Notes under the pieces: model-generated | Database searches by the model: none | What the model saw: the letters and a program-made list of their open reading frames with translations, nothing else | What the model was told of the DNA's origin: nothing | Translations under genes and position numbers: made by a program | Shown: positions 1 through 64,000 of the stretch, piece after piece | Position numbering within the stretch: the first letter of the stretch is position 1 | Layout of the letters: each line of letters begins with the position of its first letter | DNA from: Lysinibacillus parviboronicapiens | Lineage (GTDB): Bacteria > Bacillota > Bacilli > Bacillales_A > Planococcaceae | DNA: 64,000 nucleotides | Direction: 5' to 3' | Assembly: GCF_003049575.1 (NCBI RefSeq) | Contig: NZ_PYWI01000006.1 | Coordinates: 62,001 to 126,000 of the forward strand

Positions 1-1
1 G

Positions 2-1168
2 GATGAAACAATTACGCAACATTTTGAAAGTTGGAAGCAGCGATATCCGAAAGCAGCAATGTTTTGGATAAGCGAGGATGGCACACTACGCTCAAAAGTA
101 AATGTACAGGAGCAGCTACCATCAACATGGACACCTTCCTTTACAACAAAATTTATTAAAGAGCGTTATGGAGGAAATCCCTTTACGGTTATTGCCTTTG
201 TAGGGGAGGATGAAACAAATGGTTTTATTGTTTTAGAAATTCCTAGAGATGTATTTAATCCACCACTGAGGAATATTTATGAACAATATGGTTCCTTGGT
301 ATTTTTGGGTGTTATTGTCATTGTCTTATTTTTTATTTGCATATCCTTTTTGTTCTTTAGAGGGATTCGAAAACGCTTATTAAAACTACAGGATGCAATG
401 GAAATTCGGGATGTAGATGGACTACCTATTGAGATACATGTGAAAAAGAAAGATGAAATCGGACAGCTCGAACAAACTTTTAATCACATGGTGGTCGAAC
501 TGAGGGAGAGTAAACATCGCGAGAGGAAGGAAGAACAGCTACGGCGGCAACTAATCGCTAACCTGTCCCATGATTTACGCACGCCTTTAACAAAAATACG
601 TGCGCAAGCTTACTCCATCAGTAAAGAGAATTTATCAGAAGAAGGCAAACAAGCGATTCAGGCAATGGAAACTTCCATTGTGAATATTGACGGACTAATT
701 GAAAATTTAATGTCTTATACACTGCTTATGGCTAGTACATATATTTTTGAACCAAAGGAAATTAATGTGGTGCGATTTGCACGAGAACAAATGACTACAT
801 GGTATCCCGTTTTCGAAAAGGAAGGCTTTGACATTGATATTGAACTACAAGCATTTGACGACAATATGTGGCTGATCGACCCGCTTTGGTTAGGTCGCGT
901 ATTTGATAATATTTTTCAAAATGTACTACGACATGCGAATAGTGGGAAATATCTTGGCGTGAAAACAGAATCAACAGCACACTATGATGCATTTATCATT
1001 AAGGATTACGGGAAAGGCATGAAAAATGAATCAAATGCAAAAGGTGCCGGCATTGGTTTATCCATTGTGGACCTCATGGTGAAAGGCATGGAACTAGAGT
1101 GGGATATTACGTCAAGTGAATCTGGCACCATCATTAAAATAAAAAAACAAAAAGATTTGTCCAAATAA
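2..1168 (+). CDS. Sensor histidine kinase, 5' truncated by window edge
   Basis: C-terminal part of a membrane sensor kinase; the frame is open from base 2, so the true start lies upstream. One membrane segment is visible (about 95-115 codons in, VFLGVIVIVLFFICISFLFF), followed by a HAMP linker, the dimerisation H-box NLSHDLRTPLTKI with the phosphorylated His, the N-box DNIFQNVLRHA, and ATP-lid boxes DYGKGM and GAGIGLSIV. It would autophosphorylate on sensing an extracellular cue and pass phosphate to a response regulator, presumably encoded just upstream. The next three genes are a BcrA/EpiE-type ABC exporter, a layout typical of bacitracin- or lantibiotic-responsive two-component/ABC modules. 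The ligand is not inferable from sequence. Confidence 0.93.
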   Translation, partial: DETITQHFESWKQRYPKAAMFWISEDGTLRSKVNVQEQLPSTWTPSFTTKFIKERYGGNPFTVIAFVGEDETNGFIVLEIPRDVFNPPLRNIYEQYGSLVFLGVIVIVLFFICISFLFFRGIRKRLLKLQDAMEIRDVDGLPIEIHVKKKDEIGQLEQTFNHMVVELRESKHRERKEEQLRRQLIANLSHDLRTPLTKIRAQAYSISKENLSEEGKQAIQAMETSIVNIDGLIENLMSYTLLMASTYIFEPKEINVVRFAREQMTTWYPVFEKEGFDIDIELQAFDDNMWLIDPLWLGRVFDNIFQNVLRHANSGKYLGVKTESTAHYDAFIIKDYGKGMKNESNAKGAGIGLSIVDLMVKGMELEWDITSSESGTIIKIKKQKDLSK

Positions 1169-1186
1169 CTGGGCAAATCTTTTTTT
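1151..1186 (+). terminator. Rho-independent terminator after the kinase gene
   Basis: Stem AAAGATTTGTCC / GGGCAAATCTTT with an 8-base loop and a following T run; it overlaps the kinase stop codon and separates it from the ABC operon. Confidence 0.8.
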
Positions 1187-1258
1187 AAACAAATTTTAAC
1201 CTTTGTCCTTACCTGCTTTTAAACTTCGTTTTTTATGCTTAATAAAGAGGTGAGGGAA

Positions 1259-2170
1259 ATGGAATATATCGTACAAACAGAAAATCTATCGAAACGTTTT
1301 GGTAAAGAGCAAGCTGTAGCAGGTATGGATTTAAAAATACGCAAAGGTGAAATATATGGATTTTTAGGGCCGAATGGAGCAGGGAAAACAACGACGATTC
1401 GTATGCTTTTAGGATTGATGAGGCCATCATCCGGGACAATTAAAATCTTTCAGAAGGATATAACGAAAGAAAGAATTAATATTTTAGCGAAAGTCGGTTC
1501 ATTGGTAGAGAATCCATCCTATTATCCACATTTAACGGCCTATGAAAATTTAGAAGCTATAAGAAAAATATTAGGTGTTCCGAAATCGCGTATCGATGAA
1601 GTATTAGAAATTGTTCGATTAAAGGATGCCGCAAATAAAAAAGTAAAAGGGTTTTCTCTCGGCATGAAACAACGTTTAGGTATTGCCGCGGCCCTTTTAC
1701 ATAATCCAGAACTACTAATATTAGATGAACCAACAAATGGACTTGATCCATCTGGCATTATTGAAATGCGGAATTTAATTAAACGACTGCCTTCGGAATA
1801 CGGGATGACAATTATTATTTCAAGTCATTTGCTGTCAGAAATTGATCAAATGGCTACAACAGTGGGCATCGTCACAAAGGGAAAAATAATTTTCCAAGAT
1901 TCGATCGAAGCCATGCGCACCTATGCACAGCCAAAGGTTTCATTCAAGGTAAGTAATAGCGAGCGAGCATGGCGTTCCCTCGTAGCGAATGGCATTAAGG
2001 CAGAATATAAAGAAGGGCAAATCTTAATGGATGAATGCTCGGATGAGAAAGTGGCAAAAATCGTGCAAATCCTTGTGCAAGATGGGGTTTCGATTTATCG
2101 AGTTGAAGAGGAAAAAAGATCTTTAGAGGATATTTTCCTTCAAATGACAACAGGAGAACAAGCGATATGA
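1259..2170 (+). CDS. ABC exporter ATP-binding protein, BcrA/lantibiotic-immunity type
   Basis: Cytoplasmic ATPase of a drug or bacteriocin exporter, 303 aa. Walker A GPNGAGKTT, signature FSLGMKQRLG, Walker B LLILDEPTNGLDPSG and the switch His in SSHLLSE are all intact, and the C-terminal extension is typical of the BcrA/EpiF group. I chose the ATG at 1259 because AGAGGTGAGG lies just before it; an in-frame ATG at 1235 has no ribosome site. It overlaps the next gene by 4 bases (ATGA), showing translational coupling. The gene follows the sensor kinase, so induction by a cell-wall-active peptide is likely, but this is inference from family layout. Confidence 0.93.
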   Translation: MEYIVQTENLSKRFGKEQAVAGMDLKIRKGEIYGFLGPNGAGKTTTIRMLLGLMRPSSGTIKIFQKDITKERINILAKVGSLVENPSYYPHLTAYENLEAIRKILGVPKSRIDEVLEIVRLKDAANKKVKGFSLGMKQRLGIAAALLHNPELLILDEPTNGLDPSGIIEMRNLIKRLPSEYGMTIIISSHLLSEIDQMATTVGIVTKGKIIFQDSIEAMRTYAQPKVSFKVSNSERAWRSLVANGIKAEYKEGQILMDECSDEKVAKIVQILVQDGVSIYRVEEEKRSLEDIFLQMTTGEQAI

Positions 2171-2877
2171 TAGGAAAACTGTTGACGGCTGATTTTTTGA
2201 AGATTAAACGAAAAGGATTATGGTTTTTAACAGCTTTAGGTCCTATTGGTGTTGTTGCACTTCAGATGGTCAATTACGGGGTCAGGAAAGACTATTTGTT
2301 ACAGCAAAGCGAAGATGATTGGAGCTACTATTTATTAAATGTCCATTCTTTTACACCGCTTGCCCTTGTACTAGGAATCGCAATTTTAACATCTTTTATA
2401 GCAAGCATCGAAAATGAGACAAATGCCTGGAAGCAATTAATAGCCTTACCTGTCTCTAAATTAACTGTGTATTTATCAAAATTTACGGTATTGGCAACAT
2501 TGTTACTGCTGTCTTCCACGCTATTAATGGTATTTACATGTGCTTATGGCATGTTTTTAGATTTGGGTGAAAGTGTACCCTATATGGAGCTAGCTAAGTA
2601 TAGTTATTATCCATACTTGGCAGCATTACCGATATTGGCATTACAGCTCTGGATTGCGAGTGTTAGTCATAACCAGGGAATTCCCATAACAGTAGGAATT
2701 TTTGGCGTGATTTTTGCATATTCTGCGTACGTTTTGCCAGATTGGATGATTTGGAAGTGGCCGTCATTAATGAATGAATGGGATGAGCCCATCATCAATG
2801 TACTGTTCGGTCTTGCTGTAGGAATTATTTTGTACATTATTGGGATGATTGATTTTGCAAGAAGGGACGTGAAATAA
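2167..2877 (+). CDS. ABC-2-type exporter permease (first subunit)
   Basis: Integral membrane protein of 236 aa with about six hydrophobic segments and the N-terminal motif LLTADFLKIKRKGLWFLT seen in MutE/EpiE/BcrB-like permeases of lantibiotic-immunity ABC systems. It also carries the family pattern ENETNAWKQLIALPVSKLTVY. It would form half of a heteromeric channel with the next gene, driven by the preceding ATPase. Its start overlaps the ATPase stop and its stop shares one base with the next start (TAATG), so the three genes are one operon. The specific substrate is unknown. Confidence 0.9.
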   Translation: MIGKLLTADFLKIKRKGLWFLTALGPIGVVALQMVNYGVRKDYLLQQSEDDWSYYLLNVHSFTPLALVLGIAILTSFIASIENETNAWKQLIALPVSKLTVYLSKFTVLATLLLLSSTLLMVFTCAYGMFLDLGESVPYMELAKYSYYPYLAALPILALQLWIASVSHNQGIPITVGIFGVIFAYSAYVLPDWMIWKWPSLMNEWDEPIINVLFGLAVGIILYIIGMIDFARRDVK

Positions 2878-3605
2878 TGCGCGCTTTACTGCAAGCTGAA
2901 TGGTATAAATTACGAAAATCAAAAATGGTGCCAATTATTTTGGCGGGGCCGATAATCGGTCTTTTTATAGGATTAACTTCAAACCTTGAAGTTGATAGTC
3001 ATATAAATGAGTGGTATCTCACTTTATTTTCAATGAATTTAACGTATGCCTTATTATTTTTACCGTTGATTACAGGTGTTTTCGCTAGTGTTATATGTAG
3101 ATATGAACATCAATCGGGCGGTTGGAAACAACTTTTAGCATTACCCGTAACAAGAGGGAAAGTATTCGTAGCAAAATATTTATTAATTATGATGCTGGTC
3201 ATGGCAATGCAACTGCTATATTTATGTTCTATCTATGCAGTGGGCATGATGAAAGGTTTTACAGATCCTTTTCCAATGGAGATTGTTTGGAAGAGTATCC
3301 TTGGCGGATGGGTGGCTACATTACCTTTAGTTGCATTGCAGTTGTGGATGTCTATACTGTTTAAGAGTTTTGCCGCACCATTTGCTGTAAACGTTATTTT
3401 TACGTTGCCTTCCATATTTGCAATAAATTCTGAACGATTTGGACCTTACTATCCATGGGCGCAACCCTTTTCAATGATGTATATAGGTGGAAATACAGAG
3501 GATGTATTCTTTGTACCTTGGGATCAATTATTAACAGTAGTAGGGGGAGGATTCATTGTATTTTTCCTTGGAGGTTATTTGTATTTCCAACGAAAAGCAG
3601 TATAA
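2877..3605 (+). CDS. ABC-2-type exporter permease (second subunit)
   Basis: A 242-aa membrane protein homologous to its upstream neighbour (shared LQAEWYKLRKSKM start and the RYEHQSGGWKQLLALPV motif), so the pair arose by duplication and probably forms a heterodimer. About six membrane segments are evident. It is the last gene of the ATPase-permease-permease operon; a 27-base gap with no strong terminator separates it from the esterase-family lipoprotein, which may be partly co-transcribed. Family membership points to self-protection against bacitracin or lantibiotics. Confidence 0.9.
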   Translation: MRALLQAEWYKLRKSKMVPIILAGPIIGLFIGLTSNLEVDSHINEWYLTLFSMNLTYALLFLPLITGVFASVICRYEHQSGGWKQLLALPVTRGKVFVAKYLLIMMLVMAMQLLYLCSIYAVGMMKGFTDPFPMEIVWKSILGGWVATLPLVALQLWMSILFKSFAAPFAVNVIFTLPSIFAINSERFGPYYPWAQPFSMMYIGGNTEDVFFVPWDQLLTVVGGGFIVFFLGGYLYFQRKAV

Positions 3606-3632
3606 CTTTTTCATATTGTAGAGGAGATTAAA

Positions 3633-4895
3633 ATGCTATTTTCTAAAAAGAGTTTTATAGTTACAGCTATTTTTCTATCAGTTTTTTTAGCGGGATGTGA
3701 TAACGGTGAAGCAATTAAGGATGCTTCACAATATGCTACGGCAATTGAAGATATTGATATTCCGGATGATGTAAAAGTAATTGGATTTGGTGAAGCAACC
3801 CATGGAAACATTGAATTTCAGACATTAAAGAAGGATGTATTACAAGCATTAATGGACAATGAAAATGTCCGTGTCTTTGTTTTAGAAGGCGATTTTGGTG
3901 GTGCACAGCAAATCAATCAGTTTATTTTGAATGGTATTGGAACAGCGGAAGAGGCTGTGAGAGCTCTTGATTATCGTATATATGAAACGCAACAAATGAT
4001 TGAATTTGTTCAGTGGATGCACGACTATAACAAGACGGCAGACGAACAGGATAAAGTATATTTTTACGGTAATGATATGCAACGTTATGACTACAGTAAG
4101 CAAGGCATTTTACAGTATTATGAAGTGGTTAACAACGATATGGCAAAGCAATATGCAACACAGCTAGCTCACGTTACGAATGAGACAATGCGAGAGTTAT
4201 CTAACAGTGAATTGAAGGAGCTAAATGCCATCATTGAGGCTATTATGATAGATTTACAGTCGAATAAGGCATCCTATATCAATCAATCATCTAATGATGC
4301 CTTTGTCTTTGCCTTACAATACGCACAAATCATGAAACAACGAACGCAATTGTTTTTAAATGATAGTGATTATATGGACCTGCGGGATGAATATTTAGCA
4401 AACAATTTGCAGTGGATTGTTGAATATGAAGCGAGTCGGGGTCATGATAAGGTTCTTATGTCGGCACATAACGGTCACATCGAGAAAACATCCGCATCAA
4501 TGGCAGGTTACAAATCAATGGGACAGTACTTAAATGAGCTATACGAAAAGGCGTATTTTGCCATTGGTACTGACTTTGTTAACAATACGTTTCAGGCACA
4601 AAACGCAGGATCAGGTAAGCGTAAAAACTATACAGTAGAGCATCATAATGAATTAGTGGACGCATTTAGTGAGGTAAAGGACAATATTTTCTATGTAGAC
4701 TTTGAAAAAGCTAGTGAATCGGCTGCATTATCGGATATTTTTAGGAAAGAACAAAGAATGGGCAATATAGGTGATGATTTCCGCCCTTGGTATAAGTTGT
4801 CGAAGATGCTGTATACAATTAAAATGACACCATCAGAAGCCTACGATGGCATTATTCTTGTCAAAGAAGCAACAGCAACAACAGTGATGGAATAA
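3633..4895 (+). CDS. Erythromycin-esterase-family lipoprotein
   Basis: 420 aa with a lipoprotein signal (LFSKKSFIVTAIFLSVFLAGC; lipobox LAGC, Cys22), so it should sit on the outer face of the membrane. The mature part matches the erythromycin esterase (Ere/succinoglycan) fold: VIGFGEATHGN with the conserved Glu and His, VFVLEGDFGG, YGNDMQRYD and LMSAHNGHI with a conserved His. Ere enzymes hydrolyse the macrolide lactone using a His general base. Many chromosomal homologues have no proven macrolide activity, so esterase function is likely but the substrate is not assured. GAGGAG precedes the ATG. It follows the ABC exporter operon closely. Confidence 0.85.
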   Translation: MLFSKKSFIVTAIFLSVFLAGCDNGEAIKDASQYATAIEDIDIPDDVKVIGFGEATHGNIEFQTLKKDVLQALMDNENVRVFVLEGDFGGAQQINQFILNGIGTAEEAVRALDYRIYETQQMIEFVQWMHDYNKTADEQDKVYFYGNDMQRYDYSKQGILQYYEVVNNDMAKQYATQLAHVTNETMRELSNSELKELNAIIEAIMIDLQSNKASYINQSSNDAFVFALQYAQIMKQRTQLFLNDSDYMDLRDEYLANNLQWIVEYEASRGHDKVLMSAHNGHIEKTSASMAGYKSMGQYLNELYEKAYFAIGTDFVNNTFQAQNAGSGKRKNYTVEHHNELVDAFSEVKDNIFYVDFEKASESAALSDIFRKEQRMGNIGDDFRPWYKLSKMLYTIKMTPSEAYDGIILVKEATATTVME

Positions 4896-4975
4896 CAACA
4901 ATAAGCACGAATTTAGCAAGCACTATCAAAAATTCTTTCACATCATCGATTATGATAATTTGTGAGGTGAGCAAT

Positions 4976-5857
4976 ATGGAGTATAGTCGTGCAACACAAA
5001 GGACCATTGCCTATATTGAGGAGCATTTATCGGAGGAAATTCAGTTAGTGAGCCTTCCGAAAATTGTTGGCTATTCGAGGTTTCACTTAAGCCGTATTTT
5101 TAAACTCGAAACGGGCTTAACAATTGGCGAGTATATTCGAGTACGCCGATTAGCTACGGCTGCCTCCTATTTGTTGTACTCAGATGAATCCATTTTAACG
5201 ATCGCATTTGAGCTCCAGTTTCAATCGCAGGAAGCATTCACAAGAGCTTTCAAAGATGTGTATAAGTTGCCACCGGGGAAATACCGCAAATTAATGCAAT
5301 CATTAAGTATGATGGAGGAGGAACAAGCGATGAACGCACAACAACCAATTAAAGGTTGGCTATTAAGTGGAGCGAACCCTGAGCTATATGGATTTCAAGT
5401 GGATGAAGCGGTATTTCACGCAGGAACTAAATCAGGTGTTTTGTATGCTAAGGAAGTTACGAATAATAGAGAGCACTTTGCGACGATGATGCAAGGCTTT
5501 CAAGCACATGCGTACGAAGGAAAGCGACTAAAAATGTCGTGTTATTTAAAGACTGCACAAGTAACAAAATGCGGAGCATGGCTTCGTATTGATAACGGCA
5601 CTGGAGATACCATTCAATTTGATAATATGGATAATCGGTCCATTCAAGGGACAACGGAGTGGAATCATTATTCCATCGTTTTAGATGTACCAGAAGAAAG
5701 TGCATCCATTTACTTCGGTGTACTGTTAATTGGTGCGGGAAAGGTATGGGCGGATGGCTTTCGATTTGAGGAAGTGGATAATAAAGTCCCAACGACAAAT
5801 ATGCTTACGCAAGAACAACTACCAAAACAACCTTTTAATCTAGACTTTAGCGAATAA
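4976..5857 (+). CDS. AraC-family transcriptional regulator with C-terminal ligand-type domain
   Basis: 293 aa. The DNA-binding domain is N-terminal (about residues 1-105): two helix-turn-helix motifs, the second with IAFELQFQSQEAFTRAFK and a terminal LPPGKYRK. The rest (about 110-290) is a beta-rich region (SGANPELYGFQVDEAVFHAG, WNHYSIVLDVPEESASIYFG) resembling carbohydrate-binding or AraC effector modules such as those joined to SoxS/Rob-like regulators. I chose ATG 4976 because GTGAGGTGAG stands before it; the upstream in-frame ATG at 4952 lacks a site. The target genes are unknown; it may act on neighbouring genes. Confidence 0.87.
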   Translation: MEYSRATQRTIAYIEEHLSEEIQLVSLPKIVGYSRFHLSRIFKLETGLTIGEYIRVRRLATAASYLLYSDESILTIAFELQFQSQEAFTRAFKDVYKLPPGKYRKLMQSLSMMEEEQAMNAQQPIKGWLLSGANPELYGFQVDEAVFHAGTKSGVLYAKEVTNNREHFATMMQGFQAHAYEGKRLKMSCYLKTAQVTKCGAWLRIDNGTGDTIQFDNMDNRSIQGTTEWNHYSIVLDVPEESASIYFGVLLIGAGKVWADGFRFEEVDNKVPTTNMLTQEQLPKQPFNLDFSE

Positions 5858-5950
5858 GGTGTGGAAAAGGTTATCTTTGGAATTTCTTTTGTGGTGAAGT
5901 ATTGATTACCTCTAATTTGTAAAAGATAACAACAGAGGAGGTGTGATACG

Positions 5951-6109
5951 ATGGCACAACAGATTTTATGTGAAGTCAATAACTGCACGTATTGGGACTC
6001 TGGAAACAAATGTACCGCAGAAGCTATTTATGTAGTTAGTCAAAAAGGTCAACAGGCTTCCAATAGTGAGGATACAGATTGTAAAACATTTAAACCTGAA
6101 ACGCATTAA
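5951..6109 (+). CDS. DUF1540 small Cys-rich protein
   Basis: A 52-aa protein, too short for most ORF filters, with the DUF1540 pattern: ILCEVNNCTYW, GNKCTA, and TDCKTF. Its four spaced cysteines (C7, C12, C20, C43) suggest metal binding. DUF1540 proteins are common in spore formers and their role is not established. A strong GAGGAGGTG ribosome site lies 8 bases before the ATG. Followed by two hairpins. Confidence 0.9.
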   Translation: MAQQILCEVNNCTYWDSGNKCTAEAIYVVSQKGQQASNSEDTDCKTFKPETH

Positions 6110-6144
6110 ATGGATGAGGGTAATCATTAATATGTTTACCCTCG

Positions 6145-6190
6145 AACTGTAGATAAACTCAAAAAATTGAGTTTGTTTACAGTTTTTTCT
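6145..6190 (+). terminator. Terminator after the DUF1540 gene
   Basis: Long hairpin AACTGTA...AAACTCAA / TTGAGTTT...TACAGTT followed by TTTTTT; a smaller stem GAGGGTAA / TTACCCTC (6115-6143) precedes it. Confidence 0.8.
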
Positions 6191-6200
6191 TTTATATAGG

Positions 6201-6371
6201 AACCCCGTGATTTCTGCTACAGCGGACGCTTTTCGTGGCATGGCTTCAGTTTCTACGTCGCTATGCTTGTGCGGGGCTTTTTAGCTCAGGCTATTCTTTG
6301 CAGGAAGCATTGCTCTGTAACGAAGGCGAATGCCGTCAGCTACACTCGCCGCCTGCGTTCCAATTGACTAG
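6201..6371 (+). repeat. Degenerate GC-rich palindromic intergenic repeat of Bacillaceae type
   Basis: Sequence from CCCCGTGATTTCTGCTAC through AGCGGACGCTTTTCGTGGC, GCGGGGCTTTTTAGCTCAGG and GCGTTCCAATTGAC resembles, with many changes, a roughly 150-bp intergenic repeat I know from many Bacillaceae genomes (CAGGCGGACGCTTTCCGCGG ... TCCGCTCCAAT). It has internal inverted segments (ACCCCG / CGGGG) and no coding frame. The match is from memory of the pattern, not an alignment. Confidence 0.5.
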
Positions 6372-6454
6372 TGCACGTCTATAAATTATTGAGATGATAC
6401 TGTAAAAGCCCGCTTAGCCCAACGAACCATCTGTGGGGAAGAAGAAAACCCATG

Positions 6455-7146
6455 GATTGAAGTTTCACTTTATCCCGCAGGAACGGTCAGTAAGATGCCC
6501 ATCTCAAGAGGAGGGCTAACAATGAGTAAACGTACGAAGTACTCAACTGACCGTAAAAGCCCGATTGGTTCAACTAACAATCAGTGGCTGATTGAAGTTT
6601 CACTTTATCCCGCAGGAACGGTCAGTAAGATGCCCATCTCAAGAGGAGGGATAACAATGAGTAAACGTACGAAGTACTCAACTGACCGTAAAAGCCCGAT
6701 TGGTTCAACTAACAATCAGTGACTGATTGAAGTTTCACTTTATCCCGCAGGAACGGTCAGTAAGATACCCATCTCAAGAGGAGGGCTAACAATGAGTAAA
6801 CGTACGAAGTACTCAACTGACCGTAAAAGCCCGATTGGTTCAACTAACAATCAGTGACTGATTGAAGTTTCACTTTATCCCGCATGAACGGTCAGTAAGA
6901 TGCCCATCTCAAGAGGAGGGCTAACAATGAGTAAACGTACGAAGTACTCAATTGAACGTAAAAGCCCGATTGGTTCAACTAACAATCAGTGACTGATTGA
7001 AGTTTCACTTTATCCCGCATGAACGGTCAGTAAGATGCCCATCTCAAGAGGAGGGATAACAATGAGTAAACGTACGAAGTACTCAACTGACCGTAAAAGC
7101 CCGATTGGTTCAACTAACAATCAGTGACTGATTGAAGTTTCACTTT
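6455..7146 (+). repeat. Five tandem 135-bp units of a palindromic element
   Basis: Units start at 6455, 6590, 6725, 6860 and 6995, spacing exactly 135 bases, with only a few substitutions (CAGGAACGG/CATGAACGG, GGGCTAAC/GGGATAAC, CAACTGACC/CAATTGAAC); a sixth copy breaks off at about 7146 and a degraded right half lies at about 6395-6454. Each unit has paired arms: CTGATTG at the left and CAATCAG at the right, and an inner pair ACGGTCAGT / ACTGACCGT. Near-identity implies recent expansion. Each unit also carries AGGAGGG, 6-7 bases, ATG and a 21-codon frame (see separate entry). The same element occurs singly elsewhere in this window. Confidence 0.95.
6522..7127 (+). other. SD-led 21-codon mini-ORF repeated in each 135-bp unit
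   Basis: ATGs at 6522, 6657, 6792, 6927 and 7062 each sit 6-7 bases after a consensus AGGAGGG. Units 2-5 read a 21-residue basic peptide beginning MSKRTKYSTDRKSPIG and end in TGA at the repeat junction; unit 4 has IER for TDR. In unit 1 the stop is TGG, so the frame runs on through the junction into unit 2 (to 6722). Translation is not shown. Other single copies of the element lack this frame, so it may be an accident of the central segment; alternatively the array yields a multi-copy peptide. Confidence 0.4.
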
Positions 7147-7393
7147 CTTGATGGACATCCACTTTATCTTTCTGGAATAACAAGTAATGAGCATTTTTTA
7201 CTTTTTCCTCTACATAATCTAACGAATAATTGCCAACAGAATCTGTTAAATCCCCAATTGCGCGGGATAAATTATCGACCACTGGAATTAATGTATCAAA
7301 ACGCGTCAATTCTTTCCCTGCATTCATCTCATCCATGATTTCATAAGCAAGATGTTGAATTCTTCGAAGGCGCATTTTTTCTTTTTGCATCAT
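7121..7393 (-). CDS. Conserved hypothetical helical protein, 3' end lying in a repeat
   Basis: 90 aa, start at tandem ATGATG (7393/7390) after AAGGAGG. The protein is charged and helical (LRRIQHLAYEIMDEMNAGK, TRFDTLIPVVDNLSRAIGD) with no membrane segment or signal; I do not recognise a family. Its last residues and stop codon (after QKDKVDVHQ) are encoded by the broken sixth copy of the 135-bp tandem repeat, and another diverged copy of the element lies directly upstream, so the gene is enclosed by repeats. The original C-terminus may have been replaced when the repeat inserted. Function unknown. Confidence 0.6.
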   Translation of the reverse strand: MMQKEKMRLRRIQHLAYEIMDEMNAGKELTRFDTLIPVVDNLSRAIGDLTDSVGNYSLDYVEEKVKNAHYLLFQKDKVDVHQESETSISH

Positions 7394-7406
7394 ATCCTCC
7401 TTGTAC

Positions 7407-7570
7407 ACCGTTTTATCCTGCCCTAACAGTAGTAAGACGCCCACCTCAAGTTGAATGATGAGAACGAGATAACTAGATGGGTGAACAACTGACAGTAAAG
7501 GACCGATTGGTTCAACTAACAATCAGCGAAGGATGATGAAAACTCCCACTGATTGAAGTTTCACTTTTTC
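7407..7570. repeat. Diverged single copy of the palindromic element
   Basis: Shows TATCCTGCCCTAACAGTAGT, then CAACTGACAGTAAAGGACCG, ATTGGTTCAACTAACAATCA and a following CCCACTGATTGAAGTTTCAC, in the same order as the 135-bp units but with a different centre. Lies between the 90-aa gene and the MocR gene. Confidence 0.75.
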
Positions 7571-7658
7571 CTGTCTAAACATATGCCTAACAATAGGCGT
7601 TCATGAGTCGAACATGGTTCGTAAATTCTTACTATTTACAGTGGCAAGTAAGTGGCTA

Positions 7659-8999
7659 TTAACTAAAATAATTATTGGAGTTTGTAAGGGCGAGAGCAAT
7701 TTCTTTTATGCCCATGTCAATTTTTTGTTCTTCCATATTCGAAACATTTAGTTTTAAAATCCGTTCACGGTAAAATCCATCTAAATAATTGCGTTCAATG
7801 CTATCCAAAAAAATATGCTGCTGTGTCAATTGTTGAATTAATAACTTCAAATTGACTTGCTTTGGTAAAATGATATGGCTGTGCATGCAATTATCCGTAG
7901 CTGTTTTATACATCGGTAAATGCTTATTTAGGGAATGCTGAAGAGTATTGGCACGCTGCTTATAATCCTCAGCTACGGTTAATTGATAGCGATTGAACAT
8001 GCCACTTTTCAAATAAAGCTCCAAGGCCGCTTGTGAAATCATGGAGCTATCAATATCGGTAGTATTTTTATATTGCTGAAAAGTGCTAATTAATGCAGGA
8101 GGCAGCACTGCCAGTCCAATACGTAAACCTGGAAACATAATTTTAGAAAAACTTTTTAAGTAAATTACACGCTCTTCCAGATCCTCAGTAAATAATGAAT
8201 CCCTTTTCGAATTTTGCTCAAAGTCAGCCAAATAATCATCTTCCACAATATAAACATCATATTTAACAGCAAGTTTAAGAATACTATCTTTTTCTTTTTT
8301 GTTATAAGAACAACCGAGTGGATTATGGAAACGAGGCATTGTATAAAAAAATTTAATAGTATTAGTACTAAAAATTTGTTCTAATTCATCTAAGTCAATG
8401 CCTTGAGCCGTTCTTTTAATACCTATTACTGGCAGTCTATAGGTTTTCAAATAATCCATGTATAAATGATAACTTGGCTGTTCTACTAGCACGGTTGTGA
8501 GCTGATTTGGAAAAGGCATGATACTGAGCAAGGATAGGGATTGCTGAACACCTGAAGTAATGAAAATATTGTCTTCATGTGTGAATATTTGATATGTTTC
8601 TAATAACTTTTTTGCCTCGACAATTAATGATGGTAAGCCTTTGGGTGTGCCATAACGAAATAGGTCCGCTTGATATGTATCAATCGCTTTGTTAATGCAG
8701 TGCTGAAAATCTTTGTAAGGAAAAGCATGCCAAGTTGGAGATGATGTCGCAAAATCTATAAAATCATTTGCTGATGGTACATGTGGTAGCTGATGATCCA
8801 CAACAAAATAGCCGCTTTTAGGGATTGCATAGATCAAATGTTGATTTTCTAGTTTCTTTAAAGCTGTTAGTACTGTACTTTTACTACAAGAAAATTGTTG
8901 GGATAAATTTCTAATAGAGGGCAGCTTTGCACCAGCCAAAAGGGTACCTGTTTGAATTTGTTGTATTAATTGATTGTAGATAAAGTCATATTTAAGCAT
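7659..8999 (-). CDS. MocR/PdxR-family transcriptional regulator (GntR-aminotransferase fusion)
   Basis: 446 aa: an N-terminal GntR winged helix (about 1-70, GAKLPSIRNLSQQFSCSKST) joined to a fold-type I aminotransferase-like domain with the pyridoxal-phosphate lysine in YLKSFSKIMFPGLRIG. MocR proteins use PLP or an amino compound as effector and usually control a divergent or adjacent transporter or enzyme gene. Here it is divergent from an EamA-type exporter. ATG 8999 follows GGGAGGTTG; an upstream in-frame start at 9056 would run through the operator-like palindrome and is rejected. It probably also represses itself from the shared control region. Confidence 0.9.
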   Translation of the reverse strand: MLKYDFIYNQLIQQIQTGTLLAGAKLPSIRNLSQQFSCSKSTVLTALKKLENQHLIYAIPKSGYFVVDHQLPHVPSANDFIDFATSSPTWHAFPYKDFQHCINKAIDTYQADLFRYGTPKGLPSLIVEAKKLLETYQIFTHEDNIFITSGVQQSLSLLSIMPFPNQLTTVLVEQPSYHLYMDYLKTYRLPVIGIKRTAQGIDLDELEQIFSTNTIKFFYTMPRFHNPLGCSYNKKEKDSILKLAVKYDVYIVEDDYLADFEQNSKRDSLFTEDLEERVIYLKSFSKIMFPGLRIGLAVLPPALISTFQQYKNTTDIDSSMISQAALELYLKSGMFNRYQLTVAEDYKQRANTLQHSLNKHLPMYKTATDNCMHSHIILPKQVNLKLLIQQLTQQHIFLDSIERNYLDGFYRERILKLNVSNMEEQKIDMGIKEIALALTNSNNYFS

Positions 9000-9013
9000 G
9001 TTCAACCTCCCTA

Positions 9014-9037
9014 CACATCTGTATCGGTACAGATGTG
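9014..9037. promoter_or_regulatory. Perfect palindrome between mocR and eamA, likely MocR operator
   Basis: Arms ACATCTGTA and TACAGATGT around a 4-base centre TCGG (with one extra C/G pair outside), placed 15 bases upstream of the mocR-type start and in the control region of the divergent transporter. Assignment to the MocR protein rests on position and symmetry. Confidence 0.65.
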
Positions 9038-9117
9038 TTTTTTTGATATCGTGCAATTGTATATTTTTTAATACGATAGCTTTACCGGCCGGAAAGAATA
9101 TAGAAGGAGTTTATCAT

Positions 9118-10038
9118 ATGGCAGAAAAAAGAAAGGCCTATACAGCAGCAATTATTTATGCATTCGTTATTGGGCTTTCGTTTATGTTCGTTAAAATGAC
9201 ACTAGCTGTCGCAAGTTCAATGGATTCACTTGCACATCGTTTTACGATTGCAATGATTGGGGTCAGCATCTTAGTTGTGCTTAAGCGAGAAAAAATGAAA
9301 ATCGACAAATATGATTTATTGAAAATTTTACCTTTGGCATTATTATACCCAATCGCTTTTTTCACTTTCCAGGTGTTTGGATTGGCCCGTATATCTTCCT
9401 CAGAAGCGGGTGTTATTCATGCAACTGTTCCTATTTTTACAGTAGTATTTGCCAGTACGTTATTAAAGGAAAAAGCTACACGCAGACAGCTTATTTTTAT
9501 TAGTTTATCGGTCATTGGTGTTATATATATGCTCTTTATGAATGGAGAGAGCACTAATACCGCGAATATAATTGGCAGTGGCTTCATTTTACTATCTGCG
9601 CTCGCTACATCGTTATATAACGTCTTTGCTAGAAAGTTAATACAACAATACACATTAGTGACATTAACATATGTTATGACATTATGTGGATTTCTTGTGT
9701 TTAACGCAATAGCAGTCGGTAATCATGTAGTAAACGGTACTATCAATCAATTCTTCCTACCCTTTATGCATATTGATTTTGTTCTAGCTATTTTATATTT
9801 AGGTATTTTATCGTCACTCGGTACATCCTATCTTTCAAACTATGCATTATCTAAAATAGAAGCATCAAAAATGAGTGTTTTTAGTAATTTTGCCACACTC
9901 ATTACGATAGTTGCTGGCGTTATCTTTTTGCAAGAGACATTCCATCTATATCATCTAATCGGAGCTATTGTCATTATTATTGGGGTTGTAGGCACTAACT
10001 ATTTTGGAAATGAGAGAAAAAGCAATGAAAAAATATAG
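9118..10038 (+). CDS. EamA-family (DMT) transporter
   Basis: 306 aa with about ten hydrophobic segments in two EamA halves (YAFVIGLSFMFVKMTLAV near the N-terminus; LGILSSLGTSYLSNYALS in the second half). DMT proteins of this kind export amino acids or metabolites across the cytoplasmic membrane. ATG 9118 is preceded by GAAGGAG. It is divergent from a MocR-type regulator with a palindrome between them, so expression is likely controlled by that regulator; the transported compound is therefore probably amino-acid- or vitamin B6-related, as an inference. Confidence 0.9.
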   Translation: MAEKRKAYTAAIIYAFVIGLSFMFVKMTLAVASSMDSLAHRFTIAMIGVSILVVLKREKMKIDKYDLLKILPLALLYPIAFFTFQVFGLARISSSEAGVIHATVPIFTVVFASTLLKEKATRRQLIFISLSVIGVIYMLFMNGESTNTANIIGSGFILLSALATSLYNVFARKLIQQYTLVTLTYVMTLCGFLVFNAIAVGNHVVNGTINQFFLPFMHIDFVLAILYLGILSSLGTSYLSNYALSKIEASKMSVFSNFATLITIVAGVIFLQETFHLYHLIGAIVIIIGVVGTNYFGNERKSNEKI

Positions 10039-10084
10039 CCTTTTACTTGTTATAAGCTCATTGGGGGCTCCCAATTCGCTATAG

Positions 10085-10271
10085 ACAGGGGAAGAAATCG
10101 GCTATTGGTTAATATAGAAGATGCATATGATAACAATGCTTTTAAGCAGAAATTGTTAATACCTTTAGGTCCAAATGGCAATCTTTAGCAAAGTTAAACG
10201 AGCATAGACCTCAACAAAATGCACATATAGTAATTAATAATAATGAGGTTGAATACCCTTATTTCCAGTAG
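10085..10271 (+). pseudogene. Possible decayed coding remnant
   Basis: Between the EamA gene and the phosphatase gene two protein-like frames follow each other with a shift between them: one reads LLVNIEDAYDNNAFKQKLL and IPLGPNGNL before a stop, and the other LAKLNEHRPQQNAHIVINNN and EVEYPYFQ before a stop. Together they look like one short protein broken by a frameshift. I do not recognise the family and the call is tentative. Confidence 0.35.
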
Positions 10272-10289
10272 CGAAAAGGAGGTTTGCAT

Positions 10290-10835
10290 GTGATTTATAT
10301 TATTAGACATTGTGCAGCTCAGGGGCAATCTTCAGATTGTGAACTAACAGAAAATGGCTTAAAACAGGCTAAGTCTTTAGCTTATTTCTTCAACAATGTC
10401 AAAATAGACCGAATAATTTCAAGTCCTTTTTTACGTGCTATTCAATCTATAGAGCCTTTAAGTACAAGAAAGAATGTAAAGATTGAAATAGAGGAGCGAC
10501 TCACAGAGCGTATTTTAAGTACAAGAGACTTACCTGACTGGTATGAAAAACTAAAAGCTACATTTTATGATATGGAATTAAAATATGACGGTGGAGAGTC
10601 TAGTCAAGAAGCAATGAATCGCATCGTACATGTTGTAAATGAAACCTTTACAAGTGGGACAGAAAATACAATTATCGTCAGCCACGGGAATATAATATCT
10701 TTACTGTTAAAACATTATCAACGTGATATTAATTTTCAGGTATGGGAAAACCTTCGTAATCCGGATGTTTTTCAATTAAGCAATATTCACAATGAAGTGA
10801 CAATAAAACGTATTTGGGATGAAGAAAAAGCGTAG
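10290..10835 (+). CDS. Histidine phosphatase (phosphoglycerate-mutase-like) family protein
   Basis: 181 aa. The phosphoacceptor motif at the N-terminus reads IIRHCAAQ (RHC rather than the usual RHG/RHA), followed by LTENGLKQAKSLA, SPFLRAIQS, an acidic GGESSQEAM and the second catalytic His in IVSHGNI. These enzymes transfer phosphate through a phospho-His; the substrate may be a phosphosugar or other small phosphoester and cannot be set from sequence. GTG 10290 is chosen because AAAGGAGG lies 7 bases upstream; a TTG two codons earlier is too close to it. Confidence 0.85.
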   Translation: MIYIIRHCAAQGQSSDCELTENGLKQAKSLAYFFNNVKIDRIISSPFLRAIQSIEPLSTRKNVKIEIEERLTERILSTRDLPDWYEKLKATFYDMELKYDGGESSQEAMNRIVHVVNETFTSGTENTIIVSHGNIISLLLKHYQRDINFQVWENLRNPDVFQLSNIHNEVTIKRIWDEEKA

Positions 10836-10839
10836 CTCC

Positions 10840-10882
10840 AAACAAGGAGCCTTGCTACATGAAATGTAGTAAGCCCTTGTTT
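10840..10882. terminator. Hairpin between convergent genes
   Basis: Nested stem AAACAAGG...CTTGCTACAT / ATGTAGTAAG...CCTTGTTT between the phosphatase gene and the convergent SIMPL gene; the T run is poor on both strands, so it may act as a simple bidirectional barrier. Confidence 0.55.
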
Positions 10883-10905
10883 CAGTCAATATTTTGGCAA
10901 AATAT

Positions 10906-11556
10906 TTAATATGGAAATTTGACTCTAACAGTTGCACTAACGGTCATTTGACCCTGTTCAATAGGAGTTGAAATCGAAGATTCTGCCATTGCCATCGTTT
11001 TATATAGGACAGGGCCACTTTCATGTTCTTCGACAATTTCGATTGGCTGAGGATGTAAAGGCAATTGCATCGTTTCGGCAATTGTTTTGGCTTTCATTTG
11101 GGCATTCTGAAGAGCTAAACTGAGCGCCTGTTGATAATATACATCAACATTGTCAATTTTAAATTGAATGGACGAGATACGATTTGCACCATTTTGCACA
11201 GCCGTATCAATGACCGCCCCAACCTGGTTTGTGTCCGGTATTTTAACCGTAATGGCATTTGACACCTCATAGCCTTTAAATACCTGTTTGGCGTCTACAA
11301 AATCATAGATAGGTGCAATATTATATGTCGCAGTTTGTACTTTTTCTCTTGGGATATTAAGTGCCAAGATGGATTGAAGTACACGATTCATAATATTAGC
11401 ATTTTCTTGTTGTGCTTCCTGTACATTTTCCCCTTGTGTGCTGACCTCAATTTGAAGCTGGACATAACTAGCTGCAGCAAGGACCTTGCCATTCCCCGAT
11501 ACGGTGATGATACGTAGTGCAGGTGTTGATTGCGGACTAAAATTTGCATAATACAT
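10906..11556 (-). CDS. SIMPL domain (DUF541) protein
   Basis: 216 aa covering a full SIMPL domain: RIITVSGNGKVLAAASYVQL, QTATYNIAPIYDF, a GYEVSNAITVKI strand and RISSIQFKIDN, ending VSATVRVKFPY. SIMPL/DUF541 proteins include the periplasmic YggE and outer-membrane BP26; their exact role is unclear, with links to oxidative stress. Unlike most, no clear signal peptide is present, so it may be cytoplasmic. GGAAGGTGG precedes the ATG. Confidence 0.85.
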   Translation of the reverse strand: MYYANFSPQSTPALRIITVSGNGKVLAAASYVQLQIEVSTQGENVQEAQQENANIMNRVLQSILALNIPREKVQTATYNIAPIYDFVDAKQVFKGYEVSNAITVKIPDTNQVGAVIDTAVQNGANRISSIQFKIDNVDVYYQQALSLALQNAQMKAKTIAETMQLPLHPQPIEIVEEHESGPVLYKTMAMAESSISTPIEQGQMTVSATVRVKFPY

Positions 11557-11641
11557 CGAATACCACCTTCCAAATTGTTCATACTCATTATGCTATGCTC
11601 GTTATAGGAATGGTACTATGTTTAGCCGGTAATCTTCAGGT

Positions 11642-12265
11642 TCACCTTGACTGCTTTTTTAATAATTTATCATGTAATTTGGTGAATAGGAGTAGTGTCA
11701 AAATTGTCCCGATTAGGGCTAAAAACATGTCCCATTGAGCATCCCATTTATCACCTTGCATCCCTAAAAAGTCCTTAGAAACATGTCCTCCCTTAGAAAT
11801 TTTTGTACTAAGCCATTCTATAATTTCATATAAAGCTGCAATGGCAAGCATGATACTAATGGTAATGCCTGATAACCAGGCACCTTTGGCTAATTGCGTT
11901 TTATGTAATAAAATTTCTCTTACCACAATTGCCATTAGTCCCTTAAGGAAATGTCCAAAACGATCGTAGTGATTACGTTGTAAATGGAATTCCTCCTTTA
12001 ACCAGTTAAAAAGAGGGACTTCTGAATAAGTATAATGCCCACCAATGAATGTCAAAATAGATAAAAGAGCGATAATAAAATAGGAAAGTGTTGTGAAGCG
12101 GAACTTGTTGTAGATGGCAGTAACCGTAATAATTGCGATTACACCCGGGCTGACCTCTGCCAACCAATCCAAATAAGAAACGGGTTTGATAATAGACCAT
12201 ATAAAAACGCCAATAACAATAAATAATAAAGTTAAATGTATCTTCAAGTGTTTAGCTGTATTCAT
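11642..12265 (-). CDS. DUF2238 (YjdF-type) membrane protein
   Basis: 207 aa with about five hydrophobic segments and the DUF2238 hallmarks NHYDRFGHFLKGLMA, YEIIEWLSTK and the C-terminal GMQGDKWDAQWDM. Members are inner-membrane proteins of unknown function. ATG 12265 is favoured over an in-frame GTG three codons earlier since AAGGGAGTG then stands 8 bases upstream. It lies alone between two short unknown genes on the same strand. Confidence 0.85.
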   Translation of the reverse strand: MNTAKHLKIHLTLLFIVIGVFIWSIIKPVSYLDWLAEVSPGVIAIITVTAIYNKFRFTTLSYFIIALLSILTFIGGHYTYSEVPLFNWLKEEFHLQRNHYDRFGHFLKGLMAIVVREILLHKTQLAKGAWLSGITISIMLAIAALYEIIEWLSTKISKGGHVSKDFLGMQGDKWDAQWDMFLALIGTILTLLLFTKLHDKLLKKQSR

Positions 12266-12402
12266 TATAATCACTCCCTTACTCTATAGTATTAGGTAAG
12301 AGTGATTAGCTTATTCAGCCGATGTAAAACACCAGCTGAATAAAATCCAATTTTTATGATTGACGTAATAAATGGTTCTAGTCATATCCGCTGTTGACTA
12401 GG

Positions 12403-12705
12403 TTAAATCATTTTTAATAATGCTTCGACCCCAGTCATTCCTGCAAATATGCCAAGCTGTTCCGCTTCATAGGTAACGGATTCAAGCGGAGCCGTCAATA
12501 ACTCATCGATAGTTTTAACACCAACTGCTCGACCAGCAACAATTTTACGGTCCACTAAACGACTATTTAAAAGACCAACATCTAATGCACCACACATGAT
12601 GTAGCCTGTATCATTTGAAATTGTCAGTAATGTTGTTTTTGGTAAATGAACAATTACAGCTGTGAAAAAATACCCTTTAATCATAATAGGTTCAATTGTC
12701 ACCAT
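12403..12705 (-). CDS. yunC: DUF1805 (YunC) family protein
   Basis: 100 aa matching B. subtilis YunC: KGYFFTAVIVHLPKTTLL, NDTGYIMCGALDVGLLNS and KIVAGRAVGVKTIDELL. The fold is a small alpha/beta domain; the function remains unassigned despite a known structure. GGGGTGAATTAA precedes the ATG. Confidence 0.88.
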   Translation of the reverse strand: MVTIEPIMIKGYFFTAVIVHLPKTTLLTISNDTGYIMCGALDVGLLNSRLVDRKIVAGRAVGVKTIDELLTAPLESVTYEAEQLGIFAGMTGVEALLKMI

Positions 12706-12910
12706 TTAATTCACCCCTTTTCTCTATATACATATGGCAATAGACAAAAAGGTGTTCAAGATATTTCAATTTAAAAAGTATGTAACAGCCGTTCGGTATC
12801 CCTATTAAATATCCATAACAACTGTAGGTGCGGAACTGTCCTTTCTTAATCTGAGAGCTTACAAATAAAAGCTGTAGCAGGATTTAGAAGGTTTACGAAA
12901 AGGAATTAAA

Positions 12911-12940
12911 ATAAAAAAAGCTACTCCTTTGAGTAGCTTT
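12911..12940 (-). terminator. Terminator of the 40-aa gene
   Basis: Read on the minus strand: AAAGCTACTC AAAG GAGTAGCTTT followed by TTTTATTTT, just after the stop codon of the small gene at 12950-13072. Confidence 0.85.
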
Positions 12941-12949
12941 GTCATTAAA

Positions 12950-13072
12950 TTATTTTGTATAGGAAAGCATTGCAGTTTGCTTAAATTTTTCTAATGCAAT
13001 TGTAGCCTCGTTTTTAGTGCTGTACTCGAACATACGGAAAGTATCTTTTTCAAAAACTGTAATAACCCACAT
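12950..13072 (-). CDS. Conserved 40-aa small protein
   Basis: Short frame of 40 codons, starting MWVITVFEKDTFRMFEYST and ending in MLSYTK, with GGGGACT 7 bases before the ATG and an intrinsic terminator directly after the stop. That gene-like frame (site, start, compact body, terminator) supports a real gene. The sequence is beta-strand then helix, with no membrane segment or signal. I recall similar unnamed small proteins in Bacillaceae but can assign no function. Confidence 0.75.
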   Translation of the reverse strand: MWVITVFEKDTFRMFEYSTKNEATIALEKFKQTAMLSYTK

Positions 13073-13434
13073 TATAAAGTCCCCTTTGTCTACGGAATTT
13101 GTACTATAACAATCGGGTATTTTATGATATTCATCCTCGGTTGTTATATATCAGTTGTAATACCTATTTTACACCTATATTTTAAAAAAGAAAGTGTTAT
13201 GTGATTGTTTTCACAAATCGTTCAAAAATAAGCAACCATTTGTGAATATTATATGAAGATCAGTATATGAACTGCCATAATGTGTTGAAATGAAAACATT
13301 TCTAACCATTTTATAGGTGTAGTTTTTGAGGGGATGTAGGTGAAATCAGCCAGTCAATCTGAAGTATAATTCATGGTATTACGCAAATAGTAAGTTAACG
13401 TAGTTAGGTGAAATTGTGCATGGGAGGTGATGCT
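13073..13434. other. Gene-free stretch with an inverted repeat
   Basis: No coding frame seen in 362 bases. It holds a 9-bp perfect inverted repeat, TTCACAAAT (13210-13218) and ATTTGTGAA (13238-13246), with 19 bases between, about 190 bases before the polysaccharide deacetylase gene; it could be a regulator site or weak hairpin. No clear sigma-A promoter was identified. Confidence 0.4.
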
Positions 13435-14172
13435 ATGATGCGTAAGCACATATTGATTTTAACGGCTGGCTTTTTAATCCTCTCGATATTTTATGCAGGC
13501 TTGAAAACCTTTGCTGATAAAGGTCGAAGCTATTATGAGGAGACAGGGGAAGTTGTGTGGGATATTAACACTAAAGATAAAATTGTTGCCCTGACCTTTG
13601 ATGACGGCCCGCATCCCAAGTATACAGCAGGAGTGTTAGATTTATTAGCCAAGTATGAGGCAAAGGCGACCTTTTTTGTTGTTGGAGGAAATGCGGAAAA
13701 ATATCCTGAGCTTGTTTTACGCACTTATACGGAAGGACATGAATTAGCCAACCATACGTATACGCATCCTTTTAAAATTTCAGTAACTGATTTACAGGAG
13801 GAACTGCGGCAGACGAACGAAATGATTTATAGTATTACGGGCTTCTATCCTGTTCTGTTTCGCCCTGTAGGTGGAAATTATAATGACAAAATGATTAATG
13901 CTGCGGTGAAGGATGGATACAAAGTAGTGATGTGGTCTTGGCATCAGGATACACAGGATTGGAAACAACCAGGTGTGAGTAAAATTGTTAAAAAAGTACT
14001 GAACGGTACAAAGCCAGGGGATGTTATTCTTTTTCATGACGGTGGTGGCAATCGTACACAAACGCTGAAAGCACTTGAAGAAATTTTGCCAACATTAAAG
14101 AAGGAAGGATATACATTTGTTACCGTATCTGAGTTAATTGAAAGCAAGCAACAACAAGAGGCAGTGAAATAA
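13435..14172 (+). CDS. Polysaccharide deacetylase (NodB domain)
   Basis: 245 aa: one N-terminal membrane anchor (HILILTAGFLILSIFYAGL) and a NodB domain with motif 1 LTFDDGPHPKY (catalytic Asp and metal Asp), motif 2 ELANHTYTHP (metal His pair), motif 3 RPVGGNYN and motif 4 LFHDGGGNR. It would remove acetyl groups from peptidoglycan or other N-acetylglucosamine polymers outside the membrane. GGGAGGTGATG lies before the paired ATGs at 13435/13438. Size and layout resemble the PdaB/YheN group, but which of these it is, and whether it acts in sporulation, is not decided here. Confidence 0.92.
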   Translation: MMRKHILILTAGFLILSIFYAGLKTFADKGRSYYEETGEVVWDINTKDKIVALTFDDGPHPKYTAGVLDLLAKYEAKATFFVVGGNAEKYPELVLRTYTEGHELANHTYTHPFKISVTDLQEELRQTNEMIYSITGFYPVLFRPVGGNYNDKMINAAVKDGYKVVMWSWHQDTQDWKQPGVSKIVKKVLNGTKPGDVILFHDGGGNRTQTLKALEEILPTLKKEGYTFVTVSELIESKQQQEAVK

Positions 14173-14178
14173 AAAAAT

Positions 14179-14215
14179 GAGCCATCTCGATATATAGTCT
14201 GAGATGGCTTATTTT
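14179..14215 (+). terminator. Terminator after the deacetylase gene
   Basis: Stem GAGCCATCTC / GAGATGGCTT followed by ATTTT. Confidence 0.8.
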
Positions 14216-14258
14216 AAATGCGATGGAAGCAGTAAAAACCATTTGCCATTTTCACTTT

Positions 14259-14510
14259 TTAGAAAAATAAAATTGGTGCTAGTGCTATGCCAAAAATAGT
14301 ACCTAGTGCGATACCAAAACCAAATCCTGAACCTCTAAAGCCCCAAAAACCTAGTCCATAGCCACCATATCGTCTATCAGGTAGAATCCATACCTGTTTT
14401 CTGTCTACCCTTGTTATTTCCCCCACGTGGACTCTGCCAGATGTATCAGTAATTTTTACGCGTTTACCATGATATTTACAGCAAAGATTATAAGCATCAG
14501 CTGGATTCAC
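14259..14510 (-). CDS. Small hypothetical protein with glycine-rich hydrophobic tail
   Basis: 83 aa from a GTG start, 7 bases after AAAGGAGG. The N-terminal half (KYHGKRVKITDTSGRVHVGE, ITRVDRKQVWILPD) reads like a small SH3/Sm-like beta barrel; the C-terminal half is Gly/Phe-rich and hydrophobic (GFWGFRGSGFGFGIALGTIF) and ends in a membrane-like segment. Similar architecture occurs in unnamed Bacillales proteins, some spore-associated. Function unknown. Confidence 0.75.
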   Translation of the reverse strand: MNPADAYNLCCKYHGKRVKITDTSGRVHVGEITRVDRKQVWILPDRRYGGYGLGFWGFRGSGFGFGIALGTIFGIALAPILFF

Positions 14511-14619
14511 AAATTTCCCTCCTTTCTATCTTCATTACAAGTTAATATATGCGGCTGTGCACATTCAGCATTAGCCGATTGTCTATCCAAGGCATAAGCT
14601 ATGAAAAAAGGATGGGAAG

Positions 14620-15417
14620 ATGTCAGTAAGACCTACAAATCAGTGGCTTAACAATTTCAATAATGTACGCAAAGGGCATAATGAAAAAAATTTGGAGGAG
14701 ATACAGTGCACCTTACTTTGTCATCCCTTAAAGGATGTTTTTATAGATTTGTCACCTGAAGAAATTCAATATAATTTACAGCAAAACGGACTATTTCAAG
14801 CACATGAGGAAGTAGCTGTGGATGAATTAGAAAAAGAGCATGTTTGGGAGATTGCGCAGAAGGAATTTGAGCGACTAAAAAAGCAATGGAATGGCCCAGA
14901 TGTCCCTATCTATATTTTCCCGATAACTCTGGAACAATCACAGACAAGAAAAAATGGTGTTGCTTATCCTAATGCCGTGTTTCTATTTATAGCTAGGGGT
15001 CTTGAAAAAGAGGAACTGAAAGCATTACTTGCTCATGAATATAATCATGTTTGTCGCCTGCAGTATGTCAATAAGACTTTAGATGAAATGACGTTGAGGG
15101 ACTCTCTCATTTTAGAGGGGCTGGCAGAATGTGCGGTAGAAGAACTGTATGGTGACAAATGGTTGGCTCCGTGGTTGAAGCACTACTCAAAAAAAGAGGT
15201 ATTGAAGATATGGCAGGTCAATTTTTTACCTGTTTTAGATATACAAGGTGTGCAAAATCATATTGAGTTCTTATATGGTGGCAAGCTACCTAAATGGATT
15301 GGTTATTGCATCGGCTATGAAATTGTACGAACTTATAAAAAGAATTTCCCTAAAGGTAAGCTCTATTTGAAATCAGCACAGGAAATAGTTGCAGGTTCTG
15401 ATTTTCCGCTACAATAG
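14620..15417 (+). CDS. DUF2268 predicted Zn-dependent protease
   Basis: 265 aa. The metalloprotease signature LLAHEYNHVCRL (HEXXH) is followed about 45 residues later by LILEGLAECAVEELYG, where the Glu could be the third zinc ligand, as in other DUF2268 proteins. No signal peptide or membrane segment, so it should act in the cytoplasm. Substrate unknown. The ATG follows a weak AAAGGAT. It is separated by 18 bases from the DNA glycosylase gene downstream, so the two are likely one transcript. Confidence 0.85.
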   Translation: MSVRPTNQWLNNFNNVRKGHNEKNLEEIQCTLLCHPLKDVFIDLSPEEIQYNLQQNGLFQAHEEVAVDELEKEHVWEIAQKEFERLKKQWNGPDVPIYIFPITLEQSQTRKNGVAYPNAVFLFIARGLEKEELKALLAHEYNHVCRLQYVNKTLDEMTLRDSLILEGLAECAVEELYGDKWLAPWLKHYSKKEVLKIWQVNFLPVLDIQGVQNHIEFLYGGKLPKWIGYCIGYEIVRTYKKNFPKGKLYLKSAQEIVAGSDFPLQ

Positions 15418-15435
15418 AAGAAAGGAGTGATTCTG

Positions 15436-15948
15436 ATGACACATGAACTAAAAAATGTTTTACCACCAGTAATTGATCCGTCAACAAAGGTGCTTATTGT
15501 CGGATCAATGCCGGGCAAGCAATCATTAGAGAAACAACAATACTATGGCAACCCACGCAATCATTTTTGGCCAATTATCGGAGAAATCTTAGGAGTAGAG
15601 ATACCAGAGAATTACACCGAGAGACTTCAATTGTTACAGGAAAATCATATTGGTCTTTGGGATACAATAGAGTCTTGTGAGCGTGAAGGAAGCTTAGATG
15701 CCGCAATACGAAATGAAAAACCAAATAATTTTAACACACTTTTTGAGCGTTACCCTGATATTCAACTTGTACTTTTTAATGGTTCAAAGGCGTTCCAAGT
15801 ATTTAAAAAGCATATTGGGTTCGAGATATTGACAGATAAAAAATATTTAAAAATGCCATCGACAAGTCCTATACCTGGCAAAAATATTAAATCTTTTGAG
15901 GAAAAGCTAACGGATTGGCGTGTAATGCAATCTTATTTGTCTTCATAA
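15436..15948 (+). CDS. Hypoxanthine/uracil-DNA glycosylase, UDG superfamily (family 6-like)
   Basis: 170 aa with the MUG/UDG-superfamily features: motif 1 IVGSMPGKQS, YYGNPRNHFW, GLWDTIESCEREGS, VLFNGSKAF and motif 2 MPSTSPIPG. The combination with NPRNHFW and without the iron-sulfur cysteines matches DNA-deoxyinosine (HDG) glycosylases, which excise deaminated bases. ATG 15436 is chosen with AAGGAGTG upstream over an in-frame GTG at 15427 that lies inside the site. Base-excision repair role is family knowledge; the exact base preference is not shown. Confidence 0.87.
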   Translation: MTHELKNVLPPVIDPSTKVLIVGSMPGKQSLEKQQYYGNPRNHFWPIIGEILGVEIPENYTERLQLLQENHIGLWDTIESCEREGSLDAAIRNEKPNNFNTLFERYPDIQLVLFNGSKAFQVFKKHIGFEILTDKKYLKMPSTSPIPGKNIKSFEEKLTDWRVMQSYLSS

Positions 15949-15975
15949 ATGAATGCAGTACCTGAAGGGATTTCT

Positions 15976-16773
15976 TTATCTAGGTGCAACAACCTTCGGG
16001 TGAATAGATTTGCGACTACTTTTAAACCATTGGTAAAAAAGCAAAAAAACAAACCCAATCTCGATAGCATCTCCACCATAATACATAATCATTGCACCTA
16101 GTTCTGCTTGCTCGATAGAAACATTGCTAGGAGGATAAGCATATATACGTTTAGATAAAATGGAATGAGCTGCTAGCGCTAATAATAAAATAATAGAGCG
16201 ATAAATATAGGATGATTGATGTGGAGTTGGATCTATATAAATAAATGCAATGGTAAACAAATAGCCTGCTAAAAAAATATGAATGTGAATAAAAATAAAT
16301 AAAAATGTGCTTTCGTGCATCATCGTAAAAAGTGGTGTAGTATACAGCAACCATAGTCCACCTACATTAAGAATAGATGCAAAAATAGGGTCACGAAGAA
16401 CGTTAAAAGGTTTTCTTCGCAGTAACAGCGAGAGGGAACGAGCCATTTTCACGGGAATGGATCTTAATAGTAGGGTCATAGGTGCCGCCAGAGCCATTAG
16501 GAGAGGCGCCAGCATCCCTAGTAATAGATGCCCAATCATATGGGCGGAAAAACTAATATGAGTACGCTCAGCAAATGGGCCGATTAAGGTTGCTATGGCA
16601 CATAGATGTCCAACAATCCATAAAAAGGAGCGATATAAGGGCCATTGTTTCTTATGCCGGTTTGAAAGAAATACAGCAAATATATATATAAATAGTGAGA
16701 TAATAAATGGTACGGCTAAAATAAGCTGAGCAATGATAGAGATACTTTGCGTGTGATTATCATGTACATGCAA
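15976..16773 (-). CDS. CtaG-type cytochrome c oxidase assembly protein
   Basis: 265 aa, seven-ish membrane segments, with the CtaG/caa3_CtaG pattern: SAHMIGHLLLGMLAPLLMAL, RSIPVKMARSLSLLLRR, FIHIHIFLAGYLF and a C-terminal MMYYGGDAIEIGF. In B. subtilis CtaG is needed for active cytochrome caa3 oxidase and copper insertion; conserved His residues here fit copper handling. TTG start with AGGAGG upstream. It is 16 bases downstream of the DUF2243 gene on the same strand, a pairing common in Bacillales. Confidence 0.88.
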   Translation of the reverse strand: MHVHDNHTQSISIIAQLILAVPFIISLFIYIFAVFLSNRHKKQWPLYRSFLWIVGHLCAIATLIGPFAERTHISFSAHMIGHLLLGMLAPLLMALAAPMTLLLRSIPVKMARSLSLLLRRKPFNVLRDPIFASILNVGGLWLLYTTPLFTMMHESTFLFIFIHIHIFLAGYLFTIAFIYIDPTPHQSSYIYRSIILLLALAAHSILSKRIYAYPPSNVSIEQAELGAMIMYYGGDAIEIGFVFLLFYQWFKSSRKSIHPKVVAPR

Positions 16774-16789
16774 TGGTCAAAGAACCTCC

Positions 16790-17281
16790 TTATTGTTTAA
16801 CTGAATTTTTTGTTTGTAGAAGTAAGACAATGCCAATTAAAATCAGAATAGCAGCTAGTACATTCCAAACTACATCATAAGGAAGAATGTTGACATTATA
16901 GCGAATTTGATGAAGTTTCATCAGTTTATGCTGAATAATACCATCATATAGTTGAAAAGCACCTGCCCCTATGAATATTCCACTTAACCATCGTTTCACC
17001 CAAAATCCATGTTTTCGATGCAAATCCGCAAGTAAAAAAGCAGACCCGATTGTCGCAAAAAAACTAAAGGCATGAAATAAACCATCTGACACTAATCCAA
17101 TATTAGCGGTGGATTTATCGTAAAAATGATGCCAATGTAATAATTGATGGAAGATTACCTCGTCTATAAAGGCTATTACACCTAGACCAAATAATAGGCC
17201 TGTCCAAAGATTACGTTGCCCATACTTATAACGATTTTCATGTTTAAGTGTTTTCTCTGCTGTGATATTTGAAATGGTCAA
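16790..17281 (-). CDS. DUF2243 membrane protein
   Basis: 163 aa with four hydrophobic segments and conserved FIDEVIFHQLLHWHHFYD, SDGLFHAFSFFATIG, QLYDGIIQHKLMKLHQIRY; the many His residues are characteristic of DUF2243 and suggest metal or haem contact. I place the start at TTG 17281, six bases after GAGGTG; a longer frame from 17305 has no site. It precedes and is probably co-transcribed with the CtaG-type gene, hinting at a role in oxidase or copper-related membrane biology. Confidence 0.83.
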   Translation of the reverse strand: MTISNITAEKTLKHENRYKYGQRNLWTGLLFGLGVIAFIDEVIFHQLLHWHHFYDKSTANIGLVSDGLFHAFSFFATIGSAFLLADLHRKHGFWVKRWLSGIFIGAGAFQLYDGIIQHKLMKLHQIRYNVNILPYDVVWNVLAAILILIGIVLLLQTKNSVKQ

Positions 17282-17312
17282 TGTATTCACCTCATGTAGG
17301 AACAATTTTTTT

Positions 17313-17460
17313 CCGCATTAACGGTCAGTAAGATGCCCTTCTCCTGTTGAAAGATGACAACGCGTACATTAGAAGGGCGATTAACTGACCGTAAGCCTGA
17401 TTGGTTTAACTTACAATGAGTGGGGATCAGGGACCCCATTGATTGAAGTTGTACTTTATT
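17313..17460. repeat. Single copy of the palindromic intergenic element
   Basis: TTCCGCATTAACGGTCAGTA, GATGCCCTTCT ... AGAAGGGCGATT, AACTGACCGTAAGCCTGATT, then CAATGAGTGGGG / CCCCATTGATTG. Same arm order as the 135-bp tandem units, but the centre is different and forms its own stem (GCCCTTCT / AGAAGGGC). Fills most of the gap between the DUF2243 and GH114-like genes. Confidence 0.85.
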
Positions 17461-17594
17461 AGTTTACCCATGGGATTTTTCATTAAACAATTAAGCGGAA
17501 CAATATTATTCGAAGGTAACTGTGGATAGCTCCTATAAAAAGACCTCTGGAAACGATACGTAAAAGGTAGATTGTCAGCGGTCATTTTATCAAT

Positions 17595-18464
17595 TTAATC
17601 GATTTCCCAACTATTGTAATAAGAACCTGCAGGGTTATACAAGAATTTAAAGTGATGCTTTTCTGCTAACACACGACTCTGCGTTTCCTCGTTAAAGCCG
17701 ATAGTCATGACTTGTGTACCGAACTTTTCTCGTAGTTGTTTCAATTTATTCATTTTATCTAGTGACCAGTCGTCCTCTCCAACTACATCATATGAGAAAT
17801 TTTCCCACATGATAAAGTCGATATAGGGTGCTGTGTATTCTGCTAGTGTCTGAAAGCCCCAGTTTTGGGCAACTGACAAACCATTAAATTGCTGTTTAAT
17901 TTTTTTGATGAAGGCAAGCATCGCTTGATTTTGTTGCCCTTGTTCTTTGGGAGGCAAAAAGGAATCTATATTGCCGACTGTATCTAAAAATACGCCATCT
18001 AAGCCTTTATGTACGATTTGTTTTTGAATCTCTTGTAGTAAGAGATTTTGGTAATGTGCGGAAGTCATATCCATTAAATAAGAATCCCACTCAGCAAAAT
18101 ACATCTTCTCGCCATATTCATCTTTGTAAAAATCGATTTCTTGTAATTGTTGATAGAAGGCCTCATTCCATTTGTCTGCCTCCATCGCATTAATATAACC
18201 AAAAATTAATGTACCTTTTTCTTGAGCCGCTTCGATATAGGGCTGTTGCATTTCAATTGGTTCGACAATAACCAAATCCATTTTCTGCATCTCTTGGCCA
18301 ATTGTATTATTTCCTTTATCCAAATAATATTTATAGTCTTCAACCGCTGCTAGTTTTTCCTTAATAGTTGTGGATGGATTTGGTAGTTCGTTGACGTTGT
18401 TATTTAACAGTAAGCAGGTACTTATAAATAAGACAGTTAATATAATGATGTATATTTTGCGCAT
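17595..18464 (-). CDS. Secreted GH114-like endo-alpha-1,4-polygalactosaminidase family protein
   Basis: 289 aa with an N-terminal signal or anchor (KIYIIILTVLFISTCLLL). The body is a TIM-barrel of the GH114/TM1410 type: YINAMEADKWNEAFYQ, MYFAEWDSYLMDMTSAHYQN, GLDGVFLDTVGNIDSF with acidic residues at strand ends, and FIMWENFSYD. The family cleaves galactosamine-containing polysaccharides; whether that is the substrate here is uncertain. It would act outside the cell on matrix or wall polymers. Monocistronic in appearance, next to a repeat element. Confidence 0.83.
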   Translation of the reverse strand: MRKIYIIILTVLFISTCLLLNNNVNELPNPSTTIKEKLAAVEDYKYYLDKGNNTIGQEMQKMDLVIVEPIEMQQPYIEAAQEKGTLIFGYINAMEADKWNEAFYQQLQEIDFYKDEYGEKMYFAEWDSYLMDMTSAHYQNLLLQEIQKQIVHKGLDGVFLDTVGNIDSFLPPKEQGQQNQAMLAFIKKIKQQFNGLSVAQNWGFQTLAEYTAPYIDFIMWENFSYDVVGEDDWSLDKMNKLKQLREKFGTQVMTIGFNEETQSRVLAEKHHFKFLYNPAGSYYNSWEID

Positions 18465-18596
18465 TAGATCTCCTTTATTAAGTAATTTGACTTTGATTGA
18501 TTATACAGCAATTCTAGACTAGTGAGGGGTAGGCTATTGCTCAAACGGACTTTCGCCCTGTACATATATTGAAATATGTAAAAGGAGGGATTTGTA

Positions 18597-18962
18597 TTGT
18601 ATTTCAATCCAAATAATCAATTTGGAGACGATTTTAGACGTCCTGGTTGGGGTAGCCCTGATTATTTCGAATCATCACAGTTTGGACCACCGAATTTTGG
18701 AACGCCAGTGGGACAAATGCCAATGGGGTCACCCCCTGGATTTTCACCACCAATTCCTGCTTGGCGGGTAGGTTCTAGTGGTATACGTTCTTGCTTATTT
18801 ACATTTACGTTTATATGGTTGAATAATGGAAGAAGTTTTTGGTTCTTCCCAACGGCCGTTGGGAGAGAATTTGTTGCAGGGTTCCGCTGGAGTAGAAGAT
18901 ATGGGTGGCAATTCCGTACTATTATAAGAAATAACATTCGATCATTTGAATGTTTTAGATAG
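18597..18962 (+). CDS. Conserved Bacillales hypothetical protein with Pro/Gly-rich N-terminus
   Basis: 121 aa from a TTG start after AAAGGAGGG. Residues 1-55 are Pro/Gly/Phe-rich and low complexity (FGPPNFGTPVGQMPMGSPPG); residues 62-121 form a conserved basic-aromatic module (CLFTFTFIWLNNGRSFWFFP, then GFRWSRRYGWQF and IRSFECFR) that I recognise as common in Bacillus proteins of unknown role, some mislabelled transporter. It has no membrane segment. A surface or spore-layer role is plausible only. Confidence 0.75.
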   Translation: MYFNPNNQFGDDFRRPGWGSPDYFESSQFGPPNFGTPVGQMPMGSPPGFSPPIPAWRVGSSGIRSCLFTFTFIWLNNGRSFWFFPTAVGREFVAGFRWSRRYGWQFRTIIRNNIRSFECFR

Positions 18963-18976
18963 TATAAAAAACGTCA

Positions 18977-19019
18977 AGAGCTGTGTATAGGTATAGATAA
19001 AAATACACAGCCCTTTTTA
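18977..19019 (+). terminator. Terminator
   Basis: Stem GCTGTGTA / TACACAGC followed by CCTTTTTAT, after the Pro/Gly-rich protein gene. Confidence 0.75.
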
Positions 19020-19187
19020 TATGGATAAAAGAATATGGAGAAATATGCTTCAAGTGACCACTATTACGCTGAAATTTGGCTGCCGATTAAATAATGTTTC
19101 TTTTTTAGGAAGCGAATGTTACAATTATTGTAATTATAAATGAAGGGACGATGGGTGGCTGATGATTAACTAATCTTATTTTTAGGC

Positions 19188-19325
19188 ATGGAATTTAAAA
19201 TGAATTTCATTGAATTAAAACATAGGATTAGTCTGCCCGTTTTCCATAAAATAACCTATAACCAGGTACTTTGCATGTCTATTCTTTCCTTTAATGTTGC
19301 GCGTATTTTTTGTGTGTTAAAGTAA
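19188..19325 (+). CDS. Candidate leader peptide upstream of vmlR
   Basis: A 45-codon frame from ATG 19188 to TAA 19325; a shorter in-frame version from ATG 19275 gives MSILSFNVARIFCVLK. Neither has a strong ribosome site. It lies in a 450-base untranslated leader ahead of the VmlR-type gene and ends about 85 bases before a terminator hairpin. B. subtilis vmlR is known to be controlled by antibiotic-sensitive attenuation involving a leader ORF, so position and neighbour support a stalling peptide. The coding call itself is tentative. Confidence 0.45.
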   Translation: MEFKMNFIELKHRISLPVFHKITYNQVLCMSILSFNVARIFCVLK

Positions 19326-19410
19326 GAATCTGAACGTGCTAAAGTACAGGATAAACAATGATAAGCTATGAAGTATAGTTTATTTGTGTACGGTTTTTTG
19401 CGACTAATCC

Positions 19411-19439
19411 TTCCAAAAAAATTGGAGGGTTTTTTTGTG
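19411..19439 (+). terminator. Attenuator terminator ahead of vmlR
   Basis: CCTTCC AAAAAAATT GGAGGG followed by TTTTTTT, ending 27 bases before the TTG start of the ABC-F gene. There is no other gene it could serve as an ordinary terminator for within 440 bases, so transcription into the gene must read past it; this fits attenuation control as known for vmlR. Confidence 0.7.
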
Positions 19440-19465
19440 CCTCCAAATAGAGAGGAATGGTTTGA

Positions 19466-21100
19466 TTGAAAGAACTTTTAAAATTACAAGATGTACGTTA
19501 TGAAGTGATGGATACTCAGATTTTTGACAATGTAACAGCCTCAGTGAAGCAAGGTGAGGTGATTGGTATTATTGGCAGAAATGGAGCGGGTAAATCTACG
19601 TTATTACAACTGATACAAGGCTCGTTATTACCAACAACAGGGCAGCTACGATGGTTGCAGTCTGTGGAAATGGCCTATGTTGAACAGGAGCGAGCTGAAT
19701 TTGATACGCAGGAAGTAATACCCCATGAGGCAGATTTGTTAGCTAAATGGCATGTGCCTAACATAGCATTTTCAGCGTTAAGTGGTGGAGAGAAGCTTAA
19801 AATGCGATTGGCAAGGGGCTTTTCACAGGATGCGCAGCTTTTATTATTAGATGAACCGACGAACCATTTAGATGAAAAAAGTACAGCTATGCTAATTACT
19901 AAAGTGAAAAATTATGGCGGTACAATCGTTGTGGTGTCACATGATCGTTATTTTTTAGACGAGGTAGTAACAAAAATTTGGTCAATTGAAGAGGGCAAAC
20001 TGATTGAACACAACGGGCATTACTCCAGCTATATGGCAGCGCGAGAACAGCAAAGATTAGCACAACAACGTGCCTATGATAAGCAACAAAAAAATATTGA
20101 GCGCATAGAAGCGCAGATGAAGGAGCTAACGTCTTGGTCGCAGAAGGCGCATACACAGTCTACAAAGCAAGAGGGCTTTAAGGAACATTACCGTGTCAAA
20201 GCAAAGCGCATGGATGCACAGGTAAAATCCAAGAAGAAGCGTCTTGAAAAAGAGTTGGCAAAGGCAAAGGTGAATCGCGTTGAACCGGATGACGAAATAC
20301 AATTCGTATTAAAAACTAGTCAACGTGTTGGCAAACGTTTTTTAGAGTTGAAACATGTAACTAAGTGTTTTGAAAATCGTCTATTGTTTAAAGATGTTAA
20401 CCTGACGATTCAATATGGTGAAAAGATTGCGATTATTGGACCGAATGGTAGTGGGAAAACAACCTTGTTAAAGGTGCTATTAGCGCGAGAAAAGGCAGAA
20501 GGTGAAATTTGGATGTCGCCAGCTGCCAATATAGGCTACTTAACACAAGAGGTATTTGATTTACCACTCAACCAAACACCTGAGAAATTCTTTTATCGAG
20601 AAACCTTTGAAGAGCGAGGAAAAGTCCAAAATTTAATGAAGCATTTAGGGTTTACACCTACCCATTGGACGGCACCGATTGGTAATATGAGTATGGGGGA
20701 ACGAGTGAAGTGTAAACTAATGGCCTATATTTTAGAGGAAAAGAATGTTCTGATTTTAGATGAACCGACCAATCATCTAGATTTACCTTCACGAGAGCAG
20801 CTTGAGCAAACATTAGCGCACTATAAGGGTACATTACTTGTGGTGTCACATGACCGTTATTTTCTTGAAAAAACTACAGATAGTGAGTGGATAATTGACA
20901 ATAAATACATCTACAAAAAGTGGAAAGATAGCGTTCCCGCAGCAGTAGATGATTTAAAAAGTCTTCGATTAAAGCTTGAAAATGAAAGACAAGAAATACT
21001 TGGCAAGTTGAGTTTCCTAACAGCGCAGGATAAGGATTATGCAACGCTCGATCGAAAATTTAATGCGCTTACAAAACGCATAAATGAACTGTTAAATTAA
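19466..21100 (+). CDS. vmlR: ABC-F ribosomal protection protein, VmlR type
   Basis: 544 aa with two ABC cassettes and no membrane domain. Cassette 1: Walker A GRNGAGKST, signature LSGGEKLKMRL, Walker B LLLLDEPTNHLDEKS. Linker: a charged helical hairpin with AQMKELTSWSQKAHTQSTKQ, which reaches the peptidyl-transferase centre in this family. Cassette 2: GPNGSGKTT, MSMGERVKCKL, LILDEPTNHLDLPS. Long stretches agree with B. subtilis VmlR as I remember it, including length. VmlR binds the ribosomal E site and dislodges lincosamides, streptogramin A and pleuromutilins. TTG start with GAGAGGAATGG upstream. Preceded by an attenuator-like leader. Confidence 0.93.
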   Translation: MKELLKLQDVRYEVMDTQIFDNVTASVKQGEVIGIIGRNGAGKSTLLQLIQGSLLPTTGQLRWLQSVEMAYVEQERAEFDTQEVIPHEADLLAKWHVPNIAFSALSGGEKLKMRLARGFSQDAQLLLLDEPTNHLDEKSTAMLITKVKNYGGTIVVVSHDRYFLDEVVTKIWSIEEGKLIEHNGHYSSYMAAREQQRLAQQRAYDKQQKNIERIEAQMKELTSWSQKAHTQSTKQEGFKEHYRVKAKRMDAQVKSKKKRLEKELAKAKVNRVEPDDEIQFVLKTSQRVGKRFLELKHVTKCFENRLLFKDVNLTIQYGEKIAIIGPNGSGKTTLLKVLLAREKAEGEIWMSPAANIGYLTQEVFDLPLNQTPEKFFYRETFEERGKVQNLMKHLGFTPTHWTAPIGNMSMGERVKCKLMAYILEEKNVLILDEPTNHLDLPSREQLEQTLAHYKGTLLVVSHDRYFLEKTTDSEWIIDNKYIYKKWKDSVPAAVDDLKSLRLKLENERQEILGKLSFLTAQDKDYATLDRKFNALTKRINELLN

Positions 21101-21165
21101 CGTTTAAGAGATCATCAGTTAGGGGAAAAATAATTATACTAACTCTTATAAGAGGGGTGTCTTAC

Positions 21166-21966
21166 ATGACAAAGAGATTATTGTTACCGCTACTATTAAT
21201 TAGTGCAAGCTTAGTGGGCGCATGTACTACGGACAACGATGACAATACAAAAATACAAAATAACCAGCAAGAAGAAAATCAACCAAATGATAAGCCAAAC
21301 GACACATCTGAAACAAAACCTCAAGAAACGGTATCCACTGTAACCCAGGCAGAGGCTCTTAAAAATGTAAAGGAACAGCTAGAGACTGATTTAGCAGTTG
21401 TCTTACCAAAAGAGCTTCCTTTAACAGAGGGTACATTTTTAACTGCAACAACAAAGGTTGTAGATAAAGAGATGGAAATTGTATTTTTTGAAAGCGAAAA
21501 GTATATGCCAATTAATGATATAAAACTCAAAAATTCAACCGATGCGACTGTGATTGCAAAATTGCTTGTAACGCAATATGACAGCGTAGCCGAAGCAAGT
21601 GAGCAAATTGCCTTTGAGGATTACAGTCAAAATGGTGGGCAGCAAGTTGATCTTGGATTTGATATTACAGGCTATCAGGATGCTGGCGCTGGCTCGTTAT
21701 GGACCGGTTGGAATGAGGGGAGATGGTCATTAGCAGCGCATACTCGGACGGATAATCCACAAGCAGGTGTAGCGTTAGCTAAACAAGCAGTTCAATATTT
21801 AGAAACGCATACGTTACCAATTCCAAACCAAAACGGCTTTGTCCATTTAGATGTTTATAAATCCGGTAATTTAATAGTCTGGCAAGATGAAAAGCTTGTT
21901 TATACGCTTGATTCAATCAAAGAACCAATGAATGCACTTGCCATTGCCACAGCATTTAGCCGTTAA
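21166..21966 (+). CDS. Hypothetical lipoprotein
   Basis: 266 aa with a lipoprotein signal (MTKRLLLPLLLISASLVGAC, Cys20) followed by an Asn/Gln/Lys/Thr-rich linker of about 50 residues and a globular domain (ALKNVKEQLETDLAVVLPKE, MEIVFFESEKYMPIND, GSLWTGWNEGRWSLAAHT). Similar lipoproteins of unknown function occur in Bacillus (the YqhG/YrpE sort of size class), but I do not recognise a named family. ATG 21166 follows AGAGGGGTG. Would be anchored on the outer membrane face. Ends in a terminator. Confidence 0.8.
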   Translation: MTKRLLLPLLLISASLVGACTTDNDDNTKIQNNQQEENQPNDKPNDTSETKPQETVSTVTQAEALKNVKEQLETDLAVVLPKELPLTEGTFLTATTKVVDKEMEIVFFESEKYMPINDIKLKNSTDATVIAKLLVTQYDSVAEASEQIAFEDYSQNGGQQVDLGFDITGYQDAGAGSLWTGWNEGRWSLAAHTRTDNPQAGVALAKQAVQYLETHTLPIPNQNGFVHLDVYKSGNLIVWQDEKLVYTLDSIKEPMNALAIATAFSR

Positions 21967-21972
21967 TAGTAA

Positions 21973-22007
21973 ATCCCCGAGTATATTTTTTACTCGGGGA
22001 TATTTTA
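21973..22007. terminator. Bidirectional terminator between convergent genes
   Basis: Stem ATCCCCGAGT / ACTCGGGGAT with TATTTT after it on the plus strand and an A/T-rich flank on the other; it overlaps the end of the convergent SRPBCC gene by a few bases. Confidence 0.85.
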
Positions 22008-22496
22008 ATTGTTCTCTACATGTGCGATAAGTAATTCATACTCCGCAAACCATTTTCGCCATTGCTCCATCGGAAACTCATCGTGAACAATGCCATTTAG
22101 TAAATCACACAGAAGTTCTAAGCAGATATGCCAACCTGCCAAATCTTTAGGCGTATGATCCGTTAGATCACTGATCGTTTCCTGCAACACCAATATTGAA
22201 CCTTCGCGAGTCATAGAAAGTTTAAAGCGTACGGAATCTTTTCCCCAATCAAATTCGAGCGTTTGTTGTTTTGCATAATCTGTAATGGTGATTTCCTCAA
22301 AAGCATCTGTACCATCATTCCTATTAAAGTGCATTTTGCCGTTTTTTTGAAGATCAATCACTTCTAAATTGCTCATCCACTTCTGAAGCTTGTCATTTTC
22401 CGTCAGTACTGCCCAAACAGCATCAATTGAATGGGGAAGGGAGCGTGTGAATGTAACGACATAATTGTTCGGTTGCTTTTGAATAGTAGCAAGCAT
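22005..22496 (-). CDS. SRPBCC (AHSA1-type START) domain protein
   Basis: 163 aa with the typical SRPBCC opening FTRSLPHSIDAVWAVLTEND, KLQKWMSNLE and the C-terminal helix DLAGWHICLELLCDLLNG. The helix-grip fold makes a hydrophobic cavity for lipids or small molecules; Bacillales members are often called activator of Hsp90 ATPase homologues, without shown chaperone activity. Cytoplasmic. AAAGAGGTAG precedes the ATG. Confidence 0.87.
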   Translation of the reverse strand: MLATIQKQPNNYVVTFTRSLPHSIDAVWAVLTENDKLQKWMSNLEVIDLQKNGKMHFNRNDGTDAFEEITITDYAKQQTLEFDWGKDSVRFKLSMTREGSILVLQETISDLTDHTPKDLAGWHICLELLCDLLNGIVHDEFPMEQWRKWFAEYELLIAHVENN

Positions 22497-22725
22497 TAGT
22501 ATCTACCTCTTTTTTTATAATCATTATAACTTATTTGTCACGCCTTCTTTCATATCTTCTTCTTTCGCTGTGAATCTAAAATAATTTGATTGAGTAAGTG
22601 TCTTTTTCTCTCTTGTTCTCTCCAGGTACCCCCAATTAAAATAGTTCTCGGTTCAGCTATGGAGAAAAGGTGTTCCTATGAAATTTAAAATCAGCTAAAA
22701 TAAGAATAAAAAAGGAGAGATGATT

Positions 22726-23085
22726 TTGTCATTTAAAAAAGCGTTAGACTGTTATATAGAAGCAACGAACACACATGATTTCAATAACGTTAAAGAATTA
22801 TTACATCCCGAAGCGGTTTATTGGTTTACTGATAGAACATGCACATCCCTTGAAGAGATTGGAGCTTATTTCAACCATGCATGGGATCTTATAAAGGAAG
22901 AGGTTTATAGTGCTACGAATGTTCAATGGCTTACAGTTGATGAAACATCCGCTACCTGTATATATACATACCACTACGAAGGTTATTATAATGAAAATTT
23001 TATATCTGGTAGCGGAAGAGCAACAAATGTATTTACTAAAGTGAATAATGAATGGAAATTAGTTCACGAACATTTAAGCAGTTAG
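22726..23085 (+). CDS. NTF2-like / SnoaL-type domain protein
   Basis: 119 aa from TTG 22726, with AAAGGAGAG at a proper distance (an ATG two codons earlier overlaps the site). Sequence features fit an NTF2/DUF4440 fold: YIEATNTHDFNNVKELLHPE, FTDRTCTSLEEIGAYFNHAW, and a closing strand VFTKVNNEWKLVHEHLSS. Such proteins are small-molecule binding or isomerase-like; no catalytic role can be assigned. The downstream nucleotidyltransferase-like and DinB genes are on the same strand and may share its transcript. Confidence 0.82.
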   Translation: MSFKKALDCYIEATNTHDFNNVKELLHPEAVYWFTDRTCTSLEEIGAYFNHAWDLIKEEVYSATNVQWLTVDETSATCIYTYHYEGYYNENFISGSGRATNVFTKVNNEWKLVHEHLSS

Positions 23086-23167
23086 CAGGTGATAGTGCGT
23101 ATGGAAAATTAGAGAGTATCGAAAAGCATCTAGTTACTTTTCTAGCTGAAAGGTTTGATTTTATGGA

Positions 23168-23728
23168 GTGTTTAAAACTGAGGGTGGCTTAGCAGCATTA
23201 ATAAGGGCAGATACCTGGATGATGGACATTTTAAAAACTGTGGAGAAATTACAGTTACCTGATTGTTGGATATGTGCAGGATTTATGCGCTCTAAGGTAT
23301 GGGATACTCTTCATGAATATAGCAATAGAACCCCAATTGCCGATATTGATGTCATTTATTTCGATACATTGACGACCTCAGAGACAATTGAAAAACAGTA
23401 TGAACAACAATTGCGAAAATATTTACCAAATGAGCCTTGGTCTGTGAAAAATCAAGCAAGGATGCATTTGATAAATAATAGTAACCCTTATCAATGTTCT
23501 ACAGATGGAATCGCACATTTTCCAGAAACGCCAACAGCAATTGGGGTGAGGTTAAATAATAATTTACTCGAAATTACTGCGCCCTATGGAATCAATCATT
23601 TAGTCTCTGGAATTGTTTCTCCTACACCATACTTTCAAAAAGATGAGCGACTGTATAAGATTTATCAACAAAGGATACAGAAGAAACAATGGAAATCAAT
23701 CTGGCCGAAGTTACAGATTTTTGACTGA
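23168..23728 (+). CDS. Nucleotidyltransferase-family protein (DUF925)
   Basis: 186 aa with the DUF925 motifs WICAGFMRSKVWDTLHEY, PIADIDVIYFD (paired metal-binding Asp), WSVKNQARMHLIN and YQCSTDGIAHFPETPTAIGV. The family is classed with nucleotidyltransferases; the NTP donor and acceptor are unknown. Start is GTG 23168; a stop codon at 23156 prevents a longer form, and the ribosome site is weak (GAAAGG). It ends 20 bases before the DinB-type gene. Confidence 0.85.
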   Translation: MFKTEGGLAALIRADTWMMDILKTVEKLQLPDCWICAGFMRSKVWDTLHEYSNRTPIADIDVIYFDTLTTSETIEKQYEQQLRKYLPNEPWSVKNQARMHLINNSNPYQCSTDGIAHFPETPTAIGVRLNNNLLEITAPYGINHLVSGIVSPTPYFQKDERLYKIYQQRIQKKQWKSIWPKLQIFD

Positions 23729-23747
23729 AGTAGAGGAGCGGAAGAGC

Positions 23748-24209
23748 TTGAACCCAGATAAAAAGAAAGTACTGGTACATTACGAAAAATCTATAGTGTG
23801 GGTAAAGAACTTGGTGAATGTTACAGAAGAACAGTGGCGAACACCAATAGCTCTTGGGAAATGGTCAGTTGCTGAGGTTATTGGACATCTTATTCCTTGG
23901 GATGAATTTTTGGTAAGTAAACGTATTCCGTTTTTATTTACGGAGGACAATCTGCCAAAGTCACCGAATGTCAAGGAAATGAACGCACATGCAGCGCATA
24001 GCAGCCGTTTACAAAGTAAAGAAGAAACGATTGAGAAGTTTGTGAATGGTAGACAGCACCTAACGAATGCGCTACATCATTTAACAGATGAACAATGGCA
24101 GCAAAGTTTACATATTGGTGGATCAAAACTGACACTTTATCGTTATTTTTCAGGCTTGATGGACCATGATCTGCAACATTTTTTACAGATTCAAAAGGTC
24201 CTAAAGTGA
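23748..24209 (+). CDS. DinB-superfamily protein
   Basis: 153 aa from TTG 23748, preceded by GAGGAGCGG. A four-helix DinB-like bundle with metal-binding His candidates in EVIGHLIPWDEF, ALHHLTDEQW and LMDHDLQHFLQI. DinB-type proteins in Bacillales include bacillithiol transferases and stress proteins; this member's substrate is unknown. A longer in-frame version from 23613 overlaps the previous gene and is rejected. Ten bases separate it from the AraC regulator gene. Confidence 0.83.
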   Translation: MNPDKKKVLVHYEKSIVWVKNLVNVTEEQWRTPIALGKWSVAEVIGHLIPWDEFLVSKRIPFLFTEDNLPKSPNVKEMNAHAAHSSRLQSKEETIEKFVNGRQHLTNALHHLTDEQWQQSLHIGGSKLTLYRYFSGLMDHDLQHFLQIQKVLK

Positions 24210-24218
24210 AGGTGTAGA

Positions 24219-25055
24219 ATGGAAATTACCGTAAACCAAATAATTGATTATTATGCGCACGCATCTGTGACCTTTTTAGATGTTTTTACCAATAAAATAG
24301 AAGCAGGAAGAATGGATGCGGGCCGAACAACAGCTCCTGGAAAGTGTGGGTTAGTCATACCTCTTGCTGGACGTGCTAACTTTAGTTTCAATGGCACTAC
24401 TTATACGATGGAGCCAGGAATGGTAGTACATGCAGGCCCTCAAATGCCAATAGAAATCAACGTGATTGGTGATAAGGTGTGGGAATATGCAGTTGTGCAT
24501 TATCACGTTTCGCCAGAAGTGGGCGCACTCTTCCCACTAACCCAGCAGCATTTCTTGATAAATACAGGTGACAACACAAAAATTATTAACTTTGTACAGC
24601 AACTTTTAGAAAGCTATTCAATGCCAGGTAGTATGGCAACATTCAAATCCAAGACGTTATTTATGAATCTAGTGGAAGCCATTCTAGTGTCGGCAAAAAT
24701 GAAGGTTTTAGATACAACCAGTGAAATGATGGAGCAGGTTTTACAATATATACACGAAAACCATGCAAAGCCACTTTCAATCACAAAAATCGCACAGGAA
24801 TTTGCTGTGGAGCGTCGTCGATTTGCCGATCTCTTTGAACAGCATACAGGGATGAATCCAAGTAGCTATTTAACCGAATACCGTATAAGAAGAGCAAAGG
24901 ACTTGTTGCAATCTTGCGATAGTACAATTGCGGAAATAGCAGAATGTGTAGGTTATTTAGATTGCTTTTACTTTAGTCGGGTGTTTAAAAAATGTACTGG
25001 ATTGTCACCAACCATGTATCGAAAAATGATGAATGAGGAAGCGAGATATGTATAA
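24219..25055 (+). CDS. AraC-family regulator, probably of the siderophore operon
   Basis: 278 aa: an N-terminal cupin-like sensing domain (about 1-160, GLVIPLAGRANFSFNGTTYT, MEPGMVVHAGPQ) and C-terminal double HTH (about 175-275, PLSITKIAQEFAVERRRFAD and ECVGYLDCFYFSRVFKK). It stands directly upstream of a Fe-siderophore uptake operon with Fur boxes. In B. subtilis the AraC-type Btr activates feuABC-besA when it senses ferri-bacillibactin; the same position suggests an analogous role here, although this protein lacks Btr's binding-protein-like domain. GAAGGTG precedes the ATG. Confidence 0.87.
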   Translation: MEITVNQIIDYYAHASVTFLDVFTNKIEAGRMDAGRTTAPGKCGLVIPLAGRANFSFNGTTYTMEPGMVVHAGPQMPIEINVIGDKVWEYAVVHYHVSPEVGALFPLTQQHFLINTGDNTKIINFVQQLLESYSMPGSMATFKSKTLFMNLVEAILVSAKMKVLDTTSEMMEQVLQYIHENHAKPLSITKIAQEFAVERRRFADLFEQHTGMNPSSYLTEYRIRRAKDLLQSCDSTIAEIAECVGYLDCFYFSRVFKKCTGLSPTMYRKMMNEEARYV

Positions 25056-25057
25056 GT

Positions 25058-25094
25058 GAGTTGTTTCTTGTATAAAAGAAACAGCTCTTTTTTT
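25058..25094 (+). terminator. Terminator after the AraC gene
   Basis: Stem GAGTTGTTTC / GAAACAGCTC with a run of seven T, so the regulator and the uptake operon are separate transcripts. Confidence 0.85.
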
Positions 25095-25178
25095 AGTGAA
25101 AATCGGCAAAAATCCATGTGATAAAAAAATATGTCCATTCACAGCCATTTTTCTCTTTGTTAAAATAGCATCCATAAA

Positions 25179-25197
25179 TGATAATCAATATCAATTA
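25179..25197. promoter_or_regulatory. Upstream Fur-like box
   Basis: TGATAATCAATATCAATT resembles the Fur consensus (GATAATGATTATCATTATC), with several mismatches in the second half. Confidence 0.6.
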
Positions 25198-25212
25198 AAT
25201 CTATCCATACTA

Positions 25213-25244
25213 TTGACTTATAATTGAAAATGATTATCATTATC
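25213..25244 (+). promoter_or_regulatory. Iron-regulated promoter with overlapping Fur box
   Basis: TTGACT (25213-25218), 16 bases, TATCAT (25235-25240). The Fur box GAAAATGATTATCATTATC (25226-25244) differs from the 19-bp consensus at about two positions and covers the -10 element, so Fe-Fur would block RNA polymerase and open the operon when iron is scarce. Confidence 0.85.
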
Positions 25245-25280
25245 GTTATAGATGTTGAAAATGATTAGGAGCGATTAAAC

Positions 25281-26261
25281 ATGAATAAATATTTCAAAAT
25301 GTGTGCACCTGCACTTTTAGCTTTATCTTTAGCTGCATGTGGTGGCGAGAAAGCGGAAGAGTCTACAGTTGCAACGAGCACGGCTGCGGAATCGAGTTCT
25401 ACAGAAACTACGGAACAGTCGACAACTCAGAAAATTACCTATTTAGGGGAGACATATGAATTACCAGCGAAGGTAAATAATATCGTCGCGGCAAGCCTAG
25501 AGTCTATGGAAGACGCAGCAATGCTTGGTATTAAGCCTGTCGGTGTACTTGAAATTGCTGGGGAAGTCCCATCATACCTTGCTAAGGATTTTGCAGACGC
25601 TAAACTGGTAGGTAACAAAATGGAGCCGAATGCAGAGGCTATTCTATCTCTGGATCCAGACGTAATTATAGGAACATCAAAATTCCCTGAAGAAACGGCT
25701 GAGAAGCTGAAAAAAATCCAAACAATGATTCCTTATTCACATATTTCAACAAACTGGAAGGATAACTTAACAGTACTTGCACAGCTTACTGGAAAAGAGA
25801 GTGAGGCAGAAAAAATCATTGCTGATTATGAAGCAAAAGTGGCTGATTCACAAGTAAAATCAAAAGAGCAGTTAGCAGACAAGTCTGTGTTAATTATTCG
25901 TGTACGTGGCGGTGTGATGTATGTCTACCCTGCGGGAGTTTACTTAAACCCAGTGTTATATGAAGATTTAGGAGCGCCAGTACCAGAGATTGTGAATACT
26001 GCAAAAGCTCAGGCTGAACTGTCGCTAGAAACATTAGCAGAGGTAAATCCGGATGCTATCTTCCTACAATTTGAGCAATCTGAAAATACGGATGCACCGA
26101 AAGCATTAGAGGAACTTCAAAAGAATCCGATCTTTGCCAGCTTAAAGGCATCACAAAATAATCAGATTTTTGTTAATGCGATTGAGCCTTTAGCTCAAGG
26201 TGGTACTGCCTGGTCTAAAGTGAAATTCTTAGATGTTGCAGCGGAAAAATTACTTAAATAG
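25281..26261 (+). CDS. Fe-siderophore ABC transporter, substrate-binding lipoprotein
   Basis: 326 aa with a lipoprotein signal (KMCAPALLALSLAACGGEK; lipobox LAAC) and a Ser/Thr/Glu-rich linker, then a FecB/FhuD/TroA-fold binding domain (NNIVAASLESMEDAAMLGIK, LSLDPDVIIGTSKFPEE, AELSLETLAEVNPDAIFLQF). It captures the ferric siderophore at the membrane surface and hands it to the two permeases. The downstream besA-like esterase suggests a catecholate trilactone such as bacillibactin or enterobactin as ligand, making it FeuA-like in role. Controlled by the Fur boxes just upstream. Confidence 0.92.
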   Translation: MNKYFKMCAPALLALSLAACGGEKAEESTVATSTAAESSSTETTEQSTTQKITYLGETYELPAKVNNIVAASLESMEDAAMLGIKPVGVLEIAGEVPSYLAKDFADAKLVGNKMEPNAEAILSLDPDVIIGTSKFPEETAEKLKKIQTMIPYSHISTNWKDNLTVLAQLTGKESEAEKIIADYEAKVADSQVKSKEQLADKSVLIIRVRGGVMYVYPAGVYLNPVLYEDLGAPVPEIVNTAKAQAELSLETLAEVNPDAIFLQFEQSENTDAPKALEELQKNPIFASLKASQNNQIFVNAIEPLAQGGTAWSKVKFLDVAAEKLLK

Positions 26262-26268
26262 TTTAAAC

Positions 26269-26316
26269 AGGCTGGTAGTAGATTTGGTGGTGTCACCGGG
26301 CTATTACCAGCCTTTT
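26269..26316 (+). terminator. Intra-operon hairpin after the binding-protein gene
   Basis: AGGCTGGTA / TACCAGCC with a following TTTT. Its place between the binding-protein and permease genes fits a partial terminator or 3'-end stabiliser that keeps binding protein in excess over transporter. Confidence 0.6.
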
Positions 26317-26351
26317 GTAAGAGAGAGTTCAAATAGAAAAAGGTGTGGAAG

Positions 26352-27359
26352 TTGAAAAAAACAAATATTGTGTCATTTGCTATATTAGCAGCTACCCCAT
26401 TCTTGATTACAATTGTGGCGTTAATTTCAGTTATGTACGGTACAAAAGATATTAGTGCATTAGCGGTGTGGCAGGCAATAATAGCATTTGACCCTTCGAA
26501 TGTCGACCACCAGATTATTCGTACAGGCCGTATTCCTAGAATAGCGGCGGTATTACTAGTGGGTGCATTTTTGGCAGTAGCTGGCGCAGTTATGCAAGGT
26601 ATTACACGAAATTATTTAGCATCACCCTCACTGATGGGTGTTAATGATGGTTCAGCATTTGTCATCACGTTAGCAATCGTATTCTTCCCAGGACTTCCTA
26701 ATTATCAAATGATTTTACTTTCAATGCTTGGTTCTGCATTGGGAGCTGGGATAGTATTTGGCTTTGGCTCCCTCATTCGAAATGGACTATCACCAGTAAG
26801 GCTTGCCATTATAGGAACGGTAATAGGTACATTTTTGAGCAGTATAGCTACAGCAATTGCGATGTATTTCCAAGTGTCGCAAACAGTAAGTGTTTGGTAT
26901 AACACAAAGGTACATACCGTAGATATTGATATGCTTTTGCTAGCCATTCCATTTGGACTCGTTGGTTTAGTCCTAGCTTTATTATCAGCAAGAGCTATCA
27001 CCATAACTTCATTAGGTGAAGATATTGCCTTAGGTCTCGGTCAAAAAACGAAAGCAGTAAAAATTATTAGCATGTTAGCTGTTGTGTGCTTAACAGGGAC
27101 GGCAGTGGCGCTTGTCGGAAAAATAGCCTTTGTAGGGCTAGTAATACCCCATATTACACGTTTCCTTGTCGGTGTAGATTATCGCTTTATAATTCCTTGC
27201 GCAGCAGCAATCGGTGCATTTTTCTTGGCGCTCTGTGATGTTCTCAGCCGTTATGTTAATTACCCAATGGAAACGCCAATCGGGGTTTTAACAGCAATAG
27301 TTGGTGTTCCGTTCTTCTTATACTTAATTCGTAAGCACGGAGGTGAAAAACGTGCGTAA
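26352..27359 (+). CDS. Fe-siderophore ABC transporter permease 1
   Basis: 335 aa FecCD-family permease with about nine to ten membrane segments and the family landmarks RIPRIAAVLLVGAFLAVAGA, MQGITRNYLASPSLMGVNDG and GKIAFVGLVIPHITRFLVG (EAA-like loop that meets the ATPase). I take TTG 26352, six bases after AAAGGTG, as start; a GTG three codons earlier lies in the site. The end overlaps the next permease gene by 8 bases, so translation is coupled. Confidence 0.9.
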   Translation: MKKTNIVSFAILAATPFLITIVALISVMYGTKDISALAVWQAIIAFDPSNVDHQIIRTGRIPRIAAVLLVGAFLAVAGAVMQGITRNYLASPSLMGVNDGSAFVITLAIVFFPGLPNYQMILLSMLGSALGAGIVFGFGSLIRNGLSPVRLAIIGTVIGTFLSSIATAIAMYFQVSQTVSVWYNTKVHTVDIDMLLLAIPFGLVGLVLALLSARAITITSLGEDIALGLGQKTKAVKIISMLAVVCLTGTAVALVGKIAFVGLVIPHITRFLVGVDYRFIIPCAAAIGAFFLALCDVLSRYVNYPMETPIGVLTAIVGVPFFLYLIRKHGGEKRA

Positions 27360-28383
27360 AAATACCTCACGTGTATTTGTCTTAACAATCTCTATACTCA
27401 TGTTATTTATAGTAGGTGCTAGTTATCTACATATTACAAATGGTGTCTTTGATATGTCTGTCATCGATGTAGTAAAAACATTGTTACGTATTGAACCGAA
27501 CCCTAAATTTGATTTAGTTATTTTTGAATTTCGCTTACCTCGTATCGTTATCGCAGCACTAGTTGGTATCGGACTAGGGATGGCAGGGGTAGTATTACAA
27601 GGCATTACCCGTAATGGTTTAGCAGATCCTGGGATTTTAGGTATTAATGCTGGGGCTGGTGCAGCCGTTGTCATTTTCATGTTTTTCTTCCAACTAAATC
27701 TCGTAACAGCGGATATGAGTAGATGGGTATCCATTTTAATGATGCCTATGTTCGGCTTTATCGGAGGTGCGATGGCAGCTGCACTCATTTTTTCGTTTGC
27801 ACTTAAAAATGGTCATTTAGATATGCAACGACTGATATTAACAGGTATAGCCATTAACAGTGGCTTTGGGGCATTATCATTGTTTTTATCATTAAAAATG
27901 AATGCGCAGGATTATGAATCTGCTGCTGTTTGGCTGGCTGGCTCTATTTATAATGCGAACTGGATTTTTGTTGCGGCAATGCTGCCATGGCTGATAATAC
28001 TAGGTTTTTATGTCTATAGAAAATCGTATTTACTGGATTATTTTCAGCTAGAAGAAGATAGTATTACGAGCTTAGGCATTGGGGTGGAGAAAGAGAAAAT
28101 CAAGCTGTTATTAGCGAGTGTCGGCTTAGTGAGTGCGTGTGTGTCCGTATCAGGTAGTATTGGCTTTATCGGTTTAATGGCTCCTCATATAGCGAAACAG
28201 CTTGTCGGTATTCAGCATCGCTATGTAATGCCAGCGAGTGCACTAATTGGCGCATGCTTGCTTGTTATCGCAGACTTTATCGGAAAAACGGTATTTGCAC
28301 CATCTGAGTTAGCGGTTGGTATTGTCGTATCCATTATCGGCATACCGTATTTCTTATATTTATTAGTGAAATCAAAGGCATAG
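27352..28383 (+). CDS. Fe-siderophore ABC transporter permease 2
   Basis: 343 aa FecCD-family permease, paralogous to permease 1: RLPRIVIAALVGIGLGMAGV, LQGITRNGLADPGILGINAG, SGSIGFIGLMAPHIAKQLVG. The two form the heterodimeric channel for the ferric siderophore. GTG 27352 is six bases after GGAGGTG; an earlier GTG at 27343 overlaps that site. Eleven bases separate it from the ATPase gene. Confidence 0.9.
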   Translation: MRKNTSRVFVLTISILMLFIVGASYLHITNGVFDMSVIDVVKTLLRIEPNPKFDLVIFEFRLPRIVIAALVGIGLGMAGVVLQGITRNGLADPGILGINAGAGAAVVIFMFFFQLNLVTADMSRWVSILMMPMFGFIGGAMAAALIFSFALKNGHLDMQRLILTGIAINSGFGALSLFLSLKMNAQDYESAAVWLAGSIYNANWIFVAAMLPWLIILGFYVYRKSYLLDYFQLEEDSITSLGIGVEKEKIKLLLASVGLVSACVSVSGSIGFIGLMAPHIAKQLVGIQHRYVMPASALIGACLLVIADFIGKTVFAPSELAVGIVVSIIGIPYFLYLLVKSKA

Positions 28384-28394
28384 GAGGAAGTAAC

Positions 28395-29201
28395 ATGCAA
28401 ACTGCATTCCGTATGGAAAATTTATCGTCTGGCTATGAGCAGGTTCGTGTGTTTGAAGGCTTAAATTTATCGATTGAAGAAGGAAAAGTAACAACAATCA
28501 TTGGGCCGAATGGTTGTGGTAAATCAACACTATTAAAAACAATTGGTCGGATTTTAAAGAAACAGCAAGGGACTGTTTATTTACAGGAGCAAAATATGCA
28601 AAATTTATCGTCCAAGGATATTGCTAAAAAGCTTGCTATTTTATCGCAAACGCCTGTTGCACCTGGACAGTTAAAAGTTGAGGAACTTGTTGCCTATGGC
28701 CGTTATCCACATCGAAACAATGTCAATCGCTTAACGAAGAAGGATGAAGAAATGATTGAGTGGTCACTATCTGTCACGAATACACTTGATTTTCGTAATC
28801 GTGAGCTAGCTCAGCTTTCAGGTGGTCAACGCCAGCGTGTGTGGTTAGCTATGGCATTAGCACAAGAGACAAGTATTTTGTTACTAGACGAGCCAACGAC
28901 CTATTTAGATATGGCCCATCAATTAGAGGTGTTGGATATTGTCAATAGCTTGAATGAACAGCATGGTTGTACAATTGTAATGGTTTTACATGACATCAAT
29001 CATGCCGCACGTTATTCAGATCATTTAATAGCCATGCGTCAGGGTGTTGTTATCGAAATGGGTACGCCTAACGAAATTTTATGTGCGGATGTGATGCGCA
29101 AGGTATTTCATATTAATGCACGTATCATGGAAGACCCAGCAACAAAAACTCCTGTGTGCTATGGTTATGACATATTGAAGGAGCCAACAGATGAGCATTG
29201 A
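28395..29201 (+). CDS. Fe-siderophore ABC transporter ATP-binding protein
   Basis: 268 aa FecE/FhuC-type ATPase: Walker A GPNGCGKST, Q-loop LSQTP, LVAYGRYPHRN, signature LSGGQRQRVWLA, Walker B ILLLDEPTTYLDMAHQ and switch His in VLHDINHAARYSD. It energises the two permeases. Note that B. subtilis feuABC lacks its own ATPase and borrows YusV, whereas this operon encodes one. AGGAGG precedes the ATG. Its end overlaps the esterase gene by 11 bases. Confidence 0.93.
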   Translation: MQTAFRMENLSSGYEQVRVFEGLNLSIEEGKVTTIIGPNGCGKSTLLKTIGRILKKQQGTVYLQEQNMQNLSSKDIAKKLAILSQTPVAPGQLKVEELVAYGRYPHRNNVNRLTKKDEEMIEWSLSVTNTLDFRNRELAQLSGGQRQRVWLAMALAQETSILLLDEPTTYLDMAHQLEVLDIVNSLNEQHGCTIVMVLHDINHAARYSDHLIAMRQGVVIEMGTPNEILCADVMRKVFHINARIMEDPATKTPVCYGYDILKEPTDEH

Positions 29202-29970
29202 GAAATTAGAAGGAACACTGGATTATTCGAGCTATCAAATTAGCTCGAAGTTCACTGATTATAAATATACAGTTTACATTCATGTGCCACAGGGACAGGC
29301 ACCGGAAGAGGGCTTCCCTATCTATTATGTGTTAGATGGCTCATCTTATTTTCATTTAGTAAAAGAAGCGGTGCGCCTACAGAGTCGCAATGCACTTAAG
29401 ACGGGTGTAAATCCGGCAATTGTTGTCGGAATTGGCCATGGAGAAGATATGCAAGAACGACGCTTTTATGACTTTACTGCACCCGCAAAAGAATATAGCT
29501 ACCCAGCAAGATTTAAAGGGAAGGGCTATGACAAGCATGGTGGAGCAGCGGACTTTCACAGATTTTTAACAGAGGAGTTAAAGCCAAGTATTCAGGCTCA
29601 ATTCCAGGTTGATGTACACCAACAAACACTTTTTGGTCATTCATTAGCAGGTTATTATGTGCTGTGGCAATTATTTCATGAAAGAACAAGCTTCCAGCGT
29701 TATATAGCAATCAGCCCATCGATTTGGTGGAATGATCATGAATTATTACCTTGCACTGCAAAGTTTGTGAAAGAGCAAGCAGCTGTCACGGAAAGATTAT
29801 TTATTGGCGTCGGTGAACTGGAAACATTTATGGTAGATGATGCCCGACAAATTGTCGGTGATCTAGAGAATATAACGGATATCGCTTTTTATGAGGCATT
29901 GGATGAAAATCATGCATCAGTCGTGCCTACTGTCATGAGTAGAGCAATACGTTTTGTGAATAAAAATTAA
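29191..29970 (+). CDS. Alpha/beta-hydrolase, besA-like siderophore esterase
   Basis: 259 aa of the esterase D/Fes family. Motifs: FPIYYVLDGSSYF near the N-terminus, nucleophile Ser in LFGHSLAGYYVLW, SPSIWW, and a late catalytic His in LDENHASVVPT. In B. subtilis BesA cleaves the trilactone of Fe-bacillibactin in the cytoplasm to release iron, and it is encoded at the end of the feu operon; the same position and fold support that role. GAAGGAG precedes the ATG, which lies inside the ATPase gene end. Confidence 0.87.
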   Translation: MSIEKLEGTLDYSSYQISSKFTDYKYTVYIHVPQGQAPEEGFPIYYVLDGSSYFHLVKEAVRLQSRNALKTGVNPAIVVGIGHGEDMQERRFYDFTAPAKEYSYPARFKGKGYDKHGGAADFHRFLTEELKPSIQAQFQVDVHQQTLFGHSLAGYYVLWQLFHERTSFQRYIAISPSIWWNDHELLPCTAKFVKEQAAVTERLFIGVGELETFMVDDARQIVGDLENITDIAFYEALDENHASVVPTVMSRAIRFVNKN

Positions 29971-29978
29971 CAAGAATG

Positions 29979-30010
29979 ACCGCATTATCTATTGATAATG
30001 CGGTTTAATT
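29979..30010 (+). terminator. Terminator of the siderophore operon
   Basis: Stem ACCGCATTATC / GATAATGCGGT followed by TTAATT. Confidence 0.8.
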
Positions 30011-30063
30011 ATGTTTAAATATACGGTAAAATGAATATTTAATCTCAAAAGGGTGTGCGTATC

Positions 30064-30537
30064 ATGGACATAGTACTAGCAGATATAAAGGATGCTCCGA
30101 TTATTCATAAGTAATGTTACAGGCGTTTAAAGAGTATGAACATGCAACACCGCCATCGAGTGCATTAAGTGAAACGGTGGCTTCTATTGAACGGGCGTTA
30201 AATTTGGGAGAACAAGCATTTATTAGCTATATAAAGGAACAGCTAGTTGCAATGGTGCGATTTAAAGAAAATGATGAGGGGGATGTATTTCTTTCGCTTA
30301 TTTTGTTATTCCGGAACAACAGGGTCAAGGATTAGCCAAAGCATTAATAGTAGAAATTGAAAGATATGCACGTACACAAGGGAAAAAATATGTGAATGTA
30401 AAGTTCGAGTGAGCGTACCTAGAAATATTGAATTATACTGTTCACTAGGCTATGTTATTACAAAAGAAGAAATTGTGGAAAATTGCAACAACATCGCTAT
30501 GCCAATTGTGACGATGGCAAAGGAACTTTCCACTTAG
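30064..30537 (+). pseudogene. GNAT N-acetyltransferase pseudogene (multiple frameshifts)
   Basis: A GNAT gene can be pieced together in three frames: MDIVLADIKDAPIIHK then stop; MLQAFKEYEHATPPSSALSE in the next frame; then the acetyl-CoA loop FVIPEQQGQGLAKALIVEIE in a third; then RVSVPRNIELYCSLGYVITK after a further shift, ending at TAG 30535-30537. At least three frameshifts (near 30110, 30290 and 30405) break it, so it cannot make a full protein unless these are sequencing errors. It lies directly before the racemase-like gene. Confidence 0.85.
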
Positions 30538-30548
30538 GGGGATTTAAC

Positions 30549-31199
30549 TTGAAGAAAAGATTAGCCTGTTTGCATGCCCATTATTCGAATATTGACTACA
30601 TTGAGCAAGCATTTTGTAATTTTGAAGAGGTAGAGCTTGTACATTTTGTTGATCCTGGGCTTATGCAACGAGTGAGCCAGGGGGCTGAAGGGTTGTCTCC
30701 TAAGGTCAAAGAGCAATTGCAGTGGATAGCGGGTTGTGATGTTGATGGTATTTTAATAACGTGTACAAATTACATTGCGCTTATGAAGGATGAACAGTTA
30801 TCACTATCAGTTCCCATTATTAAAATTGATGAGCCTTATTTTGAAACCATTTGTAATAACGACCAACATCAAACGATCCTCTTTACGAATCCTGCAACTG
30901 TAGAGGGCACGATGGCAAGACTTCAGCAGTTTGCCAAGCAACAAGAAAAGTCTATAAAAGTTGAGGCAAAAGTGATAGATCATACATTCGAGCTGATTAT
31001 GCAGGGGCAAAAAGAAGCATATAATAAGGCAATCTTACGTTTTCTCCATGAAACTTTAAGGCAACCACAGTTAATCTCCGTTGCACAGCTATCTATGGTT
31101 GCGGCTGCACAGCAATTTGAAAAAGAAATGGCGATAGCCATTACGCATCCGCTACAAGCCCTTGTGAGCACTGTTTTAGATCAATTAAAAATCGGGTAA
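30549..31199 (+). CDS. Aspartate/glutamate-racemase-like protein, possibly non-catalytic
   Basis: 216 aa. The fold cues are those of the Asp/Glu racemase superfamily: an N-terminal HAHYSNIDYIEQAF, first active-site Cys in GILITCTNYIALM, and a second half ATVEGTMARLQQFAKQQ. The region where the second catalytic Cys is expected reads LISVAQLSMVAAAQ, with no Cys, so two-base racemase chemistry is doubtful; an isomerase, lyase or binding role is possible. TTG 30549 follows GGGGG. A longer frame from 30483 overlaps the GNAT pseudogene and is rejected. Confidence 0.75.
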   Translation: MKKRLACLHAHYSNIDYIEQAFCNFEEVELVHFVDPGLMQRVSQGAEGLSPKVKEQLQWIAGCDVDGILITCTNYIALMKDEQLSLSVPIIKIDEPYFETICNNDQHQTILFTNPATVEGTMARLQQFAKQQEKSIKVEAKVIDHTFELIMQGQKEAYNKAILRFLHETLRQPQLISVAQLSMVAAAQQFEKEMAIAITHPLQALVSTVLDQLKIG

Positions 31200-31263
31200 A
31201 CACTCTGTAACAATTTGTACCAATCAATCGTTTCATAAAGAAAGAGGGATTGGGAGTGATGAC

Positions 31264-31737
31264 ATGAAGCAATTTCTTATTTTATGTGGCATCTTGTTAG
31301 TCGCTGTTGGGTGTGTCAAAAATGAAAAGACAATCGTTTTACCAGAAGATATTCCTGATTTTGTGCAACTAAGAGATGTTGAAAACATTGAGTGGGATAA
31401 GAAGGCAGTTGAATTTGGGGATAGGGGTATTATCGGTAATGAAAACAAATCGGGTGTCATTGGTGTTGGCTTAACAACCTATAAATGGATGTGGCATCTT
31501 TGGGGCATTGAAAATATTTATGATACAAAGTTAACGATCGTCGGCTTTCATAAAGAGTCTGCAACAGTACAGCCAATTTTAGTGGATGGTTGGACAATAG
31601 GAGTAGGAGGCCCCAATAATGGAGCAGATGCACATATGCCATCCGGAGTTATAATTCCCAAGCCAGGTGAATGGGCAATATTGCTTTATGTGAATGAAAA
31701 ATTATTCGATACGTTGATTTATGAAATTAATGAGTAA
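31264..31737 (+). CDS. Hypothetical lipoprotein (DUF4871-like)
   Basis: 157 aa with lipoprotein signal KQFLILCGILLVAVGC (Cys17). The mature region (GLTTYKWMWHLWGIENIYDT, LVDGWTIGVGGPNNGADAHM, PSGVIIPKPGEWAILLYVNE) looks like an immunoglobulin-like beta domain and resembles DUF4871 proteins of Bacillus as far as I can recall. No function known. GGGAGTG precedes the ATG. Confidence 0.75.
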   Translation: MKQFLILCGILLVAVGCVKNEKTIVLPEDIPDFVQLRDVENIEWDKKAVEFGDRGIIGNENKSGVIGVGLTTYKWMWHLWGIENIYDTKLTIVGFHKESATVQPILVDGWTIGVGGPNNGADAHMPSGVIIPKPGEWAILLYVNEKLFDTLIYEINE

Positions 31738-31846
31738 ATTGACAACAACATCAGATTAAATAAAATTAGTAAAGATAATAAAAGTTTATGGCAAAAAACT
31801 TATGAAACGGTAATATATTGATTAAATAGAAACGAGGGAGAGCTAA

Positions 31847-32359
31847 ATGAACGATTTACGATATCCAATTGGCATATTTCAATTTCCAGAAGTCATAACA
31901 GCACAGCAAGTAAGGGTGTGGATTGAGGATATTCGTCTATTGCCAAGACAACTAGCAGAGGCACTAAGTGGTGCAAGTGAACAATCATTAGCAAAATCCT
32001 ACCGTGAGAAAGGTTGGACAGTATCGCAGCTAGTCCATCATATTGCGGATAGTCATATGAATAGCTATATCCGTTTTAAGCTAGCACTAACTGAAGATAC
32101 ACCGACCATTAAGCCCTACAATGAAGAACATTGGGCACAACTACCAGATTGTGAAATGCCCGTAGCGACATCCTATAAAATGGTTGAAAGTTTGCATGAG
32201 CGTTGGGTTTATTTACTGACAAGCTTAACAGAGGAACAATTACAACGCGCCTTTAATCATCCAGATTCAGGATTGATGACTCTTGAAAAAGCGACTGCAT
32301 TATATGCATGGCATGGAAAGCATCATCTTGCACATATTCACATTGCTTTAGCAAACTAG
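31847..32359 (+). CDS. yfiT: YfiT/BstA-type bacillithiol transferase
   Basis: 170 aa DinB-superfamily protein very like B. subtilis YfiT: RYPIGIFQFPEVITAQQVRV, QLVHHIADSHMNSYIRFK, EHWAQLPDCEMP and ALYAWHGKHHLAHIHIA. The three His (HHIADSH and HGKHHLAH) bind the metal. Family members conjugate bacillithiol to electrophiles, so it detoxifies reactive compounds in the cytoplasm; the physiological substrate is unknown. ACGAGGGAG precedes the ATG; terminator follows. Confidence 0.9.
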   Translation: MNDLRYPIGIFQFPEVITAQQVRVWIEDIRLLPRQLAEALSGASEQSLAKSYREKGWTVSQLVHHIADSHMNSYIRFKLALTEDTPTIKPYNEEHWAQLPDCEMPVATSYKMVESLHERWVYLLTSLTEEQLQRAFNHPDSGLMTLEKATALYAWHGKHHLAHIHIALAN

Positions 32360-32377
32360 TATAGTATGAAATACTAA

Positions 32378-32418
32378 ATAGGCGACTTCTTGTGAAAGAA
32401 GTCGCCTATTTTTTTGTT
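32378..32418 (+). terminator. Strong terminator after yfiT
   Basis: Stem AATAGGCGACTTC / GAAGTCGCCTATT with TTTTT after it. Confidence 0.9.
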
Positions 32419-32500
32419 TTTAAATACAAAACTACATTTATAGGATTAGTTTTGTGTATAAGATTTTTCAATTATTAATGTAGTAGGATTTATCTAGTTG

Positions 32501-33127
32501 TTATTCAATAGTAATACCTGCGCTTGCTGTTCCAGTTAATGTTTGGATAACAGTAACACCAGCAGTTGTAATTGAGAAAACCATTAATAAGCGGTCTCCT
32601 GTCACGACTGGAACTGGTGGTACAGTTGCAGAAGCGAATGCAGTTTGACCTACAGCGATTATACCAGTAAAGGCTGGTGCTAAGTTTACAGTTGCACTTG
32701 TAGCTGTGAACAGAGTGCTTCCAGCAGGAGCGCGGTAAACTGTTGCAGTTACAGTAGTTGTACCGACAAGCGTAACACCAAGTGTTGCTGTAAATGAAGC
32801 AGAAATAGCCGTAATATTACCAGGTCGTGGAACTGAAAAAGCTTCTGTTACAACACCCGATAAGTCAATAGTATTACCAAGAATTGTTGGACCAGGAATC
32901 GCAGTACCGAATCCAATTAAACTAGGTGCAGTAATTAAACCAGTAGCTAATGATGCCAAAATAACAGTTGTGATACCAGAAGAGAAAGGAATGATAGAGC
33001 CAGTTGCTTGAGGCGGAAGAATACATGCAGCATCAATCGCTACAAAAGGTCCAAGTGCACTACATTCATTATTACAACTAGATGAGCAACCACAACCACC
33101 ATGATTCATAAAATTATTTGCACACAT
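32501..33127 (-). CDS. BclB-type exosporium protein without collagen repeats
   Basis: 208 aa. The N-terminus is Cys/Gly/Asn-rich (NHGGCGCSSSCNNECSALGP); the rest is a Thr/Val/Ala-rich beta domain like the C-terminal domain of exosporium glycoprotein BclB: IPFSSGITTVILASLATG, GNTIDLSGVVTEAFSVPRPG, TVYRAPAGSTLF, ending ASAGITIE. No Gly-X-X tract is present. It is expected on the spore outer surface, as a trimeric tip-like domain. GGGGGTG precedes the ATG. It borders a set of coiled-coil and surface-like genes, probably one spore-surface cluster. Confidence 0.8.
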   Translation of the reverse strand: MCANNFMNHGGCGCSSSCNNECSALGPFVAIDAACILPPQATGSIIPFSSGITTVILASLATGLITAPSLIGFGTAIPGPTILGNTIDLSGVVTEAFSVPRPGNITAISASFTATLGVTLVGTTTVTATVYRAPAGSTLFTATSATVNLAPAFTGIIAVGQTAFASATVPPVPVVTGDRLLMVFSITTAGVTVIQTLTGTASAGITIE

Positions 33128-33267
33128 TTTTTTACACCCCCTTTCTTCATTATTCTATTCATTTAAGAATGGGGAGGGAGGGCAAATATCTTCATAGTGG
33201 CTACTATATTTGAAAACAGGCTTTATTTAAGAAGGCTCCTATCACTAGATTAGTTCCTTAAACAGCC

Positions 33268-33310
33268 ATAAAAAGGTCCAATACGTATCTTTTGTACATA
33301 TTGGACGGTT
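33268..33310 (-). terminator. Terminator of the repeat-protein gene
   Basis: On the minus strand CCGTCCAATATGTAC / GATACGTATTGGACC then TTTTTATGG; lies after the stop of the 476-aa gene. Confidence 0.75.
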
Positions 33311-33364
33311 TAAAAAATTAGTGTTGATCTCATGTATTTATGCCCTATACCCCACAACTTATAG

Positions 33365-34795
33365 TTAACTCCATTTTCTAAAGAAATTGAAAAACGAATT
33401 CTTTTCTTTCTTATTTTCCTTATTTTCTTCTACAGTTGGCCCTGCTATAAGGTCAGGTTGCTTGTTTACCTCTTCAAGTGGTAGATGAATTTCATCGACT
33501 TCCCCTGATGAAGCTTCAAAAACTTTGAAATCATGTGCTGCGGTTGCAGAAGAATTATCGGAATAGACAGGTTCATTTAGTTTTTCAAAATTTTTATGGT
33601 GACCCGGTTCGTGAACTTGCTGAGCAATGGCATCATTGCTAGAAGCATTCACCTGTTGAGCATTGACATAGTCGTCAGGTTCAATAGCTTGCTGAGCACT
33701 TACATGGTCGTCAGGTTCAATAGCTTGCTGAGCACTCACATGGTCGTCAGGTTCAATAGCTTGCTGAGCACTTACATGGTCGTCAGGTTCAATAGCTTGC
33801 TGAGCACTTACATGGTCGTCAGGTTCAATAGCTTGCTGAGCACTTACATGGTCGTCAGGTTCAATAGCTTGCTGAGCACTCACATGGTCGTCAGGTTCAA
33901 TAACTTGTTGAGCACTCACATGGTCGTCAGGTTCAATAGCTTGCTGAGCACTTACATGGTCGTCAGGTTCATGTGTTTTTTCAGATGCTACATCATTGAC
34001 AGATTCATTAACAATAGAAGAATTTAAGACGTTATTATCGATGGATTCGTTGTTAATAGCAGGCAAAACAGTTTTAGGATCGTAAATACTAACGGGTATT
34101 TCCTGTGCGTCAGTAGCCTTTTTAAAATGGAAGGTTGATTCTACAGTGGTATTTCTGTATAGGCCATTATAGATTTGGCTTGGGTGCGTATTTATCGATT
34201 GAAAGTATTGTTGATTAAAATGACGTTCTTCGGGCTTATTTCCCTGTATGTCATTTCCTGTAGAAGGTATTCCATTGTTTAAAGTTAATTGCATCGTTGT
34301 TGCTTTTCCTGCCAAACTCTGGAGCAATTTATAAGATGGCTGTTTTGATGTAATAGTGGATTGGTCTGGTGTCTGTGTGATTCTAGGATGCCTTTGTGAA
34401 GTGTTTGTCGTCGTAGGAGAATTTTTTTCAATGGTAGGTGCAGCTAATGTGGCTGGAGCTTCATTAACTTCAATTGTTAGTAATCGGTTTAAAACTGTAA
34501 AAATTTCTTGATTCATTTCGTCAATGGTTTGATTCAAGGACTCAATTTGTGTCGATAGCAGCTTTATTTGATCCTCATATCCCCTGATGTGTGAATTTTG
34601 CTTATCATCTAATGTTTCTGTGAGCCCTTCCAAATGTGCCATTTGCGTTTTTAGTCCATCAAACTCGTTTTTCATAAATAGAAAATCTTCAATTGACGTC
34701 CCCATTTTTAATGAAGTTAATGTTTCCCTGTAGGAGTTGATTTTCTGTTTTAATTTTTCAATTTCTTGAGTGGAGTACAATTTAGAGTCTTCCAT
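33365..34795 (-). CDS. Coiled-coil protein with 12-residue tandem repeats, putative spore-surface protein
   Basis: 476 aa with no signal peptide or membrane segment. About residues 1-105 form a coiled coil (EIEKLKQKINSYRETLTSLK, GYEDQIKLLSTQIESLNQTI). Residues 115-270 are Ser/Thr/Asn-rich and disordered. Then nine copies of EPDDHVSAQQAI (last ones drifting to EPDDYVNAQQV), an acidic tail and a short basic C-terminus (NKKEKNSFFNFFRKWS). GGGGTG precedes the ATG. Divergent from the Cys-rich gene at 35043 and next to the BclB-like gene, so a spore-coat or exosporium role is likely; I do not recognise a named family. Confidence 0.8.
   Translation of the reverse strand: MEDSKLYSTQEIEKLKQKINSYRETLTSLKMGTSIEDFLFMKNEFDGLKTQMAHLEGLTETLDDKQNSHIRGYEDQIKLLSTQIESLNQTIDEMNQEIFTVLNRLLTIEVNEAPATLAAPTIEKNSPTTTNTSQRHPRITQTPDQSTITSKQPSYKLLQSLAGKATTMQLTLNNGIPSTGNDIQGNKPEERHFNQQYFQSINTHPSQIYNGLYRNTTVESTFHFKKATDAQEIPVSIYDPKTVLPAINNESIDNNVLNSSIVNESVNDVASEKTHEPDDHVSAQQAIEPDDHVSAQQVIEPDDHVSAQQAIEPDDHVSAQQAIEPDDHVSAQQAIEPDDHVSAQQAIEPDDHVSAQQAIEPDDHVSAQQAIEPDDYVNAQQVNASSNDAIAQQVHEPGHHKNFEKLNEPVYSDNSSATAAHDFKVFEASSGEVDEIHLPLEEVNKQPDLIAGPTVEENKENKKEKNSFFNFFRKWS
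33660..33973 (-). repeat. 36-bp in-frame tandem repeats within the coding region
   Basis: GTCGTCAGGTTCAATAGCTT recurs at 36-base steps (33671, 33707 ... 33959), nine times on the plus strand; almost identical, with silent and few coding changes. Each encodes EPDDHVSAQQAI on the minus strand. Such arrays vary in copy number between strains by slippage. Confidence 0.95.
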
Positions 34796-34979
34796 TGCAT
34801 TTCACCCCTTTCAGTCCTTTAATATTTTATTAAAAATATTGTCTTTCTGTTACAAATACACCGGTCCTTTTCAACATTTAAGTTCCTCTTTAAAAGGAGT
34901 CCTTTGTAAGTAAACATGATGCATAACGATATGTGTGACTTTTAATAAATATCATGCAGAACTATTTATTAGCCCATGC

Positions 34980-35004
34980 ACTTATAGCTAGAATACATAT
35001 GCTA
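34980..35004 (+). promoter_or_regulatory. Candidate sigma-K promoter of the spore-surface genes
   Basis: CATATGCTA (34996-35004) fits the sigma-K -10 consensus CATANNNTA; AC at 34980-34981 could be the -35, though its 14-base spacing is shorter than usual. It is about 35 bases before a strong ribosome site. Late mother-cell expression would suit surface genes, but the assignment is tentative. Confidence 0.45.
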
Positions 35005-35042
35005 CAAACGAAAGATAAAAAACTTATGGAGGTGTCAAAAGG

Positions 35043-35681
35043 ATGCAAGATATTATGCCATCCCAGGCGCAGGAACTAATTTGTATAAATGTCGATAAGG
35101 TATATGACTGGATTGTAAAGGAAATGTCATTTGATATTTCTCCTACAGGACCAATTACTTTCCCAGGCGTAACACCAGGGACTATTTTGACGGGTGCAAC
35201 AGTTACATGTAGAGTAATTCCAGCAGCTACAAATCCAATTGTTATCTTGAACCGTGAGAATCGCCAATTCTCTATTGATGGATCAACAGTTTGTCTACAG
35301 CATTTAAACATCCAAAAGAATTTCATTCTTACGATTGTTGTTACTTTACCTACTGGTACTGTTTTCACAAGCACAGAAATCCCGGTTTCACGCTGTGAGC
35401 AAGTTACATTATGTGCACCTAAAGGGACAGATGTAGAAATTTTATATACGGATTTAGATTGCTTCGTATGTACAACTGGAACACTTACAGCTGGAACAGG
35501 TACAATCACGTTTTCTGCGTTAACAATTACTGTAGCTGTTTGTCAAAGTATCCAATCTACTTTCCCAGTTACTGTAGAATTCTTAGCAACTTTCTGCGAA
35601 CCAAGAGCAGATTTACCATTCTCATGCCCAACTGCAGTACGTCCAAAGCAATGCTCTATTATTTTCCCAACTGGCGGTTAA
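35043..35681 (+). CDS. Cys-containing beta-rich protein, putative spore-surface component
   Basis: 212 aa without signal peptide. The opening AQELICINVDKVYDWIVKEM has a form I associate with spore-layer proteins of Bacillales; the rest is Thr/Val/Ile-rich beta sequence (FPGVTPGTILTGATVTCRVI, FILTIVVTLPTGTVFT, TAGTGTITFSALTITVAVCQ) with about eleven Cys, possibly disulfide-linked as in exosporium or appendage subunits. GGAGGTG precedes the ATG, and a sigma-K-like -10 lies upstream. It is terminated separately from the following genes. No named family recognised; spore-surface role inferred from content and neighbours. Confidence 0.75.
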   Translation: MQDIMPSQAQELICINVDKVYDWIVKEMSFDISPTGPITFPGVTPGTILTGATVTCRVIPAATNPIVILNRENRQFSIDGSTVCLQHLNIQKNFILTIVVTLPTGTVFTSTEIPVSRCEQVTLCAPKGTDVEILYTDLDCFVCTTGTLTAGTGTITFSALTITVAVCQSIQSTFPVTVEFLATFCEPRADLPFSCPTAVRPKQCSIIFPTGG

Positions 35682-35714
35682 TAGTGCTAACGCATAACAA
35701 AAAGTCATATCTTG

Positions 35715-35741
35715 AAGAGAGGGTAATCCTCTCTTTTTTTT
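35715..35741 (+). terminator. Terminator after the Cys-rich gene
   Basis: AAGAGAGG GTAAT CCTCTCTT with a following run of T. Confidence 0.88.
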
Positions 35742-35845
35742 CTGTTTAGGGCAGTGCTGGCGGATTAACTAGGGGCAGGCGCCTCGATAGTTGTACTTTA
35801 ATGTATTTGGTTAAATATCCTATACAAAAAAAGGAGGCCGTAATT

Positions 35846-36421
35846 GTGAAAACTGGCAGAACGAATGTAGAAGAGAAAATTAATGAAATAAAAGAACAAA
35901 CAGAATTATACGTCAATGAAATTAAAAAGATGGTTGAGGGACTCATTATTCCTGATACGGTAAACATTATTAGTTATTTCACTTCTTCGTTCAATATTTC
36001 TTATGATTCTGAACAGGAGAGCTTATGTTTGGGTTCGTTCCACATTCGAAACATTGGCAATCAGCCACTCACAAATCCATATTTGTGTATAAAATTACCC
36101 GAAGATTCTCCTTTTTCCTTCTCAGGACGCTATGTGTATGAACACTTCAAACAAAATTTAAAAGGGCCGACCAGTTGGGAACGAATAAATGATAAATCAA
36201 GTAATGAAGAATTTTGGCTTAAGCCATTAGAAAAAACATCTCTTGAGCCCAATGAAACCCTTTCATTTTCAAATTTTCAGATTAAATGGTCACATAATTT
36301 ATCTTATTCAGGAACAATTATGGGGTTTACATATTGCGATCAGCTAAAAGAGGGGGTTGCTGTTTTAAATCCTATCAATCTCAATGGAATCAGTCGTGGA
36401 CAGGAGGATGAAAATGAGTGA
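35846..36421 (+). CDS. Hypothetical protein with N-terminal helix and beta domain
   Basis: 191 aa from GTG 35846, eight bases after AAGGAGG; an earlier in-frame start at 35801 has no site. The N-terminus is a charged helix (EEKINEIKEQTELYVNEIKK); residues 45-190 are beta-rich (LCLGSFHIRNIGNQPLTNPY, ETLSFSNFQIKWSHNLSYSG). No signal peptide. Its end overlaps the next gene, and three genes (to 37576) form one operon with coiled-coil partners. I recognise no family; cluster context suggests a spore-layer or assembly protein. Confidence 0.75.
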   Translation: MKTGRTNVEEKINEIKEQTELYVNEIKKMVEGLIIPDTVNIISYFTSSFNISYDSEQESLCLGSFHIRNIGNQPLTNPYLCIKLPEDSPFSFSGRYVYEHFKQNLKGPTSWERINDKSSNEEFWLKPLEKTSLEPNETLSFSNFQIKWSHNLSYSGTIMGFTYCDQLKEGVAVLNPINLNGISRGQEDENE

Positions 36422-36716
36422 GTTAGATGACAAGGAGCAAGATGTTGTAATGGAACACATCATCCACCAATTTTTGAAAGAACAGCGTAATAAATTACTG
36501 GATAATGGAAAGGTAAATGATAATAGTTTTGCATTTCTAGAAAAAACTACACTGAATTTACTGTTAGCCTATCTGTTATCGGGAGAAAGCCGTGGTAAGA
36601 GTGAAATAGCAAATGAAGAATTTGAATTATTGATCTTAAAACAGCTTGACGACATCATGGACACTAACCAAAAGCAATTTGAAGAGATCATTGATTTACT
36701 TAGAGAAATTACGTGA
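36414..36716 (+). CDS. Small helical hypothetical protein
   Basis: 100 aa, ATG 36414 after AGGAGG, overlapping the previous stop by 8 bases. The sequence is helical and acidic (DKEQDVVMEHIIHQFLKEQR, LEKTTLNLLLAYLLSGES, KQFEEIIDLLREIT). An in-frame start at 36384 lies within the upstream gene and lacks a site. It sits between the beta-domain gene and the coiled-coil gene in one operon and may be an adaptor between them. Function unknown. Confidence 0.75.
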   Translation: MSELDDKEQDVVMEHIIHQFLKEQRNKLLDNGKVNDNSFAFLEKTTLNLLLAYLLSGESRGKSEIANEEFELLILKQLDDIMDTNQKQFEEIIDLLREIT

Positions 36717-36730
36717 TAGGAGGTACCAAT

Positions 36731-37576
36731 GTGGATAATGAGAGCGTTAGAAATAATGACCCTATTCAGCTACAACAAATGATTATTTTTTTAAGAGCAG
36801 AATTAGCCAAGTATAAGAATGAAGTGGAAAGACTTAGAGATAGCGATTATTATTCACTAGTACTTCGGCTAGAACGAGAGAATGTCCAATTAACAAACCG
36901 AGAAAAAGAGCTTACACTGGAGCTCATCAAGTTAAAGAGAGAATTAGAAAAAGAGGTAACGCAATATCAAGAAGATATTCAGATGAGAGAAATTCAACGA
37001 AAGAAGCATGTTTCTTCAATTGAGGCTCTCTTGAAGGATAAAAATGATTTGCGCATGGAAAATGAACAATTAATGGGAGCGCTAAAAGCCGCAGAGGACG
37101 AATTGAGGTCATTTAAAAAGGAGAGGCAGGAAGTCATGGTGGCAGATTATAAAACTGCTATCGAAAATCTAGAAAATAAGCTAATTGATTTTACGGAAAT
37201 AACAAACAAACAAATGGAAAATATTGTTGAAGAATTGGGAACGACTCGTAGAGAACTGAGTGGGTCCGATAATATCAATTACTATTTAGTAAAAGAGATA
37301 GAAGAAAAAAGAGTAGAAAATGATAAACTTTTGAACGAAATAGCTGAATTAAATCATCATATTGAACTTCTTTCAAAGAGTAACCCTTCCCTTTTAAGTG
37401 GAAAAAACATTCTAAATTCTCAAGTTTTTTCTGACTTAGATGCCCAAGTAAAAAAGATACTAGATCAATCTGTAGGTTTCGAAGGACAGTTAGATGCTAA
37501 ATTGCGTATTCTTGATGACTTAGAACAGAAGTTGAATCAGCTTGCTATTGAAATAGAAGTCAATAGAACAATGTAA
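36731..37576 (+). CDS. Long coiled-coil protein
   Basis: 281 aa from GTG 36731, seven bases after AGGAGG. Almost the whole length shows heptads (LRAELAKYKNEVERLRDSDY, NREKELTLELIKLKRELEKE, LENKLIDFTEITNKQMENIV), suggesting an extended rod. No signal peptide or membrane segment, hence mother-cell or cytoplasmic scaffold rather than an exported protein. It ends the three-gene operon and is followed by a strong terminator. Resembles no named family that I know; the neighbouring BclB-like and repeat proteins suggest spore-layer structure. Confidence 0.75.
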   Translation: MDNESVRNNDPIQLQQMIIFLRAELAKYKNEVERLRDSDYYSLVLRLERENVQLTNREKELTLELIKLKRELEKEVTQYQEDIQMREIQRKKHVSSIEALLKDKNDLRMENEQLMGALKAAEDELRSFKKERQEVMVADYKTAIENLENKLIDFTEITNKQMENIVEELGTTRRELSGSDNINYYLVKEIEEKRVENDKLLNEIAELNHHIELLSKSNPSLLSGKNILNSQVFSDLDAQVKKILDQSVGFEGQLDAKLRILDDLEQKLNQLAIEIEVNRTM

Positions 37577-37634
37577 TTGGGAAATGTATTATGCTTAGAG
37601 AAAATTCTATTACTATAATTTTCATACAACGATT

Positions 37635-37681
37635 GGACTGTTGCAAAAGTAATGATGGACACTTTTGCAATAGTCCTTTTA
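37635..37681 (+). terminator. Terminator of the coiled-coil operon
   Basis: Stem GGACTGTTGCAAAAGT / ACTTTTGCAATAGTCC (one mismatch) followed by TTTTA. Confidence 0.9.
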
Positions 37682-37715
37682 TACGCATATAATTATAAAA
37701 TTTTTCCTTCAAAGA

Positions 37716-37752
37716 GCGGGTAGTTGAGTGATGAGGTGAGTTAACTACCCGT
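37716..37752 (-). terminator. Hairpin downstream of rpmG
   Basis: GCGGGTAGTT / AACTACCCGT with 17 bases between; on the minus strand it follows the L33 stop by about 45 bases, with a weak A/T tail. It may also be a drifted relative of the palindromic element. Confidence 0.45.
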
Positions 37753-37798
37753 AAGTAACGGTGCAACTGATTTCGATGGGCACATAATCTGTTTTACT

Positions 37799-37948
37799 TT
37801 ATTTTGTTTCTCTGTGTAAGGTAACTTTTTTCAAACGAGGTGAATATTTTTTGAGTTCTAATCGTTCAGGGTTATTTCTTTTGTTTTTTGTAGTGATATA
37901 ATTTCTATCTCCTGTTTCAGTACAGGCTAGTGTAACTTGCACACGCAT
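37799..37948 (-). CDS. rpmG: 50S ribosomal protein L33, zinc-independent (C-minus) paralogue
   Basis: 49 aa clearly L33: [40 protein letters not shown], ending LHRETK. Zinc-binding L33 carries two CxxC pairs; here only one Cys remains (ACTETG; SPRLKK in place of CPHCKK), so it is the C-minus form that replaces the zinc form when zinc is scarce. A Zur-like box stands just upstream and a COG0523 GTPase is divergent, both fitting the Zur regulon. GAAGG lies 8 bases before the ATG. Confidence 0.93.
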
Positions 37949-37964
37949 AACAATGCCTTCTTTC

Positions 37965-37985
37965 AAGTAGTAATAATTACGCTTT
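37965..37985. promoter_or_regulatory. Zur box of rpmG
   Basis: Core GTAGTAATAATTACGC, symmetrical around the centre and close to the Bacillus Zur consensus (TCGTAAT-N-ATTACGA); lies 17 bases upstream of the L33 start. Confidence 0.8.
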
Positions 37986-38071
37986 ACAAGATATTATTTT
38001 TGCTTTTCTTTGTCAATAAAAAATAAAGAATGTTGCATATTAACATTCTTTGTGCTTTAATTACAAAATAT

Positions 38072-38092
38072 AAATAGTAATGATTACGATTT
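38072..38092. promoter_or_regulatory. Zur box of the COG0523 gene
   Basis: Core AGTAATGATTACGATTT matches the Bacillus Zur consensus with about one difference in the left arm; 17 bases upstream of the ATG at 38110, so a bound Zur would block transcription or its elongation. Confidence 0.85.
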
Positions 38093-38109
38093 GGGAGTGG
38101 TTAAAGAAC

Positions 38110-39303
38110 ATGACAAAGAAAATTCCAGTTACAGTTTTAAGTGGTTATTTAGGTTCGGGGAAGACTACCATGATGAACCATGTCCTACAAAATGAGCAAA
38201 ATCTGCGTGTCGCAGTGATTGTCAATGATATGAGCGAAATCAATATTGACGCTGAGTTAATTGCGAATGGGAGTGGTATTTCACGAACTGAAGAAAAATT
38301 TGTAGAGCTATCAAATGGCTGTATTTGCTGTACATTACGTGAAGATTTACTGCAAGAGGTAGAGCGTCTCGCAAGGCTTGGGAATATAGATTATATTTTG
38401 ATCGAATCGACAGGCATTAGTGAGCCAATTCCAGTTGCACAAACATTTAGCTATTTGGATGAGGAACTTGATATTGACCTCACAAAGTTTTGTCGGCTCG
38501 ATACAATGGTGACTGTAGTTGATGCCAATCGTTTCTGGCATGATTTTCAATCAGGAGAGAGTCTGTTAGCACGTAAGGAAGCAGTAGGTGAATTAGATGA
38601 GCGGGATGTTGCGGATTTACTGATTGACCAAATTGAGTTTTGCGACGTCCTTGTCCTGAACAAATGTGACTTAGTGTCAGAGGTTGAGCTTGCAAGATTA
38701 GAAAGAATTCTACGTGCATTACAACCAGAAGCCAAATTAATTCGGACAAAAAATGGTGTTATAGAGCCAGCAGAAATTTTAAATACAGGACGTTTTAACT
38801 TCGAACGTGTATCTGAATCTGCTGGTTGGTTAAAAGAATTAGAGCTTGGGCATGAAAATCATACACCAGAGACGGAGGAGTATGGCATCACTTCGTTCAC
38901 CTATCAGCGTAGAAAGCCATTTCACCCACTGCGCTTTGTGGAATGGTGTGACAATATGCCAGCATCTATTGTCCGTGCTAAAGGAATTATCTGGAGCGCA
39001 AAACATCAGGAAGTGGCATTATTACTGTCACAGGCTGGCTCCTCCGCAAAAATCGAGCCTGTTTCCTATTGGGTGGCAGCTTTACCTGAAGCACAACAGC
39101 AGGATGTCTTTTTACAAAGCCCGGAAGTATTAAAGGATTGGGATGCGCTATATGGTGATCGTTTGACACAACTCGTCATTATCGGTATTGATTTAGATAA
39201 AAAGGCAATTATACAAGAGCTCGACGCTTGTCTCTTGTCTGATAAAGAATTAAATGAACCATGGGAGAATTTAAAAGATCCATTCAATTGGGAATGGAGT
39301 TAG
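38110..39303 (+). CDS. COG0523 GTPase, zinc metallochaperone (YciC/ZagA type)
   Basis: 397 aa. Walker A LSGYLGSGKTTMM, the COG0523 metal motif NGCICCTLRED (CxCC), Walker B ILIESTGISEP, base motif VLNKCDL and a C-terminal CobW domain (EYGITSFTYQRRKPFHPLRF). YciC/ZagA proteins bind zinc at CxCC and deliver it to client enzymes under deficiency. The Zur box upstream and the divergent C-minus L33 gene support zinc over cobalt as metal. ATG 38110 follows GGGAGTGG; an in-frame ATG at 38080 lies inside the Zur box. Confidence 0.93.
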   Translation: MTKKIPVTVLSGYLGSGKTTMMNHVLQNEQNLRVAVIVNDMSEINIDAELIANGSGISRTEEKFVELSNGCICCTLREDLLQEVERLARLGNIDYILIESTGISEPIPVAQTFSYLDEELDIDLTKFCRLDTMVTVVDANRFWHDFQSGESLLARKEAVGELDERDVADLLIDQIEFCDVLVLNKCDLVSEVELARLERILRALQPEAKLIRTKNGVIEPAEILNTGRFNFERVSESAGWLKELELGHENHTPETEEYGITSFTYQRRKPFHPLRFVEWCDNMPASIVRAKGIIWSAKHQEVALLLSQAGSSAKIEPVSYWVAALPEAQQQDVFLQSPEVLKDWDALYGDRLTQLVIIGIDLDKKAIIQELDACLLSDKELNEPWENLKDPFNWEWS

Positions 39304-39394
39304 AGAAATTAATTAGGTTGTACCATTCCATATCAGAGACACATTACTCTTTCTTTTGATCGAAATGGTTATAGATAGGCTCCTACAATATAAA

Positions 39395-39430
39395 ACTACC
39401 TCAAATTACTTTTGAGGTAGCTCCTTTTTA
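39395..39430 (+). terminator. Terminator between convergent genes
   Basis: CTACCTCAAA / TTTGAGGTAG then CTCCTTTTTA; it overlaps the 3' end of the convergent methyltransferase gene. Confidence 0.8.
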
Positions 39431-39948
39431 AATATCTTGTTATAGTTTGTTGCTTCACGCAAGGCCTTTTCCTCAATAGGTATTCGTACGGAAAGCATTG
39501 TAATATTTAATAGTGTGAAGCAAAACGCTGTAAAGTAAGCTTGAAACATAATTGGTAGTAATAGAATTTCCAAACATACAACAGCATAATTAGGATGGCG
39601 CATAAATGTATATGGCCCCTTTTGTACAACTTCCGCACCGGGTAAAATAATAATTTTTGTATTCCAAAAAGGCCCTAGTGAATGGATGCACCAGATTCGT
39701 AATGCTTGCACGGCAATAAATAATAAAAAAAATAATGGGAATAAGGGCGAGAGTCCACTATTATTCGTGCTTACTTCGACAATTAAAAATAGAAAAAAAC
39801 TGACATGCATGGCCACCATATAGGGATAATGCGATATCCCCACTTCATACGCACCTTGCGAAATCATCCACTTTTCATTGCGTTTTGCTATAGAGACTTC
39901 TGTCAATCTTTGTAGAATGATAAGAATCAAGATAATATAAAAAAACAT
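39406..39948 (-). CDS. ypbQ: Isoprenylcysteine-methyltransferase-family protein (YpbQ), alkylpyrone O-methyltransferase
   Basis: 180 aa membrane protein with about five segments and the ICMT signature GPYTFMRHPNYAVVCLEILL plus ALRIWCIHSLGPFWNTKI. B. subtilis YpbQ methylates the alkylpyrones made by BpsA. Its ATG at 39948 comes directly after the bpsA stop, with GGAGGGAG inside the end of that gene, so the two are translated together. A start further upstream at 40023 overlaps bpsA and is rejected. Confidence 0.9.
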   Translation of the reverse strand: MFFYIILILIILQRLTEVSIAKRNEKWMISQGAYEVGISHYPYMVAMHVSFFLFLIVEVSTNNSGLSPLFPLFFLLFIAVQALRIWCIHSLGPFWNTKIIILPGAEVVQKGPYTFMRHPNYAVVCLEILLLPIMFQAYFTAFCFTLLNITMLSVRIPIEEKALREATNYNKIFKKELPQK

Positions 39949-39949
39949 G

Positions 39950-41032
39950 CTACTCCCTCCATTTAAGTAATACAGCTTCCGCACAGAAGCCGGGACCGAG
40001 AGCGACGAGCAAACCAACATCATCTACTTGACCTTCGTTTAACATAAACTGCTCTAATACATACAACACGGTAGGAGATGACATATTCCCATGACAACGT
40101 AATATTTCCCGAGAAATGTCGGTTTTTTGTTCCGCAAGATACAGTGTGTCCTCGTAGGCTTTCAATACTTTTTTGCCACCTGGATGAGCGATGAAATGAT
40201 TGAGTTGTTCACTGTATAGCTGTTGTTCTACTAAAAATTGTTCGATGAATGGGCCAAGCCATTTCGTAATAATAGAAGGAATACTCTTCTGAAAAATGAC
40301 ATGTAGACCGTTGTTTTTGATATTCCAGCCCATTACATTTTCAGAATCTGGCATCCATTTAGAACCAGTATTAAGTATAGAAGGTGTTGGCTTTTTTGTA
40401 GGTATTGTAACGTCATCCCCACAAACGAGAATACATGCGGCACCATCGGCAAATAGAGAGGCACCTATTAAATTACTTTTTGAAAAATCATTTGGCTGAA
40501 AGGTTAAGCTGCAAAGTTCGACACAAACAACAAGTACTTTTGCTTGGGGATGTGCCTGACAAAAATCATAGGCTCGACTGACACCCGCTGCTCCACCAGC
40601 GCAACCAAGACCCCAAAGTGGAATGCGCTTTAGTCTGTCTGAAAAGGACAGTTGATTCATAACGCGGGCATCAATACTTGGTGTTGAAATGCCCGTACTA
40701 CTAACAAAAATAATCGCATCAATTTCCTCAGGAGAAATCGGTGTTTCTAAGAAAGCTTCATTTTGTAAACAGGCTTGTATAACTTCAACACTGTATGTTG
40801 TTGCCAGTTCAATATATAAGTTGTTCCGTTCTTCAAAAGTATGCTCAGTACGATGCCATTCAGCTGGTACACAGAAATGGCGAGACTCAATACCACCGCT
40901 GTCAAATACTTTTAAATAACGTTCTAATTTTGGGATTTTTTTATAAAAAAGTTCCTTTGTTAGCTCTTCAGCATTTGCCTGATATAAAGTATAAGGTGGT
41001 TGATATGTACTGATGGAAACGATTTTCGACAA
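39950..41032 (-). CDS. bpsA: Type III polyketide synthase (BpsA/BcsA)
   Basis: 360 aa chalcone-synthase-fold enzyme. The catalytic Cys is in IPLWGLGCAGGAAGVSRAYD; the His and Asn are in NHFIAHPGGKKVL and CHGNMSSPTVLY. BpsA condenses fatty acyl-CoA with malonyl-CoA to form triketide alkylpyrones, which are then methylated by YpbQ; the product is a membrane lipid-like compound. TTG start with AAAGGAG before it. First gene of a two-gene operon reading away from the leader of the GTPase gene. Confidence 0.93.
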   Translation of the reverse strand: MSKIVSISTYQPPYTLYQANAEELTKELFYKKIPKLERYLKVFDSGGIESRHFCVPAEWHRTEHTFEERNNLYIELATTYSVEVIQACLQNEAFLETPISPEEIDAIIFVSSTGISTPSIDARVMNQLSFSDRLKRIPLWGLGCAGGAAGVSRAYDFCQAHPQAKVLVVCVELCSLTFQPNDFSKSNLIGASLFADGAACILVCGDDVTIPTKKPTPSILNTGSKWMPDSENVMGWNIKNNGLHVIFQKSIPSIITKWLGPFIEQFLVEQQLYSEQLNHFIAHPGGKKVLKAYEDTLYLAEQKTDISREILRCHGNMSSPTVLYVLEQFMLNEGQVDDVGLLVALGPGFCAEAVLLKWRE

Positions 41033-41108
41033 TCCAACATCTCCTTTGCAAAGTGGTCTTAGTCATTGTATGCATGTGGGGAGTGGTTACATGCTTGATA
41101 ATTTGGAT

Positions 41109-41137
41109 TTGACAATTTCAAAAGATTTCGATATATT
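41109..41137 (+). promoter_or_regulatory. Strong sigma-A promoter of the rsgA-paralogue leader
   Basis: TTGACA (41109-41114), exactly 17 bases, TATATT (41132-41137); places the start of transcription near 41144, about 340 bases before the GTPase start codon. Confidence 0.85.
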
Positions 41138-41170
41138 GGAAACAATTAATTGGAAAGTAGGTGATGTGAC

Positions 41171-41245
41171 ATGATGAATAGATCTGTTTTTAACGTACTG
41201 CAATTCGGTTTGTTCAATTTCACACGCCTAAAATTTACATGTTGA
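41171..41245 (+). CDS. Candidate 24-aa leader peptide
   Basis: ATGATG at 41171 after AGGTGATGTGAC; 24 codons containing SVFNVLQFGLFNFTRLKF and ending Thr-Cys-stop. It lies about 27 bases into the predicted transcript, followed by a small hairpin and then a perfect intrinsic terminator, all before the GTPase gene. That order is the hallmark of ribosome-stalling attenuators. Expression of the peptide is inferred, not seen. Confidence 0.6.
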   Translation: MMNRSVFNVLQFGLFNFTRLKFTC

Positions 41246-41249
41246 CCTT

Positions 41250-41279
41250 GTTTTGTAGCTAGTTAGACTTCTACAAAAA
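41250..41279 (+). promoter_or_regulatory. Leader hairpin after the leader peptide
   Basis: TTTTGTAG / CTACAAAA with a 12-base loop, immediately downstream of the leader stop codon; could be a pause or anti-terminator part. Confidence 0.5.
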
Positions 41280-41316
41280 TAAGCATACTTGTACTTTCCC
41301 TTGAACGTGCCTGTGA

Positions 41317-41357
41317 AACCTTGTAACTGCTGAATTGCAGTTACAAGGTTTTTTATT
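41317..41357 (+). terminator. Attenuator terminator in the rsgA-paralogue leader
   Basis: Perfect 14-bp stem AACCTTGTAACTGC / GCAGTTACAAGGTT with loop TGAATT and TTTTTATT after it. No gene ends just upstream on this strand, so it must limit transcription coming from the promoter at 41109. Confidence 0.88.
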
Positions 41358-41485
41358 GTTTCAGCGCTAGTAAGGTTTTTTAGACACTGGAAAAATAAAG
41401 CTTCGGTTGATGCATAGATGTTTTGTGCACAAATAGGCCGAAGTGTAAATAATAAATAACATGCATATATCAGGAGGAAAACAAA

Positions 41486-42559
41486 TTGAATTTAACAACT
41501 TTAGGATTTTCAACATATTTTGAAGAGCAAATGATTGCATTTAACGAGGAGTCAAAATTAGCTAATTGTGTTCCAGCAAGAGTGACTTTGGAGCATAAGC
41601 ACGCTTATCGTGTGCTGGCTGAAGAAGGTGAATGGTTAGCAACGATTGCTGGTCATTTAGCTTATAATTCGCTAGCACGAGAAGATTTTCCAGCCGTTGG
41701 GGATTGGGTGTTGGTCGAGAAAATGGCAGGCGAGGAAAAAGCGATAATTCATAAACTATTTGAACGAAAGTCTGTCTTTTCGCGCAAGGTTGCAGGTCGA
41801 GAAATAACGGAGCAAATTGTAGCATCCAATGTCGATATTGTACTTCTTGTGATGAGCTTAAATGCAGATTTTAATATACGTCGTTTAGAACGTTATTTAA
41901 TCGCTGCCTGGGATTCAGGTGCGAAGCCAATTATTGTACTGACAAAGGCAGATTTATGTGACGATGTTGAGAATATGTTGCGTGAGGTCGAGTCTGTCGC
42001 GTTTGGTGTAGACGTTGTTGTGACTAGTGCTTTATCAGGTGAAGGCTTATCAGATATTCATGCCTTTTTTACTGAGGGAGTGACAGGTGCAATACTTGGC
42101 TCTTCCGGTGCTGGTAAATCTACATTAACGAATGCACTTTGTGGTGAGCAACTTATGAAGGTTTCGGGTATTCGAGAGGACGATGCAAAAGGTCGCCATA
42201 CAACGACACATCGTGAGTTAATCGTATTACCTAGTGGCGGGTGTTTAATTGATACGCCTGGAATGCGCGAGCTGCAATTATGGGATCAAGGAGATAGTTT
42301 ATCTTCAAGTTTTAAAGATATTGAAGAACTATCAGCAACATGTCGCTATCGAGATTGTACGCACCAAGAGGAGCCGCATTGCGCAGTTCAGCAAGCGATT
42401 ATAGATGGAGTACTCGAAAATTCGCGTCTACGGAGCTACTTTAAATTGCAAAAGGAACTCGCATTTATGGAGCGTAAAACAAATACTCAGGCAAAATTAA
42501 ATGAGCAGCGTAAATGGAAGCAAATTTCGAAGGGCTTGAAGAAAGGTAAAAAGAAATAA
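41486..42559 (+). CDS. rsgA: Ribosome small-subunit-dependent GTPase (RsgA paralogue)
   Basis: 357 aa, circularly permuted GTPase: an OB-fold at about residues 30-80 (VLAEEGEWLATIAGHLAYNS), base motif VLTKADLCDD, then P-loop LGSSGAGKSTLTNALCG, switch GRHTTTHRELIVLP, G3 IDTPGMRELQ and a zinc module CRYRDCTHQEEPHC. RsgA checks late maturation of the 30S subunit and releases assembly factors. The gene is not in the usual prpC-prkC-rsgA-rpe context and is longer, so it is likely a second copy (YjeQ2-like). It follows a leader with promoter, short peptide and terminator, implying control by translation status. TTG start after CAGGAGG. Confidence 0.9.
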   Translation: MNLTTLGFSTYFEEQMIAFNEESKLANCVPARVTLEHKHAYRVLAEEGEWLATIAGHLAYNSLAREDFPAVGDWVLVEKMAGEEKAIIHKLFERKSVFSRKVAGREITEQIVASNVDIVLLVMSLNADFNIRRLERYLIAAWDSGAKPIIVLTKADLCDDVENMLREVESVAFGVDVVVTSALSGEGLSDIHAFFTEGVTGAILGSSGAGKSTLTNALCGEQLMKVSGIREDDAKGRHTTTHRELIVLPSGGCLIDTPGMRELQLWDQGDSLSSSFKDIEELSATCRYRDCTHQEEPHCAVQQAIIDGVLENSRLRSYFKLQKELAFMERKTNTQAKLNEQRKWKQISKGLKKGKKK

Positions 42560-42567
42560 TCATGAAG

Positions 42568-42609
42568 GAACATAGATATCAATGAAAATATCTGTGTTCT
42601 TATTTTTTT
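42568..42609 (+). terminator. Terminator after the GTPase gene
   Basis: GAACATAGATAT / ATATCTGTGTTC followed by TTATTTTTTT. A second small palindrome ACGCCTAT / ATAGGCGT (42613-42635) follows in the fosB control region. Confidence 0.88.
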
Positions 42610-42682
42610 AAAACGCCTATAAGAAATAGGCGTATAGCGTATGTTCATAGCCGCTAGAATGAATATATAGGAGTGACAGCAG

Positions 42683-43108
42683 GTGCAGATACAAAATATC
42701 AATCATTTATTATTTTCAATTTCTAATTTAGATAATTCCATAGCATTTTATAAACATATCTTTGATGCAAAATTATTAGTGAAAGGTAAAAACACAGCTT
42801 ATTTTGATCTTCACGGGCTATGGCTTGCCCTAAATGTAGAGAAGGATATCCCGCGCAATGAAATTCATCAGTCGTATACACATATAGCATTTTCAATCCA
42901 TGAACGTGATTTCGATAAAACGTATGACAAGCTTGTCAATTATGATGTCAATATTTTGCAAGGAAGACAGCGAGATGTACGAGATAAAAAATCCATTTAC
43001 TTTACTGATCCAGATGGTCATAAGTTTGAATTTCATACAGGTACTTTGCAAGATAGATTAGAGTATTATAAAAATGAAAAACAGCATATGGAGTTTTTTG
43101 ATGAATAA
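42683..43108 (+). CDS. fosB: Metallothiol transferase FosB (fosfomycin resistance)
   Basis: 141 aa glyoxalase/VOC-fold enzyme nearly colinear with B. subtilis Fos[66 protein letters not shown]. The metal ligands are in INH, YTH and the Glu of FEFHTG. FosB opens the fosfomycin epoxide with bacillithiol, a cytoplasmic thiol of Firmicutes. The GTG start follows TAGGAGTG. A gene this close to the Bacillus form is probably an intrinsic resistance determinant rather than an acquired one. Confidence 0.95.
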
Positions 43109-43116
43109 TAAAAAAT

Positions 43117-43147
43117 AAGTGTCTCTGACCATTAAGAGACGCTTTTG
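43117..43147 (+). terminator. Terminator after fosB
   Basis: AAGTGTCTCT / AGAGACGCTT with TTGATTT following. Confidence 0.8.
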
Positions 43148-43279
43148 ATTTATAACGAATTTGCGAAGTACAAAAGATTGATGACAACTATATTAAAATG
43201 TGGAAATATAAGAAACGAACCTTCCCTAAAATAACAACGTTATATGGTTAGATTTATGTAAATACGAAGGAGTGACTTT

Positions 43280-43924
43280 ATGAAAAAAGCAATTATTTTT
43301 GATATGGATGGTACTTTATTTCAAACGAATCTCATCTTGGAACCAGCACTTACAGCGACTTTTGATGTGCTTCGAGCAAAGAGCTTGTGGCAAGGTGATA
43401 CACCAATCGAAACGTATCGTGAGATTATGGGTGTTCCTTTACCAGTTGTATGGGAAACATTATGTCCTGAGCATTCTTTGGAGGTTCGTAAAGAAAGTAA
43501 TGCACTGTTCCATACAAAACTTATTGAACAGATACGGCATGGTAAAGGTGCACTGTATCCTAATGCAGAGCAAATTCTTGCGACTTTGGTCGAAGACTAT
43601 AATTTATACATAGTAAGTAATGGTCAAATCGAGTATTTACAAGCCATTGTTGAAACTTATCAGCTAGATCGTTTTATTAAAGGCACATATAGTATTCAAT
43701 CCATTTCAAGTGGTCATAAATCACATTTGGTTCGTAAAGTAATTGAAGAAAATAACATTCAACACGGAGCAGTTGTTGGAGATCGTGCTTCGGATATTCA
43801 AGCGGCACAAGATAATTACCTTCTCGCAGTTGGTATACGCTTTGATTTTGCACAGGAATGTGAATTGCAAAAAGCAAATGTGGTCATAGATGATTTAAAG
43901 GAACTGCCAACTGTACTAAACTGA
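43280..43924 (+). CDS. HAD-superfamily phosphatase (phosphoglycolate-phosphatase-like)
   Basis: 214 aa with all HAD motifs: I IIFDMDGTLFQT (nucleophile Asp), II LYIVSNGQ, III the Lys in SGHKSHLVRKV, IV AVVGDRASDIQAAQ. A helical cap between residues 16 and 85 marks it as subfamily I. Hydrolyses a small phosphoester in the cytoplasm; substrate not set. GGAG precedes the ATG. It stands alone upstream of a T-box-controlled gene. Confidence 0.88.
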   Translation: MKKAIIFDMDGTLFQTNLILEPALTATFDVLRAKSLWQGDTPIETYREIMGVPLPVVWETLCPEHSLEVRKESNALFHTKLIEQIRHGKGALYPNAEQILATLVEDYNLYIVSNGQIEYLQAIVETYQLDRFIKGTYSIQSISSGHKSHLVRKVIEENNIQHGAVVGDRASDIQAAQDNYLLAVGIRFDFAQECELQKANVVIDDLKELPTVLN

Positions 43925-44022
43925 TTTTAAAAACCTTTAGCATTTATCGCGAACATTTTAAAATTTATCGAGAAATTTCGTCGGTTTATCGACATCTAGC
44001 ATTTTATCTTCAAATGTTTGCA

Positions 44023-44051
44023 TTGCAAATTATGAGGGAAAAGAGTAAAAT
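44023..44051 (+). promoter_or_regulatory. Sigma-A promoter of the metRS T-box transcript
   Basis: TTGCAA (44023-44028), 17 bases, TAAAAT (44046-44051), directly ahead of the T-box leader. Confidence 0.7.
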
Positions 44052-44059
44052 GGTGCCAA

Positions 44060-44345
44060 TCTATAGAAAAGCGTTGAGAAGGAAAAGTAAATTGGATAAG
44101 CATTTAATAGAGAGCCTCTGCTGGTGGAAATGAGGTAAATGAACCCATTTGAAAATGACCTTTGAGCTTCGTACCGAAAGCTTTCACAAGTAGGCTACGA
44201 CGAGATGGGCACTCGTTACAACAGCAGCAGTATCTCTTATATGTGGATGTACTGATTGAGGCAAATAGTTTGAGCTATTTGTAAATATAGGTGGTAACAC
44301 GGGTATACTCGTCCTAATCAGTAATGATTAGGGCGTTTTTTTTAT
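44060..44345 (+). promoter_or_regulatory. T-box riboswitch (probably Met) controlling methionyl-tRNA synthetase
   Basis: Leader of about 285 nt with the T-box sequence TAGGTGGTAACACGGG (44288-44303) and a terminator CGTCCTAATC / GATTAGGGCG with eight T. The candidate specifier in the long stem I (around 44153, GAAAATGACC) includes ATG, agreeing with the downstream tRNA synthetase. Uncharged tRNA-Met would pair with specifier and T-box to stop the terminator forming. Confidence 0.85.
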
Positions 44346-44445
44346 CTTTATTTTGCGGCCGTGTCAGATGTTATTTGCGTCAGAGCAATGCACTAGATAT
44401 GCCAAAGGGAAGTTTATACACAATTTTTGAGGGGAGCAACTTAGG

Positions 44446-46080
44446 ATGACAATTATTATTGGCGGCGCTTGGCCATATGCAAATGGCTCTTTGCATTTAG
44501 GTCATATTGCTGCATTATTACCTGGTGATATTTTGGCTAGATATTACCGACAAAAAGGCGAGAAAGTTTTATATGTTTCTGGTAGTGACTGTAATGGTAC
44601 GCCTATATCAATTCGGGCAACGCAGGAAAACACCACGACACAGGCTATTGCCAATAGATATCATGATGAATTTACACAATGTTTTCAGGAGCTAGGGTTT
44701 ACCTATGATCTGTATACAAGAACCGATGCTAAGCACCATCATGAATCCGTGCAGACAATTTTTCTACAATTATTAACCAATAATTATTTATATAAGAAGA
44801 AGATTGAGCAGGCATATTGTGACACGGATAAGCAGTTTTTGCCTGATCGTTTTGTAGAAGGAACTTGTCCAAATTGCGGTGCGAAGGCGCGGGGAGATCA
44901 GTGCGATAATTGTTCGGAAATTTTAGATCCGCTTGATTTAATCGATAAGCGCTGTAAAATTTGTGGGAATGAGCCAGTAATTCGAGAGACAGAGCATTTT
45001 TATTTTACCTTCAGTCAATTTCAGGGAAGGCTTGAGAGTTATTTAGCTGAGGCAAAGCTGGAGAAACGTTGGCGCGATAATGCGTTAGCTTTAACAGAGC
45101 GTTATTTGTCCGAAGGTGTACCTGATCGTGCAGTAACAAGGGATTTACCGAATGGAGTAAACGTACCAGTACCTGGTTTTGAAGGAAAGAAAATCTATGT
45201 GTGGATAGAAGCTGTGGCTGGTTATTTAACTGCAAGTATTGAATGGGCTCAACAGCACGATGTGGCCATCGAGGACTTATGGAATGAAGATACAATCTCG
45301 TACTATATACATGGCAAAGATAATATACCATTCCATACTGTTATTTGGCCCGCTGTTTTAATGGGTATAGGGGCGAAGGCATTACCAACACATATTGTTT
45401 CGAATGAATATTTAACATTAGAGAAACGAAAACTATCGACCAGTCAAAATTGGGCTGTATGGGTTCCTTATATATTAAGCCGCTATGATGCAGATTCAAT
45501 CCGCTATTTTTTAACAATGAATGCACCAGAAAATCGTGATACTGATTTTTCTTGGCGCGAATTTATCTATAGTCATAATGGTGAGCTACTTGGCGCATAT
45601 GGTAATTTTGTCAATCGTACATTGAAATTTTTAGAAAAGTCCTTTAACAGTCAAGTCCCTCAGGCTGAGGTGGATGGAGCTGTAAGAAAGAAGACCATTC
45701 ACTTGTTTAGTGAGGCCGCAATTGATATTGAAGCGGGGCATTTTAAGCAGGCTTTAGAGGCGATTTTTGAATACGTTCGCGCAGCAAATCGCTATTTTGA
45801 TGAGCAACAACCGTGGTTGCAAGTCAACGAAGACGTGGAGGCAGGAAATAAAACACTTGCAACATGCGTCTACATTATTGCCAATCTTAGTCAGCTACTG
45901 CAACCATTTCTACCGTTTTCGGCTGGGAAAATTCGAGATGTGTTAGGCATACAGGAAGTAATGTGGCATGAGCAAGTGGAACTGCCAACTGACATTAGAG
46001 AGGTAACACCACTGTTTGACCGTCTTGATATTGGTTTAATTGAAGAGGAATATCAAAAATTAGTAAATGACAGTCAATAA
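44446..46080 (+). CDS. metG: Methionyl-tRNA synthetase, second (MetRS2/E. coli-like) type
   Basis: 544 aa class I synthetase: HIGH motif [13 protein letters not shown], a four-Cys zinc knuckle ([16 protein letters not shown] and CKICG), the tRNA-anticodon region near WEAVAGY-type [16 protein letters not shown], and KLSTS at the KMSKS position ([12 protein letters not shown]). It lacks the C-terminal EMAP/tRNA-binding domain. The zinc double knuckle and KLSTS fit the second MetRS type found next to the normal one in B. anthracis and some streptococci, which resists MetRS inhibitors. The standard enzyme is presumably elsewhere in the genome. T-box-regulated; GAGGGGAGC before the ATG. Confidence 0.93.
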
Positions 46081-46082
46081 AT

Positions 46083-46124
46083 AAGAAAAGCAGTATGACC
46101 CTTCTCGTCGTACTGCTTTTCTAT
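46083..46124. terminator. Terminator between metRS and leuA (convergent)
   Basis: AGAAAAGCAGTA / TACTGCTTTTCT, T- and A-rich flanks, can serve both strands. Confidence 0.8.
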
Positions 46125-46172
46125 GTTTAATGATGTTTTCAGCTTTGTGAATAGTGGTTCACTCTTCAAGAG

Positions 46173-47744
46173 CTAATTCATAACAGGGGTTAATTTTGCC
46201 ACAACGATACTGTTAATAGCATTGATATAGGCAAGGGCACTTGCTTTTAAAATATCTGTATCCGCTGCCTTGGCGATATACTTTTCACCTTCGTGTTCAA
46301 TGGTGATTTTTACTTTACCAAGTGCTTCTTTACCACGAGACACACTATTAATATTGTACTCAACTAGCTTCACATCAATTTTTGTAATTTCCGCGATGGC
46401 AGAATACAATGCGTCAATTGGACCAGAACCGACTGCACTCGCCTGCAATACATCGCTACCCTTACGAATTTTCACGCTTGCAGATGGGAAGCTGGCATTG
46501 CTGACGACTTGCAGATCTGCGAAATCAAAGAATTGATCGCTATAATGAGTAGCATTGGCATGATTGGCATCGTGCTTTTCATAATAGCTTTCAACAATTA
46601 CATATAAATCATGGTCATATACTTCTTTCTTGGCATCGGCTAATTTTAAGAAGCCTTCAAAGACTCCTTCAAACTCCTCTGCAGAAAGATTTGAGAATCC
46701 AAGTTTTTCAAGGGCATTTTTCACAGCATGACGACCTGAACGTGCAGTAAGAACTAGCTCCATGTCGTCTAACCCAACGTCTTCAGGATGCACAATTTCG
46801 TAGGCATCACGAGATTTTAACAGGCCATCTTGGTGAATACCTGATGAATGGGCAAATGCATTGTCTCCAGTAATTGCTTTGTTTACCTGTACATCTAAGC
46901 CCATAAAGCTTGATACAAGGCGTGATGTATTCATAATCTCTTTTGTGTTGATGCGTGTTTGAGCATTGTAGACCGTACTGCGTGTTTTTAATGCCATTAT
47001 TACCTCTTCTAGTGCGGCATTCCCAGCGCGTTCACCAATGCCGTTAATTGTACATTCCACTTTGTCAGCCCCATTTTTAATGGCAGCAAGTGTATTAGCA
47101 GTTGCCATACCAAGGTCATTGTGACAGTGGACACTTAGCAGAACACTGTCGTTTAGATTTTTCATGCGGTCATTTAGTTTATAAATCATCGCTCCAAATT
47201 CCTCGGGCTCTGCAAAACCAACTGTGTCAGGCACATTAATCATCGTTGCGCCAGCCTTCATGACCGCTTCTATCGTTTTCCACAGGTATTCAAAATCAGA
47301 GCGAGATGCATCCTCTGTTGAATATTGGACTTGCGGTAATAGTGTTTTTGCATATTTTACAGCGTCTATACCAATTTGAAGAATTTGCTCTTTGGATTTA
47401 CTAAATTTCTTTTCAACATGAATGTCAGAAGTGCCAAGCACCATATGAATCATTGGATTTTCAGCGTATTTTACAGCATTATAAACAGCATCTATATCTG
47501 CCTGTACGGCACGCGCTAAAGCTGTAATCATAATATCATTTGTGTTACCGACTTTTTGCGCCACGGCTTTCACGGCATCAAAGTCACCTTGTGATGAAGC
47601 AGGGAAACCAGCTTCGATAATATCGACGCCTAATTTTTTGAGTTGCTGTGCAATCTCTACTTTCTCGTATAAGTTCAGTTTTGCTCCTGGTACTTGCTCG
47701 CCATCACGTAAAGTTGTATCAAACACCCAAATTTTTCTTCCCAT
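46173..47744 (-). CDS. leuA: 2-isopropylmalate synthase
   Basis: 523 aa. HMGL-like barrel with [17 protein letters not shown], metal site [31 protein letters not shown], and a LeuA dimer/regulatory C-domain ([20 protein letters not shown]) that binds leucine for feedback inhibition. It makes 2-isopropylmalate from acetyl-CoA and 2-ketoisovalerate, the first committed step to leucine. ATG 47744 lies seven bases after AAAAGGAGTG. The other leucine genes are not near, so it stands alone. Its T-box leader is separated from it by an inserted pair of palindromic elements. Confidence 0.95.
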
Positions 47745-47817
47745 TTTCAAACACTCCTTTTGTTTAATTAAAATATTTTAAGCTGAGCATGCCACATCTG
47801 AGAGGTTATTTTGATTG

Positions 47818-48135
47818 CCTCCACCGGTTTTCCTACCTGTCAGTGGCGATGAGATGAAGAAATCCCCACTGATAGAAGTTTTACTCTATCCCGCATTAAC
47901 GGTCCGTAAGATGCCATACAAAGGCAATCAACTGACCGTAAAAGCCCGATTGGTTCAGCTAACAATCAGTGGGAATAAAGAAACCCCCACTGATAGAAGT
48001 TTCACTCTATCCCGCATCAACGGTCCGTAAGATGTCATACAAAGGCAATCAACTGGCCGTAAAAGCCCGATTGGTTCAGCTAACAATCAGTGGGAATAAA
48101 GAAATTCCCACTGATAGAAGTTTCACTCTATGCCC
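47818..48135. repeat. Two tandem copies of the palindromic element in the leuA 5' leader
   Basis: Two ~120-base units (CCCACTGATAGAAGTTT..., CTCTATCCCGCAT.AACGGTCC, AACTGACCGTAAAAGCCCGA, TTGGTTCAGCTAACAATCAG, TGGG) plus a bounding half. Arms CCCACTGAT / ATCAGTGGG and ACGGTC / GACCGT are kept, with a short centre GATGCCATACAAAGGC. The block occupies most of the gap between the T-box terminator (48178) and leuA (47744). Confidence 0.9.
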
Positions 48136-48177
48136 GGAGGTAGTCGGATATTAATGTGCCTCTCTGCTTTAAAAATA

Positions 48178-48471
48178 AAAAAACCCGTCTCTATATAAAA
48201 TATAGAGACGAGTTTTTGCTCGCGGTACCACTCTAATTGACCTTTTCTTTACAGAAAAAGTCCCCTTATCAACAGCTATCACTGTTTATCCCTATAACGG
48301 GGGAATCCGACATCCCTTACTTTAGCGACGTCCATTGACGAAGTTATAGTTCAGGGAGTAGCTCATGGACGAGTTCAAAATGTGTGCCTACCGGTTTACA
48401 CCAACCACCGGCTCTCTACAAGTACACAGGCATTTCTACTATTTCCAATCTAGGCCTACAATGTGTTGTTG
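48178..48471 (-). promoter_or_regulatory. T-box riboswitch (Leu) of leuA
   Basis: Minus-strand leader with the T-box AGAGTGGTACCGCGAGC near 48225 and a terminator CGTCTCTATA / TATAGAGACG with T run near 48181-48214. The specifier loop reads GAACTCGTCC near 48370, with CTC for leucine, matching leuA. Uncharged tRNA-Leu is expected to turn the gene on. Confidence 0.92.
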
Positions 48472-48477
48472 AAAGCA

Positions 48478-48506
48478 ATAATACTTGGATATTGTTATTC
48501 TGTCAA
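48478..48506 (-). promoter_or_regulatory. Sigma-A promoter of the leuA T-box transcript
   Basis: On the minus strand TTGACA, exactly 17 bases, TATTAT (plus-strand complement 48478-48506), directly upstream of the T-box leader. Confidence 0.85.
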
Positions 48507-48682
48507 CAATATTCTAAAAATTTTTTGTTTTCTGTTTTAATGGGGTTTAACCAAAACAGTAGTAAGAAATTTAAATTATAATAATGTTTTTGCATGAATT
48601 TATATCCCTTGATTACTACCAATAAAGTAATTTTCTATGAGATAATAAAGCCAGATTTTATACATAGAAAGTAGGTGTAACA

Positions 48683-49435
48683 ATGAAATTCGTATTTGAT
48701 TTGGATGGCACAATTTGTTTTAAAGGACAGCCGTTGACACCAGGTATAACTACTGCGTTGGCGAATTGTATGGCGGATGGCCATGAGGTAATCTTTGCTT
48801 CAGCACGTCCAATTCGTGATTTATTGCCCGTATTACCGGAGTCGATGAGAAAACTTCCGATGGTTGGGGGAAATGGGGCATTTGTCGCTAGCAATGGGGA
48901 TACCATTGAAGTAAGTGCTTTTTCAGTAGAAACCGTGGAGGCTATCTCAAAAATTATTACAGCATTTAAACTCCCATATTTAATCGATGGTGATTGGGAT
49001 TACGCGTACACAGGTAGTGAAGATCATCCGATTTATCGAAATTTAGATCCACTGAAGCTGGCAAAAAAAGTATTATTTACTGAACTGAAGGACATTGTGA
49101 AAATTGTATTATTTCCTGGTGAACAGCAACAAGAAATATTGACAGAGCTCGAAAAACTACCGATTTCGTTATATGAGCATATGTCAGAGAATATTGTCGA
49201 TATAAGTCCTAGTGGTATTGATAAATGGAATGGCTTAATAAAGTTAGGTGTTCTAGAAGGGGATTTTGTCGCGTTTGGTAATGATGCAAATGATAAAGCA
49301 ATGTTTGTAAAGGCAAAGGAAAGTGTATGTGTAGGCATGCATGAAGTACGGCAATATGCTAATTTACAGGTTGCTAGCGAAGAAGTAGCAATTATTGCAA
49401 TGCTACAAAGATTAAGCAAAAAGTATAAATGCTAA
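48683..49435 (+). CDS. HAD-superfamily (Cof-type) phosphatase
   Basis: 250 aa: motif I KFVFDLDGTICFKG, motif II VIFASARPIRDLL, motif III Lys and motif IV DFVAFGNDANDKAMF. A large C2 cap lies between about residues 80 and 185, as in Cof/YwpJ/YkrA sugar-phosphate phosphatases. Cytoplasmic; substrate unknown. AGTAGGTG precedes the ATG; a strong terminator follows. Confidence 0.9.
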   Translation: MKFVFDLDGTICFKGQPLTPGITTALANCMADGHEVIFASARPIRDLLPVLPESMRKLPMVGGNGAFVASNGDTIEVSAFSVETVEAISKIITAFKLPYLIDGDWDYAYTGSEDHPIYRNLDPLKLAKKVLFTELKDIVKIVLFPGEQQQEILTELEKLPISLYEHMSENIVDISPSGIDKWNGLIKLGVLEGDFVAFGNDANDKAMFVKAKESVCVGMHEVRQYANLQVASEEVAIIAMLQRLSKKYKC

Positions 49436-49537
49436 TGTAGATATGTATAGATTGGAAAGTACTATTTTGAATAAAAGTACTCTGAGATTCCATCAAGAAA
49501 AAATCTGCAAATTTCTTAGAGAAAGGTAAACCAGTTT

Positions 49538-49586
49538 AGCCTCAGTCGTTGCATAAGTGTCGACTGAGGCTTACTTGGTTTTTTTT
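49538..49586 (+). terminator. Terminator after the Cof-type gene
   Basis: AGCCTCAGTCG / CGACTGAGGCT then TTACTTGGTTTTTTTT; placed between convergent genes. Confidence 0.85.
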
Positions 49587-49620
49587 GAAGTAGGTAAGAT
49601 TCCAAAAAACTATTTAGAGT

Positions 49621-51342
49621 TTAAAAATCCTTATATGCTGGCCTCTTCTTTTGCACTTTAAAGCGTGAAACTTGCGTTTGTAATTCTTCAGCCATTGTCG
49701 AGAGAGTAGCTGCAGAAGCGGCCACTTCTTCAATTGTCGCTAATTGCTCCTCCGAGGAAGAAGCCACATTTTGCAGGTTAGCGGAAGACATTTGTGCGAT
49801 TGTAGCAATTTCATCGAATGATGCGTATATTTGTTCAGCACTCGATGACATCTCCTCGGAAACAGTAGTTGCTTCTTGGATTTGCATAGATACATGCTCA
49901 ATGAGTTCCACGATTTTAGAAAAGCCTTCTTCTGCCTCTTTGACAACCTGTATACCAATTTGTACCTCTTGTGTTCCTGTATCCATCACTGTGACTGCAC
50001 GGTTGGTGTCTTGTTGGATCTCTGAGATGAGCCCTGCAATTTGTTCAGCTGATTTTTTTGATTGTTCAGCTAATTTTTTAACTTCGTCTGCCACGACTGC
50101 AAACCCACGACCATGATCGCCAGCTCGTGCTGCTTCGATTGCTGCGTTCAATGCTAATAAGTTGGTCTGTTCTGCGATGTCGGTGATAATGCTAATAATA
50201 TTTCCAATTTCCAACGAATGGCTCCCTAAATTTTTTACAACTGTCGCAGATTCAAGTACGGCGGTATTGATGGTATCCATCTGTGTAATAACGCGCTGTA
50301 AGGAATCATTGCCTTTGTTTGCCTCTGTATTTGTCTCCATTGCGAGTTCAGAAACAGCAGCAGTCGTTGCTGCTAATTGCTGGATACCCTTCGTCATTGT
50401 TTTCATTGCTTCAGAGCTCTCAGTAGCATTTTTCCCTTGTGCTTCAGAGCCACTCGCTACTTCTTGAATGGAAGATGTAATTTGCTCTGTTGCTTGAATC
50501 GTTTGGTCAGCGCTCGCTGTTAACTCTGCAGCAGAAGCACTAACTTGTACTGTATTTTGACGCACATTTGTAATTAAGTTCTTTAAATTTTGAGCCATTT
50601 GATTAAAGGCAAGGGCTAAATCGCCAACCTCATCACGATTCTTGATGCGGATTTGCTCAGCTGTTAAATCACCTTCTGCGATTTTCTTCGCAGCTTTTGC
50701 CATACCATTGATTGGTCGGGAAATAATGCTTCCCATTACCATGGCAATTATCAGACTAATGACAACGGCAAATGCCCCAAGTAAAATCATCTGAAACTTA
50801 ATCGATTGAATTTCATTTGATGTAGCAGTAATTTTTGATTCTACAAATTCTTGTTGATAGTTTGAAAGATTTTCCACCCGTTCATCGAATTGTTTGATAA
50901 TAAGGCGACCCTGTGTGCTATCCAATTTTTCGTATTGTTCGGTTTGTCCATCGTTTTTTAAAGAAAACATGCGATCTGAGAACTGCTGAACATTTTCTTC
51001 ACTTTTAATAATGGCCTCTAATAATTCAATAGATTTTTGGGACTCGAGTGATGCCATTAAGTCATCAGATTTTTGTTTGAATTCAGCGCGGGATTCTTTA
51101 TTACTTTGTAGATTTTGCTTATCTCCTAGTAGTAAATAGCCTCGCATACTTACAATCTCTTGCTTTGCGATAGCTCTGAGCTCTTGAATACTAATAGATT
51201 TAGTCGTTTGTTCTTCGAGTAATTCACGGTACGTATTATTTACTGAATTCAGCTGTTTAAAGTTTAAACCTATTGTGCCAACTAAAACGAAAATGACAAT
51301 TAAAAAACCGAGTAATAATTTCTTATAGATAGTAAATCGCAT
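49621..51342 (-). CDS. Methyl-accepting chemotaxis protein
   Basis: 573 aa receptor: TM1 about residues 7-28 ([20 protein letters not shown]), a periplasm-side four-helix sensing domain of 4HB type ([20 protein letters not shown]), TM2 near 190 ([20 protein letters not shown]), HAMP with [20 protein letters not shown], and the signalling hairpin tip [20 protein letters not shown]. It transmits attractant or repellent binding to CheA-CheW. The start ATG 51342 follows AAAGGA; 23 in-frame codons upstream lack a site. Ligand unknown; no chemotaxis neighbours. Confidence 0.94.
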
Positions 51343-51589
51343 GTTTGAAAAATCCTTTCTTAGTAGATTAGTAGAAATGTTACAAAAAAATGAAATATGT
51401 ATATATACCATTTATATCAGATTATATGCAATTTACAAAGTATTATGAGTATTTTCATGTTGAATATTATATAAATAAGAGAAGTAAGTTGTAGAAAAAT
51501 AGAATTTTAGGGAAAATGAATAAAGTGGATATGAAACTTATTAAGAGTGTGAAACGTAGAGTCAAATAAGGATAAAACAAGGATGTGGG

Positions 51590-52087
51590 ATGATGCATAG
51601 ACCGATTTTAAAATTACCTAAGACGAAATATGAAAAGATGTGGGACTATATTGGTGGTGGGGTATTTGTTGCGTCTATTTTATACATTGTTATAATGTGG
51701 GGACAAATACCTGATGAAATCCCAGCACATTTTAATGGTGCGGGAGAGGTCAATCGCTGGGGGTCTAAAATTGAATTACTTATCCTACCGTTTATGGGGA
51801 TATTTTTGTGGGTGTTAATGGGGCTACTTGAAAAAGCGCCACATATGCATAACTATCCTGCTCGTTTAAACGATAGTAACGTGGAGGCGTTTTATTTAAA
51901 TAGTCGTAAAATATTAAATGAAGTAAAGAACTTTTGCTTAATTTTATTCGCCTTCATCTCCTGCGTAATGGTGCTCATAGCTTTAGAGAAAGTGGAGACA
52001 TTAGGCTGGTGGTTCCTGCCATTTGTGCTGATTGGAACAGCACTGCCGATTGTAAAAGGTTTAATAAATTCTTCAAAAATTAAATAG
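51590..52087 (+). CDS. DUF1648 membrane protein
   Basis: 165 aa with four membrane segments and the DUF1648 motif GQIPDEIPAHFNGAGEVNRW, GSKIELLILPFMG at the first loop. DUF1648 often occurs in SdpI-like immunity or regulatory membrane proteins, but this short form has no SdpI half, so its function is unknown. AAGGATGTGGG precedes the ATG pair. Confidence 0.85.
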   Translation: MMHRPILKLPKTKYEKMWDYIGGGVFVASILYIVIMWGQIPDEIPAHFNGAGEVNRWGSKIELLILPFMGIFLWVLMGLLEKAPHMHNYPARLNDSNVEAFYLNSRKILNEVKNFCLILFAFISCVMVLIALEKVETLGWWFLPFVLIGTALPIVKGLINSSKIK

Positions 52088-52145
52088 TAATGTTTTCATA
52101 GTGATTTATAATTTTGTGTATGATGTACAGCTTTAGTCACTGAGG

Positions 52146-52182
52146 TGAGGTGTTTCTATCTTTTGAGACACCTCCCTTTTTT
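52146..52182 (+). terminator. Terminator after the DUF1648 gene
   Basis: GAGGTGT / ACACCTC with nested GTTTC / GAGAC, then CCTTTTTTG. Confidence 0.8.
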
Positions 52183-52226
52183 GTGATAAATTTAGGATAC
52201 ATGAAATCGAAAGAGGTGCGAAAGAC

Positions 52227-52883
52227 ATGCAAAAGAAATTTAAACTAAAGGATGGGCTCTCGCTTACTATTTTAAATCAACCGCAGGATATGATATTAGA
52301 GGGAATTTCACACTCAGGCGATGCCCCATATGACCGTATCATTTCCTTTGTGTTTTCTGTGGATGACATGGTAACTTATTTAGACAGTACGCTCAAGGCT
52401 AATGTGCTAGCCGAGCAGGGATATTTATTTTTCGTTTATCCGAAAAAGGGTAATAAAAAATATCAACAGTTTATTCATCGTGATGAAATTTTCCCAGCGA
52501 TTCAAGTAGATGAAGAAAAATATATTGTCGGTAGTGATATCAAATTTGTAAGTCTGATGTCACTCGATGAGACGTTTTCCATTTTAAGCATGAAGCGAGA
52601 TAGTAAGGCGCGTGGTAAGAAAAAGACAGCAAATAGTCAATGTGTGAGTGACTATGAAAGCATGCTTCCACAATTGCGGAAACAGCTTGCTGATAATACG
52701 AATGATTTAGCCTTTTATGATGGGCTAACACCGGGGTATCAAAAGGATTGGGCTCGCTATATTTATAGTGCAAAAAAGGAAGAAACACAGGTAGCCCGTG
52801 TGAATGAAATGCGGGAACTTACAAGACAAGGCTTTAAGACGAAGGAATTATACCGAAAAGCCAAAAGTGAAGAGAAAGCATAA
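52227..52883 (+). CDS. YdeI/OmpD-associated-family protein (C-terminal domain)
   Basis: 218 aa. The C-terminal part, LAFYDGLTPGYQKDWARYIY then ARVNEMRELTRQGFKTKELY, is the YdeI/OmpD-associated (PF13376) signature; the N-terminal 140 residues are a separate beta-rich region (GDAPYDRIISFVFSVDDMVT, YLFFVYPKKGNKKYQQF) not assigned. Cytoplasmic with no membrane segment. Function unknown. AGAGGTG precedes the ATG. Confidence 0.8.
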   Translation: MQKKFKLKDGLSLTILNQPQDMILEGISHSGDAPYDRIISFVFSVDDMVTYLDSTLKANVLAEQGYLFFVYPKKGNKKYQQFIHRDEIFPAIQVDEEKYIVGSDIKFVSLMSLDETFSILSMKRDSKARGKKKTANSQCVSDYESMLPQLRKQLADNTNDLAFYDGLTPGYQKDWARYIYSAKKEETQVARVNEMRELTRQGFKTKELYRKAKSEEKA

Positions 52884-53259
52884 CTTGCTACAAACGAGCG
52901 AAAAAAACAATAATGTATGGGGTAATAGCGATTACTCCGATATTTACTTTTTATGTTGTATGGCAAAGTGTTCATAGCTCCTGAAGAAGTTTTAAAAGGT
53001 AAAATTGTATTGTCTAAGGGCTAACGATGCTGTCTGTTGTAGTGCCATGATGAAGTTGGGTTTGCACTATAAATTGGTGTAGCCATGATGAAACTTCTGT
53101 TGCGAATATTTTGATCGACTCGTACTTCCACATTGTAAAAATAGCTAACAGTGAGTCCATGTTGATTTTAGTCATTCAGGATGTATCAAAACTGCTCAAC
53201 AACGTTAAATGTTTTGCGCTAATGAATTTGATGTCTATGTTAAAAAGTGAGGGTAAAGT
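52884..53259. other. Gene-free stretch
   Basis: No coding frame of merit in 376 bases. It includes a 23-codon ATG frame at about 52914 without a good ribosome site and two imperfect copies of GCCATGATGAA (near 53047 and 53084). No terminator or RNA was recognised. Confidence 0.4.
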
Positions 53260-53694
53260 ATGAGTACTTATATTGAACAAGTAGATGAAAAATGGCGTGA
53301 TAGTTTGGCCAAGCTAGTGGAGGTAGTGGAATGTAATTTACCAGATGGCTTTGAACGAACAATGTACTATGACATGATAAGCTATGGTGTACCTTTATCG
53401 ACATATCCGAAAGGTTATCACGTAACCCCAAATACACCACTCCCCTTTATTAGTCTAGCTGCTCAAAAGCGGCATATAGCTGTATATCATATGGGCATTT
53501 ATGCAGATAAGGTATTGCTTTCTTGGTTTCAAGATGAATATGCAAAGCGTGTACCAACAAAACTGAATATGGGGAAAAGTTGTATTCGTTTTACGAGTAT
53601 TAAAAATATTCCATATGATTTGATTGGAGAGCTTGTGTCAAAGATGACACCAGACGAGTGGATTTTGAAATATGAAGGAGAGTTGACCAAATGA
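53260..53694 (+). CDS. DUF1801 (YdhG-type) protein
   Basis: 144 aa with the DUF1801 layout: CNLPDGFERTMYYDMISYGV, PFISLAAQKRHIAVYHMGIY, CIRFTSIKNIPYDLIGELVS. The family has a small alpha/beta fold and no proven function; it is sometimes linked to iron chaperone-like proteins. GAGGGTAAAGT precedes the ATG. The stop overlaps the next start by 4 bases (ATGA), so the two are co-translated. Confidence 0.88.
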   Translation: MSTYIEQVDEKWRDSLAKLVEVVECNLPDGFERTMYYDMISYGVPLSTYPKGYHVTPNTPLPFISLAAQKRHIAVYHMGIYADKVLLSWFQDEYAKRVPTKLNMGKSCIRFTSIKNIPYDLIGELVSKMTPDEWILKYEGELTK

Positions 53695-54068
53695 AAAGCG
53701 CTACAACATTTTTAATGTTTCAAGGACAGGCAAACAATGCAATCGAGCAATATAAACAATGGTTTACGGATTTAACAGTGGAGAGCCTGACTTATATGGA
53801 AGATTCTCAGCAAGTTGCAATGGCTGTGCTCGATTTAAAAGGTCTGAAAATTATGGTGAATGATAGTGTCATTACGCACAATTTTACGTTTACACCCTCG
53901 ACATCCATTTTTGTAGAATGTGAGACGCTAGAAGAAATCGGAAGTCTTGCAGCACAAGTATTGGAGGGTGGAAAAGCATTAATGCCACTTGACAATTATG
54001 GCTTTTCCAAACAATTTGCCTGGATTGAGGACCGTTTCGGTGTATCATGGCAATTTACGTATAATTAA
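53691..54068 (+). CDS. VOC-family PhnB-like protein
   Basis: 125 aa of the PhnB/3-demethylubiquinone-methyltransferase-like glyoxalase fold: TFLMFQGQANNAIEQYKQWF, TPSTSIFVECETLEEI, GGKALMPLDNYGFSKQFAWI, EDRFGVSWQF. The usual metal ligands are not obvious. The group includes resistance and metabolite-binding proteins but this one's role is unknown. Coupled to the DUF1801 gene. Confidence 0.87.
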   Translation: MKSATTFLMFQGQANNAIEQYKQWFTDLTVESLTYMEDSQQVAMAVLDLKGLKIMVNDSVITHNFTFTPSTSIFVECETLEEIGSLAAQVLEGGKALMPLDNYGFSKQFAWIEDRFGVSWQFTYN

Positions 54069-54086
54069 ATATAAGGAGGAGTATAT

Positions 54087-54539
54087 ATGAATAAGTGGAT
54101 GGAGCGTGCTATAGGGCTGGCGCTTGCAAACGTTGCACAGGGTGGACAACCATTTGGAGCTATATTAGTTAAAGATGGCGAAATCATTGGCGAAGGCGTC
54201 AATGAACTACACCTACGTCCAGATAGCACAGGGCATGCAGAATTATTAGCTTTACGACGTGCACAGGAAAAACTAGGTACTATAGATTTGCGTGGTACGG
54301 TAATGTATGCAAGTGGTGCGCCCTGCCCCATGTGCTTTGGCGCAATGGCCATGGCAGGCGTAGATAAGGCCTATTTTGCCAATTCACTAGCAGATGCACT
54401 AGCTGTTGGTTTAGGCCGCTCAAGTGAGGTATATGCTGATTTACAAAAAGCGGAAGCAGAACGAGCATTTCAAATGATACATTTACCAGTAGAGGATGAT
54501 GAGAAAAATCCGATGCATGTTTGGTATAAAAAAGCGTAA
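54087..54539 (+). CDS. Nucleoside/guanine deaminase (CMP/dCMP deaminase fold)
   Basis: 150 aa. Zinc site: GHAELLALRRAQEKL (HAE with catalytic Glu) and PCPMCFGAMAMAGVDKAYF (PCxxC); an N-terminal GGQPFGAILVKDGEIIGEG. The form is that of guanine deaminase GuaD rather than TadA, which has a longer basic tail. It would deaminate a purine base or nucleoside in the cytoplasm. AAGGAGG precedes the ATG; next gene follows in 22 bases. Confidence 0.88.
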   Translation: MNKWMERAIGLALANVAQGGQPFGAILVKDGEIIGEGVNELHLRPDSTGHAELLALRRAQEKLGTIDLRGTVMYASGAPCPMCFGAMAMAGVDKAYFANSLADALAVGLGRSSEVYADLQKAEAERAFQMIHLPVEDDEKNPMHVWYKKA

Positions 54540-54561
54540 TAACGTAAAAGGAGAATAAGGT

Positions 54562-55542
54562 ATGGCAGTAAATTTAGTGAAGCACGACATTAAATATGCA
54601 GAAGCGATGCATGCATTATCTTCAATGCCACAGGTGAGAGATGCACTTGGGTTACCTGCTGGCAAAGTAGAAGATACCATTAATTTTATTAAACGAGAAT
54701 GTATAGATGAAGAAGAGGGGAAGACCGTCCCTCGTGTTGTATTGAATGAGGAAGGACAAGTTATTGGTGTGACAGCATTGATGTTTATAGATCATGCGAA
54801 AAAGAGCTGTCATATTGGTTCATGGCTTGGCTATGAATTTTGGGGTAAGGGCTATAATCTAGAGGCCAAAAAAGCAATACTAGAAATTGCGTTTTATGAA
54901 TTAGGGCTAAAGCGTGTTTTTGCAGGAGCGAGAAAGGTCAATATTCGCTCACAAAAGGCGCAAGAAAAGTTACCGTTTATCCGTTTAGGTGTAGAGCAAG
55001 ATTTTCCACATGAGCACAAGTGGTTAGAGGTAAAGGAAAAACAACCATGTGTTCTAAATGTCTTTGAACGTGAGGATTTTGTTCGTTACAGTACTTCTTT
55101 AGAGTTAGTAGAAGGATCGCGAGAAAGCTATTTGCCACTGTTATTAATTGCGGATGAAAGTGAAGAAGCTGTTCGCCAATATATGAATGATGGTGATTTA
55201 TATGAGATTAAATGCGGTGAAAAATTGGCTGGAGTTGCCTTGCTTCTTGCACAGTCAACCACAACGATTGAATTAAAAAATATCGCTATTAAACCAGAGT
55301 TTCAAGGTAGAGGTATTGGTAAGGTAGCGTTGCAAAAAATTAGTACTGTTAGTAAATCACAAGGTTATAAAAATGTAATAGTAGGGACTGCCAATTCTAG
55401 CATTGATAATATTGCTTTTTATCAAAAGTCTGGTTTTCGTATGGAAACAATTGAAAAGGATTTTTTCAGTAGTTATGCAGAGCCAATCTATGAAAATGGT
55501 ATACGTGCCTTAGATATGATTATGTTTTCAAAGGCGCTATAG
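54562..55542 (+). CDS. Tandem GNAT acetyltransferase
   Basis: 326 aa with two GNAT domains. The first (about 1-175) is RimJ/RimL-like: VIGVTALMFIDHAKKSCHIG, SWLGYEFWGKGYNLEAKKAI. The second (about 185-326) has IELKNIAIKPEFQGRGIGKV (Q/RxxGxG/A acetyl-CoA loop) and IDNIAFYQKSGFRME. Such a fusion may acetylate two positions or use one half for binding only. Substrate unknown. AAAGGAG precedes the ATG; a terminator follows. Confidence 0.9.
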   Translation: MAVNLVKHDIKYAEAMHALSSMPQVRDALGLPAGKVEDTINFIKRECIDEEEGKTVPRVVLNEEGQVIGVTALMFIDHAKKSCHIGSWLGYEFWGKGYNLEAKKAILEIAFYELGLKRVFAGARKVNIRSQKAQEKLPFIRLGVEQDFPHEHKWLEVKEKQPCVLNVFEREDFVRYSTSLELVEGSRESYLPLLLIADESEEAVRQYMNDGDLYEIKCGEKLAGVALLLAQSTTTIELKNIAIKPEFQGRGIGKVALQKISTVSKSQGYKNVIVGTANSSIDNIAFYQKSGFRMETIEKDFFSSYAEPIYENGIRALDMIMFSKAL

Positions 55543-55548
55543 ATCGAG

Positions 55549-55577
55549 ATCGAGGCGAAACATTCCTCGATTTTTTA
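55549..55577 (+). terminator. Terminator after the tandem GNAT gene
   Basis: ATCGAGG / CCTCGAT with TTTTT. Confidence 0.75.
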
Positions 55578-55694
55578 TGTTGTCGTGCATACTAGTTCAA
55601 GCTGTGAAAAAGACGAGTAAAATCCACAGGGCAAAGGCTATAGTGCGACGATGTCCTAATAACCGTAAGTTAATATTAATAACAGTCAGCAACA

Positions 55695-55738
55695 TAAAAA
55701 GAAATACCCGTCCAACTTTTGGTTGAGCGGGTATTTCT
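55695..55738 (-). terminator. Terminator of nsrR
   Basis: On the minus strand GAAATACCCGCTCAAC / GTTGGACGGGTATTTC then TTTTTATG, overlapping the nsrR stop. Confidence 0.85.
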
Positions 55739-56174
55739 ATTTGCCTAGCAGTAAAGCCATCAATTTTTCTTTAGAATGTAAAAAATCATCGAGTGAATAG
55801 CGATCTAGTACAGCTAAATAAGCTTGTAATGCTTCATATAGGACGCCCTTTAGCTGACATTCAGGAGCTATTTTACAGAGGTTATTTTCTTTATCGAAGC
55901 ATTCCACCAAATGAAAATCTTCTTCTGTATGACGAACGATTTCACCGATTGTTAACGTCTTTGGATCGATTGCTAGACGTATACCGCCACCGCGTCCGCG
56001 GATTGTTTCGATGTAACCAAGCTGCCCAAGCTGGTGTGTCACCTTCATTAAATGATTTTTTGATATATTATAGGCATCGGAAATTTCTTGAATAGTTGAT
56101 AGTTGACCGTCTTCCTTCGCTCCTAGATAAATGAGTGTCCGAAGAGAGTAATCTGTGTATAAAGTTAATCGCAT
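55737..56174 (-). CDS. nsrR: Rrf2-family nitric-oxide-sensing repressor NsrR
   Basis: 145 aa winged helix: MRLTLYTDYSLRTLIYLGAK, TIQEISDAYNISKNHLMKVT, ETIRGRGGGIRLAID, and three conserved Cys that hold the iron-sulfur cluster (LVECFDKENNLC and APEC). NO damages the cluster and releases DNA. It is divergent from hmp with a 17-bp perfect palindrome between, so hmp and probably nsrR itself are the targets. Like B. subtilis NsrR it may also govern nitrite/nitrate genes. Confidence 0.94.
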   Translation of the reverse strand: MRLTLYTDYSLRTLIYLGAKEDGQLSTIQEISDAYNISKNHLMKVTHQLGQLGYIETIRGRGGGIRLAIDPKTLTIGEIVRHTEEDFHLVECFDKENNLCKIAPECQLKGVLYEALQAYLAVLDRYSLDDFLHSKEKLMALLLGK

Positions 56175-56256
56175 TAGAACACCCTACTTTCTAAAGTTCA
56201 TAAATAATTATAGCATTTTCATCTATTCCATAGTAATCCGAATGCTTGTTGAAAAG

Positions 56257-56273
56257 ATGTATTTAAAATACAT
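56257..56273. promoter_or_regulatory. NsrR operator of hmp
   Basis: ATGTATTTAAAATACAT: perfect palindrome (8-bp arms, single-base centre) and close to the NsrR consensus; a half-matching copy ATGTATTTTATATAT lies at 56297-56311. Confidence 0.88.
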
Positions 56274-56365
56274 TAATTATGTCTATTTTGTTAAAGATGT
56301 ATTTTATATATTGCTTTAAGAAAATGAAAGCGTTATATTGTAATCACGAAAGGATGGTATGCGAT

Positions 56366-57532
56366 ATGTTAAAACAAGAAACAGTACAAATTATTAAAGC
56401 GACAGTTCCGGTATTAGAAGTTCATGGTGTGGCAATTACAAAGACGTTTTACAAAAATATGTTTCAGGCTCATCCGGAATTATTAAATATTTTTAATCAC
56501 ACGAACCAAGAACAAGGGCGTCAACAAACAGCATTAGCAAACACGGTGTATGCGGCAGCTGTTCATATTGAAAATTTACAGGCGATTTTACCAGCAGTTA
56601 TGTTAATTGCTCATAAACACCGTAGTTTAGGTATTTTACCTGAGCATTACCCAATTGTAGGGGAACACTTATTAAAAGCAATTAAAGAAGTCCTTGGAGA
56701 TGCAGCAACAGACGATATTATTAATGCATGGGCTGAAGCGTACGGCATGATTGCAGATATATTCATTCAAGTTGAAGAAGAGTTATATCAAAAATCAGAA
56801 GTAAATGGTGGATGGCGTTTATTCAAACCATTAAAAGTAGCTAAAAAAGAAGTTGAAAGTGACCTAGTAACTTCTCTTTATTTTGTGAATGAGGATGGCT
56901 CACCACTACCAGCTTACGAGCCAGGTCAATACATTAGTATCCGAGTGAAAGTACCTGGGGAAGAATATTTAATGAACCGTCAATATACACTTTCACAAGC
57001 AACAGCAGAACAGGGTTATCGTATATCTGTAAAACGTGAAAGTGATCATACACCAAATGGCAAAGTATCAAACTTTATTCACGACGTTTTACAAGTGGGT
57101 GATTTAGTAGACGTAAGTGTTCCAGCAGGTCTATTTGTTCTAGAAGAAACATCTACACCAATCACATTCGTAAGTGGAGGTATTGGCGTTACACCACTAA
57201 ATAGTATGCTTCAATCTCTAAAAGATGATGCGGCAAATGAAGTGAACTTTATTCAATGTGCGCGTAATGAGAACGTAATAGCATTTAGTGATGACATTCA
57301 AGAAAAAATAAATACCCTTCCTAATGCAACATATACAGCTTTATACTCTGATGAAGACAAGCTCATTACAAAAGAGTTATTGGCTGAAAGCATAGCGAAT
57401 AATACGGACGTATATGTATGTGGCCCAACTGGATTTATGGAAGCGGTTATTAAAAACTTACATGAAATTGGCGTAGCAGACGAAAAAATTCACTATGAAT
57501 TCTTTGGTCCAGCAATGCAATTAGCAAAATAA
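56366..57532 (+). CDS. hmp: Flavohaemoprotein (nitric oxide dioxygenase)
   Basis: 388 aa. An N-terminal globin domain (about 1-135: [18 protein letters not shown], haem His in [17 protein letters not shown]), then a FAD-binding barrel ([13 protein letters not shown], with the RxYS/T motif) and an NAD(P) domain ([29 protein letters not shown]). It converts NO to nitrate using NAD(P)H and O2. ATG 56366 after GAAAGGATG; longer upstream frames overlap the operator region. Regulated by NsrR. Confidence 0.95.
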
Positions 57533-57542
57533 TAAGGATTTC

Positions 57543-57586
57543 CCTGTTACGAGCGTTTTTGACGCTTGTAACAGGTTTTTTTATTT
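57543..57586 (+). terminator. Terminator after hmp
   Basis: CCTGTTACGAGCGT / ACGCTTGTAACAGG with TTTTTTTATT. Confidence 0.9.
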
Positions 57587-57671
57587 TAAAGATCTGTGTT
57601 AGAAGCTGAGGCGGATAGAAGTAAGGAAATGACGGATAGAACTCACAAATTAACGGCTAGCTTATATATGC

Positions 57672-57700
57672 TTGACAATATACCTAATGGGGTATATTAT
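57672..57700 (+). promoter_or_regulatory. Promoter of the sulfur locus with CstR operator 1
   Basis: TTGACA (57672-57677), 17 bases, TATTAT (57695-57700). The 16-bp operator ATACCTAATGGGGTAT (57680-57695) occupies the spacer, so a bound tetramer would block polymerase. Confidence 0.85.
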
Positions 57701-57751
57701 GAATCGTGTAAGCAAGATGCGATTTTGATTTGGAAGGAGGCGTGCACAAGA

Positions 57752-58012
57752 ATGGCGTATAATGCAAAAACAGCAAACCGAGTGAAGAGAATGGAAGGTC
57801 AATTGCGTGGGATTTTGCGGATGATGGAACATGGGCAACATTGTAAAGATGTTATTACACAGCTATCTGCCGTACGTTCAGCAGTTGATCGAACTATTGG
57901 AGTGATTGTTAGCGAGAATTTGTTGAATTGTGTAGCGACCGCTGAAGGAGATTCAGAAAAAATGAATACTGCTATTCAAGAAGCAATGGATTTAGTCGTG
58001 AAAAGTAGGTAA
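57752..58012 (+). CDS. cstR: CsoR/CstR-family persulfide-sensing repressor
   Basis: 86 aa all-helical repressor of the DUF156 (CsoR) family: RVKRMEGQLRGILRMMEHGQ, then C31, and SENLLNC with C60. The two Cys at exactly 31 and 60 without the copper-binding His pattern of CsoR match CstR, which forms di- and trisulfide bridges with persulfides and then lets go of DNA. It heads a locus of rhodanese, TusA, DsrE and MBL-rhodanese genes. ATG 57752 with AAGGAGG upstream; an open frame from 57596 is not the start. Five operator-like sites are listed separately. Confidence 0.92.
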   Translation: MAYNAKTANRVKRMEGQLRGILRMMEHGQHCKDVITQLSAVRSAVDRTIGVIVSENLLNCVATAEGDSEKMNTAIQEAMDLVVKSR

Positions 58013-58019
58013 ATAATAT

Positions 58020-58035
58020 ATACCCTTTATAGTAT
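58020..58035. promoter_or_regulatory. CstR-like operator 2
   Basis: ATACCCTTTATAGTAT, half-matched copy of the same 16-bp pattern, between cstR and the first rhodanese gene. Confidence 0.6.
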
Positions 58036-58056
58036 GTGGTTAGGAGGAATTATCAC

Positions 58057-58398
58057 TTGGAAACATGGATTATCATTGCTATTGTTATTGCTTTTTTAGT
58101 ATGGAGGATGAAGCCGACGAAAGGTGTTCAGTCAATATCAGTAGCACAATTAAAAAATATGTTGGATGATAAGGATAAAGTATTTGTGGATGTGCGAACG
58201 CCAGCTGAATACAAGCGAGGGAATATTCAGCAATTCAAAAATATCCCACTTGGCTCCAGCTTTGACAAACTACCACAAGACAAAGAAATTGTAGTCATAT
58301 GTCAAAGTGGTATGCGTAGTAGTCAAGCGTGTAAACAACTAAAGAAACAAGGATTCGAGCGTGTAACAAATGTCCGTGGCGGCATGAACGCTTACTAG
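58057..58398 (+). CDS. Membrane-anchored single-domain rhodanese
   Basis: 113 aa from TTG 58057 (after TAGGAGG). A single N-terminal membrane helix (WIIIAIVIAFLVWRM) is followed by a rhodanese domain: VFVDVRTPAEYKRGNIQQFK, and active-site loop VICQSGMRSSQACKQL with Cys. It should carry persulfide sulfur at the membrane surface. It follows cstR and overlaps no gene; the next rhodanese starts 13 bases later. Confidence 0.88.
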   Translation: METWIIIAIVIAFLVWRMKPTKGVQSISVAQLKNMLDDKDKVFVDVRTPAEYKRGNIQQFKNIPLGSSFDKLPQDKEIVVICQSGMRSSQACKQLKKQGFERVTNVRGGMNAY

Positions 58399-58410
58399 GA
58401 GGGCAATAGA

Positions 58411-58707
58411 GTGAAAGAAATTGCGGCGAAAGAAGTTCAACAAGCATTAGAGCAAGGGCAAGCTATCAAACTAATTGATGTACGTGAAGTAAATGAAGTG
58501 GCGTCTGGGCATATTCCGGGCATCATTCATATTCCTTTGGGTTTATTGGAATTTCGATTACACGAGTTAAAGAAAAATGAACCGTATATTATGGTTTGTC
58601 GTTCAAGTGCTCGGAGTGCTCAGGCCACACAATATTTAGCAGATCGAGGTTTTGATGTCACAAATATGCTTGGTGGCATGCTTGCCTGGGAAGGCGAAGT
58701 GCAGTAA
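58411..58707 (+). CDS. Single-domain rhodanese
   Basis: 98 aa from GTG 58411 after AGGAGGG. Cytoplasmic: LIDVREVNEVASGHIPGIIH, active-site CRSSARSAQATQYL and the closing GFDVTNMLGGMLAWEGEV. A persulfide relay protein in the cst set, likely exchanging sulfur with TusA-type carriers. Confidence 0.88.
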   Translation: MKEIAAKEVQQALEQGQAIKLIDVREVNEVASGHIPGIIHIPLGLLEFRLHELKKNEPYIMVCRSSARSAQATQYLADRGFDVTNMLGGMLAWEGEVQ

Positions 58708-58749
58708 GCGATTTTATTAGCCTCTGTCTATATTTTTTTACTAAAAATA

Positions 58750-58765
58750 ATACCCTTATAGGTAT
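58750..58765. promoter_or_regulatory. CstR-like operator 3
   Basis: ATACCCTTATAGGTAT, perfect in its outer five bases, just before the ribosome site of the TusA-rhodanese gene. Confidence 0.75.
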
Positions 58766-58777
58766 AAGGAGGAAGTT

Positions 58778-59332
58778 ATGAGTATTAAGGCAGATTTTCA
58801 GTTAGATGCTAAAGGGCTTTCGTGCCCCATGCCTATCGTAAAAACAAAAAAGGCAATGGCAGATTTAGTGGATGGTCAGATTCTAGAAGTGCTAGCAACG
58901 GATAAAGGTTCTAGGGCGGATATAGCTGCTTGGGCTGAAACTGTAGGTCATCGATACATTGGTACAACGGAAGAAGATGCTGTGTTAAAGCATTATATTC
59001 GTAAATGCGAAAATGACACAATAGTTGAAAAAGCGTTTGAACCGACAATTGAGTTAGTTGAAGTGGTTGGAAAAAATGGGCTTATCCTAGATGTGCGTGA
59101 AGAGGTGGAGTTCGCCTTCGGTCATATTGATGGTGCTCTGTCTATTCCGTTAGGTGATCTTGAGGCGCGCATCTCTGAGCTTGACAAGGAACAAGAGATA
59201 TATGTGATTTGTCGTACAGGAAAGCGTAGCGATTTTGTAGCGCAAAGGCTTGTGGCAAATGGTTTTGCAAAGGTTTATAACGTACTTCCAGGTATGACAG
59301 CCTGGACGGGCGAACTCATAAAAACTATTTAA
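58778..59332 (+). CDS. TusA-rhodanese fusion, CstA-like
   Basis: 184 aa: TusA domain (about 1-75, LDAKGLSCPMPIVKTKKAMA with sulfur-carrying Cys) joined to a rhodanese (about 90-180, LILDVREEVEFAFGHIDGAL, active-site Cys in YVICRTGKRSD). In S. aureus CstA a rhodanese-TusA-rhodanese protein shuttles persulfide; this is the shorter TusA-rhodanese form. AAGGAGG precedes the ATG. Likely passes sulfane sulfur to the MBL dioxygenase. Confidence 0.9.
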   Translation: MSIKADFQLDAKGLSCPMPIVKTKKAMADLVDGQILEVLATDKGSRADIAAWAETVGHRYIGTTEEDAVLKHYIRKCENDTIVEKAFEPTIELVEVVGKNGLILDVREEVEFAFGHIDGALSIPLGDLEARISELDKEQEIYVICRTGKRSDFVAQRLVANGFAKVYNVLPGMTAWTGELIKTI

Positions 59333-59347
59333 TTGGAGGAATTTGAT

Positions 59348-59743
59348 ATGTCAAACAAAGTAGCAATTATTGCAAGTAATGGTGGTCTTTTCGACGCGTA
59401 TAAAGTGTTCAATATCGCAACAGCAGCGGCAGCTTCTGACAAAGAGGTTGCAATCTTTTTCACATTCGAAGGGTTAAATTTAATACACAAACAAGGTATG
59501 CATGCGCTATCTATGCCTGCTGGAACTGAACATTTTGCTGAAGGCTTTGCAAAAGCAAATGTTCCTGCTATACCGCAATTAGTTGAAATGGCACAAGAGT
59601 TAGGTGTGAAGTTTATTGCATGTCAAATGACGATGGATGTAATGGGTTTGACAACAGATGATTTCGTTGCGGGTATTGAGGTTGGCGGTGCAGTAACGTT
59701 CCTGGAATTTGCTAAAGATGCAGCGCCATCATTAACGTTTTAA
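59348..59743 (+). CDS. DsrE/DsrF-like sulfur-transfer protein
   Basis: 131 aa DsrE-fold (VAIIASNGGLFDAYKVFNIA; AIFFTFEGLNLIHKQGMHAL) with one clear Cys in KFIACQMTMDVMGLTTDDF, the position that carries sulfur in DsrE2-type proteins. ATG 59348 follows TTGGAGG. It sits between the TusA-rhodanese and MBL genes, consistent with a relay step. Confidence 0.87.
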   Translation: MSNKVAIIASNGGLFDAYKVFNIATAAAASDKEVAIFFTFEGLNLIHKQGMHALSMPAGTEHFAEGFAKANVPAIPQLVEMAQELGVKFIACQMTMDVMGLTTDDFVAGIEVGGAVTFLEFAKDAAPSLTF

Positions 59744-59805
59744 TGTTTAGTAGATAAAAGTAAGCGGAGAGATTTGTCCTTTCCGCTAAAAAAATCGACA
59801 AAATA

Positions 59806-59821
59806 ATACCTGAGGGGGTAC
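59806..59821. promoter_or_regulatory. CstR-like operator 4
   Basis: ATACCTGAGGGGGTAC, next to the start of the MBL-rhodanese gene; the last base breaks symmetry. Confidence 0.6.
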
Positions 59822-59826
59822 TTTGA

Positions 59827-60954
59827 GTGTCAGTACAACAATGGAGCGCTGCAGATGTAGCGAAAAAAGTAATTAATAATGAGGAGTTATTTATTTTAGA
59901 TGTACGTAATGCGGATGCATTTGAGGATTGGAAAATTGATGGACATAAGTTCGAATACCTTAATATTCCGTATTATGAGTTACTAGATGGCGTAGAAGGT
60001 ATTTTAGCGAAAATCCCAACTGACAAAGAGGTCTTAGTCGTTTGTGCGAAAGAGGGCTCGTCAATGATGGTAGCTGATATGTTAGCGGAAGCTGGTCTTA
60101 AAGCAGCTTATTTAGCCGGCGGTATGAAAACATGGAGTGAATATTTAGAGCCGATTAAAGTAGGGGATTTAACAGGTGGCGGTGAGCTTTATCAATTCGT
60201 GCGTTTAGGAAAAGGCTGTCTGTCTTATATGGTAATTTCTGAGGGTGAGGCAGCAATTATTGACGCAGTTCGTTTTACAGAGGTATTTTTAAATTTTGCA
60301 AGTGAGAAAAACGTAAAAATTAAGCATGTATTTGATACGCATTTACACGCCGATCATATTTCAGGAGGCCGTCATATAGCAGCTGCAACTGGTGCGACGT
60401 ATTATCTACCCCCAAAAGATGCGGAGGAAGTTGTATATGATTATGAGCCGTTAGTAAATGGTACTACGGTACAAATTGGTGCATCGAACATTGATGTAGG
60501 GGCCATTTATTCGCCAGGACATACAATCGGTTCAACATCATTTGTTGTAGATAGCAAATATTTGTTAACTGGGGACATTTTGTTTATCGATTCGATTGGA
60601 CGTCCGGATTTAGCTGGTCTTGCAGAAGACTGGGTTGAAGATTTACGTGAAACACTTTATAAACGTTACCGCGAACTTTCAGATGATTTAGTTGTGTTAC
60701 CGGCTCATTTTATGATTATTGATGAGTTAAATGAAGATGGCACTGTGGGCAAGCGTCTAGGTGAATTATTTGCTGAAAACCATGGCTTAAATATTGAAGA
60801 TGAGGTAACGTTCCGAAGTATTGTAACTGATAATTTACCGCCGCAACCAAATGCCTACCAAGAAATTCGCCAAGTGAATATGGGCAAAATCACACCAGCA
60901 CAAGATGAACAAACAGAGATGGAAATAGGACCAAATCGCTGTGCCGTAAGATAG
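59827..60954 (+). CDS. Persulfide dioxygenase: rhodanese plus metallo-beta-lactamase fold (CstB-like)
   Basis: 375 aa. The N-terminal rhodanese domain ([20 protein letters not shown]; Cys in [11 protein letters not shown]) precedes an ETHE1/GloB-type MBL domain: [15 protein letters not shown] (metal HxHxDH), [26 protein letters not shown] and VLPAHF. Enzymes of this type oxidise persulfide to sulfite, and with the rhodanese give thiosulfate. Here rhodanese precedes the MBL fold, the reverse of S. aureus CstB (444 aa, MBL first). GTG start after GAGGGGG. Confidence 0.92.
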
Positions 60955-61006
60955 TGCCTGGCACGCACACAATTTGCACACAATTCGGACATGAGAGGAG
61001 ATTAAC

Positions 61007-61234
61007 ATGAATTCAAACTTACAATTAGATGCAAAGGGTTTATCTTGCCCAATGCCCATCGTGAAAACGAAAAAGGCTATGGACACTCTAGTATCGGGTG
61101 AAATTTTAGAAGTGCAAGTAACGGATAAAGGTGCTTTAGCGGATATCCCGGCTTGGACTAAAGTAGGGGGCCACGCAATTCTTGGTCAATCCGAAAATGC
61201 TGGTGTTATTACATTCTTTATTCAAAAAGCGTAA
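61007..61234 (+). CDS. tusA: TusA-family sulfur carrier
   Basis: 75 aa: LDAKGLSCPMPIVKTKKAMD with the sulfur-binding Cys in CPxP, and DKGALADIPAWTKVGGHAIL. Its body is nearly the same as the TusA half of the fusion gene at 58778, so it arose by duplication. Works as a mobile persulfide donor for the locus. GAGAGGAG precedes the ATG. Confidence 0.93.
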   Translation: MNSNLQLDAKGLSCPMPIVKTKKAMDTLVSGEILEVQVTDKGALADIPAWTKVGGHAILGQSENAGVITFFIQKA

Positions 61235-61241
61235 TGTGATT

Positions 61242-61276
61242 GGTGAGTGTTCGAGCTTGGACACTCACCTTTCTTC
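61242..61276 (+). terminator. Terminator after tusA
   Basis: GGTGAGTGT / ACACTCACC followed by TTTCTTCTT. Confidence 0.75.
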
Positions 61277-61399
61277 TTCGTATTGTAGTTACTGTTTACT
61301 GAAGCAATGGAGAATGTAAGTCTACGGCTAAATGAATTTTCTGGCGAGGGTGGGTTTATTTCGCGAAAGACGTAATTGATAAGAAAGAAGGAAAAATGA

Positions 61400-62176
61400 A
61401 TGGATATAACATGGATCATGACAATATTTGTAATCGGTTTTGTAGGTTCCTATGTGTCAGGAATGCTGGGGATTGGTGGCTCGATTATTAAATATCCTAT
61501 GTTATTATATATACCCCCTTTACTTGGCTTTACAGCGTTTACAGCACATGAGGTATCGGGTATTAGTGCCGTACAAGTGTTTTTTGCTTCAATTGCAGGC
61601 GTGTGGGCTTACCGTAAAGGTGGCTATTTAAATAAGTCTCTGATTGTCTATATGGGGGCTGCTATTTTAGTTGGGAGCTTTGTCGGTAGTTATGGTTCCC
61701 GGTTTTTATCGGAAACAGGTGTTAATGTCGTATATGGTATATTAGCGCTAATTGCGGCGGTAATGATGTTTATCCCGAAAAAGCACATTGATGATAAGCC
61801 AATGCATGAGGTTAGTTTTAACAAAGTTTTAGCATCAATTTTAGCGTTCATCGTGGGGATTGGTTCAGGGATTGTTGGAGCGGCAGGTGGCTTCCTGCTC
61901 GTGCCGATTATGCTTGTTGTATTAGGGATTCCAACGCGTATGACCATTGCAACAAGTTTAGCGATTACTTTTATTTCATCCATCGGTGGTACAATAGGGA
62001 AGTTAATGACAGGTCAAGTTGATTATTATCCAGCAGCGATAATGATTGTGGCTAGTCTGATTGCTGCGCCATTAGGAGCGAAGGCAGGGAAAAATATGAA
62101 TACAAAGGTATTGCAAGGTATTTTGGCGGTACTTATACTCGCAACTGCAGTAAAGATTTGGATGGATATTTTGTAG
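61400..62176 (+). CDS. TauE/SafE-family sulfite/sulfur exporter
   Basis: 258 aa, eight-ish membrane segments with the TauE/SafE repeats [20 protein letters not shown] and [19 protein letters not shown], and [18 protein letters not shown]. Members export sulfite or other sulfur oxyanions. In the cst locus it would remove the sulfite/thiosulfate made by the persulfide dioxygenase. Lies 11 bases before a DsbA-like gene and shares its transcript. Confidence 0.92.
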
Positions 62177-62186
62177 GAGGTATACA

Positions 62187-62894
62187 ATGAAAATTGAAAT
62201 ATTTTCCGATTTTTCCTGCCCTTTTTGTTATATAGGGGAAAAGGAATTACAACGTGCCATTGAACAGGCTGGATATACTGGACAAGTAGAAATAGAATTT
62301 AAAGCGTTCCAAATAAATCCTAAGGCACCAAAAGAGATAGGACAGAACTTTTTGGAATATTTAATGGCCGATCATGGGATGACGATGGGAGAAGCGAAGC
62401 AAATGACAGTTGGTATTGAAAAGCGAGCAAGGGAAGTAGGGCTTGCTTATTATTATAATGACATGAAAATTGCGCATACAGAGAAGGCTCATCGCTTAGC
62501 AAAATGGACAAAACAATTTAGTAAAGAAGTGGCATATAACGAAGCTTTGATGGCTGCTTATTTTATAGAAGGTAAAGATTTAAATGATGAAGCTGTTTTA
62601 CTAGCAGTTATCGAAGACTTAGGTTTAAATGTAGTTGATGCACAAGAAGTGCTTTTTTCAAGTGAAGCTTTTATAGAAGAATTGAACATGGATCGTTATG
62701 ATGCACAGCAAATTGGTGTGAAAAGTGTACCATTCTTTGTATTCGAAAATCGTTATGGCATTAAAGGTGCAGAGCCAAATGAAGTATTTGTACGTACATT
62801 GCATCAAACTGCTGAAATGGTCGGTGTGAAGTCTTCGTTGAAGTGGGCTGGGGATGGTGAGTTTGCATGTGCTGACGGAGACTGTAAACTATAA
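62187..62894 (+). CDS. DsbA-family (FrnE-like) oxidoreductase
   Basis: 235 aa with an N-terminal thioredoxin motif FSDFSCPFCYIGEKEL (CPFC), a helical insert, the cis-Pro segment IGVKSVPFFVFENRYGIKGA and a Cys-containing tail (EFACADGDCKL). Unlike secreted DsbA it has no signal, so it acts in the cytoplasm on thiols. In this locus it could handle mixed disulfides or persulfides. AGGAGG precedes the ATG; strong terminator follows. Confidence 0.9.
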   Translation: MKIEIFSDFSCPFCYIGEKELQRAIEQAGYTGQVEIEFKAFQINPKAPKEIGQNFLEYLMADHGMTMGEAKQMTVGIEKRAREVGLAYYYNDMKIAHTEKAHRLAKWTKQFSKEVAYNEALMAAYFIEGKDLNDEAVLLAVIEDLGLNVVDAQEVLFSSEAFIEELNMDRYDAQQIGVKSVPFFVFENRYGIKGAEPNEVFVRTLHQTAEMVGVKSSLKWAGDGEFACADGDCKL

Positions 62895-62906
62895 TAAAAT
62901 GGAAGT

Positions 62907-62939
62907 GACCGAGTACAGTGATGTGCTCGGTTTTTTTCT
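62907..62939 (+). terminator. Terminator after the DsbA-like gene
   Basis: GACCGAGTACA / TGTGCTCGGTT with T run. Confidence 0.88.
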
Positions 62940-62954
62940 AGCATAAAATTAAAT

Positions 62955-62970
62955 ATACATAAAGGGGTAT
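62955..62970. promoter_or_regulatory. CstR-like operator 5, upstream of the cytochrome gene
   Basis: ATACATAAAGGGGTAT, one mismatch from the ATACC-N6-GGTAT pattern, in the control region of the TsdA-like gene. Confidence 0.6.
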
Positions 62971-63129
62971 TAAGTCTAGGTTTTTCTGTTATAGCACAAT
63001 ATTATTTTCAATATTTATCCAACTTTGTTGTATATAAGGTTCAAATATTTAGTGGTGTGAGAAAAATCACATCTAAAAATACATTATTTTGCTAAAGTGA
63101 AATTAAAGATACAGAGGGGGGTATGGAAG

Positions 63130-64000
63130 ATGAAAGCTATAGTAACGGGGATAGCAGGAACGGTATTATTAGCTGGTTCACTTTTTGTGGGAGCGGTCAT
63201 CAGCGATAAAATCTTAGGTGATGCAAATGGAGAGACAGAAGATGCAACGGTACAAACGCAAGTACCGACAACAGCAGCTTCTCAGAAAGTTGTCTACGCA
63301 CCACCAAGTATCGAAGAGGTACCAGATGGACCTATGAAAGAAGCTATTTTGTATGGCTATGAACTTGTGAATAATACACATGTTGCCGCAGATGAATACG
63401 TTGGCAATCAATTATCTTGCACAAGTTGTCATGCAGGAGCAGGTTATGATGAACAAGTTTCTTCTTTGGTAGGCGTTATGGCAAATTATCCGCAATACAT
63501 TGGTCGTTCGGGAAGTATTGTAACGATAGAAGAACGCATTAATGGCTGTATGATACGAAGTATGAATGGTAAGAAATTCGAAATAAATAGTGACGAGTTG
63601 GAAGCGATGGTAGCGTACTTTGCCTATATTTCAGAAGGTGTTCCAATTGGGGCAGAACGTGAATGGGCTGGTGCAAGTAATATGAAGAGTGTACCAATAC
63701 CGGATGTAGCAAATGGTGAGGAACTATATGCACAGTCTTGTATCGCTTGTCATGCTGCAGATGGCTCGGGTACTGGTGCAAATACAGGTCCAGCATTATG
63801 GGGTGAAAATTCCTTTAATGATGGTGCGGGAATGGCTCGTATGTCGAAAATGGCTGGTTACATTCAAAATAACATGCCAATTGGTGCGGGTGGTACTTTA
63901 ACAGATCAAGATGCTTCTGATTTAGCGGCATATATTTTATCGCAGGATCGACCAGAATGGGCAAATCATGATAAAGATTGGCCAAAAGGTGGCCGTCCGA
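63130..64000 (+). CDS. tsdA: Dihaem cytochrome c, thiosulfate dehydrogenase (TsdA) type, 3' cut by window edge
   Basis: At least 290 aa, open to the end of the window. An N-terminal signal anchor (VTGIAGTVLLAGSLFVGAVI) directs it outside the membrane. Two c-type haem sites are visible: CTSCH (about residue 98) and CIACH (about 204). Between them lies GCMIRSMNGKKF, which fits the Cys haem ligand region of TsdA. TsdA oxidises thiosulfate to tetrathionate. A weak GGGGGTATGGAAG precedes the ATG at 63130. It follows the persulfide locus with a CstR-like operator, so thiosulfate from that pathway is a likely substrate. Confidence 0.82.
   Translation, partial: MKAIVTGIAGTVLLAGSLFVGAVISDKILGDANGETEDATVQTQVPTTAASQKVVYAPPSIEEVPDGPMKEAILYGYELVNNTHVAADEYVGNQLSCTSCHAGAGYDEQVSSLVGVMANYPQYIGRSGSIVTIEERINGCMIRSMNGKKFEINSDELEAMVAYFAYISEGVPIGAEREWAGASNMKSVPIPDVANGEELYAQSCIACHAADGSGTGANTGPALWGENSFNDGAGMARMSKMAGYIQNNMPIGAGGTLTDQDASDLAAYILSQDRPEWANHDKDWPKGGRP

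Follow-up and report, generated by a model that had tools for sequence, protein, structure and literature searches.

The locus raises the question of how the expression of an RsgA-family GTPase gene is decided when the gene lies behind a promoter of its own, a short open reading frame and an intrinsic terminator. The window, which here means the whole 64,000-nucleotide stretch of Lysinibacillus parviboronicapiens DNA that was analysed, had been read in the earlier note as containing a leader-peptide attenuator, and the individual elements named there were all present on the forward strand. The promoter (41109-41137) is composed of the -35 hexamer TTGACA (41109-41114), a 17-base spacer and the -10 hexamer TATATT (41132-41137). 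The leader ORF of 24 codons, MMNRSVFNVLQFGLFNFTRLKFTC (41171-41245), runs from the ATG at 41171 to the stop codon TGA at 41243-41245 and is led by a strong Shine-Dalgarno (SD) sequence, AGGTGAT (41159-41165). An 8-bp hairpin, TTTTGTAG/CTACAAAA (41251-41278), is located 3' of the leader stop codon, and the intrinsic terminator, ACCTTGTAACTGC-TGAATT-GCAGTTACAAGGT with T6 (41318-41354), has a perfect stem at 41318-41349 and six T at 41349-41354. The GTPase gene (41486-42559, 357 amino acids) starts with TTG at 41486, preceded by the SD sequence AGGAGG at 41472-41477. The upstream gene for a type III polyketide synthase or chalcone-synthase-like protein (39950-41032) is on the reverse strand and divergent from the GTPase unit, in agreement with the earlier note that nothing else reads into the leader. 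No Rfam cis-regulatory family, T-box or other, matched above its gathering score within 41109-41485 or in the leaders of 13 further loci. Elsewhere in the window, Rfam detected a T-box leader (44065-44319, forward strand, 125.5 bits) that precedes a methionyl-tRNA synthetase homologue (44446-46080, forward strand, 544 amino acids), a second T-box leader (48201-48461, reverse strand, 138.1 bits) and a match to the Bacillus sRNA ncr1575 (19130-19437, forward strand, 97.1 bits).

The deduced product of the controlled gene matched PF03193 at 8.3e-53 and TIGR00157 with 172.9 bits (cut-off 100). Both the permuted G motifs and the zinc site C-x4-C-x-H-x5-C are intact, placing the protein in the RsgA (YjeQ/EngC) family of circularly permuted GTPases, and its relatives of solved structure are RsgA/EngC proteins. 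The genome carries three homologues, and the other two are 47% and 32% identical to the GTPase of the window. Judging from its length and context, the shorter, 32%-identical homologue is presumably the housekeeping RsgA; the GTPase of the window is an RsgA paralogue, which may help stressed or immature 30S subunits. Upstream of the other two homologues, the frame stays open over 113 of about 133 codons (L002) and over 159 of about 170 (L003). These regions thus read as coding, and no leader of such a kind was seen there. On the downstream side, the GTPase gene is adjoined by a homologue of FosM/FosB-type fosfomycin-resistance bacillithiol transferases (42683-43108, forward strand; NF038306, 255.6 bits, cut-off 255), and a 14-bp hairpin with a T run at about 42566-42609 probably divides the two units. 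The window also encodes a CobW-type GTPase (38080-39303, forward strand), whose matches to NF038288 (ZigA; 510.5 bits, cut-off 600) and, more weakly, to the ribosome-hibernation model MRF (182.2 bits, cut-off 375) are both below the cut-offs.

The earlier note had pointed to other Lysinibacillus genomes as the place to look for the same leader and terminator ahead of the gene. Indeed, the leader DNA was found in 30 of the 32 genomes of the genus, and the same 30 genomes carry the GTPase (best E ≤1e-200); in the other two, neither the leader DNA nor the GTPase was detected (no protein match at 1e-60). The leader frame was intact in all 30 loci carrying it, with 24 codons in 28 of them and 28 codons in two. 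Codons 9-20 except codon 16 were almost invariant in the genus, synonymous sites included, and the peptide QFGLF-x-FTRL was nearly invariant. The variable sites of these leaders were distributed evenly over the three codon positions (8, 9 and 8). The spacer between leader and terminator, in contrast to the frame, varies by indels that abolish the 8-bp hairpin, and hardly any spacer is left in L029. The hairpin, proposed earlier as a part of the switch, is therefore real in the window but probably lies outside the switch, and it was rejected as a component because it is not conserved even within the genus.

Loci beyond the genus were collected by two routes. A search of the 261 family genomes with a sequence-only leader model gave matches in 62 of them at E ≤0.01; 20 of the matched loci were fetched, and other weak model matches stayed outside this sample. 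Fifteen of the 20 lie before the same GTPase and were kept. The remaining five were dropped ahead of all counts: the matches at L076 and L083 look like chance, and those at L078-L080 are partial matches of model R1 at the start of another conserved gene, presumably mcsB-like. A protein search at the family or order level detected a GTPase homologue at 1e-60 in 212 of the 261 genomes and 17 of 19 genera, among which some weaker matches near 1e-100 may represent a more distant paralogue. From this list, 40 upstream regions were hand-picked for genus spread; five of these 40 genomes also had a leader-model match at the leader, and one more (G102) had a chance match elsewhere. The resulting set comprised 85 loci from 14 genera, namely 30 of the genus, 15 from the leader model and 40 from GTPase homology, so that 45 were found by leader similarity and 40 by homology of the gene product; the other 126 of the 212 positive genomes are outside the locus counts.

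An SD-led short ORF was present in all of the 40 upstream regions chosen by GTPase homology. With ORF candidates pre-filtered to 14-40 codons, an SD-led ORF of 19-31 codons and a predicted intrinsic terminator ahead of the GTPase gene were found at 85 of 85 retained loci in the 14 genera, and the ORF had exactly 24 codons at 54 of them. Shuffled leaders kept such an ORF of 19-31 codons 19% of the time, and the other two frames were open across the ORF span in just 8 and 17 of the 85 loci. The promoter was recovered with at least 9 of 12 matches at 83 of the 85 loci, as compared with 91 of 425 shuffled upstream regions. An additional locus, L181 (genus g4), also showed the uORF and the terminator and is outside the counts. 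The conservation of leader codons anticipated by the earlier note thus held within Lysinibacillus and failed between genera, where the peptide reads, for example, MAIIIVPIVNSIGPILSPAVLLS, MTNVYAIVNKRFGLSNFTHLKVRS or MAILFSRTQIQSIVPHSVYR while the RNA pairings described below stay.

These pairings between the leader ORF and the terminator are an element absent from the earlier note. Region 2a, GCAATTCGG (41200-41208, codons 10-13), has its complement in the loop of the terminator and the bases flanking this loop (region 3a, 41330-41338). Region 2b, GTTCAA-TTTCACACGCCT (41212-41229, codons 14-20), may pair, according to the folds and the swap test, with either of two partners: region 1, AGGTGATGTGA (41159-41169), which includes the leader SD and doubles as the 5' strand of a putative anti-antiterminator, or region 3b, CGTGCCTGTGAAA (41306-41318), together with the 5' arm of the terminator. 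Within region 2b, GTTCAA-TTTCACACGC is complementary to the sequence before and within this 5' arm. In three loci of the genus, L007, L009 and L011, region 2a reads GCATTTCGG and the terminator loop CCGAAATGC, and this change in an otherwise unpaired loop is most simply explained by the pairing with the leader. Matched changes on both sides were found across genera, as in GCCATTCAGC/GCTGAATGGC, GCGATTTGG/CCAAATCGC, GCAAATCGG/CCGATTTGC, CAATCCGG/CCGGATTG, GATCGGAC/GTCCGATC and CGAATCAG/CTGATTCG, and some terminator loops have an extra base (L006, L021 and L064).

The pairing of regions 2 and 3 was evaluated by a swap test, in which the leaders were combined with their own terminators and with those of other genera and the duplex energies were compared. 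Averaged per genus, no more than 6% of the cross-genus swaps did as well as the native pair in each of the two directions, and this applied to 13 of the 14 genera; the exception was genus g11, in which 31% of swaps were as good in one direction. In a covariation scan that tested every leader column with every terminator column in 43 loci (at most four per genus, drawn from the 85), the top 8-column helix was the pairing of region 2a, codons 11-13, with the terminator loop. This helix scored 2.96, whereas 30 row permutations gave no more than 0.96; its outermost column pair was too gappy to score. Comparison and covariation thus support an antiterminator that is mutually exclusive with the terminator, with g11 weak in one direction. 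The swap test was weaker for the pairing of regions 1 and 2, with genus means of 0-23% and 0-39% of swaps as good. The hairpin between the SD and the leader had a predicted energy of -22.2 kcal/mol, as compared with -16.0 kcal/mol for shuffled leaders (mean z -2.4, below -1 in 74 of 85 loci), and its sequence differs between genera in a partly matched fashion.

On these grounds of comparison and folding, the locus is probably a ribosome-controlled transcription attenuator with the logic of vmlR, one that would detect ribosomes arrested during initiation or immediately afterwards. Three structures would compete. The anti-antiterminator (1:2) would join the leader SD region to leader codons 16-20, the antiterminator (2:3) would join codons 10-20 to the pre-terminator stretch and to the 5' arm and loop of the terminator, and the terminator itself (3:4) would compete with both. 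In growing cells, ribosomes would complete the leader, 1:2 would re-form, the terminator would follow and the GTPase gene would be off. A ribosome held on the SD, the start codon or the first six or so codons, possibly by inhibitors of initiation or early elongation or in a defective initiation complex, would cover region 1 and free region 2, which could then capture region 3 before the terminator is complete, letting RNA polymerase read into the gene. We infer both the induction by stalled ribosomes and its inducer: given that the genera differ in the peptide, any block that acts on initiation or on the first few codons would be expected to trigger the sensor. The attenuator proposed in the earlier note thus stands as leader-ORF attenuation, at the level of comparison and predicted structure, with pairings other than the 8-bp hairpin as its likely switch.

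The folds, which are thermodynamic predictions with a simple ribosome mask and no kinetics, largely agreed with this scheme. Ribosome-free full-length RNAs were predicted to form the terminator in 83 of 85 loci and to pair the SD into the leader in 82 of 85. For transcripts truncated at the terminator loop, the criterion for an antiterminator was that the leader paired with 40% or more of the 5' half of the terminator. With a ribosome on codons 1, 3, 5 and 7, the antiterminator was predicted in 100%, 99%, 98% and 76% of the 85 loci, respectively, but moving the ribosome to codons 9, 12 and 15 reduced this to 5%, 4% and 1%; the codon-by-codon series was also computed for the 30 loci of the genus. 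Several predictions spoke against the attenuator. A ribosome on the last codon also permitted the antiterminator in 91% of loci. The lenient 40% criterion was passed by 155 of 340 shuffled leaders, although their mean pairing was 0.33 versus 0.79 for the real leaders and their folds had -23.9 versus -38.9 kcal/mol. When the ribosome was placed on codon 1 of the complete RNA, 48 of 85 loci lost the terminator but 37 still formed it, the window's own included, and it was kept in 8 of the 10 individually listed loci, again with that of the window among them. Since the complete terminator survives in those 37 loci, the choice between termination and readthrough would have to fall before synthesis of the terminator is finished.

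The folds without a ribosome bear on the strongest competing explanation, in which an untranslated leader would give the antiterminator and expression, a ribosome running through the leader would cause termination, and the locus would sense a lack of initiation, that is, too few active ribosomes. In favour of this reading, the antiterminator is the predicted minimum-free-energy fold of the ribosome-free, loop-ended transcripts in 88% of loci and is abolished by ribosomes on codons 9-15. For the attenuator with vmlR logic, the same preference counts as an objection, and the gene could be kept off only if 1:2 forms earlier or the leader is being translated. The SD-leader hairpin argues for the attenuator with vmlR logic, since it is more stable than with shuffled leaders, shows partly matched sequence differences from genus to genus and, during transcription, can fold ahead of its competitor; we therefore regard sensing of a mere lack of initiation as unlikely, though as the most serious of the competitors. 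An ErmC-type arrest, in which a specific nascent peptide and a drug would stall the ribosome late in the leader, would account for the near-invariance of QFGLF-x-FTRL within the genus. A peptide-specific stall is nonetheless made very improbable by the change of the peptide between genera with the RNA pairings kept, as well as by the even spread of variable sites over codon positions and by the block that ribosomes on codons 9-15 impose on the antiterminator, and an arrest peptide was rejected as the main constraint on the leader. That an ordinary upstream terminator stands behind a chance short ORF, with the GTPase expressed by constant partial readthrough, is scarcely credible in view of the leader-terminator covariation, the kept frame and the recurrence in 14 genera.

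Leader-ORF attenuators mark genes that are needed when translation is blocked, and the targets of the known ones are mostly genes for resistance or biosynthesis. In erm leaders, ErmK-type transcription attenuation included, mutually exclusive hairpins are set by the position of the ribosome in the leader ORF, as proposed here; unlike the present leaders, they depend on peptide-specific macrolide stalling and control an rRNA methylase. Leaders of the ErmC and cat type are defined by a conserved arrest peptide, and no such peptide was found across the genera compared here.

The vmlR gene encodes an ABC-F resistance factor of Bacillus subtilis and is induced by lincomycin and retapamulin and also in a cshA deletion strain with a ribosome-assembly defect (PMC9226507). 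The likeness is one of logic: in both cases, a uORF lies in an anti-antiterminator, a stall at an early codon would free an antiterminator, and an intrinsic terminator is present (PMC9226507). The vmlR leader differs in that its uORF has 3 codons (MIN) and that the SD of vmlR is partly sequestered in a hairpin (PMC9226507); the leaders here, unlike that of vmlR, have 19-31 codons, their own coding sequence would be the antiterminator strand, and an RsgA-like GTPase is the target. A NusG pause motif (TTNTTT) in the leader-terminator interval, as in vmlR, was also considered and dropped, being found in 26 of 85 loci as compared with 19% of shuffles, and in two of the 30 loci of the genus. The bmrB-bmrCD system of B. 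subtilis shares a translated small ORF, alternative stem-loops and transcription under ribosome-targeting antibiotics, and differs in the terminator inside the bmrB coding region, the transporter target and control by AbrB (PMC4191407). In toiL-topAI of Escherichia coli, a stall in the uORF likewise switches the downstream RNA structure; tetracycline holds ribosomes at the start codon of toiL, and retapamulin also induces (PMC12121999). That system acts on translation with Rho-dependent termination and has a toxin-antitoxin target (PMC12121999). The mechanism would be of a known kind; the novelty, as far as seen, lies in the target, in how long the leader is and what it does, and in how deeply the arrangement is conserved. 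The earlier note knew of no described attenuator of an rsgA gene, and this agreed with our searches, which, in the parts of the open-access literature they reached, found none, the leader peptide string included.

The GTPase homologue was also found outside the family. At E ≤1e-105, it was detected in 53 of 250 genomes of the class, family members included. In other Bacilli, 23 of 30 loci matched the SD patterns of the uORF, patterns that had been chosen after a first look at the data; the uORF of L176 runs into the gene. Among Bacillaceae-type genomes (Cytobacillus, Priestia, Fictibacillus, Heyndrickxia, Lederbergia and others), a uORF and a terminator were present in 21 of 26 loci, a set in which the rule probably took the wrong frame at L216. 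GGGCTG occurred in 12 of the 21 Bacillaceae-type terminators, and CAGCCC in the leader of 4 of 7 loci among those listed. The swap test was weak in this group, with means of 27% and 37% of swaps as good, and the wider spread of the uORF is therefore taken as a lead only. In Brevibacillus-like genomes, terminators were mostly not seen between the uORF and the GTPase gene, and pairing between the leader and the intergenic region suggests an output other than termination there. Eleven loci of Brevibacillus-like genomes and other Bacilli (L153-L155, L157, L159-L161, L171, L177, L178 and L184) have a uORF with the SD AAGGAGNGATG before the GTPase gene. In L154, L155, L160, L161 and L184, the end region of the leader contains CCTCCTT, complementary to its own SD, and no terminator was seen before the gene; such leaders may be a translation-attenuation version. 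Two Heliobacterium loci, L262 and L264, showed SD-led ORFs of 13 codons about 117 bases before the GTPase homologue. It is a tentative extension, which we hold to be somewhat doubtful, that a peptide-independent sensor of initiation-stuck ribosomes serves one RsgA-like orthologous group throughout the Bacilli, with the Brevibacillus-like uORF perhaps acting on translation.

The coding sequence of the leader seems to be constrained by RNA pairing rather than by the peptide, and an attenuator held by covariation before a paralogue of a ribosome-assembly GTPase hints at the purpose of the GTPase and makes this purpose testable. By analogy only, stuck initiation complexes would be the condition under which the RsgA-like GTPase is produced. 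If the Bacilli-wide extension is true, the GTPase would be a stress-inducible ribosome-protection or 30S-repair factor, and possibly an intrinsic antibiotic-tolerance factor, and a feedback loop would be closed in which defective 30S initiation calls for a 30S-maturation GTPase.
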